DNA from: Archaeoglobaceae archaeon
Lineage (GTDB): Archaea > Halobacteriota > Archaeoglobi > Archaeoglobales > Archaeoglobaceae
Direction: 5' to 3'
NCBI GenBank assembly: GCA_027064525.1
Contig: JAMOPJ010000033.1
Location: 1-39,211, forward strand
Length of the DNA stretch: 39,211 nt
A program made the position numbers and the translations under genes. Below, one piece after another: positions 1 through 39,211 of this stretch. Positions within the stretch are counted from its first letter, which is position 1, and the number at the start of each line of letters is the position of its first letter. The notes below the pieces were generated by a model. That model worked only from the letters and a program-made list of their open reading frames with translations, ran no database searches and had not been told where the DNA came from.

Positions 1-253
1 TTGACACGATCACTACGGGAGCCATGATCCTCAGGTTCGCCAATCCTCTCTTAACGAGCTGCGGAGCGGACGAAAGAGCACTTGTGAGAGCCATTATCAG
101 TCCGGCACCTCTTATGAAGTCCACGTGGAACGGAAAGAACGCTGTCGTCAGCGGAACGAACAGAACTCCTCCTCCAACTCCAGATATCGGCGCCACGATA
201 CCTATCGCCAGAGTTAGCAGAAATAAGCACAGAGGCCAGAACCACCATACCAT
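1..253 (-). CDS. TauE/SafE-family anion (sulfite) exporter, N-terminal part
   Basis: The first 84 residues of a membrane protein are visible; the rest lies beyond the left edge of the window. A hydrophobic first helix (MVWWFWPLCLFLLTLAIG) is followed by SGVGGGVLFVPL, the glycine-rich loop typical of TauE/SafE (DUF81) permeases, then RGAGLIMALTSALSSAP, also typical of the family. The start at 253 is chosen because GGAGGTGA lies just upstream (258-265); the ATG at 248 opens an unrelated frame. Family members export sulfite, sulfoacetate or related anions; the substrate here cannot be told. It lies on the same strand as the UspA operon to its right and shares an upstream motif with it (273-296). 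Confidence 0.85.
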   Translation of the reverse strand, partial: MVWWFWPLCLFLLTLAIGIVAPISGVGGGVLFVPLTTAFFPFHVDFIRGAGLIMALTSALSSAPQLVKRGLANLRIMAPVVIVS

Positions 254-272
254 AAGCTCACCTCCGATGTTT

Positions 273-296
273 TTAACTCCGAATTTTACTCCGTTT
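273..296 (-). promoter_or_regulatory. Candidate operator upstream of the TauE gene, shared with the UspA operon
   Basis: Read on the minus strand, this 24-mer has two direct CGGAGT half sites 12 nt apart. It matches 2431-2454, in front of the UspA operon, at 21 of 24 positions. It lies about 20 nt before the TauE start; an AT-rich TATA-like element (ATTTATTTA) lies about 25 bp further upstream, so the motif would sit near the transcription start. Function is inferred. Confidence 0.4.
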
Positions 297-522
297 CTGA
301 CACCTTTGTTAGTGGTAAATAAATAATTTAAGATTAACTATTTATAATTTAATCAACAATAATTTAAATAATTAATAGGAATAATATCCAAGTAGCTCCA
401 AGTATTGATGTAACGAGGTATTTAAATTATCCACAACGTGGCGTCACAACCAATATCCACAATCGTGTTAGAAAAACGTGCAGACCGGAGATCAGAAATT
501 TGACACTTGATGGTGAGAATAA

Positions 523-1347
523 TCAAATTAAAAATTTATACATAAGAACAGGTATCTTCGAGTATCTTATTACAGAATCCGTGACTGTTCCGATGGGTAG
601 GCTATCGTCTAAACCCCTAGAGCCAACCACAATTACGCTCGCTTTTTGTTCTTCAGAAATTTTTGGGATTTCTCTGTGCGGGACTCCATACGCTATGATA
701 ACATCCGCATCTATACCCAAATTTTCAAGCTGATTTTTGATGTAATTTATTTTCGACTTCACTGCCGATTGATACATGTTGTTCTCCAAAACGTGTAATA
801 TTATTACTTCACTCTCATTCTGAAGTGCCACACGCTTTACACACTCAAAAATTTCGTTGGAATATCGAGAAAGATCGTGAGCATATACTATTTTACTGAA
901 CAAATTTGATAACTTCTTAGGATTCTTCACGACTAAAACGGATGTTTTAGACTTTCTTATAACGCCCTCACAGACACTTCCTATAAGAATATCCTTGGTT
1001 ATGCTCTTTCCCCTGCACCCTATTAGAATTACAGAAGTATTTTCCTTTGTAGCGATGTTTACGATTTCCGTTGCCGGGTCACCTACCGACAGTGTGTATT
1101 TAGCATTGAAACCGTGTTTCTGTAAAAGTTCGGCCAACCTCGATAGGTTTCCCAGTTTCTTCCGTTCCTCACACTTTATCCACGAACAGAAATCAAAATC
1201 GTTTCCAATACCGAGTATCTTGGCTATGTCTATTACATGCATGAGGATGATCTCACCAACGCCCATATTCTTCAACTTAGGAATATTCTTAAAAACATCG
1301 ATTGCGAATTTAGAAAAATCTGTTGGAAAAAGAATTTTTCTGAACAT
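523..1347 (-). CDS. Tandem universal stress protein (two UspA domains)
   Basis: A 274-residue protein with two UspA (PP-loop-like nucleotide-binding) domains. The first carries GDPATEI and the GCRGKS...GSVCEGV ATP-binding signature (family pattern G-2x-G-9x-G-S/T) near residues 110-130; the second carries VVGSRGLDDSLPIGTVTDSV near the C-terminus. Both signatures look intact, so ATP or AMP binding by both halves is likely. GAGGTGAT upstream of the ATG is a good ribosome site. It is the last gene of a three-gene minus-strand operon, 6 bp after a small Cys-rich gene and paired with a second UspA protein. Cytoplasmic; probable stress or nucleotide-sensing role, no specific partner known. Confidence 0.93.
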   Translation of the reverse strand: MFRKILFPTDFSKFAIDVFKNIPKLKNMGVGEIILMHVIDIAKILGIGNDFDFCSWIKCEERKKLGNLSRLAELLQKHGFNAKYTLSVGDPATEIVNIATKENTSVILIGCRGKSITKDILIGSVCEGVIRKSKTSVLVVKNPKKLSNLFSKIVYAHDLSRYSNEIFECVKRVALQNESEVIILHVLENNMYQSAVKSKINYIKNQLENLGIDADVIIAYGVPHREIPKISEEQKASVIVVGSRGLDDSLPIGTVTDSVIRYSKIPVLMYKFLI

Positions 1348-1353
1348 ATAATA

Positions 1354-1548
1354 TCACCTCGAGAATACTAAGACTGCAAATTTTCTAACCGATTTAAGCC
1401 TGAGCTCAAAGAGATATTCGAACAGCTGTTTTTGTTCCTTTGGAAGTAATGGATAGCAATCCGTCATGAAGTCCTTCCCAAACGGGCATAAACCAGAAAC
1501 GCACGGAAAACAGTATGAGCCGATCGAACATGGGAGAGCCAAAACCAT
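1354..1548 (-). CDS. Small Cys-rich protein in the UspA operon
   Basis: A 64-residue protein, not recognised. The ATG at 1548 shares one base with the TGA of the upstream UspA gene (TGATG), a translational-coupling layout, and GAGGTG precedes it; a TTG at 1560 would add four residues. The N-terminal half has five cysteines (MVLALPCSIGSYCFPC, then SGLC and TDC), which could hold a metal or an Fe-S cluster; the C-terminal half is charged and helical. Placement between two UspA genes, with nearly no gaps on either side, argues that it is real and works with them. The function is unknown. Confidence 0.65.
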   Translation of the reverse strand: MVLALPCSIGSYCFPCVSGLCPFGKDFMTDCYPLLPKEQKQLFEYLFELRLKSVRKFAVLVFSR

Positions 1549-2384
1549 CACCTCTTCCAAACGAAGATCGGAACATTCGACATTCTTACGATGATCTTAG
1601 TCGTGCTGCTGAGAGATCCTCCTTTGATCTGTGGCCTAAGTGCGATCATAGTCACTTTTTCCTCTTGGGCAGTTCTTAGTATTTCCCTAGATGGCCGTCC
1701 AAATTTTACGATAACCTTTATGTCTATGTTCTTCTCCGCAAATCTGTCTTTCAGCTCTTCCAAAATCTCTTTGGCTCTTTCGTATTCTCTGATCATCAAG
1801 TTGCTCGTGGATTCGGGAGGTAACATTGGAGCAACGACGTTAAGTAGCACGATCTTCTTATTTCCCGCTTTAGCCATAGCGTCTATATGATCCAGCACGC
1901 GTTCGTCCACTTCAAGTGGATAATGGACATATAAAATTTTATCAAATATATTTGGATTATCACCTCTGACGATTATCACGGGTGTTCTCGACTTTCTTAG
2001 AACGCCCTCCGCAACGCTACCAAGCAGAATAGTTTTCAAGACGCTGTTTCCTCTAGAACCCATTATGATCAGAGAAGCTCCAACCTTTTCGGCAACGCGA
2101 GCGATTTCGGTTGCGGGATCTCCAACGGGTATGTAGAACCAATCGACGCTGATACCCGCCTCTTGCAATCGATCCGCTAGCTCGAGTAGCCTATTTTCAG
2201 CGATTTCCTTTTCTTTACGTATCCACTCATCGATTTCACTGAATATAGTTTTCACCGTTTTATTTATATTGACAACTCTAACCGGAATAACTTCCCCGAA
2301 TAAATCTTTATACGTTTTTAAAATATTTGTTATTTTTTCAGTATATTCCGAAAAATCCGTAGCGAATATGACCCTATCAAACAC
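1548..2384 (-). CDS. Tandem universal stress protein (two UspA domains)
   Basis: A 278-residue protein. The first domain has GDPATEIA and IIMGSRGNSVLKTILLGS, a complete UspA ATP-binding signature. The second ends MIALRPQIKGGSLSSTTKII: the glycine pattern is degenerate, so this half probably does not bind nucleotide in the usual way. The start is GTG at 2384, preceded by a GGGGAGGGGAGGT purine tract; the ATG two bases earlier is out of frame. It is the first gene of the UspA - Cys-rich - UspA operon, with a shared candidate operator at 2431-2454 and a TATA-like TATTAAATA near 2456. Confidence 0.92.
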   Translation of the reverse strand: MFDRVIFATDFSEYTEKITNILKTYKDLFGEVIPVRVVNINKTVKTIFSEIDEWIRKEKEIAENRLLELADRLQEAGISVDWFYIPVGDPATEIARVAEKVGASLIIMGSRGNSVLKTILLGSVAEGVLRKSRTPVIIVRGDNPNIFDKILYVHYPLEVDERVLDHIDAMAKAGNKKIVLLNVVAPMLPPESTSNLMIREYERAKEILEELKDRFAEKNIDIKVIVKFGRPSREILRTAQEEKVTMIALRPQIKGGSLSSTTKIIVRMSNVPIFVWKR

Positions 2385-2430
2385 ATACCTCCCCTCCCCC
2401 GAGTTTTTAAACTAACTATTTACACCGGAA

Positions 2431-2454
2431 TTAACTCCGAACTTTATTCCGTAT
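2431..2454 (-). promoter_or_regulatory. Candidate operator of the UspA operon
   Basis: Minus-strand CGGAAT and CGGAGT half sites as direct repeats, matching the element at 273-296 upstream of the TauE gene at 21 of 24 positions. It lies between a TATA-like TATTAAATA (about 2452-2460) and the expected start of transcription, where a repressor would act. Inferred from position and repetition only. Confidence 0.4.
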
Positions 2455-2477
2455 TTAATACCGTTATTGACGGCAAC

Positions 2478-2487
2478 ATATATAAAT
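2478..2487 (+). promoter_or_regulatory. TATA box of the aIF2-alpha operon
   Basis: CATATATAAA lies in the short divergent region. Transcription starting about 25 bp downstream would begin near 2508, which excludes the ATG-like starts further upstream and supports an internal start for aIF2-alpha. Confidence 0.5.
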
Positions 2488-2601
2488 TTTTCCAAAAAAA
2501 TAAAACGATTAAAAATTATAATGATTGAAGGATCGAGTTCGACGAAAGGATTTAAATTACCTAAAGTCGAGCACCTTGGGATGAGCGAGGAGCAGAAGTT
2601 G

Positions 2602-3387
2602 ATGATAAAGAGGGACGGTTATCCTTCACCCGGTGAGATAGTTATAGGGACTGTTACGAGGGTTCTCGATTTCGGTGCTTTCGTTTCTTTAGATGAGTAT
2701 GAAGATAAAGAAGGTATGGTTCACATAAGTGAGGTTGCACCGGGCTGGGTAAAGGACATCAGAGATTACGTCAAGAAGGGGCAAAAGGTCGTCTGCAAGG
2801 TTTTGAGCGTGAATCCTAAAAGAGGTCACATCGATTTGTCCATTAAGGATGTTACCGAAAGGCAGAAGAAGGAGAAGTGGCAACAGTGGAAGAGTGAGCT
2901 TAGGGCGTTTAAATGGCTTGAGATAGCCGGGGAGAAGGTTGGCTTGAGCCATGAGGAGCTCGTCAAGGTTGGTAAGAAACTCATTAAAGAATATGACACC
3001 ATTTACGAGGCCTTTGAGGAGGCGGCTTTTGAAGGTTATGAGGTTTTGGTGCCGATAGTTGGAGAGGAGCTCGCTAAAGCGATAGCGGAGATAGCGAGAG
3101 AGAACGTAAAGCCTCCGAGGGTTAAGGTTAGGGGATACTTCGAACTGAAGAGCTTGGCTCCGGATGGCATCGAGAGGATAAAGAAGGCTTTGATGGAAGC
3201 TTACAAGGCGGCGAAGGGAGGTGTAAAGATCACAGTTGAATACATCGGCGCTCCGAAGTATAGGATCGTGGTCGAGGCTGAAGACTACAAAGTTGCTGAG
3301 AAGACGCTTAAAGATGCGGTCAACAAGGTTCTAAAGACGATTAAGAAATTGGGAGGCTACGGCAACTTCGTGAGGGAAGCGGCATGA
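2602..3387 (+). CDS. Translation initiation factor aIF2, alpha subunit
   Basis: The alpha subunit of the archaeal aIF2 trimer, which delivers initiator tRNA to the small ribosomal subunit. An N-terminal S1/OB domain is clear (YPSPGEIVIGTVTRV, FGAFVSLDEY, GMVHISEVAPGWVKDIRDYV), followed by the helical domain and a C-terminal alpha/beta domain (IGAPKYRIVVEAEDYKVAEK). The start chosen gives 261 residues, near the usual 260-275, and begins just before the conserved YP.pGE block, with GAGGAG upstream. Alternatives are the ATGs at 2581 (268 aa) and 2521. Its stop overlaps the Nop10 start (ATGA), forming an operon with Nop10 and a PAC2 protein, a common archaeal arrangement. Confidence 0.96.
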   Translation: MIKRDGYPSPGEIVIGTVTRVLDFGAFVSLDEYEDKEGMVHISEVAPGWVKDIRDYVKKGQKVVCKVLSVNPKRGHIDLSIKDVTERQKKEKWQQWKSELRAFKWLEIAGEKVGLSHEELVKVGKKLIKEYDTIYEAFEEAAFEGYEVLVPIVGEELAKAIAEIARENVKPPRVKVRGYFELKSLAPDGIERIKKALMEAYKAAKGGVKITVEYIGAPKYRIVVEAEDYKVAEKTLKDAVNKVLKTIKKLGGYGNFVREAA

Positions 3388-3584
3388 AGGTTAGAATGAG
3401 AAAGTGTCCGAATTGCGGGAGATACACTCTCAAGGATGTTTGCCCGAAATGCGGCAACAAAACTTACATGCCGATCCCGCCAAAGTTCTCCCCCGAAGAT
3501 CCTTACGGTAAGTATAGGAGGAAGCTTAGAAAGGAGGTCGGATTTTTTAGCATAGGGAGGTGGCATCATGCTAAAGAGAGTTGA
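3384..3584 (+). CDS. H/ACA RNP protein Nop10
   Basis: A 66-residue protein with the Nop10 zinc ribbon CPNCGRYTLKDVCPKCG, then PPKFSPEDPYGKYRRKLRKE, the family's RNA/Cbf5-binding linker and helix. Nop10 joins Cbf5, Gar1 and L7Ae in the H/ACA ribonucleoprotein that makes pseudouridine in rRNA. The start overlaps the aIF2-alpha stop by 4 bp (ATGA); a second ATG 12 bp later is possible. The last six residues overlap the next gene by 17 bp. Gar1, a partner in the same particle, is at 31102 in this window. Confidence 0.95.
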   Translation: MKVRMRKCPNCGRYTLKDVCPKCGNKTYMPIPPKFSPEDPYGKYRRKLRKEVGFFSIGRWHHAKES

Positions 3585-4347
3585 TGTTCGCTATTTGAAG
3601 CAGCCCGAAGACGTGGGCTTGGAGAAACCGGTATTCATCGAAGGGTTGCCGGGAATAGGGCATGTTGGAAAGCTTGTGGCGGATCACTTGGTTAAGGAGC
3701 TGAAAGCTGAGAAGGTTGTCGAAATATATTCGCACCACTTTCCCCCTCAAGTCATGGTGAACGAAGACGGAACGATAAGACTGCCGAAAAACGAGGTCTA
3801 CGCTTACAAGTCCGATAGAGACTCGCCCGATCTCCTCATACTCGTTGGAGATTTCCAAAGCATGAACGGAGAAGGTCACTTCGAACTCGTGAACGCTTAC
3901 ATCGATGTTGCGAAAAGGTTCGGAGCGGTTAGGATATATACATTGGGAGGTTATGGAGTAGGTAAGCTCGTCGAGGAGCCATACGTGATCGGAGCGGCAA
4001 ACAGCCTCAAACTCGTTGAGGAATTAAAGAGCTACGGCGTCAAAATTGAGAGAGGAGAGCCGAGCGGTGGGATAATAGGAGCTTCCGGTCTGCTTTTGGG
4101 AGTCTCACAGCTCGAAGGAATTGAAGCAGCATGCCTTATGGGTGTCACATCTGGCTACATGGTCGATCCAAAGAGCGCGAAAGCCGTTCTCGAAGTGCTG
4201 ATGAGGATGCTCAACCTCAAGGTGAGCGTTGACGCGTTGGATGAAAGGGCCAAGGAGATGGAGAAGCTCATAGCTCAGATAAAGGAGATGCAGGAAGCAG
4301 TTATGCAACAGTGGAAGAGCGACGAGGATCTGAGATACTTCAGGTAA
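3568..4347 (+). CDS. PAC2-family protein (proteasome assembly chaperone-like)
   Basis: A 259-residue member of the archaeal PAC2 (proteasome assembly chaperone 2) family, with the signature FIEGLPGIGHVGKLVADHL near residue 24, YTLGGYGVGKL in the middle and the family's SGGIIGASGLLLG. The C-terminus (residues 210-250) is a charged helix resembling a coiled coil. Archaeal homologues have been linked to proteasome assembly, but the role of this one is not shown by the sequence. It overlaps Nop10 by 17 bp and ends the aIF2-alpha operon; GGGAGGTGG just upstream is a strong ribosome site. Confidence 0.88.
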   Translation: MLKRVDVRYLKQPEDVGLEKPVFIEGLPGIGHVGKLVADHLVKELKAEKVVEIYSHHFPPQVMVNEDGTIRLPKNEVYAYKSDRDSPDLLILVGDFQSMNGEGHFELVNAYIDVAKRFGAVRIYTLGGYGVGKLVEEPYVIGAANSLKLVEELKSYGVKIERGEPSGGIIGASGLLLGVSQLEGIEAACLMGVTSGYMVDPKSAKAVLEVLMRMLNLKVSVDALDERAKEMEKLIAQIKEMQEAVMQQWKSDEDLRYFR

Positions 4348-4473
4348 TTAAAATTTTTCATGATCTCTCAATTTTCGATTATTCAAGCCTTTTCAATCCG
4401 AACAGAGGTTGGAGTCCAAGTTCCTTTACCTTCTGTCGCTAAGAAGGTTCGCTTTTTACAGTAAATGGAAAAG

Positions 4474-4529
4474 TTGGCAACCAACAAAGTCTATGAGTTT
4501 ATAAGGCTTTATAAAGACTTGATTGCCAA
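4474..4529. repeat. Three-tier inverted repeat upstream of pyruvate kinase
   Basis: Outer arms TTGGCAA (4474-4480) / TTGCCAA (4523-4529), middle arms AAGTC (4487-4491) / GACTT (4516-4520), inner arms TTTATAA (4498-4504) / TTATAAA (4509-4515) around a 4-nt GGCT loop. It could be an RNA hairpin, an operator or a decayed element. It ends 87 bp before the pyk start. The rest of the gap 4348-4615 shows no gene. Confidence 0.5.
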
Positions 4530-4615
4530 AATTCGAACTTTGTCATCTACTGGTTAGGGCGGGGAAGGGTCACTTACTGAACCATCAAGCTTTTAGCTTT
4601 TAAATAGGAATTTTT

Positions 4616-6016
4616 ATGATGCTTTCAGCTCACAAGACGAAGATAATAGCTACGATAGGCCCATCTTCAAACTCAAAGGAGGTTTTGAGAAAGCTTATAA
4701 GGTCGGGAATGAGCATTGCAAGGATAAACTTTGCCCATGGATGTTTTGAGGAACATGCCAAGGTCGTTGAGAGAATAAGATCTATTGCGGAGAGGCTTGA
4801 AAGGAGAGTTGCGATTTTGGGTGATCTACCCGGAGTAAAGATAAGGATCGGAAAGCTTGAAAAAGAGCCGATAATTCTGAACAGAGGTCGGAGGGTTGTG
4901 CTCACTACAAGGGATATCGAGGGAAACGATACTGAAATACCGGTGGAGTTCAAGGATTTTCCGAAGATCGTGAGTAAGGGTGATGTGATCCATCTAAACG
5001 ACGGATACATCAAGCTGAAAGTTGAAGATGTCAAAAACGGGGATGTTATCTGTAGAGTTTTGGTTGGGGGCAAACTGTTCAGCAGGAAGGGGATAAACGT
5101 TCCGAAGGCAGAGTTGCCCCTCGAAGCCTTAACTGAAAGAGATTTTGAAATCCTCGAATTCATGATCGAGCTCGGTTTTGATGCAGTAGGGGTTTCTTTT
5201 GTCGGATCTGCTTACGACATAATCAAAGTCAAGAGATTCGTTCAAAAACGTTCGGAGATGTTCGTAATAGCAAAGATTGAGAGGGTTGATGCTGTCAAGA
5301 ACTTCGACGAGATCCTGAGTTCTTCGGATGGCATAATGATAGCCAGAGGCGATTTGGGCGTCGAGATCCCGATCGAAAAACTCCCGATAATTCAAAAGAA
5401 GTTGATAAGGAAAGCTAATTATGAAGGAAAGCCAGCGATAACCGCCACGCAGATGCTCGAATCGATGACTACTGATAAGATGCCTACGAGGGCTGAGGTG
5501 ACGGATGTTGCCAACGCGATCTTGGATGGGAGCGATGCAGTGATGCTTTCCGAGGAAACGGCGGTTGGAAAGTATCCTGTTGATGCTGTTAGGATGATGG
5601 CTAAGATCGCGAGAACTACGGAAACGTATCTGAAGCCAACTCTGGATGTTGAGGAGATACGGAAGGGTGGAACGATAAAGGATGCGATTTCCGTAGGGAT
5701 AATCGAGGCTTTGAGAATCGTTAACGTCAAGTTCATAGTTACGCCTACTAAGACAGGCAGAACTCCTCGCCTTATCTCTCGATTTAGGCCAAAGCAGTGG
5801 ATATTGGCATTCAGTGATAACGAAAGGACTTGCGGAGGTTTGATGTTCTCATACGGCGTTCAGCCATTTTTACTTGAGGAGGGGTTTGATGAGACGAATA
5901 TTATGAAGCTTCTCAAGGATCTTGGTCTGTTGAAGTCGGGGGACACGATTATGATAACGGAAAGCAGGCCGGCTGAGGTTGGGACAAACACTATAAGGAT
6001 TCTGAGAGTAGATTGA
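4616..6016 (+). CDS. pyk: Pyruvate kinase
   Basis: Catalyses phosphoenolpyruvate + ADP to pyruvate + ATP, the last glycolytic step, in the cytoplasm. The 466 residues cover the usual A, B and C domains: TKIIATIGPSS at the N-terminus, the catalytic-lysine signature IAKIERVDAVKNFDEIL near 219, IARGDLGVEIP (Mg/phosphate site) near 241, ITATQMLESM near 275, and a C-terminal domain ending in GTNTIRI. No extra PEP-utiliser domain is present. ATG at 4616 or 4619 are both possible; AGGA lies 8 bp before. Monocistronic: a long non-coding gap precedes it and a guide RNA follows immediately. Confidence 0.97.
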   Translation: MMLSAHKTKIIATIGPSSNSKEVLRKLIRSGMSIARINFAHGCFEEHAKVVERIRSIAERLERRVAILGDLPGVKIRIGKLEKEPIILNRGRRVVLTTRDIEGNDTEIPVEFKDFPKIVSKGDVIHLNDGYIKLKVEDVKNGDVICRVLVGGKLFSRKGINVPKAELPLEALTERDFEILEFMIELGFDAVGVSFVGSAYDIIKVKRFVQKRSEMFVIAKIERVDAVKNFDEILSSSDGIMIARGDLGVEIPIEKLPIIQKKLIRKANYEGKPAITATQMLESMTTDKMPTRAEVTDVANAILDGSDAVMLSEETAVGKYPVDAVRMMAKIARTTETYLKPTLDVEEIRKGGTIKDAISVGIIEALRIVNVKFIVTPTKTGRTPRLISRFRPKQWILAFSDNERTCGGLMFSYGVQPFLLEEGFDETNIMKLLKDLGLLKSGDTIMITESRPAEVGTNTIRILRVD

Positions 6017-6077
6017 TATGGGATGATGATGGACCTCCTTACTGATGCGTGATGAGAGAGTCCCGTTCTGACCTCCA
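6017..6077 (+). ncRNA. C/D-box guide RNA (2'-O-methylation guide)
   Basis: All four boxes occur in order at archaeal spacing: C ATGATGA (6023-6029), 12-nt guide TGGACCTCCTTA, D' CTGA (6042-6045), 3-nt spacer, C' GTGATGA (6049-6055), 12-nt guide GAGAGTCCCGTT, D CTGA (6068-6071). Every box matches consensus. Under the N+5 rule the first guide would methylate the G in UAAG-G-AGGUCCA and the second the G in AACG-G-GACUCUC; I did not identify the target RNAs. It begins right after the pyk stop, so it may be processed from the pyk transcript, and it is antisense to the end of the membrane-protein gene at 6039. Confidence 0.8.
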
Positions 6078-6482
6078 CACCTTCTCCAAATCTTCTTTAA
6101 ATATCTTTGGGAGAACTATCGGTATTCCGATGTGCCTCTCAAGCACCACGAAATCCCCTTCGGCCCTTATCCTCTTGAAGTTCTTCCAACGGATGAGTTG
6201 CCCGTTTATTCGAATACCAGTCGAAGTGATTTCGTAGGTTTTAGGTTTCGTCGACTGGTAAATCAATATGATAGGATATATCACCGTGAAATAGCATGCA
6301 TAGAATATCCAGAATGCCGTGGATATGCAGAATCCGTATTTGGATATGAGATAGCAGTTATACCAGAAGGCGAATACTCCAAGGACGGGTATTATAAAAA
6401 TCAGCTTCATCTTTCCGGAGAGCTCGAACCTCTTAAATCTCTCGAACTCAAATCTCCTGTCACTTTTGAAAACTACTCTCAC
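6039..6482 (-). CDS. Small membrane protein with cytosolic PH-like tail
   Basis: A 147-residue protein, not assigned to a named family. Residues 1-22 are basic, two hydrophobic segments follow (about 26-45 and 53-76), and the rest (YEITSTGIRINGQLIRWKNF, then FVVLERH) has the beta-strand look of bacterial PH-like domains in small two-helix membrane proteins. That resemblance is by eye. Its 3' end overlaps the C/D RNA on the other strand. It is transcribed divergently from the Cys-rich gene at 6518, with only 35 bp between the starts. Confidence 0.7.
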   Translation of the reverse strand: MRVVFKSDRRFEFERFKRFELSGKMKLIFIIPVLGVFAFWYNCYLISKYGFCISTAFWIFYACYFTVIYPIILIYQSTKPKTYEITSTGIRINGQLIRWKNFKRIRAEGDFVVLERHIGIPIVLPKIFKEDLEKVWRSERDSLITHQ

Positions 6483-6517
6483 AAACGTAAATATAACTCC
6501 TCGAAGATAAGAATTTC

Positions 6518-7000
6518 GTGAGCGTTGAGGATAGAATTACGCTCGCAAAAGTCATTTATAATCGATTTGGGGACGAGTTGAAGAGTAGATACAATGAAAT
6601 CCTACGCAAGCTCGATGAGGCAATAGATGAAACTTGGAGATACATGCGCTCCACTGGAATCACGGAAATCTGCAAGCAGTGTGCGTTGGAGACTGGAAGT
6701 TGTTGTCGGAGATGGGTTGAAGATCTATACGATGAGATTATCTTGGTGATAAATCTGCTGTTGGGCGTTGAATTTCCAAAGGAAAGGTTTAAAGAAGAAC
6801 TTTGCTTCTTTTGTGGGAAGAACGGTTGCATGCTTAGGGCAAGGGAGGGGACTTGTGTAACCTATCTATGCGATAGGATCGATGTGGATAGAACGGAGTT
6901 CAACAAAGTTTGCTCGTTAGAGCTTGGATATCTGTCGTTGTTAAAGGTTAAGATAAGGAGATTCATCGATCAGAGGGTTCCACGATCCTCATCGCCTTAG
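6518..7000 (+). CDS. Cysteine-rich protein, possible metal/Fe-S binder
   Basis: A 160-residue protein starting at GTG, probably leaderless (ATATAACT lies about 25 bp upstream). The N-terminal third is helical and charged. Cysteines cluster as CKQCALETGSCCRRW (about residues 51-65) and CFFCGKNGC followed by GTCVTYLC, a layout like the zinc/iron-chelating proteins of the YkgJ type. The clusters suggest one or two metal sites; no catalytic motif is seen. The last few codons overlap a candidate minus-strand C/D RNA, so the C-terminal residues may be poorly conserved. Confidence 0.75.
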   Translation: MSVEDRITLAKVIYNRFGDELKSRYNEILRKLDEAIDETWRYMRSTGITEICKQCALETGSCCRRWVEDLYDEIILVINLLLGVEFPKERFKEELCFFCGKNGCMLRAREGTCVTYLCDRIDVDRTEFNKVCSLELGYLSLLKVKIRRFIDQRVPRSSSP

Positions 7001-7030
7001 CTCGGATTCTGGCGGTTTCATCATCCTCAA
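6965..7030 (-). ncRNA. Candidate C/D-box guide RNA, minus strand
   Basis: On the minus strand: C ATGATGA (7024-7018), 12-nt guide AACCGCCAGAAT, D' CCGA (7005-7002, one mismatch to CTGA), 6-nt spacer, C' GCGATGA (6995-6989, one mismatch), 15-nt guide GGATCGTGGAACCCT, D CTGA (6973-6970). Spacing fits an archaeal sRNA, but two boxes are off consensus and the 3' half overlaps the end of the Cys-rich gene, so this is weaker than its neighbours. Its C box lies 39 bp from the C box of the plus-strand sRNA at 7056, making a divergent pair. Confidence 0.45.
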
Positions 7031-7055
7031 AGTTTATTACTCTTAAAGGTTAAAT

Positions 7056-7124
7056 GTTTTCGATGATGAGGGTAGCTCTACGCTGAGCGATCGCGATGAA
7101 GAGCTCGAACCCGCTGATTCAAAC
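7056..7124 (+). ncRNA. C/D-box guide RNA
   Basis: C ATGATGA (7063-7069), 13-nt guide GGGTAGCTCTACG, D' CTGA (7083-7086), spacer, C' GCGATGA (7093-7099), 14-nt guide AGAGCTCGAACCCG, D CTGA (7114-7117). GTTT before the C box can pair with AAAC after the D box as a terminal stem. The D guide is complementary to CGGGTTCGAGCTCT, which resembles a tRNA T-arm (GGTTCGA), so a tRNA target is possible; the D' guide's target is unknown. The C' box differs from consensus at one base, as is common. Confidence 0.75.
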
Positions 7125-7441
7125 TATGAGACCCAATAGCTCTGGAGATCCATTCTTGATCTCGCTGTAGTTCATGTCGTGGGAAGAGCATTATAGGTCT
7201 CTTGTATTTTAGCATCAGACGATTGGCTCAACTATAGGAATTGCCTTAGACTCATGACTTTTAGCACGTTGTCGGAGAAGGCGGATGCGATAAAAGAGAT
7301 ACAAGCCGGGTATTATTCTCCGCTACAAATGTCCCGGCTTTTAGGTTGGGATTGGACATCCGTTGTTGCTCTGGGGAGCATACCATTGCTGATTTTGTCT
7401 ATTCGATAAGTATTTTAATCGTCTGCCAGAGCTTAGAAAGC
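7125..7441. other. Gap before ileS with two inverted-repeat structures
   Basis: No convincing protein gene. A nested hairpin spans 7128-7201: GAGACC/GGTCTC outside, GCTCT (7139-7143)/AGAGC (7185-7189) inside, and GAGATC (7145-7150)/GATCTC (7158-7163) as an inner stem. A second perfect 8-bp repeat, AAGCCGGG (7303-7310)/CCCGGCTT (7333-7340), follows. A 51-codon ORF (7255-7410, plus strand) covers the second repeat but has no recognisable motif or ribosome site. AAGTATTTTAATC near 7408 is the likely ileS TATA region. Confidence 0.4.
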
Positions 7442-10400
7442 ATGTTCCCGAGCATCTATTCACCCAAAGACATTGAGAGGGAGATTAGCGAATTCTGGGA
7501 TTCTCATCAGATTTATCGCAAGGTAAAAGAGAGGGGAAAGGAGAAATTCTTCTTCGTCGATGGACCACCATACACGACCGGCAGAATTCATTTGGGAACC
7601 GCATGGAACAAGGTGATCAAGGACACGATTCTGAGATACAAACGAATGTGCGGTTTTAAGGTTGCAGACACTCCGGGCTGGGACATGCACGGTCTGCCCA
7701 TCGAAGTTAAAGTCGAACAGGAGTTAGGTTTCAAAACGAAGAGGGATATAGAGAGCTACGGAATAGACAGATTCGTCGCCAAGTGCATGGAATACGCTTT
7801 GAAGAACAAGGACATGATGACCGAACAGTTCAAGGCCTTGGGCGTTTGGATGGATTGGGAAAATCCATACATGACGATAAAGGCGGAATACATTGATTCC
7901 GCTTGGTGGTGCATAAAGCGTGCATACGAGCAGGGTTTGCTTGAGAGGAAGTTGAGGGTTGTGAATTGGTGTCCTCGTTGTGAGACAGCTTTGGCTGATG
8001 CTGAGGTGGAGTATAAGGACAAGACCGATCCGTCCATCTACGTCAAGTTTCCGATTAAGGGGCAGGAGGACACGTTCATAGTGATCTGGACAACCACACC
8101 TTGGACTCTTCCAGCCAACATGGCCGTTGCTGTTCATCCCTCATTGGAATACGCCAAGTTCAAGGCTTTAAGAGATGGGAAGATAGAATACCTAATTTTA
8201 GCAAAGGAGCTTGCGGATGATGTTCTCAGAAAAGGGGGTTATGAGCTCTGGGAGATCGTGGAGACGTATTTGGGCGAGGATCTCGTCGGACTTGAATATG
8301 AGCATCCTTTGGCTGATGAGGTGCCAATTCAGAAGAACTGGAGGCATGCTGTCTATATCGCGGACTTCGTTACCGCTGAGAACACCGGTTGTGTTCATAT
8401 AGCTCCGGGGCACGGTTTGGAGGACTACGAATTGGGAGTTCAAGTAGGTTTGGAAGTCTTCAATCCTGTTGACGACAGAGGTGTTTACACCGAAAAGGCT
8501 GGAAAGTATGCGGGAATGCACGTTTTTGAAGCTAACAAGGTTATAATAGAAGATTTAAGGCAGAAAGGTTTGCTTTTGGCTGAAGAGACGATTACGCACA
8601 GATATGGGCACTGCTGGAGGTGTAAGACGCCCATAATTTATCGTGCAACTGAGCAGTGGTTCTTAGCCGTATCAAAGCTGAAGGATAAGATGCTTGAAGA
8701 AATAGACAAGGTTAGATGGGTTCCAGAATGGGCTGGAGCGTCGAGGTTCAAGGATTGGGTCAGCAACGCGAAGGATTGGTGCATAAGCAGGCAACGTTAC
8801 TGGGGAATCCCGATTCCCGTTTGGATCTGCGAGAAATGCGGAAAATGGAAGGTAGTTGGAAGCATAAAGGAGGTTCCTTGGGAGAACGATCTCGATCTTC
8901 ACCGCCCGAAGATAGACGAGGTCACGTTCGAGTGTGAATGTGGAGGAACGATGCGTAGAGTTAAGGACGTCTTCGACGTATGGTTTGACAGCGGTGTTGC
9001 TAGCTGGGGAACGCTGAAGTTTCCGTTCAAGATGAGCGAAGAGGAGTTTAGAAAGATTTGGCCTGCCGATTTCATCACCGAAGGACACGATCAGACGAGA
9101 GGATGGTTCTACTCCCAACTTGGGGCGAGCGTGATAGCGTTCGGGCAAGCTCCATACAAGACCGTGCTAATGCACGGATTCACTTTGGATGAGCAAGGCA
9201 GGAAAATGAGCAAGAGCTTAGGCAACGTGGTGGAGCCGGAAGAAGTGGTTGAGAAGATAGGAGTTGACGGATTCAGACTCTATGTTCTCTCATCTGCATT
9301 GTGGGAGGATTTGCGCTTCAGCTGGGAGGATGCGAGGAATGTTCTCAGAATGCTCAACATATACTGGAATGCTGTTAGATTTGCCTACACATACATGAGT
9401 CTCGACAAATATAGGGAGCTTCCGCTCGATGAGGTCGAGCTTAGCGTGGAAGACAGGTGGATCCTATCGAGGCTTGAGAGCTTCAACAAGCTTGCGGTTG
9501 AGGCGATGGAGAACTACCATCTCCACAAGGTTGTCAGGGCATTCTTCGACTTCGTGGTTGAAGACTTCAGCAGGTGGTATATCCAGCTCATAAGACCGAA
9601 GGTCTGGGAGGAGAAGGATTCTCCAGCAAAGCTTGCGACATACACGGTCATACTCAGGATAGTGGAGAAGACCGCAAAGATAATAGCTCCGTTCGCTCCG
9701 TTCTTGGCTGAGTGGATATATCAACACTTCATAAAGGAGTTTAAGCATGCTGAGGAGTCGATATTCTTCGAGAGCTATCCGAAGCCGGACGAAAGCTTGA
9801 TAGATGAAGAATTGGAGAGGGCAATGGACATAGTGAGAGAGATATTCGAAGCGGCGAGCAACGCGAGGCAGAAGGCCAAAAGGAAGCTGAGATGGCCCTT
9901 GAGAAAGATGATCGTGGAATCGAAGGACGAGGACGTCAAAAAGGCGGTCGAAATGCTTGAGGAAATCATCAAGTCACAGTGCAACGTGAAGGAGGTTGAA
10001 GTCGTCAGGGAGTTCGAGAAGGATGTGGCGGTTAAACCGAACTACAAAGCTTTAGGACCGAAGCTTAAGGGAAGAATTAAGGACTTTGCAAAGTTTGTCG
10101 ATAGCTTGGGCAAGGACGAAATCGCTGAGATACTGACGAAAGGTGAGATCGAGTTCGATGGTATGAAGTTTAGCGTGGATGAAGCTCTGATTGTGGAATA
10201 CAAGATTCCCGAAGGGTATGAGTACGCCGAATTCTCAAGGGGTATGGTTTACGTCTACACTGTGCTTGATGAGGAGCTAAAGAGGGAAGCTTTTGCGAGA
10301 GAAGTCGTGAGAAGAATACAAGAGATGAGAAAGGAGCTCGATCTGAATGTCGAGGAGTTCATAGAGAGCGTTGTAGACATCGATCCGAAGCTTGTCGAAG

Positions 10401-10534
10401 GGTGGGAAGATTACATAAAGCACGAAACGAGATCGGTCAAGTTAGAATTTGGTAAACCGAGGGAAGGTTACATCAAAGAGTGGGATATTGAGGGAATGAA
10501 AGTCGCAATTGGAATAAAGAGACTTGAGAGTTAA
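7442..10534 (+). CDS. ileS: Isoleucyl-tRNA synthetase
   Basis: Charges tRNA-Ile in the cytoplasm. The 1030 residues match full-length archaeal/eukaryal-type IleRS: GPPYTTGRIHLGT near residue 39 (HIGH motif as HLGT), PGWDMHGLPIE, the CP1 editing domain with TTTPWTLPANMAVAVHP, zinc-ribbon cysteines (CPRC; CEKCGKW and CECGG), GRKMSKSLGN near 585, then the helical anticodon domain. An upstream in-frame TTG at 7346 would add 32 unlikely residues across the promoter, so the ATG at 7442, just before the conserved YSPKDIE...I.EFW block, is preferred. The MptE-like gene follows 11 bp later and may be co-transcribed. Confidence 0.98.
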   Translation: MFPSIYSPKDIEREISEFWDSHQIYRKVKERGKEKFFFVDGPPYTTGRIHLGTAWNKVIKDTILRYKRMCGFKVADTPGWDMHGLPIEVKVEQELGFKTKRDIESYGIDRFVAKCMEYALKNKDMMTEQFKALGVWMDWENPYMTIKAEYIDSAWWCIKRAYEQGLLERKLRVVNWCPRCETALADAEVEYKDKTDPSIYVKFPIKGQEDTFIVIWTTTPWTLPANMAVAVHPSLEYAKFKALRDGKIEYLILAKELADDVLRKGGYELWEIVETYLGEDLVGLEYEHPLADEVPIQKNWRHAVYIADFVTAENTGCVHIAPGHGLEDYELGVQVGLEVFNPVDDRGVYTEKAGKYAGMHVFEANKVIIEDLRQKGLLLAEETITHRYGHCWRCKTPIIYRATEQWFLAVSKLKDKMLEEIDKVRWVPEWAGASRFKDWVSNAKDWCISRQRYWGIPIPVWICEKCGKWKVVGSIKEVPWENDLDLHRPKIDEVTFECECGGTMRRVKDVFDVWFDSGVASWGTLKFPFKMSEEEFRKIWPADFITEGHDQTRGWFYSQLGASVIAFGQAPYKTVLMHGFTLDEQGRKMSKSLGNVVEPEEVVEKIGVDGFRLYVLSSALWEDLRFSWEDARNVLRMLNIYWNAVRFAYTYMSLDKYRELPLDEVELSVEDRWILSRLESFNKLAVEAMENYHLHKVVRAFFDFVVEDFSRWYIQLIRPKVWEEKDSPAKLATYTVILRIVEKTAKIIAPFAPFLAEWIYQHFIKEFKHAEESIFFESYPKPDESLIDEELERAMDIVREIFEAASNARQKAKRKLRWPLRKMIVESKDEDVKKAVEMLEEIIKSQCNVKEVEVVREFEKDVAVKPNYKALGPKLKGRIKDFAKFVDSLGKDEIAEILTKGEIEFDGMKFSVDEALIVEYKIPEGYEYAEFSRGMVYVYTVLDEELKREAFAREVVRRIQEMRKELDLNVEEFIESVVDIDPKLVEGWEDYIKHETRSVKLEFGKPREGYIKEWDIEGMKVAIGIKRLES

Positions 10535-10545
10535 TTTTTAATTTT

Positions 10546-11175
10546 ATGGACATTGAGATCTGGTTAAACCATTTTTACCCTAATATTCTATCAGATTTTG
10601 GATTTAGTAGAGAATATGACGAAAGAGCAGCAGAGCTAATATACGAATTGGGCTGGGGGAAACTATTGGATAGCTCGATTTTGCTTGAAAAGATCAAAGA
10701 TAAAGAAGTTCTCATAATTGGCGGAGCAGTCGATGAAGCCGATGTTGAAACTTTGAAAGATTCAAACTGGGTCAAGATTACGGCTGGCAAGTCTATCTTA
10801 AAGATTAGAGATCTCATGCCTAATTTTATTTCAGACATTCACGTTACGGATATGGAAGAACCGGATGAACTTTTAATCGAGCTTGAAAAGCAAGGATGCA
10901 TCTTGGTTCTGCACGCTCATGGTGATAACATCCATCGAATTCAATCTGTTGTTCCAAAACTCAGTAGATTCGTAGCTACAACGCAATCCAAGCCCTTCGA
11001 TAGAATATACAACTTTGGAGGCTTTACGGATGGCGATCGTGCTGCTATTATTGCAAAAATGTTTAACGCTAAATGCATAAAGCTTGTAGGCTTTGATTTT
11101 GAGAGAGCGGAAGGAATTAAGCTAAAAAAACTAAGATGGGCTAAGAAGATTTTGGAATTTGAAGGATTGCTCTAA
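10546..11175 (+). CDS. mptE: DUF115 / MptE-like 6-hydroxymethyl-dihydropterin pyrophosphokinase
   Basis: A 209-residue DUF115 protein. Family hallmarks are present: VLIIGGAVDEAD near residue 55, SDIHVTDMEEPDE near 95, LHAHGDN near 120, YNFGGFTDGDRA near 160 and KLVGFDFE near 183. Archaeal MptE transfers pyrophosphate to 6-hydroxymethyl-7,8-dihydropterin on the way to tetrahydromethanopterin, the C1 carrier used by Archaeoglobales and methanogens. The usual VTDLDG metal site reads VTDMEEP here, so one acidic position is shifted. It lies 11 bp after ileS, and the SRP RNA gene converges on it 10 bp downstream. Confidence 0.85.
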   Translation: MDIEIWLNHFYPNILSDFGFSREYDERAAELIYELGWGKLLDSSILLEKIKDKEVLIIGGAVDEADVETLKDSNWVKITAGKSILKIRDLMPNFISDIHVTDMEEPDELLIELEKQGCILVLHAHGDNIHRIQSVVPKLSRFVATTQSKPFDRIYNFGGFTDGDRAAIIAKMFNAKCIKLVGFDFERAEGIKLKKLRWAKKILEFEGLL

Positions 11176-11185
11176 TAATAAAAAT

Positions 11186-11497
11186 GGTGGGCACGCCTCG
11201 GGTCGACCCGCCTAACGGAAAGCAGTCCGATCCGACCTCTCCTCCCCGCACCCCCGAAAGCGCCGGTCGTCCGGGGTAAGCCTGCTCCCTTCCGGGCCTG
11301 GGCCGGTCCCCCCGGCAAACACGGCGGTGCATTCCTCCAAATGCACCTACCGTGACCGCCGACCCTTCGGGACGGGGACTCTGCGAGATCGGATCGGACT
11401 GGTGATTTCCGCTCGGCGGGCCTTCCCTCGGCTTCGGCCCCCGCGTATCGACGGTTTCGGGTTACAGGGGACGCCGAACCCCCCGGCCTAGCCCACC
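11186..11497 (-). ncRNA. ffs: Signal recognition particle 7S RNA
   Basis: A 312-nt GC-rich block in an AT-rich setting. On the minus strand the ends pair (5' GGTGGGC with 3' GCCCACC). The helix 8 core reads CCAGGCCCGGAAGGGAGCAG, the SRP54-binding signature, and helix 6 is GGTGCATTT-GGAG-GAATGCACC with its GNAR tetraloop for SRP19. Length and both hairpins match archaeal SRP RNA. The particle targets nascent membrane and secreted proteins to the Sec translocon. Ends were set by the terminal helix and could be off by a few bases. Confidence 0.97.
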
Positions 11498-11518
11498 AAT
11501 CCTTATGAACACTGCAAG

Positions 11519-11532
11519 ATATTAAAGCTTTT
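11519..11532 (-). promoter_or_regulatory. BRE/TATA promoter of the SRP RNA gene
   Basis: On the minus strand AAAAGCTTTAATAT (purine-rich BRE followed by TTTAATAT) is centred about 26 nt upstream of the 5' end inferred for the SRP RNA (11497), the standard archaeal spacing. The rest of 11498-11611 is AT-rich with no gene. Confidence 0.7.
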
Positions 11533-11611
11533 TGAGAGAATATATTAAAAATATAAAAATTATAAATATTTAAGGGGCAAGAGTTAAATAGTTTGGCTGA
11601 GACATGATTAT

Positions 11612-11899
11612 GTGGCAGGGCTGAGAAGGCTCGTGCTGGATGTTTTAAAGCCCCACGAACCGAGCAACATAATACTCGCTTTAAGGCTCAGCGAGGTTGA
11701 GAACGTGGAGGGTGTGAACCTCAGCCTTTCTGAGATGGATCAGAATACCGAAACGCTCAAGATCACGATAGTTGGCGATGATATGGACTTCGAAAAGATA
11801 AAGAAGGTAATAGAGGATTTGGGAGCGGTTATCCACAGCGTAGATGAGATAGTTGCCGGAAAGATGATAGTTGAGAGGGTTAAAACTGAGCAAGATTAA
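11612..11899 (+). CDS. DUF211 protein
   Basis: A 95-residue DUF211 protein starting at GTG (AGLRRLVLDVLKPHEPS), the conserved family N-terminus; the rest has the ferredoxin-like beta-alpha-beta pattern, including VEGVNLSLSEMD and LKITIVGDDMDFE. DUF211 proteins are small, cytoplasmic and of unknown function; some structures show metal or small-ligand sites. It converges with the Nnr gene, the two stops overlapping by 4 bp. GTTAAATAG about 25 bp upstream may be its TATA element. Confidence 0.9.
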   Translation: MAGLRRLVLDVLKPHEPSNIILALRLSEVENVEGVNLSLSEMDQNTETLKITIVGDDMDFEKIKKVIEDLGAVIHSVDEIVAGKMIVERVKTEQD

Positions 11900-13323
11900 A
11901 ATTCCAACGCATTTTTTATAGCCTTTGGAATTTGGCGGATCAGATCCATTGCCGTATAGTTGTAGCCGAGCTCATCGAAGCATAGCTCTCCCGCCTTTCC
12001 GTTTACGAATGCCGAAGCGCATGCACTCCAAAACGCATCGTTCAGAGCGAAGAACGCACCAGCTATTCCTGCCAAAACATCCCCAGTCCCACCGACGGTC
12101 ATTCCAGCGTTCCCGCTTCTGTTTATCCTAACCCTACATCCGTCCGTAACTATATCCTCTTTGCCCTTGAGCAGGATCACCGCGTTTATCTTCTCCGCAA
12201 CCTTCTTAGCATTTTCAACGCTCGCTTCCAATCCGAAAACTCTCTTGAACTCTCCGGCATGAGGCGTTAGAATGCACTCTACATCCTCCGGGATGTCTGA
12301 AATTATCCCATCCGCGTCGAGCACCGCCTTACTCACATGCTTCAAAAATTCCACAACAAAGTCTTTGAACTCCTCGTTCTTTCCAACCCCCATACCCAAA
12401 ACGACGACGTGGTGCCTTCTGGCTATCTCGACTATCTCGTCCAAATGCCTAAGAGTTACCGCATCACCTTCAACCTTTCTAACGATTAAATTTGGCGAGA
12501 AACTCGCAATTATGGGGTATATTCTCTCAGGAACAACCAAAGTTGCTATGTCCGCTCCGGCGTATAACGATGCGAGCGCGGTGAGAGCTGGTGCACCCGT
12601 ATATTCTCCGCCTCCTACTATCAGGATTCTACCATGATTTCCCTTATGTCCTGCTTCAAATCGCTTGTAAGTCAGCTTTACCTCTCCCGGCCCGATCAGC
12701 ATCTCGAACTCTTTGGGAATACCTATATCTTTGACTATCAGCTCCCCAACGACTTCTTTGGCTTTTAGGAGCCCCGGCTTAGCCCTGTGAAACGTGACGG
12801 TGTAGTCAGCTTTAACAGACTCCTCATACTCCCCAGTGTCGGGATTTAATCCCGTTGGAACATCCACAGCGAAAACCGTAGCATCCGACTCGTTTATGAT
12901 CTCGACAGCCTTAGCGTAAGGTTGTCTCAACTTTCCCCTTACCCCTGTTCCGAGCATACCATCTACAACTATGTCTGCATCGACTTCCTTCAGCAAAGAC
13001 GAATCCCTAACCTCGATTATCTTGAAGCCAGCATTCTTTAAAATCTGAAAGTTTCTCATCGCTATGTCCGTCTTTATATCCTTAGCCGAGCCCATGAGGT
13101 AAATTTCGACGTCGTAATCCTTCAGAAACCTCGCCGCAACGAAAGCATCTCCACCGTTGTTCCCCAAGCCTGCGAATATCGCCACCCTGCAAGGTTCCGA
13201 TCTCCTGAGAATTTCATCCGCAAGCCCCCTTCCAGCGTTTTCCATCAGCTGAAGCCTCGAAAGACCGAAGTATTCGCAGTTCGTATCGATGACCGCCATC
13301 TCCTGCGATGTGATAGTTTCCAT
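11896..13323 (-). CDS. nnr: Bifunctional NAD(P)H-hydrate epimerase / ADP-dependent dehydratase
   Basis: Repairs NAD(P)H damaged by hydration (NAD(P)HX). The N-terminal epimerase (YjeF_N) has AGLGNNGGDAFVAARFL near residue 45 and VDGMLGTGVRG near 115; the C-terminal ribokinase-like dehydratase has GRILIVGGGEYTGAPALTA, LTPHAGEFKRVFG and GNAGMTVGGTGDVLAGI. The start is taken at METITSQEM (13323), the conserved N-terminus, giving 475 residues; the longer open frame to 13431 would run into the divergent gene. CTTATAATC near 13352 suggests a nearly leaderless transcript. Confidence 0.95.
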   Translation of the reverse strand: METITSQEMAVIDTNCEYFGLSRLQLMENAGRGLADEILRRSEPCRVAIFAGLGNNGGDAFVAARFLKDYDVEIYLMGSAKDIKTDIAMRNFQILKNAGFKIIEVRDSSLLKEVDADIVVDGMLGTGVRGKLRQPYAKAVEIINESDATVFAVDVPTGLNPDTGEYEESVKADYTVTFHRAKPGLLKAKEVVGELIVKDIGIPKEFEMLIGPGEVKLTYKRFEAGHKGNHGRILIVGGGEYTGAPALTALASLYAGADIATLVVPERIYPIIASFSPNLIVRKVEGDAVTLRHLDEIVEIARRHHVVVLGMGVGKNEEFKDFVVEFLKHVSKAVLDADGIISDIPEDVECILTPHAGEFKRVFGLEASVENAKKVAEKINAVILLKGKEDIVTDGCRVRINRSGNAGMTVGGTGDVLAGIAGAFFALNDAFWSACASAFVNGKAGELCFDELGYNYTAMDLIRQIPKAIKNALEF

Positions 13324-13386
13324 AAACAATATTCGTAATGGTCGATTATAAGCGTTAACTATATCGGTTGGAATTTCAACTGAATC

Positions 13387-14292
13387 ATGATGGACGAATA
13401 CGAAAAGCGATTGCGAGAATTCAAGGAGCACTTCGGAGATCTGATCGATGAGGAGACCCTAAAGCTTTTGGTCGATTACAGCTTCGGCAAAATGCCCACG
13501 ACTAAGCTCAGCGAATTGGTGAACAAGAGGGGAAAGGTGGTCGTTGAAGGAGTGATAGAAAAGGTTTTGAGCGTTAGGGAGTTTCTGAAGAACGGAAGGA
13601 GCGGACTTGTTGCTAACGCAATTCTTAGGGATGAGAACGCCAGAGTTAGGGTTACATTCTGGAACGACTCGGCCGAACTCGTTAAAGCTGGAGATATTGT
13701 GGAAGGTTGTAGGATTAGGCTGAAGGGATTCGTAAAGAGGAGAGATGACATCGAAATATCTGTTAACGATCCTTCAGACGTTGAAATCTTGGAGGATTCG
13801 AGGGAAAAGATCAGGGGAATCGTTTTAGCAAGAAACGGATCAAAGATAGCTCTGAAGCATGGTGGCTCGGTGAAGGTCTGCTTTTTAAAATGTAATGCAG
13901 AGCTTAAGAAGGGAGATGTGATCGAAGCTTTGGGCTTTGGAGGTGATGAGTTCGTTGTTACAGAACTTAAGGTTATCAATCACGTCGATATGGATTTCTC
14001 CAACGTGTTCACTCCTATAGCGAAGATCATCCCTTTGCAGAAGGTCAATCTGAGGGGTAGAGTAAGTGGTCTAAACGGACTGAGGGTTGTTAAAGGAAAG
14101 GATTTGGCTGAGATCTTCATATCAGATGAAACTGACAGAATTAAGGTTTTGCTTTGGGGTGAGCACACTAAGCTTTACAGGGAGATCGATATTGGTGATG
14201 AGATCGAAATATACAACGCATACCCTAAGGTGGGCTGGGATGGAGAAATAGAAGTCCACTGCGGCTGGAGTTCTCTATTGCAAAAGCTTTAA
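13387..14292 (+). CDS. RPA-like OB-fold single-stranded DNA-binding protein
   Basis: A 301-residue protein with a short helical N-terminus (residues 1-45) and three probable OB folds, about 45-120, 130-185 and 205-290. The first (VVVEGVIEKVLSVREF, ARVRVTFWNDSAELVKAGDIV) and third (VNLRGRVSGLNG, DRIKVLLWGEHTKLYREIDIGDEI) show the RPA pattern of aromatic-rich ssDNA-binding strands. The middle one (IRGIVLARNGSKIALK) is weaker. No zinc finger is seen, unlike larger euryarchaeal RPA subunits. Likely role: protecting ssDNA in replication and repair. Divergent from the Nnr gene. Confidence 0.85.
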   Translation: MMDEYEKRLREFKEHFGDLIDEETLKLLVDYSFGKMPTTKLSELVNKRGKVVVEGVIEKVLSVREFLKNGRSGLVANAILRDENARVRVTFWNDSAELVKAGDIVEGCRIRLKGFVKRRDDIEISVNDPSDVEILEDSREKIRGIVLARNGSKIALKHGGSVKVCFLKCNAELKKGDVIEALGFGGDEFVVTELKVINHVDMDFSNVFTPIAKIIPLQKVNLRGRVSGLNGLRVVKGKDLAEIFISDETDRIKVLLWGEHTKLYREIDIGDEIEIYNAYPKVGWDGEIEVHCGWSSLLQKL

Positions 14293-14316
14293 TTAGTATT
14301 CTGCCAACTGTTTGCT

Positions 14317-14763
14317 ATGGATCAAATAATCTACATTGGCCCAGTGATGCTCGATGAGCCAGAAGAGTTCAGCTTGGACGAGTTCGTCCGGCAGGCGATT
14401 GCGCTTGAGGCTGAGAGGCTTTTTTATTCGAACGGAAGACTTTTCCTTGTCGATTACGATACCCTCCATGGTATAATCGACGGAAAGTTTGCGATAGTAG
14501 AATTGATAAGCTACGCATCCTTCTGTGAGGTTGGAGACTTTAGAAACTGGGTTCTCTACTACGGCAACGACGACACCGTTGAGTATGTTAACAGGATCAA
14601 GGACATAAGGGGGGACACTACCATTCTGCCGGTAATAAGAACAAATGATAGATTTATTAGAAAAATTGAAGAATATATAAGTAAAGGAAAATATAGATCT
14701 TTTTCTAAGACGAAGAATATTGAAAGTAAGATTGTGCGTGAGGAGAAAATCGAGCTTAGATGA
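14317..14763 (+). CDS. Hypothetical acidic protein
   Basis: Not recognised. 148 residues, acidic first two thirds (LDEPEEFSLDEFVRQAIALE, DYDTLHGIIDGKFAIVELIS) and a basic end rich in Lys and Ser. No membrane segment or cysteine motif. It follows the RPA-like gene by 24 bp on the same strand, so co-transcription is likely. The opposite-strand open frame over the same bases has an unnatural composition. The final 40 codons turn AT-rich, unlike the start. Confidence 0.65.
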   Translation: MDQIIYIGPVMLDEPEEFSLDEFVRQAIALEAERLFYSNGRLFLVDYDTLHGIIDGKFAIVELISYASFCEVGDFRNWVLYYGNDDTVEYVNRIKDIRGDTTILPVIRTNDRFIRKIEEYISKGKYRSFSKTKNIESKIVREEKIELR

Positions 14764-14880
14764 CACATTTGTATCGGCTGATTGTATATTCTCCATGATT
14801 TTTCGTTATATTTTTGATATCTCACAGTTTTCGTTGAAATATTTAGCAACTAAAAAATACTCTTTATTTCATCATCTCCT

Positions 14881-15885
14881 ATGGATTTACTCTTGGCCCT
14901 CATAATTTTTGCAGGATTGTATATGGCTTGGAACATCGGAGCGAACGATGCCGCGAACTCCATGGCGACATCCTATGGCAGTGGCGCGTTAACGTTAAAG
15001 CAGATCGTCGTGATAGGGTCGCTCTTGGAGTTCTGCGGTGCTGTTTTCTTTGGAAAGAACGTTACTCACACCATAGCTAAGGGTATAGTTCCGATAGATA
15101 CTCTCGACTACCATTTGGTCGTCATAGGTGCTTTAGCAGCTCTGCTCTCGGCGGGCTTTTGGATCACGCTTGCAACGTATTACCAACTCCCTATCTCAAC
15201 ATCTCACTCCATAGTTGGAGCTATGCTCGGTTTCGGATTGGCGGCCGTTTCTCAGGGGTATCTTGATCTTTCGGACATACACTGGAACGTTATGACTAAA
15301 ATAGTTCTGAGCTGGATAATCTCACCCATCTTTGGAGCCATCTTAGCGTTCTTCATATTCACGCTAATTAGGTTGCTCATTCTTGAAAAATATGACATCT
15401 ACAGAGTTGAGCGAATCTTTAAATACCTTCAGGTTGGAACGGCTTGCTACGTAGCGTTCGCACACGGAAGCAATGATGTAGCAAACGCAACTGGGCCTAT
15501 TGCAGCTGCGTTAGGCTTCATGGGACAGCAGATGCCTCCATGGATTCTATTCATTGGAGGTCTCGGTATCTCTGTGGGCATCGCCACTTGGGGTTACAGG
15601 GTAATAGAGATGGTAGGTAAGAGAATCACCGAGCTAACTCCTACGAGAGGATTTTCTGCGGAGTTCTCGACAGCCACGACTGTGCTCATTGCATCCTACT
15701 TCGGTATGCCGATTTCAACAACCCACACTCTTGTAGGAAGCGTTATAGGTGTCGGTTTGGCCGGTGGTTTGGCCAGCGTAAACTTGAAAATAATTAAGAA
15801 GATAATCACCTCTTGGTTGCTCACCGTGCCGGTTGCAGCCGCACTTGCGATAGCCCTCTACACTGTGATGGTGATATTCCTATGA
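14881..15885 (+). CDS. pitA: Low-affinity inorganic phosphate transporter, PitA/PiT family
   Basis: A 334-residue integral membrane protein of the PiT family, which imports phosphate with a cation. The duplicated signature is present: [19 protein letters not shown] near residue 20 and [20 protein letters not shown] near 195, with [14 protein letters not shown] and [14 protein letters not shown] as the matching second halves. About ten hydrophobic helices. Its last codon overlaps the DUF47 gene (ATGA), the typical pit-DUF47 pair. The preceding 117 bp are AT-rich with no good ribosome site, suggesting a short leader. Confidence 0.96.
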
Positions 15886-16565
15886 AGTTCGTCAGGAGCG
15901 TTTCGGAAGTCTTTGGGTATTCCCCTTTCGGAGCCTTGAGAAGGCATGCTGAGTTATGTGGAAAGGCGATAGGTCTTCTCCAGAAGCAGTTCGAAGCTTA
16001 CAGAAGGGGTGAGTTCGATAAGGTTGAAAGGTTAAGAGAGGAGATAGACGAGCTTGAATATAAGGCCGATATGATAAAGGAAGAGATTAGAACGAATTTG
16101 ACAAAATCTTTGCTTTTGCCAGTCGATAGGCACGATTTGTTGCATTTCTTGGAGGTTCAGGATGGAATAATAAACTACTGCGAGCATGTCGGGCATATGG
16201 TAACCTTTAGGCGTGTCAAGGCGCCCGAGAAAATTTGGAGAGAACTCGACATACTGCTTGCGAAGATTATGGAGACTGTCAACAAGTATGAGGAGCTCGT
16301 GGATCACATTTCGAGACTCGTGGCATCATCCTTCACGAGGAAAGAAGTGGAAGATGCGATGATGCACGTTAAAGAGGTGGAACAGCTTGAGCACGAGTGC
16401 GATCTCGTTCAGATCGGTCTCTATACTTTGCTCTTCAACGCTGAAGGGATGGATCCGCTCGACGTTCATCTGATGGTGGAATGGGTGTCCCACTTGGGTG
16501 AGATAGCGAATTACACTGCAAGAGCTGCTGATAGATTTAGAACCATGGTTTTGGGGAGAGGTTAA
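15882..16565 (+). CDS. DUF47 / PhoU-like partner of PitA
   Basis: A 227-residue all-helical protein of the DUF47 (PhoU-like, TIGR00153) family: [20 protein letters not shown] near residue 52, [19 protein letters not shown] near 70, and [19 protein letters not shown] near the end, the acidic/His patches that bind metal in PhoU-like bundles. The ATG at 15882 overlaps the pitA stop by 4 bp. These proteins are thought to control the adjacent Pit transporter from the cytoplasmic side. The end overlaps the convergent DUF190 gene by 4 bp. Confidence 0.93.
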
Positions 16566-16894
16566 TCCTTTCCTCTATACATCAGAACCTTGACCTTCTC
16601 CTCTGTTATGAGCCCTTCCTTAACGACTTCGAGGATCTTCGGCTTTATCCGCTCTATGTTTTCCTTCGTATCGACGATCTCGATGACTATCGGCAGATCG
16701 ATGGAAAGCCTGAGAATTGAAGGAGATCTGATTATGCTCGTCTTTCCGAACCCGTAGATTCCCCTTATAACGGTTGCTCCAGCTATCCCCTCTTTCTTCA
16801 AGAACTCCACCAGATACTTGTAGAGCGGTTTGCCATCGTATTTGTCGGATTCTCCTATGAAGATCCTGAGCAGGATGGCATCCTCCATACTCAA
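16562..16894 (-). CDS. DUF190 PII-like protein
   Basis: A 110-residue DUF190 protein with a PII-like ferredoxin fold: LLRIFIGESDKYDGKPLYKY, then GIAGATVIRGIYGFGK, the family's central loop, and PIVIEIVDT. Genes of this family often sit beside crcB, as here: its start overlaps the crcB stop by 4 bp. A regulatory role at the fluoride exporter is inferred from that association. The second Met (residue 3) is an equally good start. Confidence 0.92.
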   Translation of the reverse strand: MSMEDAILLRIFIGESDKYDGKPLYKYLVEFLKKEGIAGATVIRGIYGFGKTSIIRSPSILRLSIDLPIVIEIVDTKENIERIKPKILEVVKEGLITEEKVKVLMYRGKD

Positions 16895-17247
16895 CGCCTC
16901 CAGATAAGTAAGGCAGTGGCTCTGCCGAGGTAAACTGCAAGTAATGTCAGCGATACAGTTGCTATGATGTTGAGGACGAATAAAAGGGTTTCTCTTTGTT
17001 CCAAAAGTCTAAAGGATTCGTAGCTGAAGGTTGACATTGTCGTAAAAGATCCCAACAATCCGATTGTTAGAAATATCCTCTCATCTCTGCTGAATAAGCC
17101 CGTGTATTCTGATAGGAACATTGTTAGGCTTAAAAAGTAACTTCCGATCGTGTTAACAGCTAAGGTTCCAACTGGAAAGGTTACGAACCCATCCTGCACG
17201 ATTCCGCTAACTACGTATCTCAGAATCGCCCCTACGAATCCACCCAA
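16891..17247 (-). CDS. crcB: Fluoride exporter CrcB/FluC
   Basis: A 118-residue, four-helix membrane protein with the Fluc signatures GGFVGAILRYVVSG at the N-terminus, GTLAVNTIGSYFL (the conserved Asn) near 27 and GLLGSFTTMSTFSYE (Na+ site and Phe-box region) near 63. It expels fluoride as a dual-topology dimer. The best start in frame is TTG at 17247; conserved-looking codons upstream (LNILLIGLGG) have only a CTG near 17267 as a possible start, so the true N-terminus is uncertain. No fluoride riboswitch is visible upstream. Confidence 0.92.
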   Translation of the reverse strand: MGGFVGAILRYVVSGIVQDGFVTFPVGTLAVNTIGSYFLSLTMFLSEYTGLFSRDERIFLTIGLLGSFTTMSTFSYESFRLLEQRETLLFVLNIIATVSLTLLAVYLGRATALLIWRR

Positions 17248-17264
17248 TCCTATAAGCAGTATAT

Positions 17265-18050
17265 TCAGCGTTCTTCCACCTCCATGAGCCTCAAGCTCGC
17301 TATCGCGTAGTAACTGTCTTCAAGCGTGGATATTCCTCCGTATATGCTTCTCCTAAAACCTCCATCCGGGTTTTGAAGCGAGAGGATGTATTTAACAGTT
17401 TTTCCGCTTTTATATCTATGATCCAACAAGTTCAAAATCGAAATGGCGTAGTATGTGTCTTCCAAATATGGTGGATATGAATGCGGATGTTTTGAAAAAC
17501 CACCGCTCTCGCATTCGTGCTCCATGACGAACTTCACAGTGTCGCCGTTCTCTTTCAAAACGGAAACGGCATAAAATGTGTCCTTAAGGGTTGCCCTTCC
17601 TATCCCGTATCCTCCGTTTCGCTTGAAACACCTGACGAAATCCTTCACCTCTCCGCGGACATCTCTCCCCAAAAATCTCAGGCATGAGACTATCATATAT
17701 ATCTCTCTAAGGATATTTGGATTCTCGAAGGAGTATGTAGCGGTTATTCCGTGCTCTCCCTTCAGCTTGGAATTAGGATTCCTTTTCGCCGCCTCATAGA
17801 GTCTCTTGAGCAAGAATTCGGAGTAATCTGGTAGATCTTCGTTTAAAATGGAGAGGGTGCTGTAAACGTAAAAGATAGAGTAAATGTCTGGATTTAGCTT
17901 TCCAAGCAGGAATTCGACGAGCCTATCTTTGTCCTCTATCTCCTCGCCTATTGCGTTGAGTATGTAAACAGCATAGAACGTTTCTGGTAAAGAGGATGGT
18001 AGGGGATTGCAGAATGCAAATCCTCCATCTTTTGATTTCCTTTTGAGCAC
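17265..18050 (-). CDS. Prenyltransferase/squalene-oxidase repeat protein
   Basis: A 261-residue protein built of alpha-toroid repeats: DGGFAF (N-terminus), GGYGIGRATLKDTFYAVSVL, GGFSKHPHSYPPYLEDTYYA and DGGFRRSIYGGISTLEDSYY. This is the fold of the beta subunits of protein prenyltransferases and of triterpene cyclases, and is common in archaeal proteins of unknown activity. The catalytic DxDD of cyclases and the zinc ligands of prenyltransferases are not evident. GTG at 18050 is the only standard start after the upstream stop; in-frame codons before it (IDVERLREF) look coding, so a non-standard start is possible. Confidence 0.8.
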   Translation of the reverse strand: MLKRKSKDGGFAFCNPLPSSLPETFYAVYILNAIGEEIEDKDRLVEFLLGKLNPDIYSIFYVYSTLSILNEDLPDYSEFLLKRLYEAAKRNPNSKLKGEHGITATYSFENPNILREIYMIVSCLRFLGRDVRGEVKDFVRCFKRNGGYGIGRATLKDTFYAVSVLKENGDTVKFVMEHECESGGFSKHPHSYPPYLEDTYYAISILNLLDHRYKSGKTVKYILSLQNPDGGFRRSIYGGISTLEDSYYAIASLRLMEVEER

Positions 18051-18083
18051 GAATTCCCTCAGTCTCTCAACGTCTATACGAAC

Positions 18084-18359
18084 TCACCCCGTTATTATCT
18101 TAGACCTCTGCCTGAACTCTATCTCGAACTCAAGCTTCTTAGCATCAGCATCGAACTCGACTTCCACCTCTATCGGCTCAGTGAAGGTGAACCTTATCAC
18201 CCAGTCCTCCGAAGATATCTCAATCTCGTTCCCTTTCTCTATCTGATCTACAAGGCTTCTCAGGAATCGAACGAGCTCATCTTTGCTCAGATAGGTCTCA
18301 AACTCGAACTCTCCAGATTCAACAATCCTCTTATCCTTCGAACTCGGAAGCTCGACCAT
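18084..18359 (-). CDS. Amphi-Trp domain protein
   Basis: A 91-residue acidic protein: EFEFETYLSKDELVRFLRSL, then VDQIEKGNEIEISSEDWVIRF and PIEVEVEFDADAKKLEFEI, the layout of the amphi-Trp domain family (function unknown). The ATG at 18359 is preferred over the longer open frame to 18470, which crosses the divergent promoter and regulator. CTTATATTTA near 18380 is a TATA element on this strand. It heads the block leading to the prenyltransferase-fold and crcB genes. Confidence 0.8.
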   Translation of the reverse strand: MVELPSSKDKRIVESGEFEFETYLSKDELVRFLRSLVDQIEKGNEIEISSEDWVIRFTFTEPIEVEVEFDADAKKLEFEIEFRQRSKIITG

Positions 18360-18412
18360 ATCGTATAATTGAACAAAAATAAATATAAGTTTTCTTAGGA
18401 ATATTATACTTG

Positions 18413-18688
18413 ATGATCCTCGATGCGATAGGTTCGAGAAAGAGGTTGGAGATCTTGAGATTGCTATCAAAAGGAGAGAAGTGTGTCAGTGAGATAATGG
18501 AGGAACTGAGAATTGACGGAAAAACCGCTAAACACCACTTGAACGTCTTGGAGAGAGCCGGAATGGTTGAAAGCAGGATTGTAGGAAAGAGGAAAGTCTA
18601 TAAGTTGATAAAGGAGATAAGAATCGAAATATCTCCTCCACCGAAGAGGAAGTTCATGGTTGTCATCAGCTCAAAATGTCAAGCTTAG
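18413..18688 (+). CDS. ArsR-type winged-helix regulator
   Basis: A 91-residue DNA-binding protein: MILDAIGSRKRLEILRLLSK, then GEKCVSEIMEELRIDGKTAKHHLNVLERAGMVESR, the ArsR/HTH_20 helix-turn-helix and wing. A single cysteine follows the third helix and another lies at the extreme C-terminus; no clear metal-ligand set. The ATG at 18413 is preferred over TTG at 18410. It is divergent from the amphi-Trp gene, 53 bp apart, and may regulate that gene set (inference). Its end overlaps the convergent mqnD-like gene by 23 bp. Confidence 0.85.
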   Translation: MILDAIGSRKRLEILRLLSKGEKCVSEIMEELRIDGKTAKHHLNVLERAGMVESRIVGKRKVYKLIKEIRIEISPPPKRKFMVVISSKCQA

Positions 18689-19472
18689 GCTTTCTCAGAA
18701 TACCTTTTTCTTCCGCCATATCGTAGAGCTTTTCAATTGCCTTGACGACTTTCGGTGGCATCTCCAACGTGTATTTGTTCACATACATCAGGGCAAATCT
18801 CTTTACAAGCTCTCTGTTCATGCCTCTCGAATATTTCATGGCATGCTCTAAGGCTTCATCTACGTTCTCCAAAGCGTAGCGGATGCTCTCCTTCATAATC
18901 CTCAAAAACTCTTTCTGCTCTTCCTCGGGAATTCTTCTGTTTATCACGTTCACTCCCAATGGAAGAGGTAAACCGGTCTGATCATGCCAGAACTCCCAGA
19001 GATCGAGGATCTTCTTGAGTCCGTGCATTTCATACGTTATCTGTCCCTCATGAATGAGAAGACCGGCATCCACCTTACCAGCATTAACCGCCGGAATGAT
19101 CTCATCGAACCTCATTTCTACCGCCTTAAAATCGCCGATTGCGAGCTTGAGCAACAGATTTGCCGTTGTGTATTTTCCCGGAATGGCGATCTTAACGTTG
19201 CGAAGCTCTACTTTCTCCTTAGCGACGACTATCGGACCATAGCCTTCTCCAACGCTTGCCCCAGCGGAGAGCATGCGATACTTATCGTCCAAATAAGCGT
19301 AAGCGTGAACAGAAAGGGCAGTTACATCCAGCTTTCCTTCGAACGCCATCCGATTGAGTGTTTCGATGTCTTCGATGAGATGTTCGATTTTGAGCCTCGT
19401 TGCTATCTTGCCGGCGATCATCGCATAGAACATGAAAGCGTCATCCGCATCTGGCGTGTGGGCTACGAGCAT
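18666..19472 (-). CDS. mqnD: MqnD-like 1,4-dihydroxy-6-naphthoate synthase
   Basis: A 268-residue periplasmic-binding-protein-fold enzyme of the MqnA/MqnD group. HTPDADDAFMFYAMIAGKI at the N-terminus and GLLIHEGQITYE near residue 140 (the catalytic-His region of MqnD) favour MqnD, which turns cyclic de-hypoxanthinyl-futalosine into 1,4-dihydroxy-6-naphthoate in menaquinone synthesis by the futalosine route; MqnA is the alternative. No signal peptide, so cytoplasmic. No other mqn gene is in the window. Divergent from the isomerase gene. Confidence 0.82.
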   Translation of the reverse strand: MLVAHTPDADDAFMFYAMIAGKIATRLKIEHLIEDIETLNRMAFEGKLDVTALSVHAYAYLDDKYRMLSAGASVGEGYGPIVVAKEKVELRNVKIAIPGKYTTANLLLKLAIGDFKAVEMRFDEIIPAVNAGKVDAGLLIHEGQITYEMHGLKKILDLWEFWHDQTGLPLPLGVNVINRRIPEEEQKEFLRIMKESIRYALENVDEALEHAMKYSRGMNRELVKRFALMYVNKYTLEMPPKVVKAIEKLYDMAEEKGILRKPKLDILS

Positions 19473-19536
19473 AATCCCAGTTGGACATAGATGATAAAAC
19501 GGTTACCCTTAAAAGTTGCTCAAGCGAATTATCCAT

Positions 19537-20256
19537 ATGGAGATCGAGATAGCTGGGAGAAAGTTTAAGGCTGATATAAGGTGGGCTGAAGATCTCAAAC
19601 CTGTTTTAGCCTTTCCTGAAGAGCTTAGAGAGAACTTTCCTGCTTACTACATGTTCAGAGACCTCTATTATAGCAAGAGCGATAGAGAGAGGATCTTGGA
19701 GCACCGCTTGCGATTCGATCTGACGGTGATTCCTCCAAACAAGATCGGCAAGGAATTCATAAAGACATTCGGTCACTACCATCCGCCAGCTGAAGGAAAT
19801 TTAAGCTACACGGAGATCTACGAGGTTCTGAGTGGGGAAGCGATATACCTCCTTCAGAAGGTTGAGGATGGCAAGATAACTGATGTCATCGTCGTTGAGG
19901 CTAAGGCTGGAGACAAGGTCATAATCCCGCCGAACTATGGGCACGTAACTATTAATCCATCCAACAAGGAGCTGAGGATGACGAATTGGGTTTGCAGAGA
20001 CTTTAAATCGGACTATGAACCATACGAAAGGCTTAGAGGAGCATGCTACTATTACACTGAGGATGGATGGATAAAGAACGAGAGGTATGGTGAGGTTCCC
20101 GAAATAAGGTTCATGAAGCCCAAGATTCCGAAGGAGTTGGGGCTAAAGAGGGGCGAAGAGATGTATAAGCTCGTCAAAGATCTGAGCAAGCTTGAATTCC
20201 TTGTTAGACCATCGAAATATTCTGGGCTGTTCGAAGAGGCTTTCGAAGAAACTTAA
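19537..20256 (+). CDS. pgiA: Cupin-type glucose-6-phosphate isomerase
   Basis: Interconverts glucose-6-phosphate and fructose-6-phosphate; the archaeal cupin enzyme, unrelated to bacterial Pgi. With the ATG at 19537 (239 residues), metal ligands are visible as H80, H82 (KTFGHYHPPAEG), E93 (YTEIYEVLSGEA) and H136 (PPNYGHVTINPS). A TTG at 19516 is in frame but falls at the probable transcription start. TTAAAAG near 19510 looks like the TATA element, making the transcript nearly leaderless. The stop overlaps the convergent protease gene by 4 bp. Confidence 0.93.
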   Translation: MEIEIAGRKFKADIRWAEDLKPVLAFPEELRENFPAYYMFRDLYYSKSDRERILEHRLRFDLTVIPPNKIGKEFIKTFGHYHPPAEGNLSYTEIYEVLSGEAIYLLQKVEDGKITDVIVVEAKAGDKVIIPPNYGHVTINPSNKELRMTNWVCRDFKSDYEPYERLRGACYYYTEDGWIKNERYGEVPEIRFMKPKIPKELGLKRGEEMYKLVKDLSKLEFLVRPSKYSGLFEEAFEET

Positions 20257-20702
20257 TTTTTGAGAAGGTCTCTCTTGATCATCTCCACAACCTTGGGTAT
20301 AGCTTCTTTCACCTTGGGAGTGCACTCCTCTCCGAAGCTTTCAACATCTTCAACCTCCACAGCAATCAGTTTTATCTCTTTTGGCATTTTCTCCGGAAAT
20401 ATAACGTAACCAAGCTTCAGAGTTGTGGCGAGCGTTAGGTTGTGGGTGTTCGTGTATGAATACGTTAGGAATATATCTTCGATCGTCAGTTCGTAGATCG
20501 TCCCTGGCTCGTTTCCCATTCTTATTGCATCGACGATTATTGCTCTGTCGTATCCCAAAATCTTGTCCAAAACATCGAAGTTCGTTGCCGTTAGTATCGC
20601 CGTGTCTACATCGATCTCCTTGCTGATCATCTCTACTATCTTTATCCCAACAGAATCATCTCTAAGTATGGGGTTTCCAATGCCAACGACGATAGTCTTC
20701 AC
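20253..20702 (-). CDS. [NiFe]-hydrogenase maturation protease (HycI/FrhD type)
   Basis: A 149-residue endopeptidase of peptidase family M52: VVGIGNPILRDDSVGIKIV at the N-terminus (first Ni-binding acid), IIVDAIRMGNEPGTIYEL near 58 (second), and THNLTLATTLKLGY with the conserved His. It clips the C-terminal tail of a [NiFe]-hydrogenase large subunit after nickel insertion. No intact hydrogenase gene is in the window; directly upstream is a chimeric ORF ending in a large-subunit tail, the very substrate region. It seems to have its own TATA (TATTTATAC near 20728). Confidence 0.93.
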   Translation of the reverse strand: MKTIVVGIGNPILRDDSVGIKIVEMISKEIDVDTAILTATNFDVLDKILGYDRAIIVDAIRMGNEPGTIYELTIEDIFLTYSYTNTHNLTLATTLKLGYVIFPEKMPKEIKLIAVEVEDVESFGEECTPKVKEAIPKVVEMIKRDLLKN

Positions 20703-20774
20703 GCTTCAAACAGGGACTTCTGTGTATAAATACGTGCGGTCATCAAAAACAAAATAAAAAAAGTTAGAAGTTTC

Positions 20775-21167
20775 TTAGGGTCTCGTAAGGTTTCCGTCGC
20801 TGTCGTAGATGTTTATATCTATTGGCAACCTGCCCGGCAAGACGTGTGTTGCACAAGCCAGACAGAGGTCGTATGGTCTGAAAGCCATCTCGAAGTAGTA
20901 TTTGTTTAAACCAGCCTCCTCGCAAGCTCTTCTAAAAATGGGCTCATGCGTTTTCGGAGTGCAAGCTGCTACCACCACTCTGTCAACAAGCCCCTTCCTA
21001 ATATCTTCCTTGATCAGCTCTTGCCCCGGATCTGAGCACATGAAGAGATAGTCCCTCACTACAACAACATCAGGCAGTTTCCCAGCAAACTTCTTAACCT
21101 CCTCGATGTTTACTGCACCAGCTATGTTCTCTCCACTGTGACAGATGTAAACACCTATTTTAGGCAC
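20775..21167 (-). CDS. Chimeric ORF: HdrA N-terminus joined to a [NiFe]-hydrogenase large-subunit tail
   Basis: 130 residues. Residues 1 to about 95 match the N-terminal domain of heterodisulfide reductase subunit HdrA (KIGVYICHSGENIAGAVN, FMCSDPGQELIKEDI, VVVAACTPKTHEP, RRACEEAGLN). Residues after EMA switch to FRPYDLCLACATHVLPGR, the C-terminal DPCxxCxxH Ni-ligand motif and cleavable tail of a hydrogenase large subunit. The frame is open, starts at GTG with AGGTGGTG before it, and has a TATA-like CTTATAAAC near 21232. Two substitutions in key motifs (CHCG to CHSG, DPC to DLC) suggest relaxed selection. Most simply an in-frame deletion scar of an hdrA...hydrogenase operon; a functional small protein is possible. 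Confidence 0.8.
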   Translation of the reverse strand: MPKIGVYICHSGENIAGAVNIEEVKKFAGKLPDVVVVRDYLFMCSDPGQELIKEDIRKGLVDRVVVAACTPKTHEPIFRRACEEAGLNKYYFEMAFRPYDLCLACATHVLPGRLPIDINIYDSDGNLTRP

Positions 21168-21352
21168 GTAACACCACCTCTACTGTAAGCGGAATACTAC
21201 TACACAACACTAATAATTGATAATAGGTGGGTTTATAAGAATAAAAAATCTTGCGGAAGGTAGAGTATTATTAATAATCTAAAATGGTAGCACATCTTAT
21301 AACAAATATGTCCAATTACTAAATAACATGAAAAAATAATTATAAAAATATA

Positions 21353-22318
21353 TCAAACTTTTATCCTCTCGATTAGGATGAATTTATTCTTACCGTTTGA
21401 ATTCTTATAAACAAATAATTGTCTTTTTCTAACGTTTTGTGCCAGTCTCACAGCCCTCGCGATCTCAAACATCGGTAACTTCCTATCATCGACTATCGTA
21501 ACTAAGAATTTCGAGTGAGGGAGATCTTCAACACTCTCTACTCTCTCATAAACTCTGAAATCGCTCCCGAATTTAAATCCGGTCTTTACGACGAAGTTCC
21601 TGAGCTTTAGATCTTTATACACCTCAAATCTCCTGTCGAAGTTCGGATCGAACGATCTCGCAATTTCTCTGAGTTCTTCAATCGAAACCATTTTCCCCGA
21701 ACTGTAGACCTCTAAAACTCCAATCTCTACGAGATACAAACCTTCGAGCAGTGAGAGACTTACGACCCCATCTTTAATGCTTCCGTAAAAGAACCTCTCG
21801 AATATCTCCGTATCCTCGCTTAAGATTCTGTCTTTAATGAGGATTCCTCTTATCTTGCCGAGTTTTTCGAAGTGATGTCCCTTAACGTCCACCTCCTCCA
21901 CCCTGTAATACGTCACCTCGTTCTCCTCGTCAACTACTGCAATGACCAAGTTTTCAACCCTCTTTTCAGCTATCTCCGCTATTGATACCTTCTTCGACTC
22001 CGCTATTGGCAAAAACACGTGTTTAGCTATTAAGAACTCATTCATCGGCCTGACCCTGTATCCTCTCCTTCTGAGGTCTTCGTAGGCGTAGTAGAACGGG
22101 ATGAAGTCTTCGTCTATTGAGACCGCCCAGCTGAAGAGTTCAGGCAGATTTAAACTTCTTCCTCTAAATCTGACATCCGCTTTGTTCTTGATGGCAAGAT
22201 AAACGACCTCCACGGGATGTAAGAAGATCTTTCCACCCCTCTTGGTTCCGAACCCCCTCTTTTCCAAATTTTTTGAATAGGCCGTGTAGGCCTGATCTCC
22301 ATCGATCACTATTTGCAT
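21353..22318 (-). CDS. endA: tRNA-splicing endonuclease EndA, two-domain homodimeric type
   Basis: Cuts introns at bulge-helix-bulge motifs in pre-tRNA and pre-rRNA. At 321 residues it is the double-length (Archaeoglobus-type) form with a degenerate N-terminal repeat and a catalytic C-terminal repeat. The triad is visible as Y257 (FRVYERVES), H268 (LPHSKFLV) and K298 (NVRKRQLF), with spacing 11 and 30. The N-terminal repeat keeps the fold (HPVEVVYLAIKN, FIPFYYAYEDLRRRGYRVRP) but lacks the triad. Divergent from the DUF432 operon. Confidence 0.96.
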   Translation of the reverse strand: MQIVIDGDQAYTAYSKNLEKRGFGTKRGGKIFLHPVEVVYLAIKNKADVRFRGRSLNLPELFSWAVSIDEDFIPFYYAYEDLRRRGYRVRPMNEFLIAKHVFLPIAESKKVSIAEIAEKRVENLVIAVVDEENEVTYYRVEEVDVKGHHFEKLGKIRGILIKDRILSEDTEIFERFFYGSIKDGVVSLSLLEGLYLVEIGVLEVYSSGKMVSIEELREIARSFDPNFDRRFEVYKDLKLRNFVVKTGFKFGSDFRVYERVESVEDLPHSKFLVTIVDDRKLPMFEIARAVRLAQNVRKRQLFVYKNSNGKNKFILIERIKV

Positions 22319-22384
22319 CGGGGAGATACCTTTGAGAGGATATTTGACCGTAACGCTATTATCCGTCCATGCTGAATATGTTAA

Positions 22385-23023
22385 GTGTTCGTTCCTATTG
22401 AATTGAGGAAAGAGGACGGAAGGCTCATATATGTCAGGGGAGAGATAAGGAAGATTCTGCCAGAGTGTGAGATCATAGTCAATCCTGTTGAGCCGATAAA
22501 CCTTCCAAAGAACGTTACGAGATACCTTGAAATAGACTTTCCACCAGTTCTAATCAAGCCTAACGCCATTGAGACTATCTACCTAAAATTTCCGATCGAG
22601 ATTGGAGTTTTTGCCAAAGAAGGCGATAAGATTACCGTTGTAGATGTATTCACCTTTGATAAGCCCAAATATACCCTATACGGGACTCCAAAAAATGGAG
22701 TGGTTTGTAGGTGGTTCTGGAGCGAAGTTTATTACGAAATTCCGGAAGTTGATCCTTTAAAGCATGGGGTGCTGAAACTCGTGATTAAGAATGGAGGAGA
22801 CTGGGTTGAAGTTGGAAAGGTCGTTTTGGACTGCTATGCAATGAAAATTTATTATAGCGAGTTTGCATCGTGCTGGGCTGAGATGAAAATTCTGAGTAAG
22901 ATTTCAGCAGAAACGACGTTCGTCGACAAGCCGATAATTGGAGGTATGAAAAAGGCGATAGAACTTTATACGACGCGAAGGCTGATAGGAAGATCGTTTA
23001 CGATGGAGTGGGGATTGAAATGA
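22385..23023 (+). CDS. DUF432 protein
   Basis: A 212-residue protein of the archaeal DUF432 family (EPINLPKNVTRYLEIDF, DVFTFDKPKYTLYGTP, GVVCRWFWSEVYYEIPEVDP), mostly beta-strand, function unknown. It starts at GTG directly after an in-frame TAA, so it cannot extend upstream; the N-terminus may be slightly short. It overlaps the MscS gene by 4 bp (ATGA). DUF432 next to an MscS channel is a recurrent pairing, suggesting a channel-associated role (inference). Confidence 0.82.
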   Translation: MFVPIELRKEDGRLIYVRGEIRKILPECEIIVNPVEPINLPKNVTRYLEIDFPPVLIKPNAIETIYLKFPIEIGVFAKEGDKITVVDVFTFDKPKYTLYGTPKNGVVCRWFWSEVYYEIPEVDPLKHGVLKLVIKNGGDWVEVGKVVLDCYAMKIYYSEFASCWAEMKILSKISAETTFVDKPIIGGMKKAIELYTTRRLIGRSFTMEWGLK

Positions 23024-23820
23024 CCGTTTCCATCGAAGGGCTTGTAATATTCGCATTTGCCGTTGTTTTGGGAGTTATAGTTGCAAAGATAGTTGGCATT
23101 TATATTCGAAGATCTCTTGCGGACAAGATTCCAAAAAATGAGCTAAATCTGATCTTGAAAATTGTGAATGTCAGTATGGTTGCCGTTTTTGTTCTATTTG
23201 CCCTTCCGTTCGTTGGAGTTAATCCCTCAGGATTGATCGCTGCTGGAGGTTTTGCTGGGCTTGTTGTTGGTTTTGCGAGCAGAAGTGTTGTAGCAAACTT
23301 GGTTTCCGGAATCTTTCTGATGGCCGAGAGACCTATAAGGATAGGCGATCAGATCATGGTTGGAGACATTGCGGGTTTTGTTGAGGATATCCAGATCCTA
23401 TCGACAATCATAAGGACTTACGACGGACTGTTTGTCAGAATACCAAACGAAAAGATGTTTACTTCGGACATAGTCAATCTGGTTGCAAATCCGGTAAGGA
23501 GGTTCGAATACGTCGTTGGTATCAGCTATAAGGATGACGCCAAAAAAGCGATCGAAATTATAAAAAAGGTAATTGATGAGCATCCCTTCGCGCTAAAGAA
23601 TCCCGAGCCACAGATATTCGTCAACGAATTGGGGGAGAGTAGCGTTAATATAGTCGTGAGGGTTTGGAGTCCTTCGTCGGTGTGGTATGACGTGAAAACA
23701 GAACTCCTCTGGAAAATAAAGGTTGAGCTTGATAAGGCTGGAATAGAGATTCCGTTTCCGCAGAGGGTCGTTTGGCTCAGGAGGGAGAGGGATGAGCTTG
23801 GAAAAGATGTTTCTACATGA
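23020..23820 (+). CDS. MscS-family mechanosensitive channel
   Basis: A 266-residue channel protein. Two or three N-terminal helices lead into the pore helix GGFAGLVVGFASRSVVANLV (Gly/Ala-rich TM3) and the MscS beta domain (RPIRIGDQIMVGDIAGFVED, TIIRTYDGLFVRIPNEKM), followed by the alpha/beta cage domain. It opens under membrane tension to release solutes during osmotic downshift. The start at 23020 overlaps the DUF432 stop. The wHTH gene begins 29 bp before its end, so the four genes from DUF432 to the peptidase are probably one operon. Confidence 0.94.
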   Translation: MTVSIEGLVIFAFAVVLGVIVAKIVGIYIRRSLADKIPKNELNLILKIVNVSMVAVFVLFALPFVGVNPSGLIAAGGFAGLVVGFASRSVVANLVSGIFLMAERPIRIGDQIMVGDIAGFVEDIQILSTIIRTYDGLFVRIPNEKMFTSDIVNLVANPVRRFEYVVGISYKDDAKKAIEIIKKVIDEHPFALKNPEPQIFVNELGESSVNIVVRVWSPSSVWYDVKTELLWKIKVELDKAGIEIPFPQRVVWLRRERDELGKDVST

Positions 23821-24265
23821 AAAAACGGTTGAGATCATGATTAAAATATTGGAAGCTGAGGAGAACGGGAAAAGTGTTTATCCTCTTATAATTTCAAAGG
23901 AGATCGGTTCTCCTTACAGCTACATCTCGAAGGTTCTTAGCGAGTTTGAAAAAAATGCACTGATTGAGAGTGAAGTTAAGGGGCGAGTTAGGATTGTCAG
24001 ATTCACTGAAGACGGAAGGAAGATTGCTGAAATGTTGAGGAATTTGAGAAACGAGCTTAGAAAGGATTTTGTTGCGAGGAGAAAGCTTTCAATATTGAAG
24101 AATATAGTCAACAGCGTTGATGAGAATGGAGATGTTTTTAGAGTTCTTGCTCCTGTGATTGCGGAGCTTGAGGAGCTTAAGAAATCGAAGGATGCCGAAG
24201 TTTTGGAGGAAATTAGAAACTTGGAGAAAAAGATAGATGAGCTTTTGGGTGATACCTATGGATGA
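23792..24265 (+). CDS. Winged-helix transcriptional regulator with coiled-coil tail
   Basis: 157 residues: an N-terminal winged helix (YPLIISKEIGSPYSYISKVLSEFEKNALIESE, with FTEDGRKIAEML as the wing/linker) and a charged helical tail (residues 85-155) likely to form a dimerising coiled coil. It is embedded in the MscS operon, overlapping mscS by 29 bp and the M20 gene by 8 bp. The next Met (23807) would shorten it by five residues. Target genes cannot be told; control of its own operon is a reasonable guess. Confidence 0.82.
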   Translation: MSLEKMFLHEKTVEIMIKILEAEENGKSVYPLIISKEIGSPYSYISKVLSEFEKNALIESEVKGRVRIVRFTEDGRKIAEMLRNLRNELRKDFVARRKLSILKNIVNSVDENGDVFRVLAPVIAELEELKKSKDAEVLEEIRNLEKKIDELLGDTYG

Positions 24266-25457
24266 TCTGCTGAAGATCGTTGAAGATCTTAGGGAAGATA
24301 TGGTCAAAGTGATGTGCGATCTGATTGAGATAAAAGCCATTAGTCCAGATTCTGGTGGAGAGGGAGAATTGGATAAGGCCGAATACTTGATGAAGTTGCT
24401 CAACGGTTTTGAAGTTGAGAGATTCGATGCAAAGGACGATAGAGCTAAGGGAGGAGTTAGGCCTAACATCGTAGCAAAAATAGAGGGAGAGAGTGATAGG
24501 ACCGTTTGGATCGTTTCGCATATGGATGTTGTGCCTGAAGGCGACTTATCGCTTTGGAGGACACATCCCTTTAAAGCGGTTGTTGAGGATGGGAAGATCT
24601 ACGGAAGGGGCGCTGAGGATAACAATCAAGCCATAGTAAGCTCTCTTTTCGCTGGAAAGGCTATACTGAAGCTCAACAAGACTCCGAAGCTAAGCTTTGG
24701 GTTGGCTTTCGTTTCAGATGAGGAGACTGGAAGCAGATACGGTATTCAGCATCTGCTGAAGCAGAACGTGTTTAAAGAGGGGGATTTAATCGTAGTTCCA
24801 GATGCTGGGAATGAGAAAGGAGACGAGATCGAGATAGCGGAGAAGAGCATTCTGTGGTTAAAGTTTAAAGTTCATGGGATTCAGTCTCACGCGAGCACGC
24901 CGAAGCTCAACGCTTGCAGGAGGGCTATGAAGTTTCTGCTTGAGCTTGATGAAGAATTGCACAGGAGGTTCAATGCTAAAAATGATCTTTTCAGCCCTCC
25001 GAATTCGACTTTCGAGCCGACAAAGAGGGAAAAGAATGTCGATAACGTTAACACGATTCCCGGATTGGACGTAAGCTACATGGACTGCAGAATACTGCCC
25101 GAATACGATGTGGATGATGTGCTTAAGGTTGTTGATGAGATCAAAGCCAAGTTCGAGGAGAAGGATGGAAAGCCTATTGAGGTTGAAGTCGTTCAAAGGG
25201 AGAGTTCTCCTCCTACGTCTGAAAACAGTGAAGTTGTTATAAAACTCAAAAAAGCGATAAAGCTCGCGAGAGGAATCGATGCAAGGGTTGTTGGAATTGG
25301 CGGAAACACATGCGCTGCTTTCTTCAGAAAAGCTGGATTTCATACTGCAGTCTGGGCTACCTTTGTAGGCAACGCTCACAAGCCGAACGAGTTCTGCCTG
25401 ATTGATAATATCGTCAACGATGCAAAGGTGTTTGCAATTCTGCCTTTTGTTGAATGA
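24258..25457 (+). CDS. M20-family metallopeptidase/deacylase (ArgE/DapE type)
   Basis: A 399-residue zinc hydrolase. Metal ligands are seen in WIVSHMDVVPEGDLSLW (HxD), IYGRGAEDNNQA (bridging Asp), VSDEETGS (catalytic Glu and ligand), VPDAGNE and the C-terminal VGNAHKPNE His. The lid domain with SHASTPKLNA is intact. Family members cleave amide bonds in small N-acyl amino acids or dipeptides; the specific substrate is unclear. GGTGAT upstream fixes the start at 24258. Last gene of the DUF432-MscS-HTH operon. Confidence 0.92.
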   Translation: MDDLLKIVEDLREDMVKVMCDLIEIKAISPDSGGEGELDKAEYLMKLLNGFEVERFDAKDDRAKGGVRPNIVAKIEGESDRTVWIVSHMDVVPEGDLSLWRTHPFKAVVEDGKIYGRGAEDNNQAIVSSLFAGKAILKLNKTPKLSFGLAFVSDEETGSRYGIQHLLKQNVFKEGDLIVVPDAGNEKGDEIEIAEKSILWLKFKVHGIQSHASTPKLNACRRAMKFLLELDEELHRRFNAKNDLFSPPNSTFEPTKREKNVDNVNTIPGLDVSYMDCRILPEYDVDDVLKVVDEIKAKFEEKDGKPIEVEVVQRESSPPTSENSEVVIKLKKAIKLARGIDARVVGIGGNTCAAFFRKAGFHTAVWATFVGNAHKPNEFCLIDNIVNDAKVFAILPFVE

Positions 25458-25565
25458 TTTCCAATATAAGCATAGCTTTTGTTTTATCATAATCCTATTA
25501 TATTCAAATTAAATATTTGGAATTTGAAAATAGAGGAAGCATAAATTCTCAAACTGTTGAAAGAT

Positions 25566-26117
25566 TTAGCCCAGTTCATAGACCTCCAAATCTTCGTAGA
25601 TCGGCCCCTTTGATGTTAGAGTGCTCTTCTTTAGCCTAAAATCTCTAACATCCATCCAGCCGAAATCCTCGTTCATGTAAGGTTCCAAAGCCTGCAGAAG
25701 TTTTCTTTTATCTTCGGCAGTGATCTTCTTGACCCTCGCTATCGTCGCGTGTGCAACGAACGCTTTGTCTCTCTTGAATCCAAGTTTCTTCATCGATGCT
25801 CCTACCAAATCGGCGAGCTTCGATATCTCGTCCTTTCCCTCCTCAACACCAACCCATATGACCCTGATCTGACCTGCAGAAGGGAAGAAACCCAATCCTC
25901 TGAGATGTAGCTTGAAGGGCTCAACTTTGACATCCCTAAGCATCTCTTTGACTATTTCAACCCTTCTGTCTGGAACCTCACCTAAAAACATCAGCGTGAT
26001 GTGGATATTCTCCTTCTCAACGGGCTTAACGCCCTTAAATTTCCCAACGAGCTGGCAAAGTTCGTTCAATCTTTCCCTAAGCTCGTCGCTCATATCCACT
26101 GCCACAAACAGCCTCAT
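25566..26117 (-). CDS. thpR: RNA 2',3'-cyclic phosphodiesterase (2H family, ThpR)
   Basis: A 183-residue 2H phosphoesterase with both catalytic motifs: HITLMFLGEVPD near residue 43 and HATIARVKK near 125. MRLFVAVDMSDELRERL is the typical family N-terminus. It opens 2',3'-cyclic phosphates to 2'-phosphates and can ligate tRNA halves in vitro. Length is normal. Stands alone on the minus strand between the peptidase operon and a hypothetical; the gap 26118-26278 holds nothing recognisable. Confidence 0.94.
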   Translation of the reverse strand: MRLFVAVDMSDELRERLNELCQLVGKFKGVKPVEKENIHITLMFLGEVPDRRVEIVKEMLRDVKVEPFKLHLRGLGFFPSAGQIRVIWVGVEEGKDEISKLADLVGASMKKLGFKRDKAFVAHATIARVKKITAEDKRKLLQALEPYMNEDFGWMDVRDFRLKKSTLTSKGPIYEDLEVYELG

Positions 26118-26278
26118 GCAAGAACGTTCGCTCCACGATTAAATTTGTTTTCTCGTTGGAGAGTTCATTATCAACCAAACTAAAACCCAGAGAAACTTCA
26201 ATAACACTTATTGAATTCCTCATCTACTTCAGAAATATCGGTAACACTTGTATAGACCATCTCCAACTTCTCCAATTA

Positions 26279-26722
26279 CTACGCAGAGCTTAAGATTTCT
26301 GAAACTACCAGCTTCTTTATCTTTTGCAAGTCTGTGTTTAACGACATGGTAATCGATAACTCATCATCATCGAGCATGAGTGTAAACCCAAACCCACTAC
26401 GAGCGGATCTTATGATTGTTCGCTTGGGTGAATATTTATCACCCTTAGCTATAAGAATCTCCCCAACTCTGATTATCTCCCTCCTATCCATACTATCGAG
26501 TATTGGCTTTAATATGTCGAGGATCTCTAAGATCCCAATTGTATCACTCAAAAGCTTCTCTACATCCATACTTTCACACGAAATTGACAGATCTCCATCT
26601 CCACGCTTAATACAACAAGATTTCATAGAAGATAAATTTCTAGGGGTTCTATACGTTACTGTGATAGAATTCAGTTTTAGTTCAATCATAGCTTTGAGGA
26701 GGTATTCCCGTTTCGACATCAT
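26279..26722 (-). CDS. Hypothetical protein
   Basis: Not recognised. 147 residues starting MMSKREYLLKAMIELKLNS, with a basic Cys pair (SCCIKRGDG) and a beta-rich C-terminal half (SGFGFTLMLDDDELSITMSL). No signal peptide or membrane helix. The minus-strand frame has natural composition, while the overlapping plus-strand frame is Ser/Ile-rich and shadow-like. It is divergent from the MoxR gene; AAATTTAAAAG near 26745 may be its promoter. Confidence 0.65.
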   Translation of the reverse strand: MMSKREYLLKAMIELKLNSITVTYRTPRNLSSMKSCCIKRGDGDLSISCESMDVEKLLSDTIGILEILDILKPILDSMDRREIIRVGEILIAKGDKYSPKRTIIRSARSGFGFTLMLDDDELSITMSLNTDLQKIKKLVVSEILSSA

Positions 26723-26780
26723 TTGGAGATTTTATCATGATTTCTTTTAAATTTACCGTGCTGTTATTTCAATGAAATGT

Positions 26781-26855
26781 CAATTACATAATCTATCAAG
26801 CCAACTGGTCTCTCTGTAAATTTGTTATATATTTGTTGGTTGCATAATGTAATTG
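26781..26855. promoter_or_regulatory. Inverted repeat around the MoxR promoter
   Basis: CAATTACAT (26781-26789) and ATGTAATTG (26847-26855) form perfect 9-bp arms; CCAAC (26801) and GTTGG (26835) lie nearly symmetrically inside. A TATA-like GTTATATAT is centred near 26828, so the right arm would cover the transcription start of the probably leaderless MoxR gene. A regulator site is inferred. Confidence 0.35.
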
Positions 26856-26856
26856 T

Positions 26857-28005
26857 ATGGGTGTAAGCATAGAGGAATTTAAGAGATTGGCTAAAAAGTT
26901 ATATCTATTGGGTGATCGGAAACCGTTAATTCTCTTAGGTCCGCCAGGTGTTGGTAAAACTGAAGGCGTAAGGCAGTTAGCAGTGGAATTAGCGGAAGCT
27001 AAGGGTTTAGAGTTTATTGAATACGATGAAAGCTTAGCAGACAAGATAATGGAAAATAGAGAAAAATACTTTCCATTTCTTGAATTCAGATTGTATGAGA
27101 CCGATCCTTCGGATTTTATAGGGATTCCAAGGGATGTCAATGGATATGTAACTTATAAACCGTTGAGGTGGGCTCAAGTTTTTGCTACCGGAGCGGGATT
27201 GCTCAGCTTAGATGAGATAACGAACATCCAACGTTTAGACCTTCAGGCGATTGTTTACAAGATCTTCGAGCGTAAGGTTGGCTTTATAAGGTTTCATCCG
27301 GACGTTATGATAACAGCTACCGGTAACCGTCCTGAGGATTCTGCAATAGCAACGATGCTTCCAGCCCCTCTGATAAACAGGGTTAGGGTGTTCAATATAA
27401 AAGCTCCAGAACTTGATGAATGGATAGATTACATGCACAGAACGAGAGGAGATGACTGGGATAAAAGGGTTGCGGCTTTTATAGCCAGATTTGGGCAGTT
27501 CTTCTTAGAAAAGCCTGAGGATGTTGAAACCCTTAACCAGTATGCAACGCCAAGGGCTTGGACTGGATTGGCGGAATACAGCCACAAGCTCGACGGTATT
27601 GAGGAGCTCGAGTTGTTTGCAAGATCATCAGTTGGAAATAAAGCTGGACAGCACTTTGTCATGTTCTGCAAACTCGATTTGCCAGATGTTGATAGAGTAG
27701 TAGAAAATCCAGAGAGTTGGAGTTATTTAGATGTAGATCGTAAATATTTAGCGATTCTTCAGATATCGTCCATGCTGACCGACAATATAAGGAAAAGGGG
27801 ATGTGATGAAGCCATTAGGAGATTTGGGGAGCTCATACTTCATCTCCATACCACCGATAGAGAATTTCTAACGCTCATGATGCTTTTAATCCCTTCTGAG
27901 GAGAGGGTCGATTTGTTCATGAGTTTTTTAAAGAATCCCAAGTTCAAGCCCATAGCCCATTCATTTACAAAGCTGTTCTATAAGGTTAAGAAGCTCAAGT
28001 TGTGA
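26857..28005 (+). CDS. MoxR-type AAA+ ATPase
   Basis: A 382-residue AAA+ ATPase. Walker A is LLGPPGVGKTEGVRQLA near residue 30, Walker B GAGLLSLDEITN near 110, sensor-1 MITATGNRPED near 150, then LINRVRVFNI, a MoxR feature. Its stop overlaps the next gene, a VWA/metallopeptidase protein, by 4 bp. MoxR-VWA pairs act as chaperones that insert cofactors or remodel complexes; the client is not in view. The second half of the protein is divergent from well-studied MoxR proteins. Confidence 0.9.
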   Translation: MGVSIEEFKRLAKKLYLLGDRKPLILLGPPGVGKTEGVRQLAVELAEAKGLEFIEYDESLADKIMENREKYFPFLEFRLYETDPSDFIGIPRDVNGYVTYKPLRWAQVFATGAGLLSLDEITNIQRLDLQAIVYKIFERKVGFIRFHPDVMITATGNRPEDSAIATMLPAPLINRVRVFNIKAPELDEWIDYMHRTRGDDWDKRVAAFIARFGQFFLEKPEDVETLNQYATPRAWTGLAEYSHKLDGIEELELFARSSVGNKAGQHFVMFCKLDLPDVDRVVENPESWSYLDVDRKYLAILQISSMLTDNIRKRGCDEAIRRFGELILHLHTTDREFLTLMMLLIPSEERVDLFMSFLKNPKFKPIAHSFTKLFYKVKKLKL

Positions 28006-29231
28006 TGTCTATGACAGACGTAAGAGAGGCTTTTAATGAGGCTTTGCTCATCCTACTTCGCAGGTTTATCTCCTTCTATTTTCTCATAAAGTCACTGAGA
28101 GTCGTATATATCGATAAGGATAAGATATACACATTCGGCGGAATCAGGCTCAGAATAGTAGCTGAAACCGACGGAAGAACGATATACCTATACCGTGAAT
28201 GGCTTAATCAGGATGAGAGGAATAGAATACTAACTCTGATACACGAACTGTTGCACGTTATGCTGCTACATCCCTTCAGAAAGATGGAAATGGTTAAAGA
28301 GAAGGTAGTAAAGGGTTATAGACGAGAATTACTTGAAATCCTTGCAAACATGGCTATAGATGCAAAGGTGAACTTTTACATGACTAAACTTGGAATAAAG
28401 GTCGATTTACCGAATTATTTTTCCAAACACGAGTTGGAAAAGTTGTCTGCCGAAGATCTCTTTGAAAAACTCATAGAACACAATCCAAAAGAGATCATCC
28501 CTCCGGACCTACTTAAGCCTACGAGCGATTTTGATGGTATCGTTCTTAATGAAGGTAAGGAAGATCTTATGACAGTTGATACCGTCGACGATCTTAGAGA
28601 TAAATTAGAGAAAATTGTAGCTGAATCGCTAATAGCTGCAAAAACAGCTGGCAAGCTTTCGGGATTTGAGGAGTGGATATTGAACCAGCTTCTTAAAAGT
28701 AGAATACATTGGACGATTTTACTTAGGAGGACTGTAGCGGGTAGTTTAGCAAAGAACTACGTTCAGACTTGGACTAAGCTGAATCGTAAATCTCAGTATT
28801 TTCCCGGATATAAAAAGATTACAAAACCCTTAATCTGGTGTTTTGTTGATGTTAGTGGAAGTATAACTTACGAAGAATTTAGGCAGTTTATGAGTGAGAT
28901 TTTAAAGGCTTCAAAGGAATCCGGTGGAGTCATTTTGGTTTTGTGGGATACCGAGGTTAAAGATGAGCGTAAGATAAGAAGGTTGAACGATTTGGTTGGA
29001 GTTAGATTTAAACATGGCGGTGGAACTACATTTGCGCCAGTAATTGCCAAATATGTTCGTAGGATAAAGCCGCATGACGTTATGATATGCTTAACGGACG
29101 GAATGTGGTTCGATTTTGATAACGCTTCAAAGTTGGTCAAACAGGTCAGAGCTACCAGCAAAATACTCGTTTATACTTATAAAGATGTCCCGGGATTTGA
29201 TGTGAAAATTAAGCTTGATGTTAGTAAATGA
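28002..29231 (+). CDS. VWA-like protein with N-terminal metallopeptidase-like domain (DUF2201 type)
   Basis: 409 residues. An N-terminal zincin-like domain has ILTLIHELLHVMLLHP near residue 78 (HExxH-type HELLH plus a later His), followed by LLEILANMAIDAKVN. The C-terminal VWA-like domain has WCFVDVSGSITYEEFR near 282 (MIDAS DxSxS), GGGTTFAPV and MICLTDGMWFDF. This is the DUF2201 layout, usually paired with a MoxR ATPase, as here. The N-terminal stretch before the peptidase domain has one hydrophobic segment (residues 12-30). GTG at 28002, ATG at 28005 or 28011 are possible starts. Confidence 0.88.
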   Translation: MMSMTDVREAFNEALLILLRRFISFYFLIKSLRVVYIDKDKIYTFGGIRLRIVAETDGRTIYLYREWLNQDERNRILTLIHELLHVMLLHPFRKMEMVKEKVVKGYRRELLEILANMAIDAKVNFYMTKLGIKVDLPNYFSKHELEKLSAEDLFEKLIEHNPKEIIPPDLLKPTSDFDGIVLNEGKEDLMTVDTVDDLRDKLEKIVAESLIAAKTAGKLSGFEEWILNQLLKSRIHWTILLRRTVAGSLAKNYVQTWTKLNRKSQYFPGYKKITKPLIWCFVDVSGSITYEEFRQFMSEILKASKESGGVILVLWDTEVKDERKIRRLNDLVGVRFKHGGGTTFAPVIAKYVRRIKPHDVMICLTDGMWFDFDNASKLVKQVRATSKILVYTYKDVPGFDVKIKLDVSK

Positions 29232-29342
29232 AGTAAAGAATATGTGCCTGAATCTGAAGTTGAGCTAAATATTATTTAAAATGATAATGGGATTTGACCA
29301 ATCATTCATTAAAAAAACTGGTGTTAAAGATGATCGTCAATC

Positions 29343-29384
29343 GTGTTACTTTGTGAACTACTGGCTCGCAGTGCTTCACAAAGT
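29343..29384. repeat. Inverted repeat and diverged copy of the 31005 element
   Basis: ACTTTGTGAA (29348-29357) and TTCACAAAGT (29375-29384) form a perfect 10-bp stem with a 17-nt loop. The left part, 29343-29368, is 23/26 identical to 31005-31030. The surrounding gap 29232-29510 is AT-rich and has no gene I can support. Confidence 0.5.
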
Positions 29385-29510
29385 GATGATGACTTAGTAT
29401 AGGTATCTTAATATAATAATAAATAAAACACAAAATGCATAGTTAAGTTATGTTTGATAGCCTGAAGGGATAGCCTAGTGTTAAAATTTGTTTGACAGTT
29501 TGAGATTCAA

Positions 29511-29957
29511 TTAAGTTATTAGCCTCTTTAATCTATCTACGGCATTATCAAACTCTTCTATTAAGTAGTAAGCTTCAATACCATATTTCTTAGCGTTGTT
29601 TGCCATTATTCTATCGTTCGTTATTAAAATTGAATTGGTTATCTTCGCAGTAGCAATGAAGTATGCATCAATTGCTCTACATCCAGTTTCAGATGCTACA
29701 GAAAAAGCGTTTTATCTAATTCTTTCAATATCCACAATATCAACATTACCTGTTATACCGTTGTAAATTTTGAAAGCATCGTCTCTCTTCGTTCTTCTAA
29801 CTAATTGGCCTATTAATTCAACTTTAAAGACTTCTGGAACAATTATACTTAAACCAGAGTTTTGAACAAGCCTAAAAAATTTTCTCATCAATTCATATCT
29901 GTTCTCATCGAATCTAAAAATTGCGTCGATAAAGACAGATGTATCCACGACTATCAT
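29511..29957 (-). pseudogene. PIN-domain (VapC-type) toxin interrupted by an in-frame TAA
   Basis: The frame encodes a full PIN ribonuclease of about 148 codons, but codon 82 is TAA (29712-29714). Before it: [15 protein letters not shown] (first Asp) and VPEVFKVEL (Glu). After it, in the same frame: NAFSVASETGCRAIDAYFIA and ILITNDRIMANNAKKYG (last Asp residues), ending at TAA 29511. All catalytic acids survive, and no frameshift is needed; one substitution such as GAA to TAA explains it. The upstream DUF104 antitoxin overlaps its start by 4 bp. It is either a recently killed toxin, a sequencing error, or a readthrough/split gene. Confidence 0.85.
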
Positions 29958-30136
29958 CGTCTCTCCTCTAAAAATTCTTTTAACACGTCTTCATTCACTT
30001 TTCTACTGAATTTCTCCAAGATGTCCGCTATACCTTCCTTAATCTCTATTAAGACCTTTGCACCCTCCTCAAGCTCTACATTCTGAAGAGGTTTAAATAC
30101 TTCTTTCTCATATACAGCCTCAATCACCTTTCCCAT
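29954..30136 (-). CDS. DUF104 antitoxin
   Basis: A 60-residue protein: [20 protein letters not shown], then [13 protein letters not shown], the DUF104 signature, and an acidic/basic helical tail ([17 protein letters not shown]) to grip the toxin. DUF104 proteins are the antitoxin halves of archaeal PIN toxin pairs. GAGGTGATT precedes the ATG, and the stop overlaps the PIN start (ATGA). The antitoxin is intact although the toxin carries a stop. Confidence 0.88.
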
Positions 30137-30224
30137 GTTCTTGAATCACCTCAAATATTACAAATAGTTTTCTAATCAAACGGAATTTAATACTTTGACG
30201 AAAATTTCGAACAATAGTATATGT

Positions 30225-30340
30225 TTAGACGAGTTCGTTAACCAAGACGAATGCGAGAAAAGATTGCTCCACCTATATCATTTTCATTTTCCCTTCTCTT
30301 CATCCTTTAAATGTTTACTAAGTTCCTCAGCCTCTTCTTA
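30225..30340 (-). pseudogene. Relic of a second VapBC-type module
   Basis: On the minus strand EEAEELSKHLKDEEKGK ends in TGA that overlaps an ATG (30287), as in VapBC pairs. The ATG frame reads MKMI, stop, VEQSFLAFVLVNELV, stop; this resembles a PIN N-terminus with V-D-T-S altered to V-E-Q-S. Nothing follows. Short and decayed, so the assignment is tentative. The rest of 30137-30405 shows no gene. Confidence 0.3.
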
Positions 30341-30405
30341 ATGTTAATTTTCTTTCCTCATACTCTATTCTTTTAGTAATTTATATTCCTTCTAGTGTTT
30401 GATGC

Positions 30406-30717
30406 TCAATGAGTGTCTTGCCAGCTTTGTGTATTGCCTTTTGAAGTTCTGAGTCTGCAATATCCACACCACTCGTAACCTTTAATATAATCGTCTACAA
30501 TGTTCTGAGCAACATCTAAGGCAATAATTTTAGAATAAAGTATCATGTAATATCTAGTCTTTATTTTAAGATTATTCACTATAAACGCATTATACAGGGG
30601 CAATATAAGCAAAAGCAATAATATAGCAATAGCTATACTAAATTCCAAAGTAAATAAACCTCCAGTATATGCTACAATTGAGCCAACTATTAATACTACA
30701 CGGTTGTGACTCCACAT
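30406..30717 (-). CDS. Small membrane protein with repeated promoter/start region
   Basis: 103 residues, not recognised. Two hydrophobic segments (about 7-24 and 28-50) are followed by a basic, Cys-containing tail (YEWCGYCRLRTSKGN). Its first codons and about 45 bp upstream (30708-30756) are repeated in the other orientation at 36245-36294, where the frame stops after eight codons. It may belong to a multicopy accessory family or be a truncated gene. AT-rich like its surroundings. Confidence 0.45.
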   Translation of the reverse strand: MWSHNRVVLIVGSIVAYTGGLFTLEFSIAIAILLLLLILPLYNAFIVNNLKIKTRYYMILYSKIIALDVAQNIVDDYIKGYEWCGYCRLRTSKGNTQSWQDTH

Positions 30718-30756
30718 TGTGTATGATTCAAATATTCCATCAACAGTGTTGCATCA
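30708..30756 (-). repeat. 49-bp promoter/start repeat, copy B
   Basis: Read on the minus strand it runs from TGATGCAACACTGTTGATGG through ATCATACACAATGTGGAGTC, including the ATG of the membrane protein. Against copy A at 36245-36294 I count two substitutions and one indel. It contains the 11-bp palindrome CAACACTGTTG. Confidence 0.8.
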
Positions 30757-31101
30757 ACACCTACTACACTTGGTTAGGACTACTATAATCTATAAAGTTC
30801 TCACGACTTTATGATTAACATTGCATTGCAATGACTATTTAACCTTTTTAATATTCGTTTGATAGAATAATTTTACTGGTTACATCCACAAAACGAAACT
30901 TAACAAAATCACTTAAGATTTATTTACCAAATAAGTGTTAATAAATTGTCAGCTAAAAAGTTGATCAGTGTCGATTTTAATCAATATTGACTACAAGTTA
31001 AACAGTGTTACCTTGTGATCTACTGACTCGACCGAAAACTTTAAGTATATTCTCTAACAAACAAATAAATTGCCTTTCGCAAAACTTAAATAGGAGGCAC
31101 T
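30757..31101. other. AT-rich gap with palindromes before Gar1
   Basis: No gene seen. Structures: ATAAAGT (30792-30798)/ACTTTAT (30806-30812), the 15-bp palindrome CATTGCATTGCAATG (30819-30833), and the 26-bp element 31005-31030 shared with 29343-29368. ACTTTAAGTATATT near 31041 is a likely Gar1 TATA region, and AGGAGGCACT precedes the Gar1 ATG. Confidence 0.45.
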
Positions 31102-31434
31102 ATGAAACTGCGAAAGATCGGCAGGGTAAGTCACGTGTCGAAATCGGGATTTGTTGTGGCGATAGCTGATCCGAAGAACCTGCCTAAAGTGGGTTCGGAA
31201 GTTTACACTCGAAAGATGGAGAAGATCGGTTTTGTCTATGATATAATCGGCCCTACTAAATCACCGTTCATTCTGATCAAACCCAAGAGAGATGTCTTGA
31301 AGAGGATAATTTTGGATGATTTGTTTGTTATAGGAGGTGAAGCTCATGCCGGAAGTAGAGAAGGTAAAGGAGGTAGAAAAGGAAAAAGAAAAGGAGGTAG
31401 AAAAGAAAGAGATAGAAAGAGAAGAAACCATTGA
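31102..31434 (+). CDS. H/ACA RNP protein Gar1
   Basis: A 110-residue Gar1: [20 protein letters not shown], then [33 protein letters not shown], the Gar1 beta-barrel that binds Cbf5 in the pseudouridylation particle. The tail from residue 80 is unusual: [20 protein letters not shown], a Gly/Lys/Arg-rich end that recalls eukaryotic GAR tails. That tail is encoded over the first 89 bp of the TFB gene in another frame. Strong AGGAGG site before the ATG. Nop10, its partner, is at 3384. Confidence 0.92.
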
Positions 31435-32332
31435 AGTTTGCCCCGAGTGTGGCTCGCCCCGTATCATTAGAGACTACAAACGCGGTGAGCTCGTTTGCCA
31501 GGATTGTGGTTATGTAATTGAAGATAGATACATCGATGCTGGGCCTGAGTGGAGAGCTTTCGACAGCGAACAGAAGGAAAAGAGGAGCAGAGTCGGGGCA
31601 CCTGTAACTTACACGATTCACGACAAAGGATTATCCACTATAATCGACTGGAGTAACAAAGACTTTTACGGGAAATCAATTTCGATTAGGAATAGAGCTC
31701 AGCTGTTCAGGCTTAGAAAGTGGCAGAGAAGAATTAGAATCAGCAACGCTACCGAGAGAAACCTCGCATTCGCTTTAAGCGAATTGGATAGGATGGCTTC
31801 CGCCCTAGGATTGCCCAAATCTGTTAGAGAGACAGCTGCGGTCATATACAGAAAAGCCATAGAGAAGAATCTCATCAGAGGAAGAAGCATCGAAGGTGTG
31901 GTGGCTGCTGCTTTGTATGCAGCTTGCAGACAGGCTGGAGTTCCGAGAACTTTGGATGAGATTGCGCAATATTCAAGAGTTGACAGAAAAGAGATCGGTA
32001 GAACTTACAGGTTCATCGCAAGAGAACTTGGCCTAAAGCTGATGCCGACAAGCCCGGCCGACTATGTTCCAAGATTCTGTGCTGCATTAGGTTTAAGCGG
32101 TGAAGTTCAAAAGAAAGCCATTGAAATCATAAAGAAGGCTGAAGAGAGGGAGCTTACGAGTGGAAGAGGTCCGACCGGCGTTGCAGCTGCTGCAATCTAC
32201 ATAGCTTCAATCCTTTGCGGAGAGAGGAGAACGCAGAGAGAAGTTGCGGAAGTTGCGGGAGTTACGGAAGTTACGATCAGAAATAGGTATAAGGAACTTG
32301 CAGAGAAGTTGGGAATTGAGATAATTCTATAA
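31346..32332 (+). CDS. tfb: Transcription factor B (TFB)
   Basis: The archaeal TFIIB homologue that recruits RNA polymerase to TBP-bound promoters. Residues 1-30 are a Glu/Lys/Val-rich charged extension ([17 protein letters not shown]), then the zinc ribbon C32PEC35...C51QDC54, the B-finger region (GPEWRAF near 72), and two cyclin repeats ([77 protein letters not shown]). 328 residues, normal length. GGAGGTGA fixes the ATG at 31346. The extension overlaps the Gar1 tail in another frame. Confidence 0.97.
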
Positions 32333-32376
32333 TTTTTTATTTATTATTCTATTGCAAAGATTTCATTTGTTTTTGG

Positions 32377-33156
32377 TTAGTGCTCATCGCTTATGTGGAC
32401 ATGTTCCTCAAGCAGTATTGCAGATTCTCCATAAACATTTCTGAGCACATCTACAGTAAGAATTTCTTCTGGCTTTCCAATCACATAGTAGCTTCGATTT
32501 AGCAAGATTATCTGATCAGTGTAGGGAAGAAGTAGAATCGGATCGTGGCTCGTAACCAGTATCAGCTTGCTTTCAGCCAATTCCCCAATAATTCCAGCCA
32601 ATTCCACCTTGCCCAAAGGATCTACCGCTGAAAGTGGCTCGTCTAAAAGGAGGATCTTCGGATCGTAAACCAAAGCTCTTGCCAACAAAACCCTCTGTCT
32701 TTCTCCACCACTCAATTCAAAAAACGGCTTGTGCCATCTATCTTCCGGCACATCTACGAGGTTAAGAGTTCTTTTTACCTTTTCGATCTCCTCTTTCTTT
32801 GCGAGTATCCTCGGGAACTTTCTTCTATGCAGAAGCAGAGAGTTTAGAACGACCTCCCACGCTGTAACCGGTATGTGGCTGTCGAGAGGCATGAGCTGAG
32901 GAACGTAACCTACCAAGTTTCCGACTTTGTCGGGCTTTGCGGTGGTATCGATGCCGTTTATAGTTATCTTTCCACTTATAGGTTTGATTAATCCTAGTAT
33001 GGCTTTAAAAAGTGTCGTCTTTCCGGCACCGTTTGGACCTATTATCTGGATTAGAGAAGGTCCTTTAAGCTTGAGCGTTAGGTTTGATAGGATCTCTTCA
33101 TAGCCGAGCCTGACCGTAAGATTATCTATCGTGATCTCAATAGTGTGCACACTCAT
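32377..33156 (-). CDS. znuC: Metal (Zn/Mn-type) ABC transporter ATP-binding protein
   Basis: A 259-residue ABC ATPase. Walker A IGPNGAGKTTLFKAILG near residue 37, Q-loop GYVPQLMPLD, signature LSGGERQRVLLARAL near 148, Walker B KILLLDEPLSAVD, H-loop TSHD. GYVPQ and the SAVD ending match the metal-type (ZnuC/MntB) group. The C-terminus (LLEEHVHISDEH) is His-rich, as in zinc importers. It is transcribed away from the binding-protein and permease genes, across a 41-bp region with two TGTGCACA palindromes. Part of the uptake system with 33198 and 34097. Confidence 0.93.
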   Translation of the reverse strand: MSVHTIEITIDNLTVRLGYEEILSNLTLKLKGPSLIQIIGPNGAGKTTLFKAILGLIKPISGKITINGIDTTAKPDKVGNLVGYVPQLMPLDSHIPVTAWEVVLNSLLLHRRKFPRILAKKEEIEKVKRTLNLVDVPEDRWHKPFFELSGGERQRVLLARALVYDPKILLLDEPLSAVDPLGKVELAGIIGELAESKLILVTSHDPILLLPYTDQIILLNRSYYVIGKPEEILTVDVLRNVYGESAILLEEHVHISDEH

Positions 33157-33184
33157 TAATAAATTTTATAAGCAGTTGTGCACA
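33142..33184. promoter_or_regulatory. Paired TGTGCACA operators between divergent transporter promoters
   Basis: AGTGTGCACACT (33142-33153, perfect 12-bp palindrome over the znuC start codons) and TGTGCACA (33177-33184), centres 33 bp apart. TTTTATAAG near 33165 serves the plus strand (start expected near 33191) and GTTTAAATG near 33189 serves the minus strand (start near 33163). The right palindrome sits between the TATA box and start of both promoters, ideal for repression. The NikR-like protein at 34941 is the obvious candidate binder (inference). Confidence 0.6.
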
Positions 33185-33197
33185 TTTAAACTTTGTC

Positions 33198-34100
33198 ATG
33201 CGGTGGATTCTGATTCTGGTAGGATTTACGCTCATAGTTTCAAATGCAAGTGGTTTGAACATCGTCGTGACTTTCTCAAATCTGAAGGAAGACGTTAAGC
33301 TGATCGCTCCAAACGATACTGTGATCTCGATTACAAAGCCCGGAGTCGATCCTCACAGCTATCAGCTCACTCCAGAGGACGTTGCTACGCTGAAGCGTGC
33401 GGACGTAATCATCTCCACCGCCCACGCACCGTTTGAAATAAAGATAAGAGAACTTATTGAATCCGGTGAAATAAAAGCTGAGCTGATCGAGATTCCGAAG
33501 ATTCCGAGAATTAAGATCTTGAAAAATCCAGCTACAGGCTTGCCGAATCTGCACATGCCTATTTACGATCCCCACAACTACGAGGTGTTCTTGAGGTTCG
33601 TAGCAGAAAAAATCTCACAGCTAAATCCAAATGAAAATTATAGGGATAGAGCTGAAAGGGTCTGCAAAAAAATCGACGAAATCGTGGCAAATACCAAGAA
33701 ACTCAACGCTATCGCAGTTGCGGATCTTCCGGTTGTTCAGTATGCTGTCAGTTGGCTCAACGTGAGCATACGCTATTTGCTCATCAAAGAACCGGGACTC
33801 CCAGCATTGCCAGAAGATATTCAGGCGATCGAGAAGGCTATGAACGATATTCAGCTTGTGGTCGTTACGGATACGAACTCCAAAGCATCTCAGATGCTTA
33901 GGAACCTCGCAGAAGAAAAGGGTGTCCCTATTCTGGTTGTGCCTTCACCCATAGCGGAGGAAAGTATTTTGGAGAAGCTTAAGTATATTTCGGAGGAGGT
34001 TAGCAATCTGAAGGTTCAAAAGGCTGAAAAAGGTCCCGACTTTGGAGTTTTGTCTGCTTTACTTGGACTGATCGTTGCCGTGGGGTTGAGGAAGCTATGA
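33198..34100 (+). CDS. znuA: Metal ABC transporter substrate-binding protein (ZnuA-like)
   Basis: 300 residues. A signal peptide (MRWILILVGFTLIVSNASG) leads into the cluster A-1 metal-binding fold: PGVDPHSYQLTPEDVATLKRAD (first His ligand), LHMPIYDPHNYEVFLRFVAE (second His), LIKEPGLPALPEDI and VVTDTNSKASQ (acid ligand region). The C-terminus has a hydrophobic helix (VLSALLGLIVAVGLRKL) that would anchor it outside the membrane. Probably leaderless, 7 bp after its expected start of transcription. Overlaps the permease gene by 4 bp. Confidence 0.92.
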   Translation: MRWILILVGFTLIVSNASGLNIVVTFSNLKEDVKLIAPNDTVISITKPGVDPHSYQLTPEDVATLKRADVIISTAHAPFEIKIRELIESGEIKAELIEIPKIPRIKILKNPATGLPNLHMPIYDPHNYEVFLRFVAEKISQLNPNENYRDRAERVCKKIDEIVANTKKLNAIAVADLPVVQYAVSWLNVSIRYLLIKEPGLPALPEDIQAIEKAMNDIQLVVVTDTNSKASQMLRNLAEEKGVPILVVPSPIAEESILEKLKYISEEVSNLKVQKAEKGPDFGVLSALLGLIVAVGLRKL

Positions 34101-34948
34101 TCGCTCTGCTTGCAATAATTACAGCTATCATTTCTGTGATTACACTGTATCAGTATCCCAAGTGGGCTATCGTTGTTTTGTCGGCATCTATAATCTACGG
34201 AGCTCTGAGCACTCTTATATCTGCGAGAAGGCTGTATTTCCTTTCAGCAGCATCAGCTCACATAGCGTTGTTAGCTGTGGTTTTGGCGATTCCGCTTTCC
34301 AAGCTAATACTAAACGAATACATCTGGGCTGTGATAATCGGGCTGATTCTGCTGTATGCAGTTGGATACTCCATTCATAAAGGAATGGATGAAGACGTCG
34401 CAACGGCGATTTTCGTATCTTTGACAGCTTCTTTGAGCGTAATTGCAATGTATATCGTTCTTACAAAGTTTTCGATCGGATACAATCTTTGGGTTGTAAT
34501 TTTGGGAGACCCCCTTCTTGCGAGCTGGACCGACGTATATTATGCTGTTCTTGTAGCGGTAATAACTCTCACAGCGACGATCTTGACTTACAGAGAGCAG
34601 GTTTGCATAGGAATTGAGAGAGATTGCGCAGTTCTTTCTGGAATAAACGTCAGACTTTACGACTGGCTACTCTATACTCTTCTGGGCATTGCAACCGTTG
34701 CAATGATAAAGATCGTCGGTTTCGTCCTTCAGCACGTCTTAATCTTACTTCCTTCCGCAATTGCGATGTTGCTTGCAAAAGATTCAAAAAGCATGCTTTT
34801 TATAAGTGTCTTTATAAGCATACTTTCGGGTTTACTCGGCTTGCAGATCTCGATACTAATAAATCAAGCCCCTTCGGGTGTTATAGGTTTGCTGATGTTT
34901 GGAATATTTGCGCTGGCATTCGTTGCAAAGAGGTGTTGCCATGGCTAA
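34097..34948 (+). CDS. znuB: Metal ABC transporter permease (ZnuB/MntC-like)
   Basis: A 283-residue membrane protein with about eight hydrophobic helices, of the ABC-3 metal permease family: LISARRLYFLSAASAHIALLA, GDPLLASWTDVYYA (coupling-loop region) and GFVLQHVLILLPSAIAMLLA. The start overlaps the binding-protein stop by 4 bp; its last codons overlap the regulator gene by 8 bp. Zn, Mn or another divalent metal could be the substrate. Confidence 0.92.
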   Translation: MIALLAIITAIISVITLYQYPKWAIVVLSASIIYGALSTLISARRLYFLSAASAHIALLAVVLAIPLSKLILNEYIWAVIIGLILLYAVGYSIHKGMDEDVATAIFVSLTASLSVIAMYIVLTKFSIGYNLWVVILGDPLLASWTDVYYAVLVAVITLTATILTYREQVCIGIERDCAVLSGINVRLYDWLLYTLLGIATVAMIKIVGFVLQHVLILLPSAIAMLLAKDSKSMLFISVFISILSGLLGLQISILINQAPSGVIGLLMFGIFALAFVAKRCCHG

Positions 34949-35333
34949 GAAGAGAAGATTCGGAATCTCGATTCCGGAGGATGTAGCAAGCGATTTGGAT
35001 ATTTTAGCAGAGAGGCTCAATGTGGATAGATCAAAGCTCGTATGTGAGGCTATAAAAACATACATAAGGGATCATGTTCACTACCTCTCCCCTCACGAAT
35101 GCTATGGTGTCATAACGCTCATTTCCGATGACAACATTCAACTTCTGAGAGTTATTGAGGAGTTTAAGGACATAATAAAGGAGTTTACGCACATACACAT
35201 TGACGAGAAGTGCATAAATGCGTTGGTAGTTTCTGGCTCATCCACAAAAATTGCGGAGCTTCATAAAAAATTGCTAAGTGTCTTTTACAACGTCAGATTT
35301 GTCCCGCTTAGGGAATGCAAGATCAAAGTTTAA
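34941..35333 (+). CDS. NikR-like ribbon-helix-helix metal regulator
   Basis: 130 residues: RHH domain (RRFGISIPEDVASDLDILAE, DRSKLVCEAIKTYIRDH) followed by an ACT-like domain as in NikR (YGVITLISDD, FTHIHIDEKCINALVVSG). The HxH...Cys of NikR's nickel site is present, but the loop to the Cys is one residue shorter and the residue at the fourth ligand position (E. coli H76) is Glu. So it probably senses a different metal, or nickel with altered affinity. Being the last gene of the transporter unit, it is the natural controller of the TGTGCACA operators. Confidence 0.85.
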   Translation: MAKKRRFGISIPEDVASDLDILAERLNVDRSKLVCEAIKTYIRDHVHYLSPHECYGVITLISDDNIQLLRVIEEFKDIIKEFTHIHIDEKCINALVVSGSSTKIAELHKKLLSVFYNVRFVPLRECKIKV

Positions 35334-35358
35334 ATTTCGATTGCGATGCTTAGACTTA

Positions 35359-36180
35359 ATGGACTGGTTCATCGAATATTACAACGGCTCAGCATTGATG
35401 ATCAAAGTTAAGAGGAAACTTTTCGAGAAGAGGAGCTTACAGCATATTCAGATATTCGAAACCGTCGATTTTGGCAAGATGCTCGTTTTGGATGGTAAGA
35501 TTCAGCTTACCGAGAAGGATGAGACGTTCTACCATGAGATGCTCGTCCATCCAGCCATGTTCATGCATGAATATCCATCAAAAGTTCTTGTAATTGGAGG
35601 GGGAGATGGAGGGGCAGTTAGAGAGGTTCTGAAGCACGAACCCAATGAGGTCGTAATGGTTGAGATCGACAGGGATGTGATAGAAGCATGCAGAAAGTTT
35701 ATAGGAATCGATAAAGGAGCCTTAAACGATAGCAGAGTGAACATAATTAATGAGGATGGTGTAGAGTTTGTCAGAAATGCAAAGGAGCACTTTGATGTTA
35801 TTATAGTCGATGGAACGGATCCAAATCCCGTCAGTCAGTCTCTAATTTCCCAAGATTTTTATTCTTGCTGCGGTAGGATTTCGGATTATTTTGTCACTCA
35901 GAGCCAATCGCCGTTCGCTCAGAGAGAGTATTTTGAGGCTATTCTGAGAAATGCCCAATTTGAGAATAGGAGGATTTACATTGGATTCGTGCCGACATAT
36001 CCGCTTGGATTGTGGAGTTATCTCATAGGTTCGAACACTAGAAAGATTGAGTTAGATTTGGACACCATTAGGGGGAGATTCGAAGAGAGAAAGATCGAGA
36101 CGGTTTATTACACTCCGGAGGTGCATGTTTCGGCTTTCAGCCTTCCGAAGTGGCTCGATGATTTGGTTAAATTATTTTAA
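35359..36180 (+). CDS. speE: Spermidine (polyamine aminopropyl) synthase
   Basis: A 273-residue aminopropyltransferase: MIKVKRKLFEKRSLQHIQIFE and the FETVDFGKMLVLDG...E.DE.FYHEM entry, then VLVIGGGDGGAVREVLKHEP near residue 73 (decarboxylated-AdoMet site), VEIDRDVIEACRKF, and DVIIVDGTDPNPVSQSL with the catalytic Asp. It makes spermidine or longer polyamines from decarboxylated AdoMet. The ATG at 35359 fits the conserved N-terminus; the frame is open to 35278 but that would overlap the regulator gene. Confidence 0.95.
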   Translation: MDWFIEYYNGSALMIKVKRKLFEKRSLQHIQIFETVDFGKMLVLDGKIQLTEKDETFYHEMLVHPAMFMHEYPSKVLVIGGGDGGAVREVLKHEPNEVVMVEIDRDVIEACRKFIGIDKGALNDSRVNIINEDGVEFVRNAKEHFDVIIVDGTDPNPVSQSLISQDFYSCCGRISDYFVTQSQSPFAQREYFEAILRNAQFENRRIYIGFVPTYPLGLWSYLIGSNTRKIELDLDTIRGRFEERKIETVYYTPEVHVSAFSLPKWLDDLVKLF

Positions 36181-36244
36181 TAGATAAAATACTCTGTGTT
36201 TAATCTAATAGGAATTATTCATGTCAAAAGACATTTGGGGGTGG

Positions 36245-36294
36245 TGATGCAACACTGTTGATGGTATTATTTAAATCATACACAATGTGGAGTC
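36245..36294 (+). repeat. 50-bp promoter/start repeat, copy A
   Basis: Nearly identical to 30708-30756 in opposite orientation (two substitutions and one indel by hand alignment). It carries TTATTTAAATC as TATA and ATGTGGAGTC as start region, but the frame stops after MWSLDPQGL, so this copy has lost its gene. Confidence 0.8.
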
Positions 36295-36499
36295 TCGACC
36301 CTCAAGGTTTATAACCTATAACCTCAAAGGGCTAGCACCAGCTATCGGAACTTATAGTTATTAAAGCGTTTATAACCTATTTAAGATTAGACCAATGCAG
36401 GATCCTGTAACAGGATCCAATAGATCTCAAAGCTTGTAAGTTTTCGGTATTCATTATAAAATTAAGCTACAAATAAAGGAAAGACTTTTATTGGGTTTT
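36295..36499. repeat. Gap with direct and inverted repeats
   Basis: GTTTATAACCTAT occurs twice (36307-36319, 36368-36380), 61 bp apart. GGATCCTGT (36400-36408) and ACAGGATCC (36410-36418) form a 19-bp palindrome with a one-base centre. No gene is seen between speE and the orphan antitoxin other than the truncated copy A. Confidence 0.55.
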
Positions 36500-36733
36500 A
36501 TGAATTCTGAATTAATGAGCAGTGAGATTTTAGAGATGCTGAAAGCGATCATGGCGAAGCTTGAGGAGATAGACGAAAGGCTAAAGAGGATTGAGAACGA
36601 GTTTTTTGACGAACTTAGTGAAGAAGAATTGAAAGAACTCGAAGAAGACATCAAAGCTTACAAGAGAGGAGAGTTGGAACTTATATCCCTTGAAGAGCTA
36701 AAGAAGGAGCTTGGGATTGATGAAAAAGTTTAA
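36500..36733 (+). CDS. Orphan antitoxin-like coiled-coil protein
   Basis: 77 residues from the ATG at 36500. A helical coiled-coil front (ILEMLKAIMAKLEEIDERLK) leads to an acidic stretch and KAYKRGELELISLEELKKEL, the ending typical of archaeal RelB-like and VapB-like antitoxins. No toxin gene follows: the next gene is a HicB 66 bp away. It could be a solitary remnant or act in trans. Family assignment is by resemblance only. Confidence 0.6.
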   Translation: MNSELMSSEILEMLKAIMAKLEEIDERLKRIENEFFDELSEEELKELEEDIKAYKRGELELISLEELKKELGIDEKV

Positions 36734-36799
36734 GTCATTTCTAGACAGCTTTCTAGTTTAGCATAACTTTTTTTAATGTTTTAATTTTAGAGAGATTTA

Positions 36800-37021
36800 A
36801 TGCAAAAGGAAGAGAAGATAAAAGAGATTATTTTTCTTGTGGAGGAGACAGATGAAGGTTACATTGCGCAAGCATTGGGACATTCGATTTATACTCAAGC
36901 GGACAGCTTAGAAGAGCTAAAGGAAATGATAAAGGATGCAGTAGAATGCCATTTTGACGAAGAGGATAGACCTAAGATAATCCGACTGCACATCGTTAAG
37001 CAAGAGGTTATAACCTTATGA
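36800..37021 (+). CDS. hicB: HicB antitoxin
   Basis: A 73-residue HicB: IIFLVEETDEGYIAQALGHS, then YTQADSLEELKEMIKDAVECHF, the partial-RNaseH-like HicB fold. No added DNA-binding domain, as in other short archaeal HicB proteins. It overlaps hicA by 4 bp (ATGA) and precedes it, the antitoxin-first order. It neutralises the HicA mRNA interferase. Confidence 0.9.
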   Translation: MQKEEKIKEIIFLVEETDEGYIAQALGHSIYTQADSLEELKEMIKDAVECHFDEEDRPKIIRLHIVKQEVITL

Positions 37022-37263
37022 AGTTGCCGAGAGATATCAGCGGAGAGGAATTGGCTAAACTTCTTAGGAAATACGGTTACGAAATCACAAGACAAACTGG
37101 GAGTCATATTCGTCTTACAACCCATTTAAAGGAGGAACATCATATAACTATTCCACGACATAAACCCCTCAAAGTCGGAACTTTGAATGCAATCCTTAAG
37201 GATGTAGCAAACCACTTAGGAATTTACAAGAAAATACTAATTAAAGAGTCGTTCGGTAAGTAG
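37018..37263 (+). CDS. hicA: HicA toxin (mRNA interferase)
   Basis: An 81-residue HicA: ISGEELAKLLRKYGYEITRQTGSHIRLT with the catalytic His in GSH, and HHITIPRHKPLKVGTLNAIL, the double-stranded-RNA-binding-like fold. All hallmark residues are present, so it is probably active. It cleaves mRNA when freed from HicB. A second, convergent HicB gene ends 5 bp after it. Confidence 0.92.
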   Translation: MKLPRDISGEELAKLLRKYGYEITRQTGSHIRLTTHLKEEHHITIPRHKPLKVGTLNAILKDVANHLGIYKKILIKESFGK

Positions 37264-37267
37264 AAGA

Positions 37268-37438
37268 TTAATTTCTCACCTCTTCTAATTCTGGTGGCTC
37301 CTCTAAATGCAACTCAACAGCTTCCTTGATATTCTTCAAAGCCTCTTCTATTGTTTTTCCCTGAGTAGTTACTCCCGTAAACACCCCTTTTACTATAAAC
37401 ATACTCTCTTCTTTCCAAATCACAACGTTAAGTTTCAT
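37268..37438 (-). CDS. Second HicB-like antitoxin, solitary
   Basis: A 56-residue HicB-family protein: MKLNVVIWKEESMFIVKGVF, then TTQGKTIEEALKNIKEAVEL and HLEEPPELEEVRN. It has no hicA of its own and converges on the hicBA pair, its stop 5 bp from the hicA stop. It differs clearly from the first HicB, so it is not a recent duplicate. It may be an orphan antitoxin, or a decoy that also binds HicA. Confidence 0.8.
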   Translation of the reverse strand: MKLNVVIWKEESMFIVKGVFTGVTTQGKTIEEALKNIKEAVELHLEEPPELEEVRN

Positions 37439-37618
37439 TTACTTTCCGTTATGCGGATCAACGGGGTAAAAGGGTTTAGTTTGATAGCTTTGGTCATCAG
37501 CCTGTCAAGGAGAAAAAACATTAAACAATTTTTAACATATAAAACATCTATCGCCAAATTAAAGTCTATAATTATAAAAATCCACTAATAACAATTGAGT
37601 CACTCGACCACTCCTACA

Positions 37619-37639
37619 TATTCCAAAATAGTTGGAATA
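37619..37639. repeat. Inverted repeat TATTCCAA/TTGGAATA
   Basis: Perfect 8-bp arms (37619-37626, 37632-37639) with a 5-nt loop, between the solitary HicB gene and the palindrome array. It may be an operator. The rest of 37439-37662 has no gene I can support. Confidence 0.45.
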
Positions 37640-37662
37640 TACACCTCATGATGTAAATAGGC

Positions 37663-38055
37663 TTGGTTACACATGCAAAATCCATTGAGATTTTGAACAT
37701 TGACCAATTTAGACTGAAGAATCTTCAAGATTTGATTGAAAATATTGAAGATTCTTCAAAAACAAATATAAAAAGATCAGTTTTAAGCTTTTGTGGACAC
37801 ACCTGGAACCTCGAGTTGTGGCCACAACAAGAGTTTCTAAATGTGTGGTCACAAAAGGTCGATTGGCCCTATGACTGTGACCACAAGGATCCGGAAACTT
37901 GTGTCCACAATATTCCTGGATCCATATGTGTCCACAACAAGAGCTCCGATTGTGAGCACATACAGGATCTCAATTGTGGACACAAAACAGATGATTCAGA
38001 TGTATGGTTGGTGAAAAATTTCGCAATCTCGCAAATTTACAAAAGCGTTTATTAA
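37663..38055 (+). CDS. Open frame over the palindrome array, doubtful gene
   Basis: A 130-codon frame (MVTHAKSIEILNIDQFRLKN at the start) running through the repeat array. The array makes it read C-x-H at six places (CGH, CDH, CVH, CVH, CEH, CGH) but LWPQ and VWSQ at the second and third repeats, because those units are shifted in frame. No ribosome site is evident, and a TTG or ATG start is not clear. It could be a zinc-binding protein, yet the DNA palindromes, not the protein motif, are the conserved unit. Treated as uncertain. Confidence 0.3.
   Translation: MVTHAKSIEILNIDQFRLKNLQDLIENIEDSSKTNIKRSVLSFCGHTWNLELWPQQEFLNVWSQKVDWPYDCDHKDPETCVHNIPGSICVHNKSSDCEHIQDLNCGHKTDDSDVWLVKNFAISQIYKSVY
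37715..37758. repeat. Inverted pair of GAAGAWTCTTC palindromes
   Basis: TGAAGAATCTTCAA (37715-37728) and TTGAAGATTCTTCA (37745-37758) form perfect 14-bp arms around a 16-nt loop. Each arm is itself palindromic (GAAGA-N-TCTTC), and their centres are 31 bp apart. It lies 34 bp before the TGTGNNCACA array and looks like a second class of binding site. Confidence 0.7.
37792..37984. repeat. Array of eight TGTGNNCACA palindromes
   Basis: Units start at 37792, 37817, 37844, 37876, 37900, 37927, 37951 and 37975 (steps 25, 27, 32, 24, 27, 24, 24). All eight keep TGTG and CACA exactly; the two central bases vary (GA, GC, GT, AC, TC, TC, AG, GA). The second extends to the 14-bp palindrome GTTGTGGCCACAAC. 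The spacers are mostly unrelated, although ACAAGAG follows two units and GGATC recurs in three. It resembles an iteron or centromere-type binding array and is not a CRISPR. Confidence 0.85.
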
Positions 38056-38115
38056 AATGAAATTAATAATCAAATTTTATAAATATCAAAAAATTAATTA
38101 ATATTTCGAGAGAGA

Positions 38116-38277
38116 TTACTTTTTCTGGACTGCTTTATGTTTAGGTTTTTCATCTGAAACGATAACGACTTCAACGTGCTCGATACCTTCAACTATTACG
38201 CTTTCACTTTCTTCAAGCTCAATTTTGGCTAATTCTCCGAGATCTTTTAATTTTCCGACTTTTTTAGCCATAATCAT
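38116..38277 (-). CDS. Small protein ending the wHTH/BrnT-like operon
   Basis: 53 residues (51 if the second ATG is used): AKKVGKLKDLGELAKIELEE, then SESVIVEGIEHVEVVIVSDE and a Lys-rich tail. Not recognised. The ATG at 38277 overlaps the stop of the toxin-like gene (ATGA), so the two are coupled. Acidic middle and basic end suit a toxin partner, but that is inference from position and size. Confidence 0.7.
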   Translation of the reverse strand: MIMAKKVGKLKDLGELAKIELEESESVIVEGIEHVEVVIVSDEKPKHKAVQKK

Positions 38278-38537
38278 CTTTCCATCTCCTTCCTATATAA
38301 CCTTTTTTCAGCATCGGTTGAATCTCTTGCAGTTACCAGTTCGTATATCTGTCCCTTCTTATCTACGAATAGCGTTAGAAATCTACCAGCAAATGTTTTC
38401 CCTATAATCCTGTATCTGTTTCCTTTTACTCGAGTGTATAGAAAAACTCCCTCAAGAACTTCAAATACCTCCTTCACTGTTACATTATGCTTACTCTCGA
38501 TCTTTGAGGCTATATGATGCTTAATGATAAGTCTCAT
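38274..38537 (-). CDS. BrnT-like putative toxin
   Basis: An 87-residue protein resembling the BrnT/RelE-fold group: a short N-terminal helix with SKHNVTVKEVFEVLEG, central strands (RYRIIGKTFAGRFLTLFVD) and YELVTARDSTDAEKRLYRKE, close to BrnT's R-I-I-S-A-R...E..Y ending. Such proteins are ribosome-dependent or free RNases. The match is by eye. It overlaps the upstream wHTH gene and the downstream small gene by 4 bp each. Confidence 0.65.
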   Translation of the reverse strand: MRLIIKHHIASKIESKHNVTVKEVFEVLEGVFLYTRVKGNRYRIIGKTFAGRFLTLFVDKKGQIYELVTARDSTDAEKRLYRKEMER

Positions 38538-38779
38538 TCTTTCACCTTTAGTAATTCCTTGCCTTTCTCCGTAAGCTTGTAAGTTTTACTGTATTCATAC
38601 AATTTCTCGATTATTCCCAATTCCTCTAGATCTCTGAAGGTTCTAAATTTGCTTGTTCTACTTAATTCATCGGGATTCAATCCCATCCTCCTGGCAACAT
38701 CATCGGCATCCTTCATGGTCACGTAAGAAACTTCTGAGAATGCTTTCAATATGCAGATGACATACTTAACACGGTTCAT
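38534..38779 (-). CDS. Winged-helix regulator heading the operon
   Basis: 81 residues: VKYVICILKAFSEVSYVTMK, then DADDVARRMGLNPDELSRTSKFRTFRDLEELGIIEKL and YSKTYKLTEKGKELLKV, a winged-helix DNA-binding fold with the recognition helix around SKFRTFRDLEELG. Its start codon lies inside one of four 16-bp operators (38773-38788), pointing to autorepression. First gene of a three-gene, overlapping operon (regulator, BrnT-like protein, small protein). Confidence 0.8.
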   Translation of the reverse strand: MNRVKYVICILKAFSEVSYVTMKDADDVARRMGLNPDELSRTSKFRTFRDLEELGIIEKLYEYSKTYKLTEKGKELLKVKE

Positions 38780-38930
38780 ATTTGAAACTTTCAGCTATAT
38801 CTTAAAAATGTTTCGCATTTGAAACATTTGGGACCTATTCCAGGGTTGAACATGGAAAGTTACAATAAGACCGAAAAGTTCCAAATATGGAACATTCGGC
38901 TGCAAATACATAATGTTTCAAATATGAAAC
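38773..38930. promoter_or_regulatory. Four-operator array GTTYCA-N4-TGRAAC
   Basis: Sites at 38773-38788 (GGTTCATATTTGAAAC), 38810-38825 (GTTTCGCATTTGAAAC), 38878-38893 (GTTCCAAATATGGAAC) and 38915-38930 (GTTTCAAATATGAAAC). Centres are 37, 68 and 37 bp apart, so the array is symmetric as two pairs. The last two are perfect palindromes; the third is further flanked by CCGAA/TTCGG. The first covers the wHTH start codon. The remaining gap to 39109 has no gene. Confidence 0.8.
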
Positions 38931-39070
38931 TTAGAGTCAGATTCCTGAATTCTGGTGGATAAAACCAAATTCTACATTTTCACTTTTCTGCAATTTTATA
39001 ATTTTTAACTATGGGGGCACTATAGTACTCCTATATTTTAATTTTATAAAACTGAACTGTAAAATGTTTT

Positions 39071-39107
39071 AACCCATGTTATATAACATGGGTTGAGGAC
39101 GTCCTCA
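39071..39107. repeat. Two abutting perfect palindromes
   Basis: AACCCATGTTAT paired with ATAACATGGGTT makes a 24-bp perfect palindrome (39071-39094). It is followed, sharing one base, by the 14-bp palindrome TGAGGACGTCCTCA (39094-39107). They lie 2 bp after the end of the partial gene at 39110. They may be a transcription end signal or a recombination or binding site. Confidence 0.75.
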
Positions 39108-39109
39108 GC

Positions 39110-39211
39110 TTAAATAGACAACTGTTCTCTGAGATATTCGACTAAAGCTTCTAAAGCCTCCGTAAGCCAATAGCTAACAATATCAGCTATGTAATTGGTT
39201 ATTTGACTTGG
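39110..39211 (-). CDS. C-terminus of an unknown protein, cut by the window edge
   Basis: The last 33 codons of a minus-strand gene entering from the right: ITNYIADIVSYWLTEALEAL, then VEYLREQLSI and TAA. An amphipathic helix with no identifying motif. The abutting palindromes lie right after its stop. Confidence 0.5.
   Translation of the reverse strand, partial: PSQITNYIADIVSYWLTEALEALVEYLREQLSI

What the first reader, a model, noticed from the sequence alone, without database searches (positions are those of the whole stretch)
6017..6077. Four-box C/D sRNA immediately after pyk
C, D', C' and D boxes are all consensus with 12-nt guides. It abuts the pyk stop codon and is antisense to the 3' end of the gene at 6039, so it may be released from the pyk mRNA.
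Basis: partly seen in the sequence, partly recalled or inferred. Interest (0 to 1): 0.5.

Follow-up and report, generated by a model that had tools for sequence, protein, structure and literature searches.

The report
Archaeal RNA-methylation guide after pyk
This is a small guide RNA of a heat-loving archaeon that most likely directs a methyl-adding enzyme to the large ribosomal RNA and probably to a few tRNAs; it belongs to a well-known class, though its likely two-target design is mildly unusual.

Summary
A canonical four-box archaeal C/D sRNA lies at 6023-6071 (+), 6 nt after the pyk stop codon, in an Archaeoglobaceae genome. None of 300 simulated windows holds such a motif. It sits 2-6 nt after the pyk stop in all 5 held genomes of the genus; 45 of 49 core columns are invariant while flanks change. 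Strict patterns did not find it in the other 54 genomes of the class. The genome encodes fibrillarin and, beside it, a Nop-domain protein.

Targets are predicted, not shown. The D' guide has 10 contiguous Watson-Crick pairs with 23S rRNA (G1157 of the one same-genus 23S available). Only its two unpaired positions vary among the five genomes. The D guide has 11 contiguous Watson-Crick pairs with the anticodon arm of tRNA-Glu(CUC) (target G29), and 9 plus wobbles with tRNA-Lys(CUU) and tRNA-Gln(CUG). A weaker 23S site with two G-U pairs, 105 nt from the D' site, is the rival.

Verdict: ordinary in kind, a new genus-specific member of the archaeal C/D box sRNAs. The likely mixed rRNA/tRNA pairing is the only mildly notable point. 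Expression and methylation are untested.

The parts
6023..6071 (+). C/D box sRNA, core from C box to D box
   Evidence: four-box match once in window, 0 in 300 simulated windows; 45 of 49 columns invariant in 5 genomes
6023..6029 (+). C box ATGATGA
6030..6041 (+). D' guide TGGACCTCCTTA; inner 10 nt pair with 23S AAGGAGGTCC, predicted Gm at LSU 1157 of G004
6042..6045 (+). D' box CTGA
6049..6055 (+). C' box GTGATGA (3-nt linker 6046-6048 before it)
6056..6067 (+). D guide GAGAGTCCCGTT, invariant in 5 genomes; 11 Watson-Crick pairs to tRNA-Glu(CUC) 26-36, rival 23S site with 2 G-U
6068..6071 (+). D box CTGA
4616..6016 (+). pyk, pyruvate kinase; probable host transcript
   Evidence: ORF, Pfam; sRNA 2-6 nt behind its stop in 5 of 5 genomes
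6039..6482 (-). antisense ORF of 147 aa without a Pfam match; 3' end overlaps the sRNA in this genome

Best explanation
It is an archaeal box C/D sRNA. The RNA is probably transcribed as the tail of the pyk message (possibly also from its own promoter). The C/D and C'/D' kink-turns bind L7Ae, Nop5 and fibrillarin, which protect it while the rest is trimmed. The D' guide pairs with 23S rRNA AAGGAGGUCC and directs 2'-O-methylation of the G opposite guide nucleotide 5 (G1157 in the G004 23S). The D guide most likely pairs with the anticodon arm of tRNA-Glu(CUC), and perhaps tRNA-Lys(CUU) and tRNA-Gln(CUG), directing methylation at G29. Shown: anatomy, conservation, complementarity in register, presence of fibrillarin and Nop-domain genes. 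Inferred: transcription, processing, RNP assembly, both methylations, and which of two D-guide targets is used. The confidence given is for its being a C/D methylation guide; I hold the 23S D' target at about 0.8 and the tRNA reading of the D guide at about 0.5.
For: Strict four-box motif: 1 observed, 0 in 300 simulated windows. Same place behind pyk in 5 of 5 genus genomes; 45 of 49 core columns invariant against 5 of 60 and 6 of 60 in ungapped flanks. The antisense ORF reads into the sRNA in another frame in the sisters, so the conservation is of RNA rather than of that protein. D' guide: 10 contiguous Watson-Crick pairs in 23S including position 5; shuffled guides reach this in 1.0% (own guide) or 2.8% (sister guide) of 20,000 cases; it meets the rule of at least nine pairs in Dennis et al. 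2015 (PMC4644070, section 16 read); only the two unpaired guide positions vary. D guide: 11 contiguous pairs with tRNA-Glu(CUC) in G000, with the same stretch in the tRNA-Glu(CUC) of G002 and G004; shuffled guides reach 11 in tRNAs in 0.04% and in rRNA plus tRNA in 0.26%. Fibrillarin in 5 of 5 genomes, with a Nop-domain gene beside it in the window's own genome.
Against: No transcript or methylation data. No 23S was found in the window's own genome and only part of 16S, so within the genus the D' target was read from G004 only. The D' match alone is only moderately beyond chance (1-3%). The stretch TACGGGACTCTC was not found in a tRNA of G001 or G003, though the guide is conserved there; the tRNA may be unassembled or different. 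Guide position 1 is invariant though it does not pair with tRNA-Glu either. I found no report of a guided methylation at G29 (one listing, and passages of PMC2584109). The lone fold pairs the two guides with each other (z -1.54, 21 of 200 shuffles fold as well).
Confidence: 0.93

Rival explanations
1. Ordinary double guide on 23S: the D guide acts on 23S GACGGGGCUC (G1262 of G004, E. coli about 1136), 105 nt from the D' site, so that both guides bracket the stretch between and may aid its folding. The tRNA match would be chance.
For: 10 contiguous pairs with 2 G-U at the right register, 105 nt from the D' site; only 40 of 3000 shuffled guides do as well within 150 nt of the D' site. About half of 489 archaeal sRNAs (262) were predicted to be double guides, and pairing rules were relaxed for a small number of them (PMC4644070 section 16).
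Against: Two wobble pairs against a 23S stretch that was identical at GGACGGGGCTCAAG in the 12 of 12 family 23S loci inspected, where a Watson-Crick guide would be easy to evolve; the longest all-Watson-Crick run including position 5 in the rRNA tested is 6; the two 5' guide nucleotides are invariant though unpaired here.
Confidence: 0.35
2. The sRNA is made from its own promoter rather than from the pyk message.
For: A TATA-like ACTATAAGG lies about 25 nt upstream of the sRNA, inside the pyk 3' end, and is kept in G001-G003.
Against: It is not kept in G004, it lies in codons that may be held for the protein, and a review says only 20% of the archaeal C/D genes studied have a TATA-like motif in the 50 nt upstream (PMC7994747 section 9).
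Confidence: 0.25
3. Chance box pattern without function.
For: Every element is short and no expression data exist.
Against: 0 of 300 simulations; conservation in 5 of 5 genomes while the flanks and, in G004, the downstream region change.
Confidence: 0.02

Closest known systems
Archaeal box C/D sRNAs with two guides (as in Sulfolobus, Pyrococcus, Pyrobaculum)
   Same: C RUGAUGA, D' CUGA, C' UGAUGA, D CUGA, guides of 12 nt, short internal linker, gene next to a 3' end of an ORF, rRNA complementarity in N-plus-five register
   Different: sequence and guide pair found only in this genus among the 59 genomes of the class searched with strict patterns; D guide fits a tRNA better than rRNA
tRNA-directed archaeal C/D sRNAs (for example those for position 34 of tRNA-Leu, tRNA-Met, tRNA-Trp named in PMC7994747 section 6)
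   Same: guide complementary to an anticodon arm
   Different: predicted site is G29 in the stem, shared by up to three tRNAs, and the other guide has an rRNA target, whereas the review says that in Pyrobaculum the other guide of tRNA-directed sRNAs has no target

Membership tests
Archaeal box C/D sRNA | C, D', C', D boxes in order with guides of about 10-13 nt | tested here: met
   consensus boxes, guides of 12 and 12 nt
Archaeal box C/D sRNA | Conservation of boxes and guides in relatives | tested here: met
   5 of 5 genomes of the genus, 45 of 49 columns invariant. Outside the genus: D' pattern in 0 of 54 genomes of the class; D pattern in 2 of 54, four places, with no C/D boxes seen around them
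Archaeal box C/D sRNA | Guide-target complementarity of at least nine Watson-Crick pairs spanning the N-plus-five nucleotide | tested here: met
   D' 10 pairs in 23S of G004, D 11 pairs in tRNA-Glu(CUC) of the own genome
Archaeal box C/D sRNA | Genome encodes fibrillarin and Nop5 | tested here: met
   fibrillarin in 5 of 5; Nop-domain gene beside it in the window's genome
Archaeal box C/D sRNA | Genome encodes L7Ae | not tested
Archaeal box C/D sRNA | Stable transcript bound by L7Ae/Nop5/fibrillarin | not testable with these tools
   needs RNA
Archaeal box C/D sRNA | 2'-O-methyl at the predicted nucleotides | not testable with these tools
   needs RNA
Rfam family of sRNAs | match to a curated family at gathering score | tested here: not met
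   only SRP RNA matched in the window
Double-guide sRNA on one rRNA | both guides pair within about 100 nt of each other on one rRNA | tested here: inconclusive
   105 nt apart in 23S, but the D pairing has 2 G-U

The most novel reading that the evidence does not exclude
A mixed-target guide RNA: one arm methylates 23S rRNA in the helix-42 region, the other methylates G29 in the anticodon stems of tRNAs with C34 and U35 (Glu-CUC, Lys-CUU, Gln-CUG), a site and combination not seen in the passages I read, so that one sRNP made from the pyk transcript would serve both ribosome and tRNA maturation.
Probability: 0.5. Interest if true: 0.4.

Novelty: new member of a known kind. Interest (0 to 1): 0.22.

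Why it matters
It adds a clean, genus-specific C/D sRNA with a clear footprint in a genus known here only from metagenome-assembled genomes. It also shows how such an RNA holds its place behind a host gene while the region on the other side turns over. If the tRNA target is confirmed, it would be an example of one sRNA serving both rRNA and tRNA.

Tried and rejected
mRNA targets of the D guide: exact AACGGGACTCTC occurs away from the sRNA once in G000 and once in G004, in unlike contexts, and not in G001-G003, so not a conserved target. The 1-mismatch hits were only partly inspected: 30 of 57 had loci. tRNA reading of G003 and G001 hits: ARAGORN found no tRNA there, and the G003 context and one G001 context resemble each other. 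Homologues outside the genus: 4 hits of the D pattern in two genomes of another genus show no C/D boxes by eye, and three share one context that looks coding. Anti-Shine-Dalgarno action: the CCTCC core of the D' guide resembles the 16S 3' end; nothing was tested, and the 23S site explains the inner 10 nt. A first 23S alignment held four loci in reverse orientation; it was redone, where the E. coli equivalent of the D' site moved from 1038 to 1031, so that number is approximate. Of 45 tRNA matches in the window's genome (list cut), the 32 listed were fetched and tested; 13 were not. 5S rRNA and RNase P RNA were not tested as targets. Diverged homologues outside the genus would be missed by the patterns.

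Full report
What is there. At 6023-6071 (+) the window reads ATGATGA-TGGACCTCCTTA-CTGA-TGC-GTGATGA-GAGAGTCCCGTT-CTGA, that is C box, 12-nt guide, D', 3-nt linker, C', 12-nt guide, D, with GG before and CC after. A strict form of this pattern occurs once in the 39 kb and in none of 300 simulated windows; a looser form occurs twice against a mean of 0.0033. No Rfam family matched it at gathering score. The box consensus as such is recalled, and agrees with a passage of PMC2584109.

Where it is. The window is contig C33 of a 1.89 Mb genome. Three sister genomes of the same genus carry contigs of the same length as named Archaeoglobaceae MAG records (G002, G003, G004). pyk ends 6 nt before the C box. 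In the other four genomes of the genus held, the same sRNA lies 5, 5, 5 and 2 nt behind the pyk stop. The class search returned 59 genomes, 5 of them in this genus. The 49-nt core has 45 invariant columns; ungapped flanks of 60 nt have 5 and 6 (small indels lower the flank counts, and the gapped alignment shows the pyk end moderately conserved). The downstream antisense ORF of the window has homologues in G001-G003 (41, 42 and 51% in the best segments), whose tails run into or through the sRNA in another frame, and none was seen in the G004 locus. The sRNA is therefore conserved as RNA, and its antisense overlap looks incidental. The D' pattern found it in 5 of 59 genomes of the class, all in this genus. 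The D pattern found the same five and also hit two genomes of another genus, four places without visible C/D boxes.

Machinery. Fibrillarin is present in 5 of 5 genomes of the genus, and a Nop-domain gene precedes it in the window's genome. L7Ae was not tested.

Targets of the D' guide. No 23S was found in the window's genome and only a partial 16S, so rRNA of G004 was used. The D' guide pairs with 23S AAGGAGGTCC through 10 contiguous Watson-Crick pairs, guide position 5 facing G1157 of that 23S, equivalent to E. coli about 1031-1038 (alignment ambiguous), which I recall as the helix-42 region. Shuffled guides reach 10 pairs including position 5 in rRNA in 1.0% (own guide) or 2.8% (sister guide) of 20,000 cases each. 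Among the five genomes the D' guide varies only at positions 1 and 12, the two that do not pair. The 23S stretch AAAGGAGGTCC is present in 9 of the 12 family 23S loci inspected, AAAGGAAGTCC in the other 3, so the target is more widespread than this guide.

Targets of the D guide. It is invariant in the five genomes. Its best rRNA site has 10 contiguous pairs with 2 G-U at 23S G1262, 105 nt from the D' site; 40 of 3000 shuffled guides do as well within 150 nt of the D' site. Its best site overall is tRNA-Glu(CUC): 11 contiguous Watson-Crick pairs with nucleotides 26-36, position 5 facing G29 (numbered by hand from the anticodon position given by ARAGORN). This tRNA has the same stretch in G000, G002 and G004. 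Shuffled guides reach 11 in tRNAs in 0.04% and in tRNA plus rRNA in 0.26%. tRNA-Lys(CUU) and tRNA-Gln(CUG) share CGGGACTCT at the same place, with 9 Watson-Crick pairs plus two and one G-U. 32 of 45 tRNA matches of the genome were tested. The stretch was not found in a tRNA of the G001 and G003 assemblies. I judge the tRNA reading more likely than the 23S one, roughly 3 to 2: the prior favours double guides on rRNA, the match strength favours the tRNA. The odds are a judgement, not a computation.

How it is probably made. A review says that most archaeal C/D genes do not need own promoters, that 25% of those studied overlap an upstream 3' end, that others lie less than 25 nt from a gene, and that sRNP formation would protect the RNA while its ends are trimmed (PMC7994747, section 9 read). 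A position 2-6 nt behind pyk in all five fits release from the pyk transcript. A TATA-like ACTATAAGG about 25 nt upstream, kept in four of five, leaves an own promoter possible. This is inference.

Against what is known. Dennis et al. 2015 (PMC4644070; abstract and sections 5, 7 and 16 read) identify 489 C/D sRNAs in seven archaea; the word Archaeoglobus and the phrase helix 42 do not occur in the main text, and its supplementary site lists were not open to me. The review (PMC7994747; abstract, section 4 part 1 of 2 and section 9 read) describes tRNA-directed sRNAs in Pyrobaculum as having one tRNA guide and one without a target. Six paper searches that ran (for other papers only listings and starts of abstracts were seen, and passages of PMC2584109) listed no paper that by title or abstract start reports this sRNA; the library lacks most subscription papers. 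It is a new member of a known kind.

Noticed in passing
window 7063-7117 (+): A second C/D sRNA (ATGATGA...CTGA...ATGAAGA...CTGA) upstream of ileS, also matched in the G001 and G002 loci but not in those of G003 and G004; its D guide has 10 Watson-Crick pairs with the T-arm of tRNA-His and 9 with tRNA-Met and tRNA-Val.
   Followed up: partly
window 6970-7024 (-): A divergently placed third C/D sRNA with a weaker D' box (its sister version in G001 and G002 matches the full pattern); its D guide has 11 Watson-Crick pairs with 23S at position 1431 of the G004 LSU, 12 in the sister version.
   Followed up: partly
window 5990-5998 (+): TATA-like ACTATAAGG inside the pyk 3' end, about 25 nt before the sRNA; kept in G001-G003, not in G004.
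   Followed up: partly
window 11185-11498 (-): Archaeal signal recognition particle RNA.
   Followed up: no
window 4616-6016 (+): A pyk homologue was found in only 24 of 60 genomes searched (own included), and the window's pyk is nearer to Thermococcus-type records (61-63% by best segment) than to those of other genera of its own family (45-53%), which hints at transfer; the two calls measure identity differently.
   Followed up: no

Follow-up and report, generated by a model that had tools for sequence, protein, structure and literature searches.

Near one end of the window, by which is meant the whole stretch of 39,211 nucleotides analysed from an Archaeoglobaceae archaeon, the palindrome TGTGNNCACA occurs exactly eight times within 193 bp (37792–37984) and nowhere else in the 39.2 kb. 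In 100 dinucleotide shuffles the count in the window averages 0.20 and reaches at most 2, and so the eight perfect palindromes at steps of 24–32 bp that a sequence-only reading of this DNA had described are confirmed. The units start, on the plus strand, at 37792, 37817, 37844, 37876, 37900, 37927, 37951 and 37975, giving start-to-start steps of 25, 27, 32, 24, 27, 24 and 24 bp, and the contig ends 1.2 kb from the array. Toxin-antitoxin-like genes lie on both sides of it, as that reading had also noted, in a cluster reaching from 36500 to 38779. The features are as follows, those without a strand being marked unstranded where so recorded.

36500–36733: weak addiction-module match, toxin-antitoxin-like cluster
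37018–37263: HicA, toxin-antitoxin-like cluster
37271–37438, minus strand: HicB-like, toxin-antitoxin-like cluster
37527–38057, unstranded: block with two flanks (37527–37812 and 37888–38057) that are 80–82% identical to the G003:C139 locus
37663–38055, plus strand: 130-aa open frame spanning the array, interrupted at the homologous locus and hence judged non-coding
37715–37758, unstranded: hairpin whose inverted arms measure 19 nt, separated from the left end of the array by 33 bp
37792–37801, unstranded: unit 1, TGTGGACACA
37802–37816, unstranded: spacer word CCTGGAACCTCGAGT, whole in a JAMOOR010000086 spacer and 14/15 bases in G058, inverted in both
37817–37826, unstranded: unit 2, TGTGGCCACA
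37844–37853, unstranded: unit 3, TGTGGTCACA
37854–37875, unstranded: spacer word AAAGGTCGATTGGCCCTATGAC, of which GTCGATTGGCCC is common to JAMOOR010000086
37876–37885, unstranded: unit 4, TGTGACCACA
37886–37899, unstranded: spacer word AGGATCCGGAAACT, 13 bases common to JAMOOR010000086, inverted
37900–37909, unstranded: unit 5, TGTGTCCACA
37927–37936, unstranded: unit 6, TGTGTCCACA
37951–37960, unstranded: unit 7, TGTGAGCACA, absent at the homologous place in G003:C139
37975–37984, unstranded: unit 8, TGTGGACACA
38047–38106, unstranded: very AT-rich tract on the right side of the array, 60 bp with 6.7% GC
38274–38537, minus strand: BrnT-like, toxin-antitoxin-like cluster

The hairpin to the left and the AT-rich tract to the right make the surroundings of the window array origin-like. 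A homologous array locus exists in a sister species (G003:C139, L257), where a viral operon adjoins, and by eye a single pair in its copy of the hairpin is exchanged on both sides, as would be expected of a hairpin that is conserved. The same locus bears upon the 130-aa frame, which reads C-x-H at six units and WPQ or WSQ at units 2 and 3, these two being out of frame as was first claimed. In G003:C139 that frame meets an in-frame stop and then a differing text after FCGH, and yet the TGTGNNCACA units persist; a Cys-His repeat protein was rejected on this broken frame and on the WPQ/WSQ readings. Since the arms are perfect while the spacers diverge, the spacing varies and the homologous frame is broken, selection on the DNA and not on a protein is supported, much as had been proposed.

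Distribution and anatomy of the arrays

Arrays of at least three units occur in nine of 57 Archaeoglobales genomes, and the genome of the window has three further arrays on contigs C44 and C47. Most sit on integrated viruses or plasmids, including the Thalassapleoviridae proviruses ApPV1 with three units and ThalV2 with four (BK065154, BK065158). An integrated plasmid-like setting had been suggested for the window array, and this accords with its kindred on integrated mobile elements; the window array itself may be placed in such an element because its homologous locus lies beside a viral operon. AvPV1 has no array, and neither GacPV1 nor GahPV1 has a perfect unit in its first 10 kb. In A. profundus (G050) the array at 737553 has a VapB-like gene on one side and on the other a DUF460 gene, which probably belongs to the host; a location within an element is therefore not demonstrated for all arrays. 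The arrays occupy several kinds of place, open frames included: the array at L249:11619–11762 is half-degenerate, with three perfect and three imperfect units, and L250:8509–8541 is a two-unit copy, and both of these in-frame copies apparently read as linkers. The genomes are in part fragmented, and the ends of several contigs fall at an array or close to one.

GTDB contigs were scanned for three units and IMG/VR was also scanned with the pattern, a subset of the matches being inspected. Archaeoglobi matches from the GTDB scan have mixed centres and mixed spacers, and the inspected matches from other organisms in either collection are nearly all tandem repeats, single-sequence repeats or chance groupings. 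The sole such array found outside the Archaeoglobi is on JAMOOR010000086.1 (L109), which is labelled Thermotogaceae and carries 12 units together with the small gene CL1; it is probably a mis-binned Archaeoglobi element and otherwise a case of host jump. One virus contig (L195, IMGVR_UViG_3300018475_000350) has nine exact copies of TGTGGACACA at 5745–5971 with different spacers, and seems to be a separate system. Array DNA set against phage and plasmid records gave chance matches only. In a look at the literature on these elements, short of a full literature search, no earlier description of the arrays was found; the main text of the paper on the ApPV1 and ThalV2 proviruses (PMC10919331) does not mention them, and a published REP survey (PMC12306157) does not mention Archaeoglobus.

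The anatomy was drawn from 24 arrays with 124 units, and the constancy of the arms is near total: apart from the in-frame L249 array, 124 perfect units stand against one with a single mismatch. The central dinucleotides are nearly all TC, GA, GT, AC or GC, the base following the unit is usually A or G, and across the arrays the steps are mostly 24–28 bp with a peak at 26–27 bp. Units are symmetric and their centres occur in both orientations. Only one isolated TGTGNNCACA site is present in 220 kb of element-bearing loci, and such restriction to clusters is in keeping with an array for nucleation or an origin more than with scattered operators. The pattern search and the homologous locus together gave what an array of protein sites on DNA would lead one to expect, with palindromes kept, spacers varying and the C-x-H frame not conserved at G003:C139.

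The spacers have a character of their own. Six-base palindromes number 66 in them against 27.5 expected from dinucleotide shuffles, TCCTG/CAGGA occurs 30 times per strand where about 3 would be expected, and for GGATCC the count over both strands is 22 against 1. Spacer words of different arrays form 71 pairs having an exact common 10-mer, compared with 0–1 in shuffled words, and the words held in common differ in order and orientation from array to array. For instance AAGAAGATCCTGCTCGAGAAGCT is whole in both G003:C34 and G050 with different neighbours, and the window's AAAGGTCGATTGGCCCTATGAC groups with words of G003, G050 and G000:C44. Recurrence of the words with changed neighbours and orientation indicates that the spacers have been reshuffled. 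Neither the density of palindromes in the spacers, nor the recurrence of the arrays on mobile elements of relatives, nor the non-conservation of the frame had figured in the sequence-only reading.

The CL1 gene and other neighbours

CL1 is a small orphan gene, its product about 100 aa long with an acidic C-terminal tail, and it ends directly before the array in ten elements (G000:C47, G003:C34, G003:C138, G016:C28, G022:C3, G044:C20, G048:C34, G050, G058:C346 and JAMOOR), the array starting 8–18 nt after the stop codon and within operons. In L275 the CL1 frame continues into the array, and the G016 copy has an internal TGA. CL1 proteins are 39–76% identical to one member and have invariant H, R, G, P, L, N and I positions. 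The gene is in nine of the 57 Archaeoglobales genomes, that is in 8 of the 9 with arrays and in 1 of the 48 others, a co-occurrence for which Fisher's test gives p = 4.8e-8, the genomes being related so that the events are not independent. The lone CL1-like genome without an array, G047, gives a weak match (E = 2e-4) and has no TGTGNNCACA in the 7.7 kb covered. About half of the arrays are not beside CL1, the window's among them: CL1 is absent from the window and is encoded by the same genome on contig C47. In G009 and G020 the arrays are short and CL1 is undetected. The first proposal for a binder had been the wHTH gene at 38534–38779, and this falls away, as the gene is in just one of the 57 genomes though nine have arrays. 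Short palindromes (among them GTTTCGCATTTGAAAC, GTTTCAAATATGAAAC and TGTTCCAAATATGGAACA) are repeated, by eye, at 38780–38930 upstream of the wHTH gene and are likely to be its own operators.

What kind of protein CL1 may be was approached by several routes. Within 393 Halobacteriota genomes CL1 does not occur beyond this family, nor are there relatives in IMG/VR; Pfam, PHROGs and the PDB gave no match, and with two AlphaFold models (pLDDT about 75) Foldseek gave no significant relative. The weak relative in G047 (G047:C21, L298) lies near a contig end and by eye resembles an AbrB-type swapped hairpin. An AbrB-like assignment of CL1, suggested by eye and through this relative, found no support from Pfam or from a small hhalign test and was dropped. 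An SSB/OB-fold was likewise rejected: chains of SSB and PriB do come up repeatedly with Foldseek, but the best E is 0.3–0.4, which is non-significant.

Replication genes are near the array in several elements, and they are not the same ones. L275 has an MCM helicase gene upstream of CL1, with three genes between. The arrays of L252 and L278 are followed after 10–17 bp by the start of a Rep homologue; it clusters with ThalV2 gp28, annotated as a rolling-circle Rep, and against TrwC gives a weak match only (E = 0.011). The gene beside CL1 in L249 is weakly GINS-like (E = 0.13). As MCM, Rep and GINS-like genes vary by element, it follows that the carriers differ in replication genes and share CL1 and the arrays. 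An Orc1/Cdc6-linked origin was considered and rejected, no Cdc6_C match being found beside an array; the nearest is a partial one in G022, on the contig of an array but at a distance of 44 kb. An AT-rich tract does not accompany every array, several CL1 arrays having nothing below 38% GC nearby, and the GC-skew extremes of ThalV2 and ApPV1 are not at the array.

Interpretation and comparison with known systems

The reading that best accounts for these observations, to which we give a probability of about 0.48, is that the array is a cis-acting nucleoprotein site, probably for CL1, used in the replication or maintenance of the element. Each TGTGNNCACA would be a dyad to which a DNA-binding protein attaches as a dimer, and the palindrome-rich spacers (CAGGA/TCCTG, GGATCC, GGWCC, CTCGAG) probably make up a second class of sites. 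CL1 is the likeliest binder, a candidate on account of its gene ending directly before the array in ten elements, and it would cover the array either alone or with the element's own initiator, be that MCM-type, an HUH Rep or other. The array so covered may then start or control the replication or maintenance of the excised element, and that in the window would be a copy without a CL1 of its own. CL1 and array together appear to form a hitherto undescribed module of gene and landing site that serves to copy or keep these elements; their linkage could have some other cause, such as autoregulation or transcript stability. A further proposal, which we regard as doubtful, would have the two palindrome classes combined from a common spacer vocabulary by exchange at the TGTGNNCACA cores, and read by CL1 as a combinatorial site; the site would determine identity in replication or compatibility and would be handed on among elements that are not related.

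Three other explanations weigh less than a role of CL1 and the array in replication or maintenance. One is a partition centromere, in which the gene of a DNA-binding protein is followed by a palindrome array that nucleates a segregation complex, as with sopC of F. Gene-then-array layout, clustering and the near absence of single sites all suit it, but several of the carriers are small viruses, CL1 is without a match in any ParB-like family, and of the matches that the ParA-family partner (PF13614) has in the nine array genomes, those in the draft genomes all lie on contigs that carry no array and those in the single-contig genomes G009 and G050 come no nearer to the arrays than about 27 kb. 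Partition of this type is thus unlikely; of the forms that the earlier proposal gave to an array of protein-binding sites, a nucleation or origin array suits the clustering better than scattered operators would, and the ParA-type centromere is weakened. Of comparably low probability is a BIME- or REP-like mosaic, a non-coding repeat that spreads, inserts after stop codons or in frame, and relies on CL1 for its mobility or maintenance. The shuffled order and orientation of spacer words common to unrelated arrays speak for it, as does the variety of places in which arrays are found, the in-frame L249 array included, and a similar association exists between rayt genes and BIMEs (PMC2817692). Against this, units of 10 bp with a two-base centre are unable to form REP-type hairpins, no gene linked to the arrays has a transposase-like product, and the near-total constancy of the arms argues for a function.

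It seems equally improbable that the arrays are operators for a regulator encoded by the element, CL1 or one of VapB/RHH type, that switches a downstream operon. Two A. profundus arrays do lie 35–62 bp upstream of RHH/VapB-like genes, and the closeness of the L252 and L278 arrays to the Rep start codon points the same way, but arrays of 8–12 units are large for one operator and the single isolated site in the element-bearing loci means that there is no dispersed regulon. An element acting at the RNA level, a structured 3' region that follows the CL1 stop codon in the mRNA, is very improbable, for although the array is within operons just past that stop codon and its self-complementary units could pair mutually, the units are symmetric with centres in both orientations, and pairing of neighbouring units is disfavoured because their central dinucleotides are complementary less often than when shuffled (9 observed vs 14.3).

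To our knowledge neither the origins of replication nor the inheritance sites of elements in Archaeoglobi have been described. Were CL1 and the array to act in replication or maintenance as set out above, they would constitute a cis-acting system common to otherwise unrelated mobile elements of hyperthermophilic archaea, with a candidate protein, and with two described pleomorphic proviruses among its carriers. Exchange of palindromic words between arrays is an unusual mode of DNA-site evolution. A. profundus DSM 5631 carries several arrays and CL1 (C1:718993–719322), and so offers material for direct binding and footprinting.

From a CRISPR array the present ones differ in having 10-bp units with a variable centre, and spacers that are palindromic and recurrent, not unique. 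The F centromere sopC is located just after sopB. It has twelve 43-bp repeats with 16-bp inverted repeats (PMC6238139), and like other ParB-parS arrays it resembles the arrays here in the clustering of palindromes by a small gene of possible DNA-binding function. In contrast to F parS/sopC and such arrays, the sites here are of 10 bp and not 16 bp, the spacers are not tandem copies, no ParA partner was found beside the arrays and CL1 lacks any match to ParB-like families. With REP/BIME and RAYT systems (PMC2817692) they share a mosaic of palindromes, exchangeable spacers, a mostly extragenic position and a dedicated gene often adjoining, but REPs are hairpin-forming palindromes of 20–40 nt with an HUH transposase, whereas these units are of 10 bp and CL1 is without a transposase match. 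There are also few arrays per genome here, mainly on mobile elements. Iterons are usually direct repeats at uniform spacing, bound by the adjacent Rep. Iteron origins are like the arrays in having several short conserved sites, here putative binding sites, at near-regular spacing, in the replication genes that adjoin some carriers' arrays, and in the AT-rich tract and hairpin at the window. They differ in that the arrays here are dyads of variable spacing with mosaic palindromic spacers, and in that the replication genes vary between carriers while it is CL1 that recurs.
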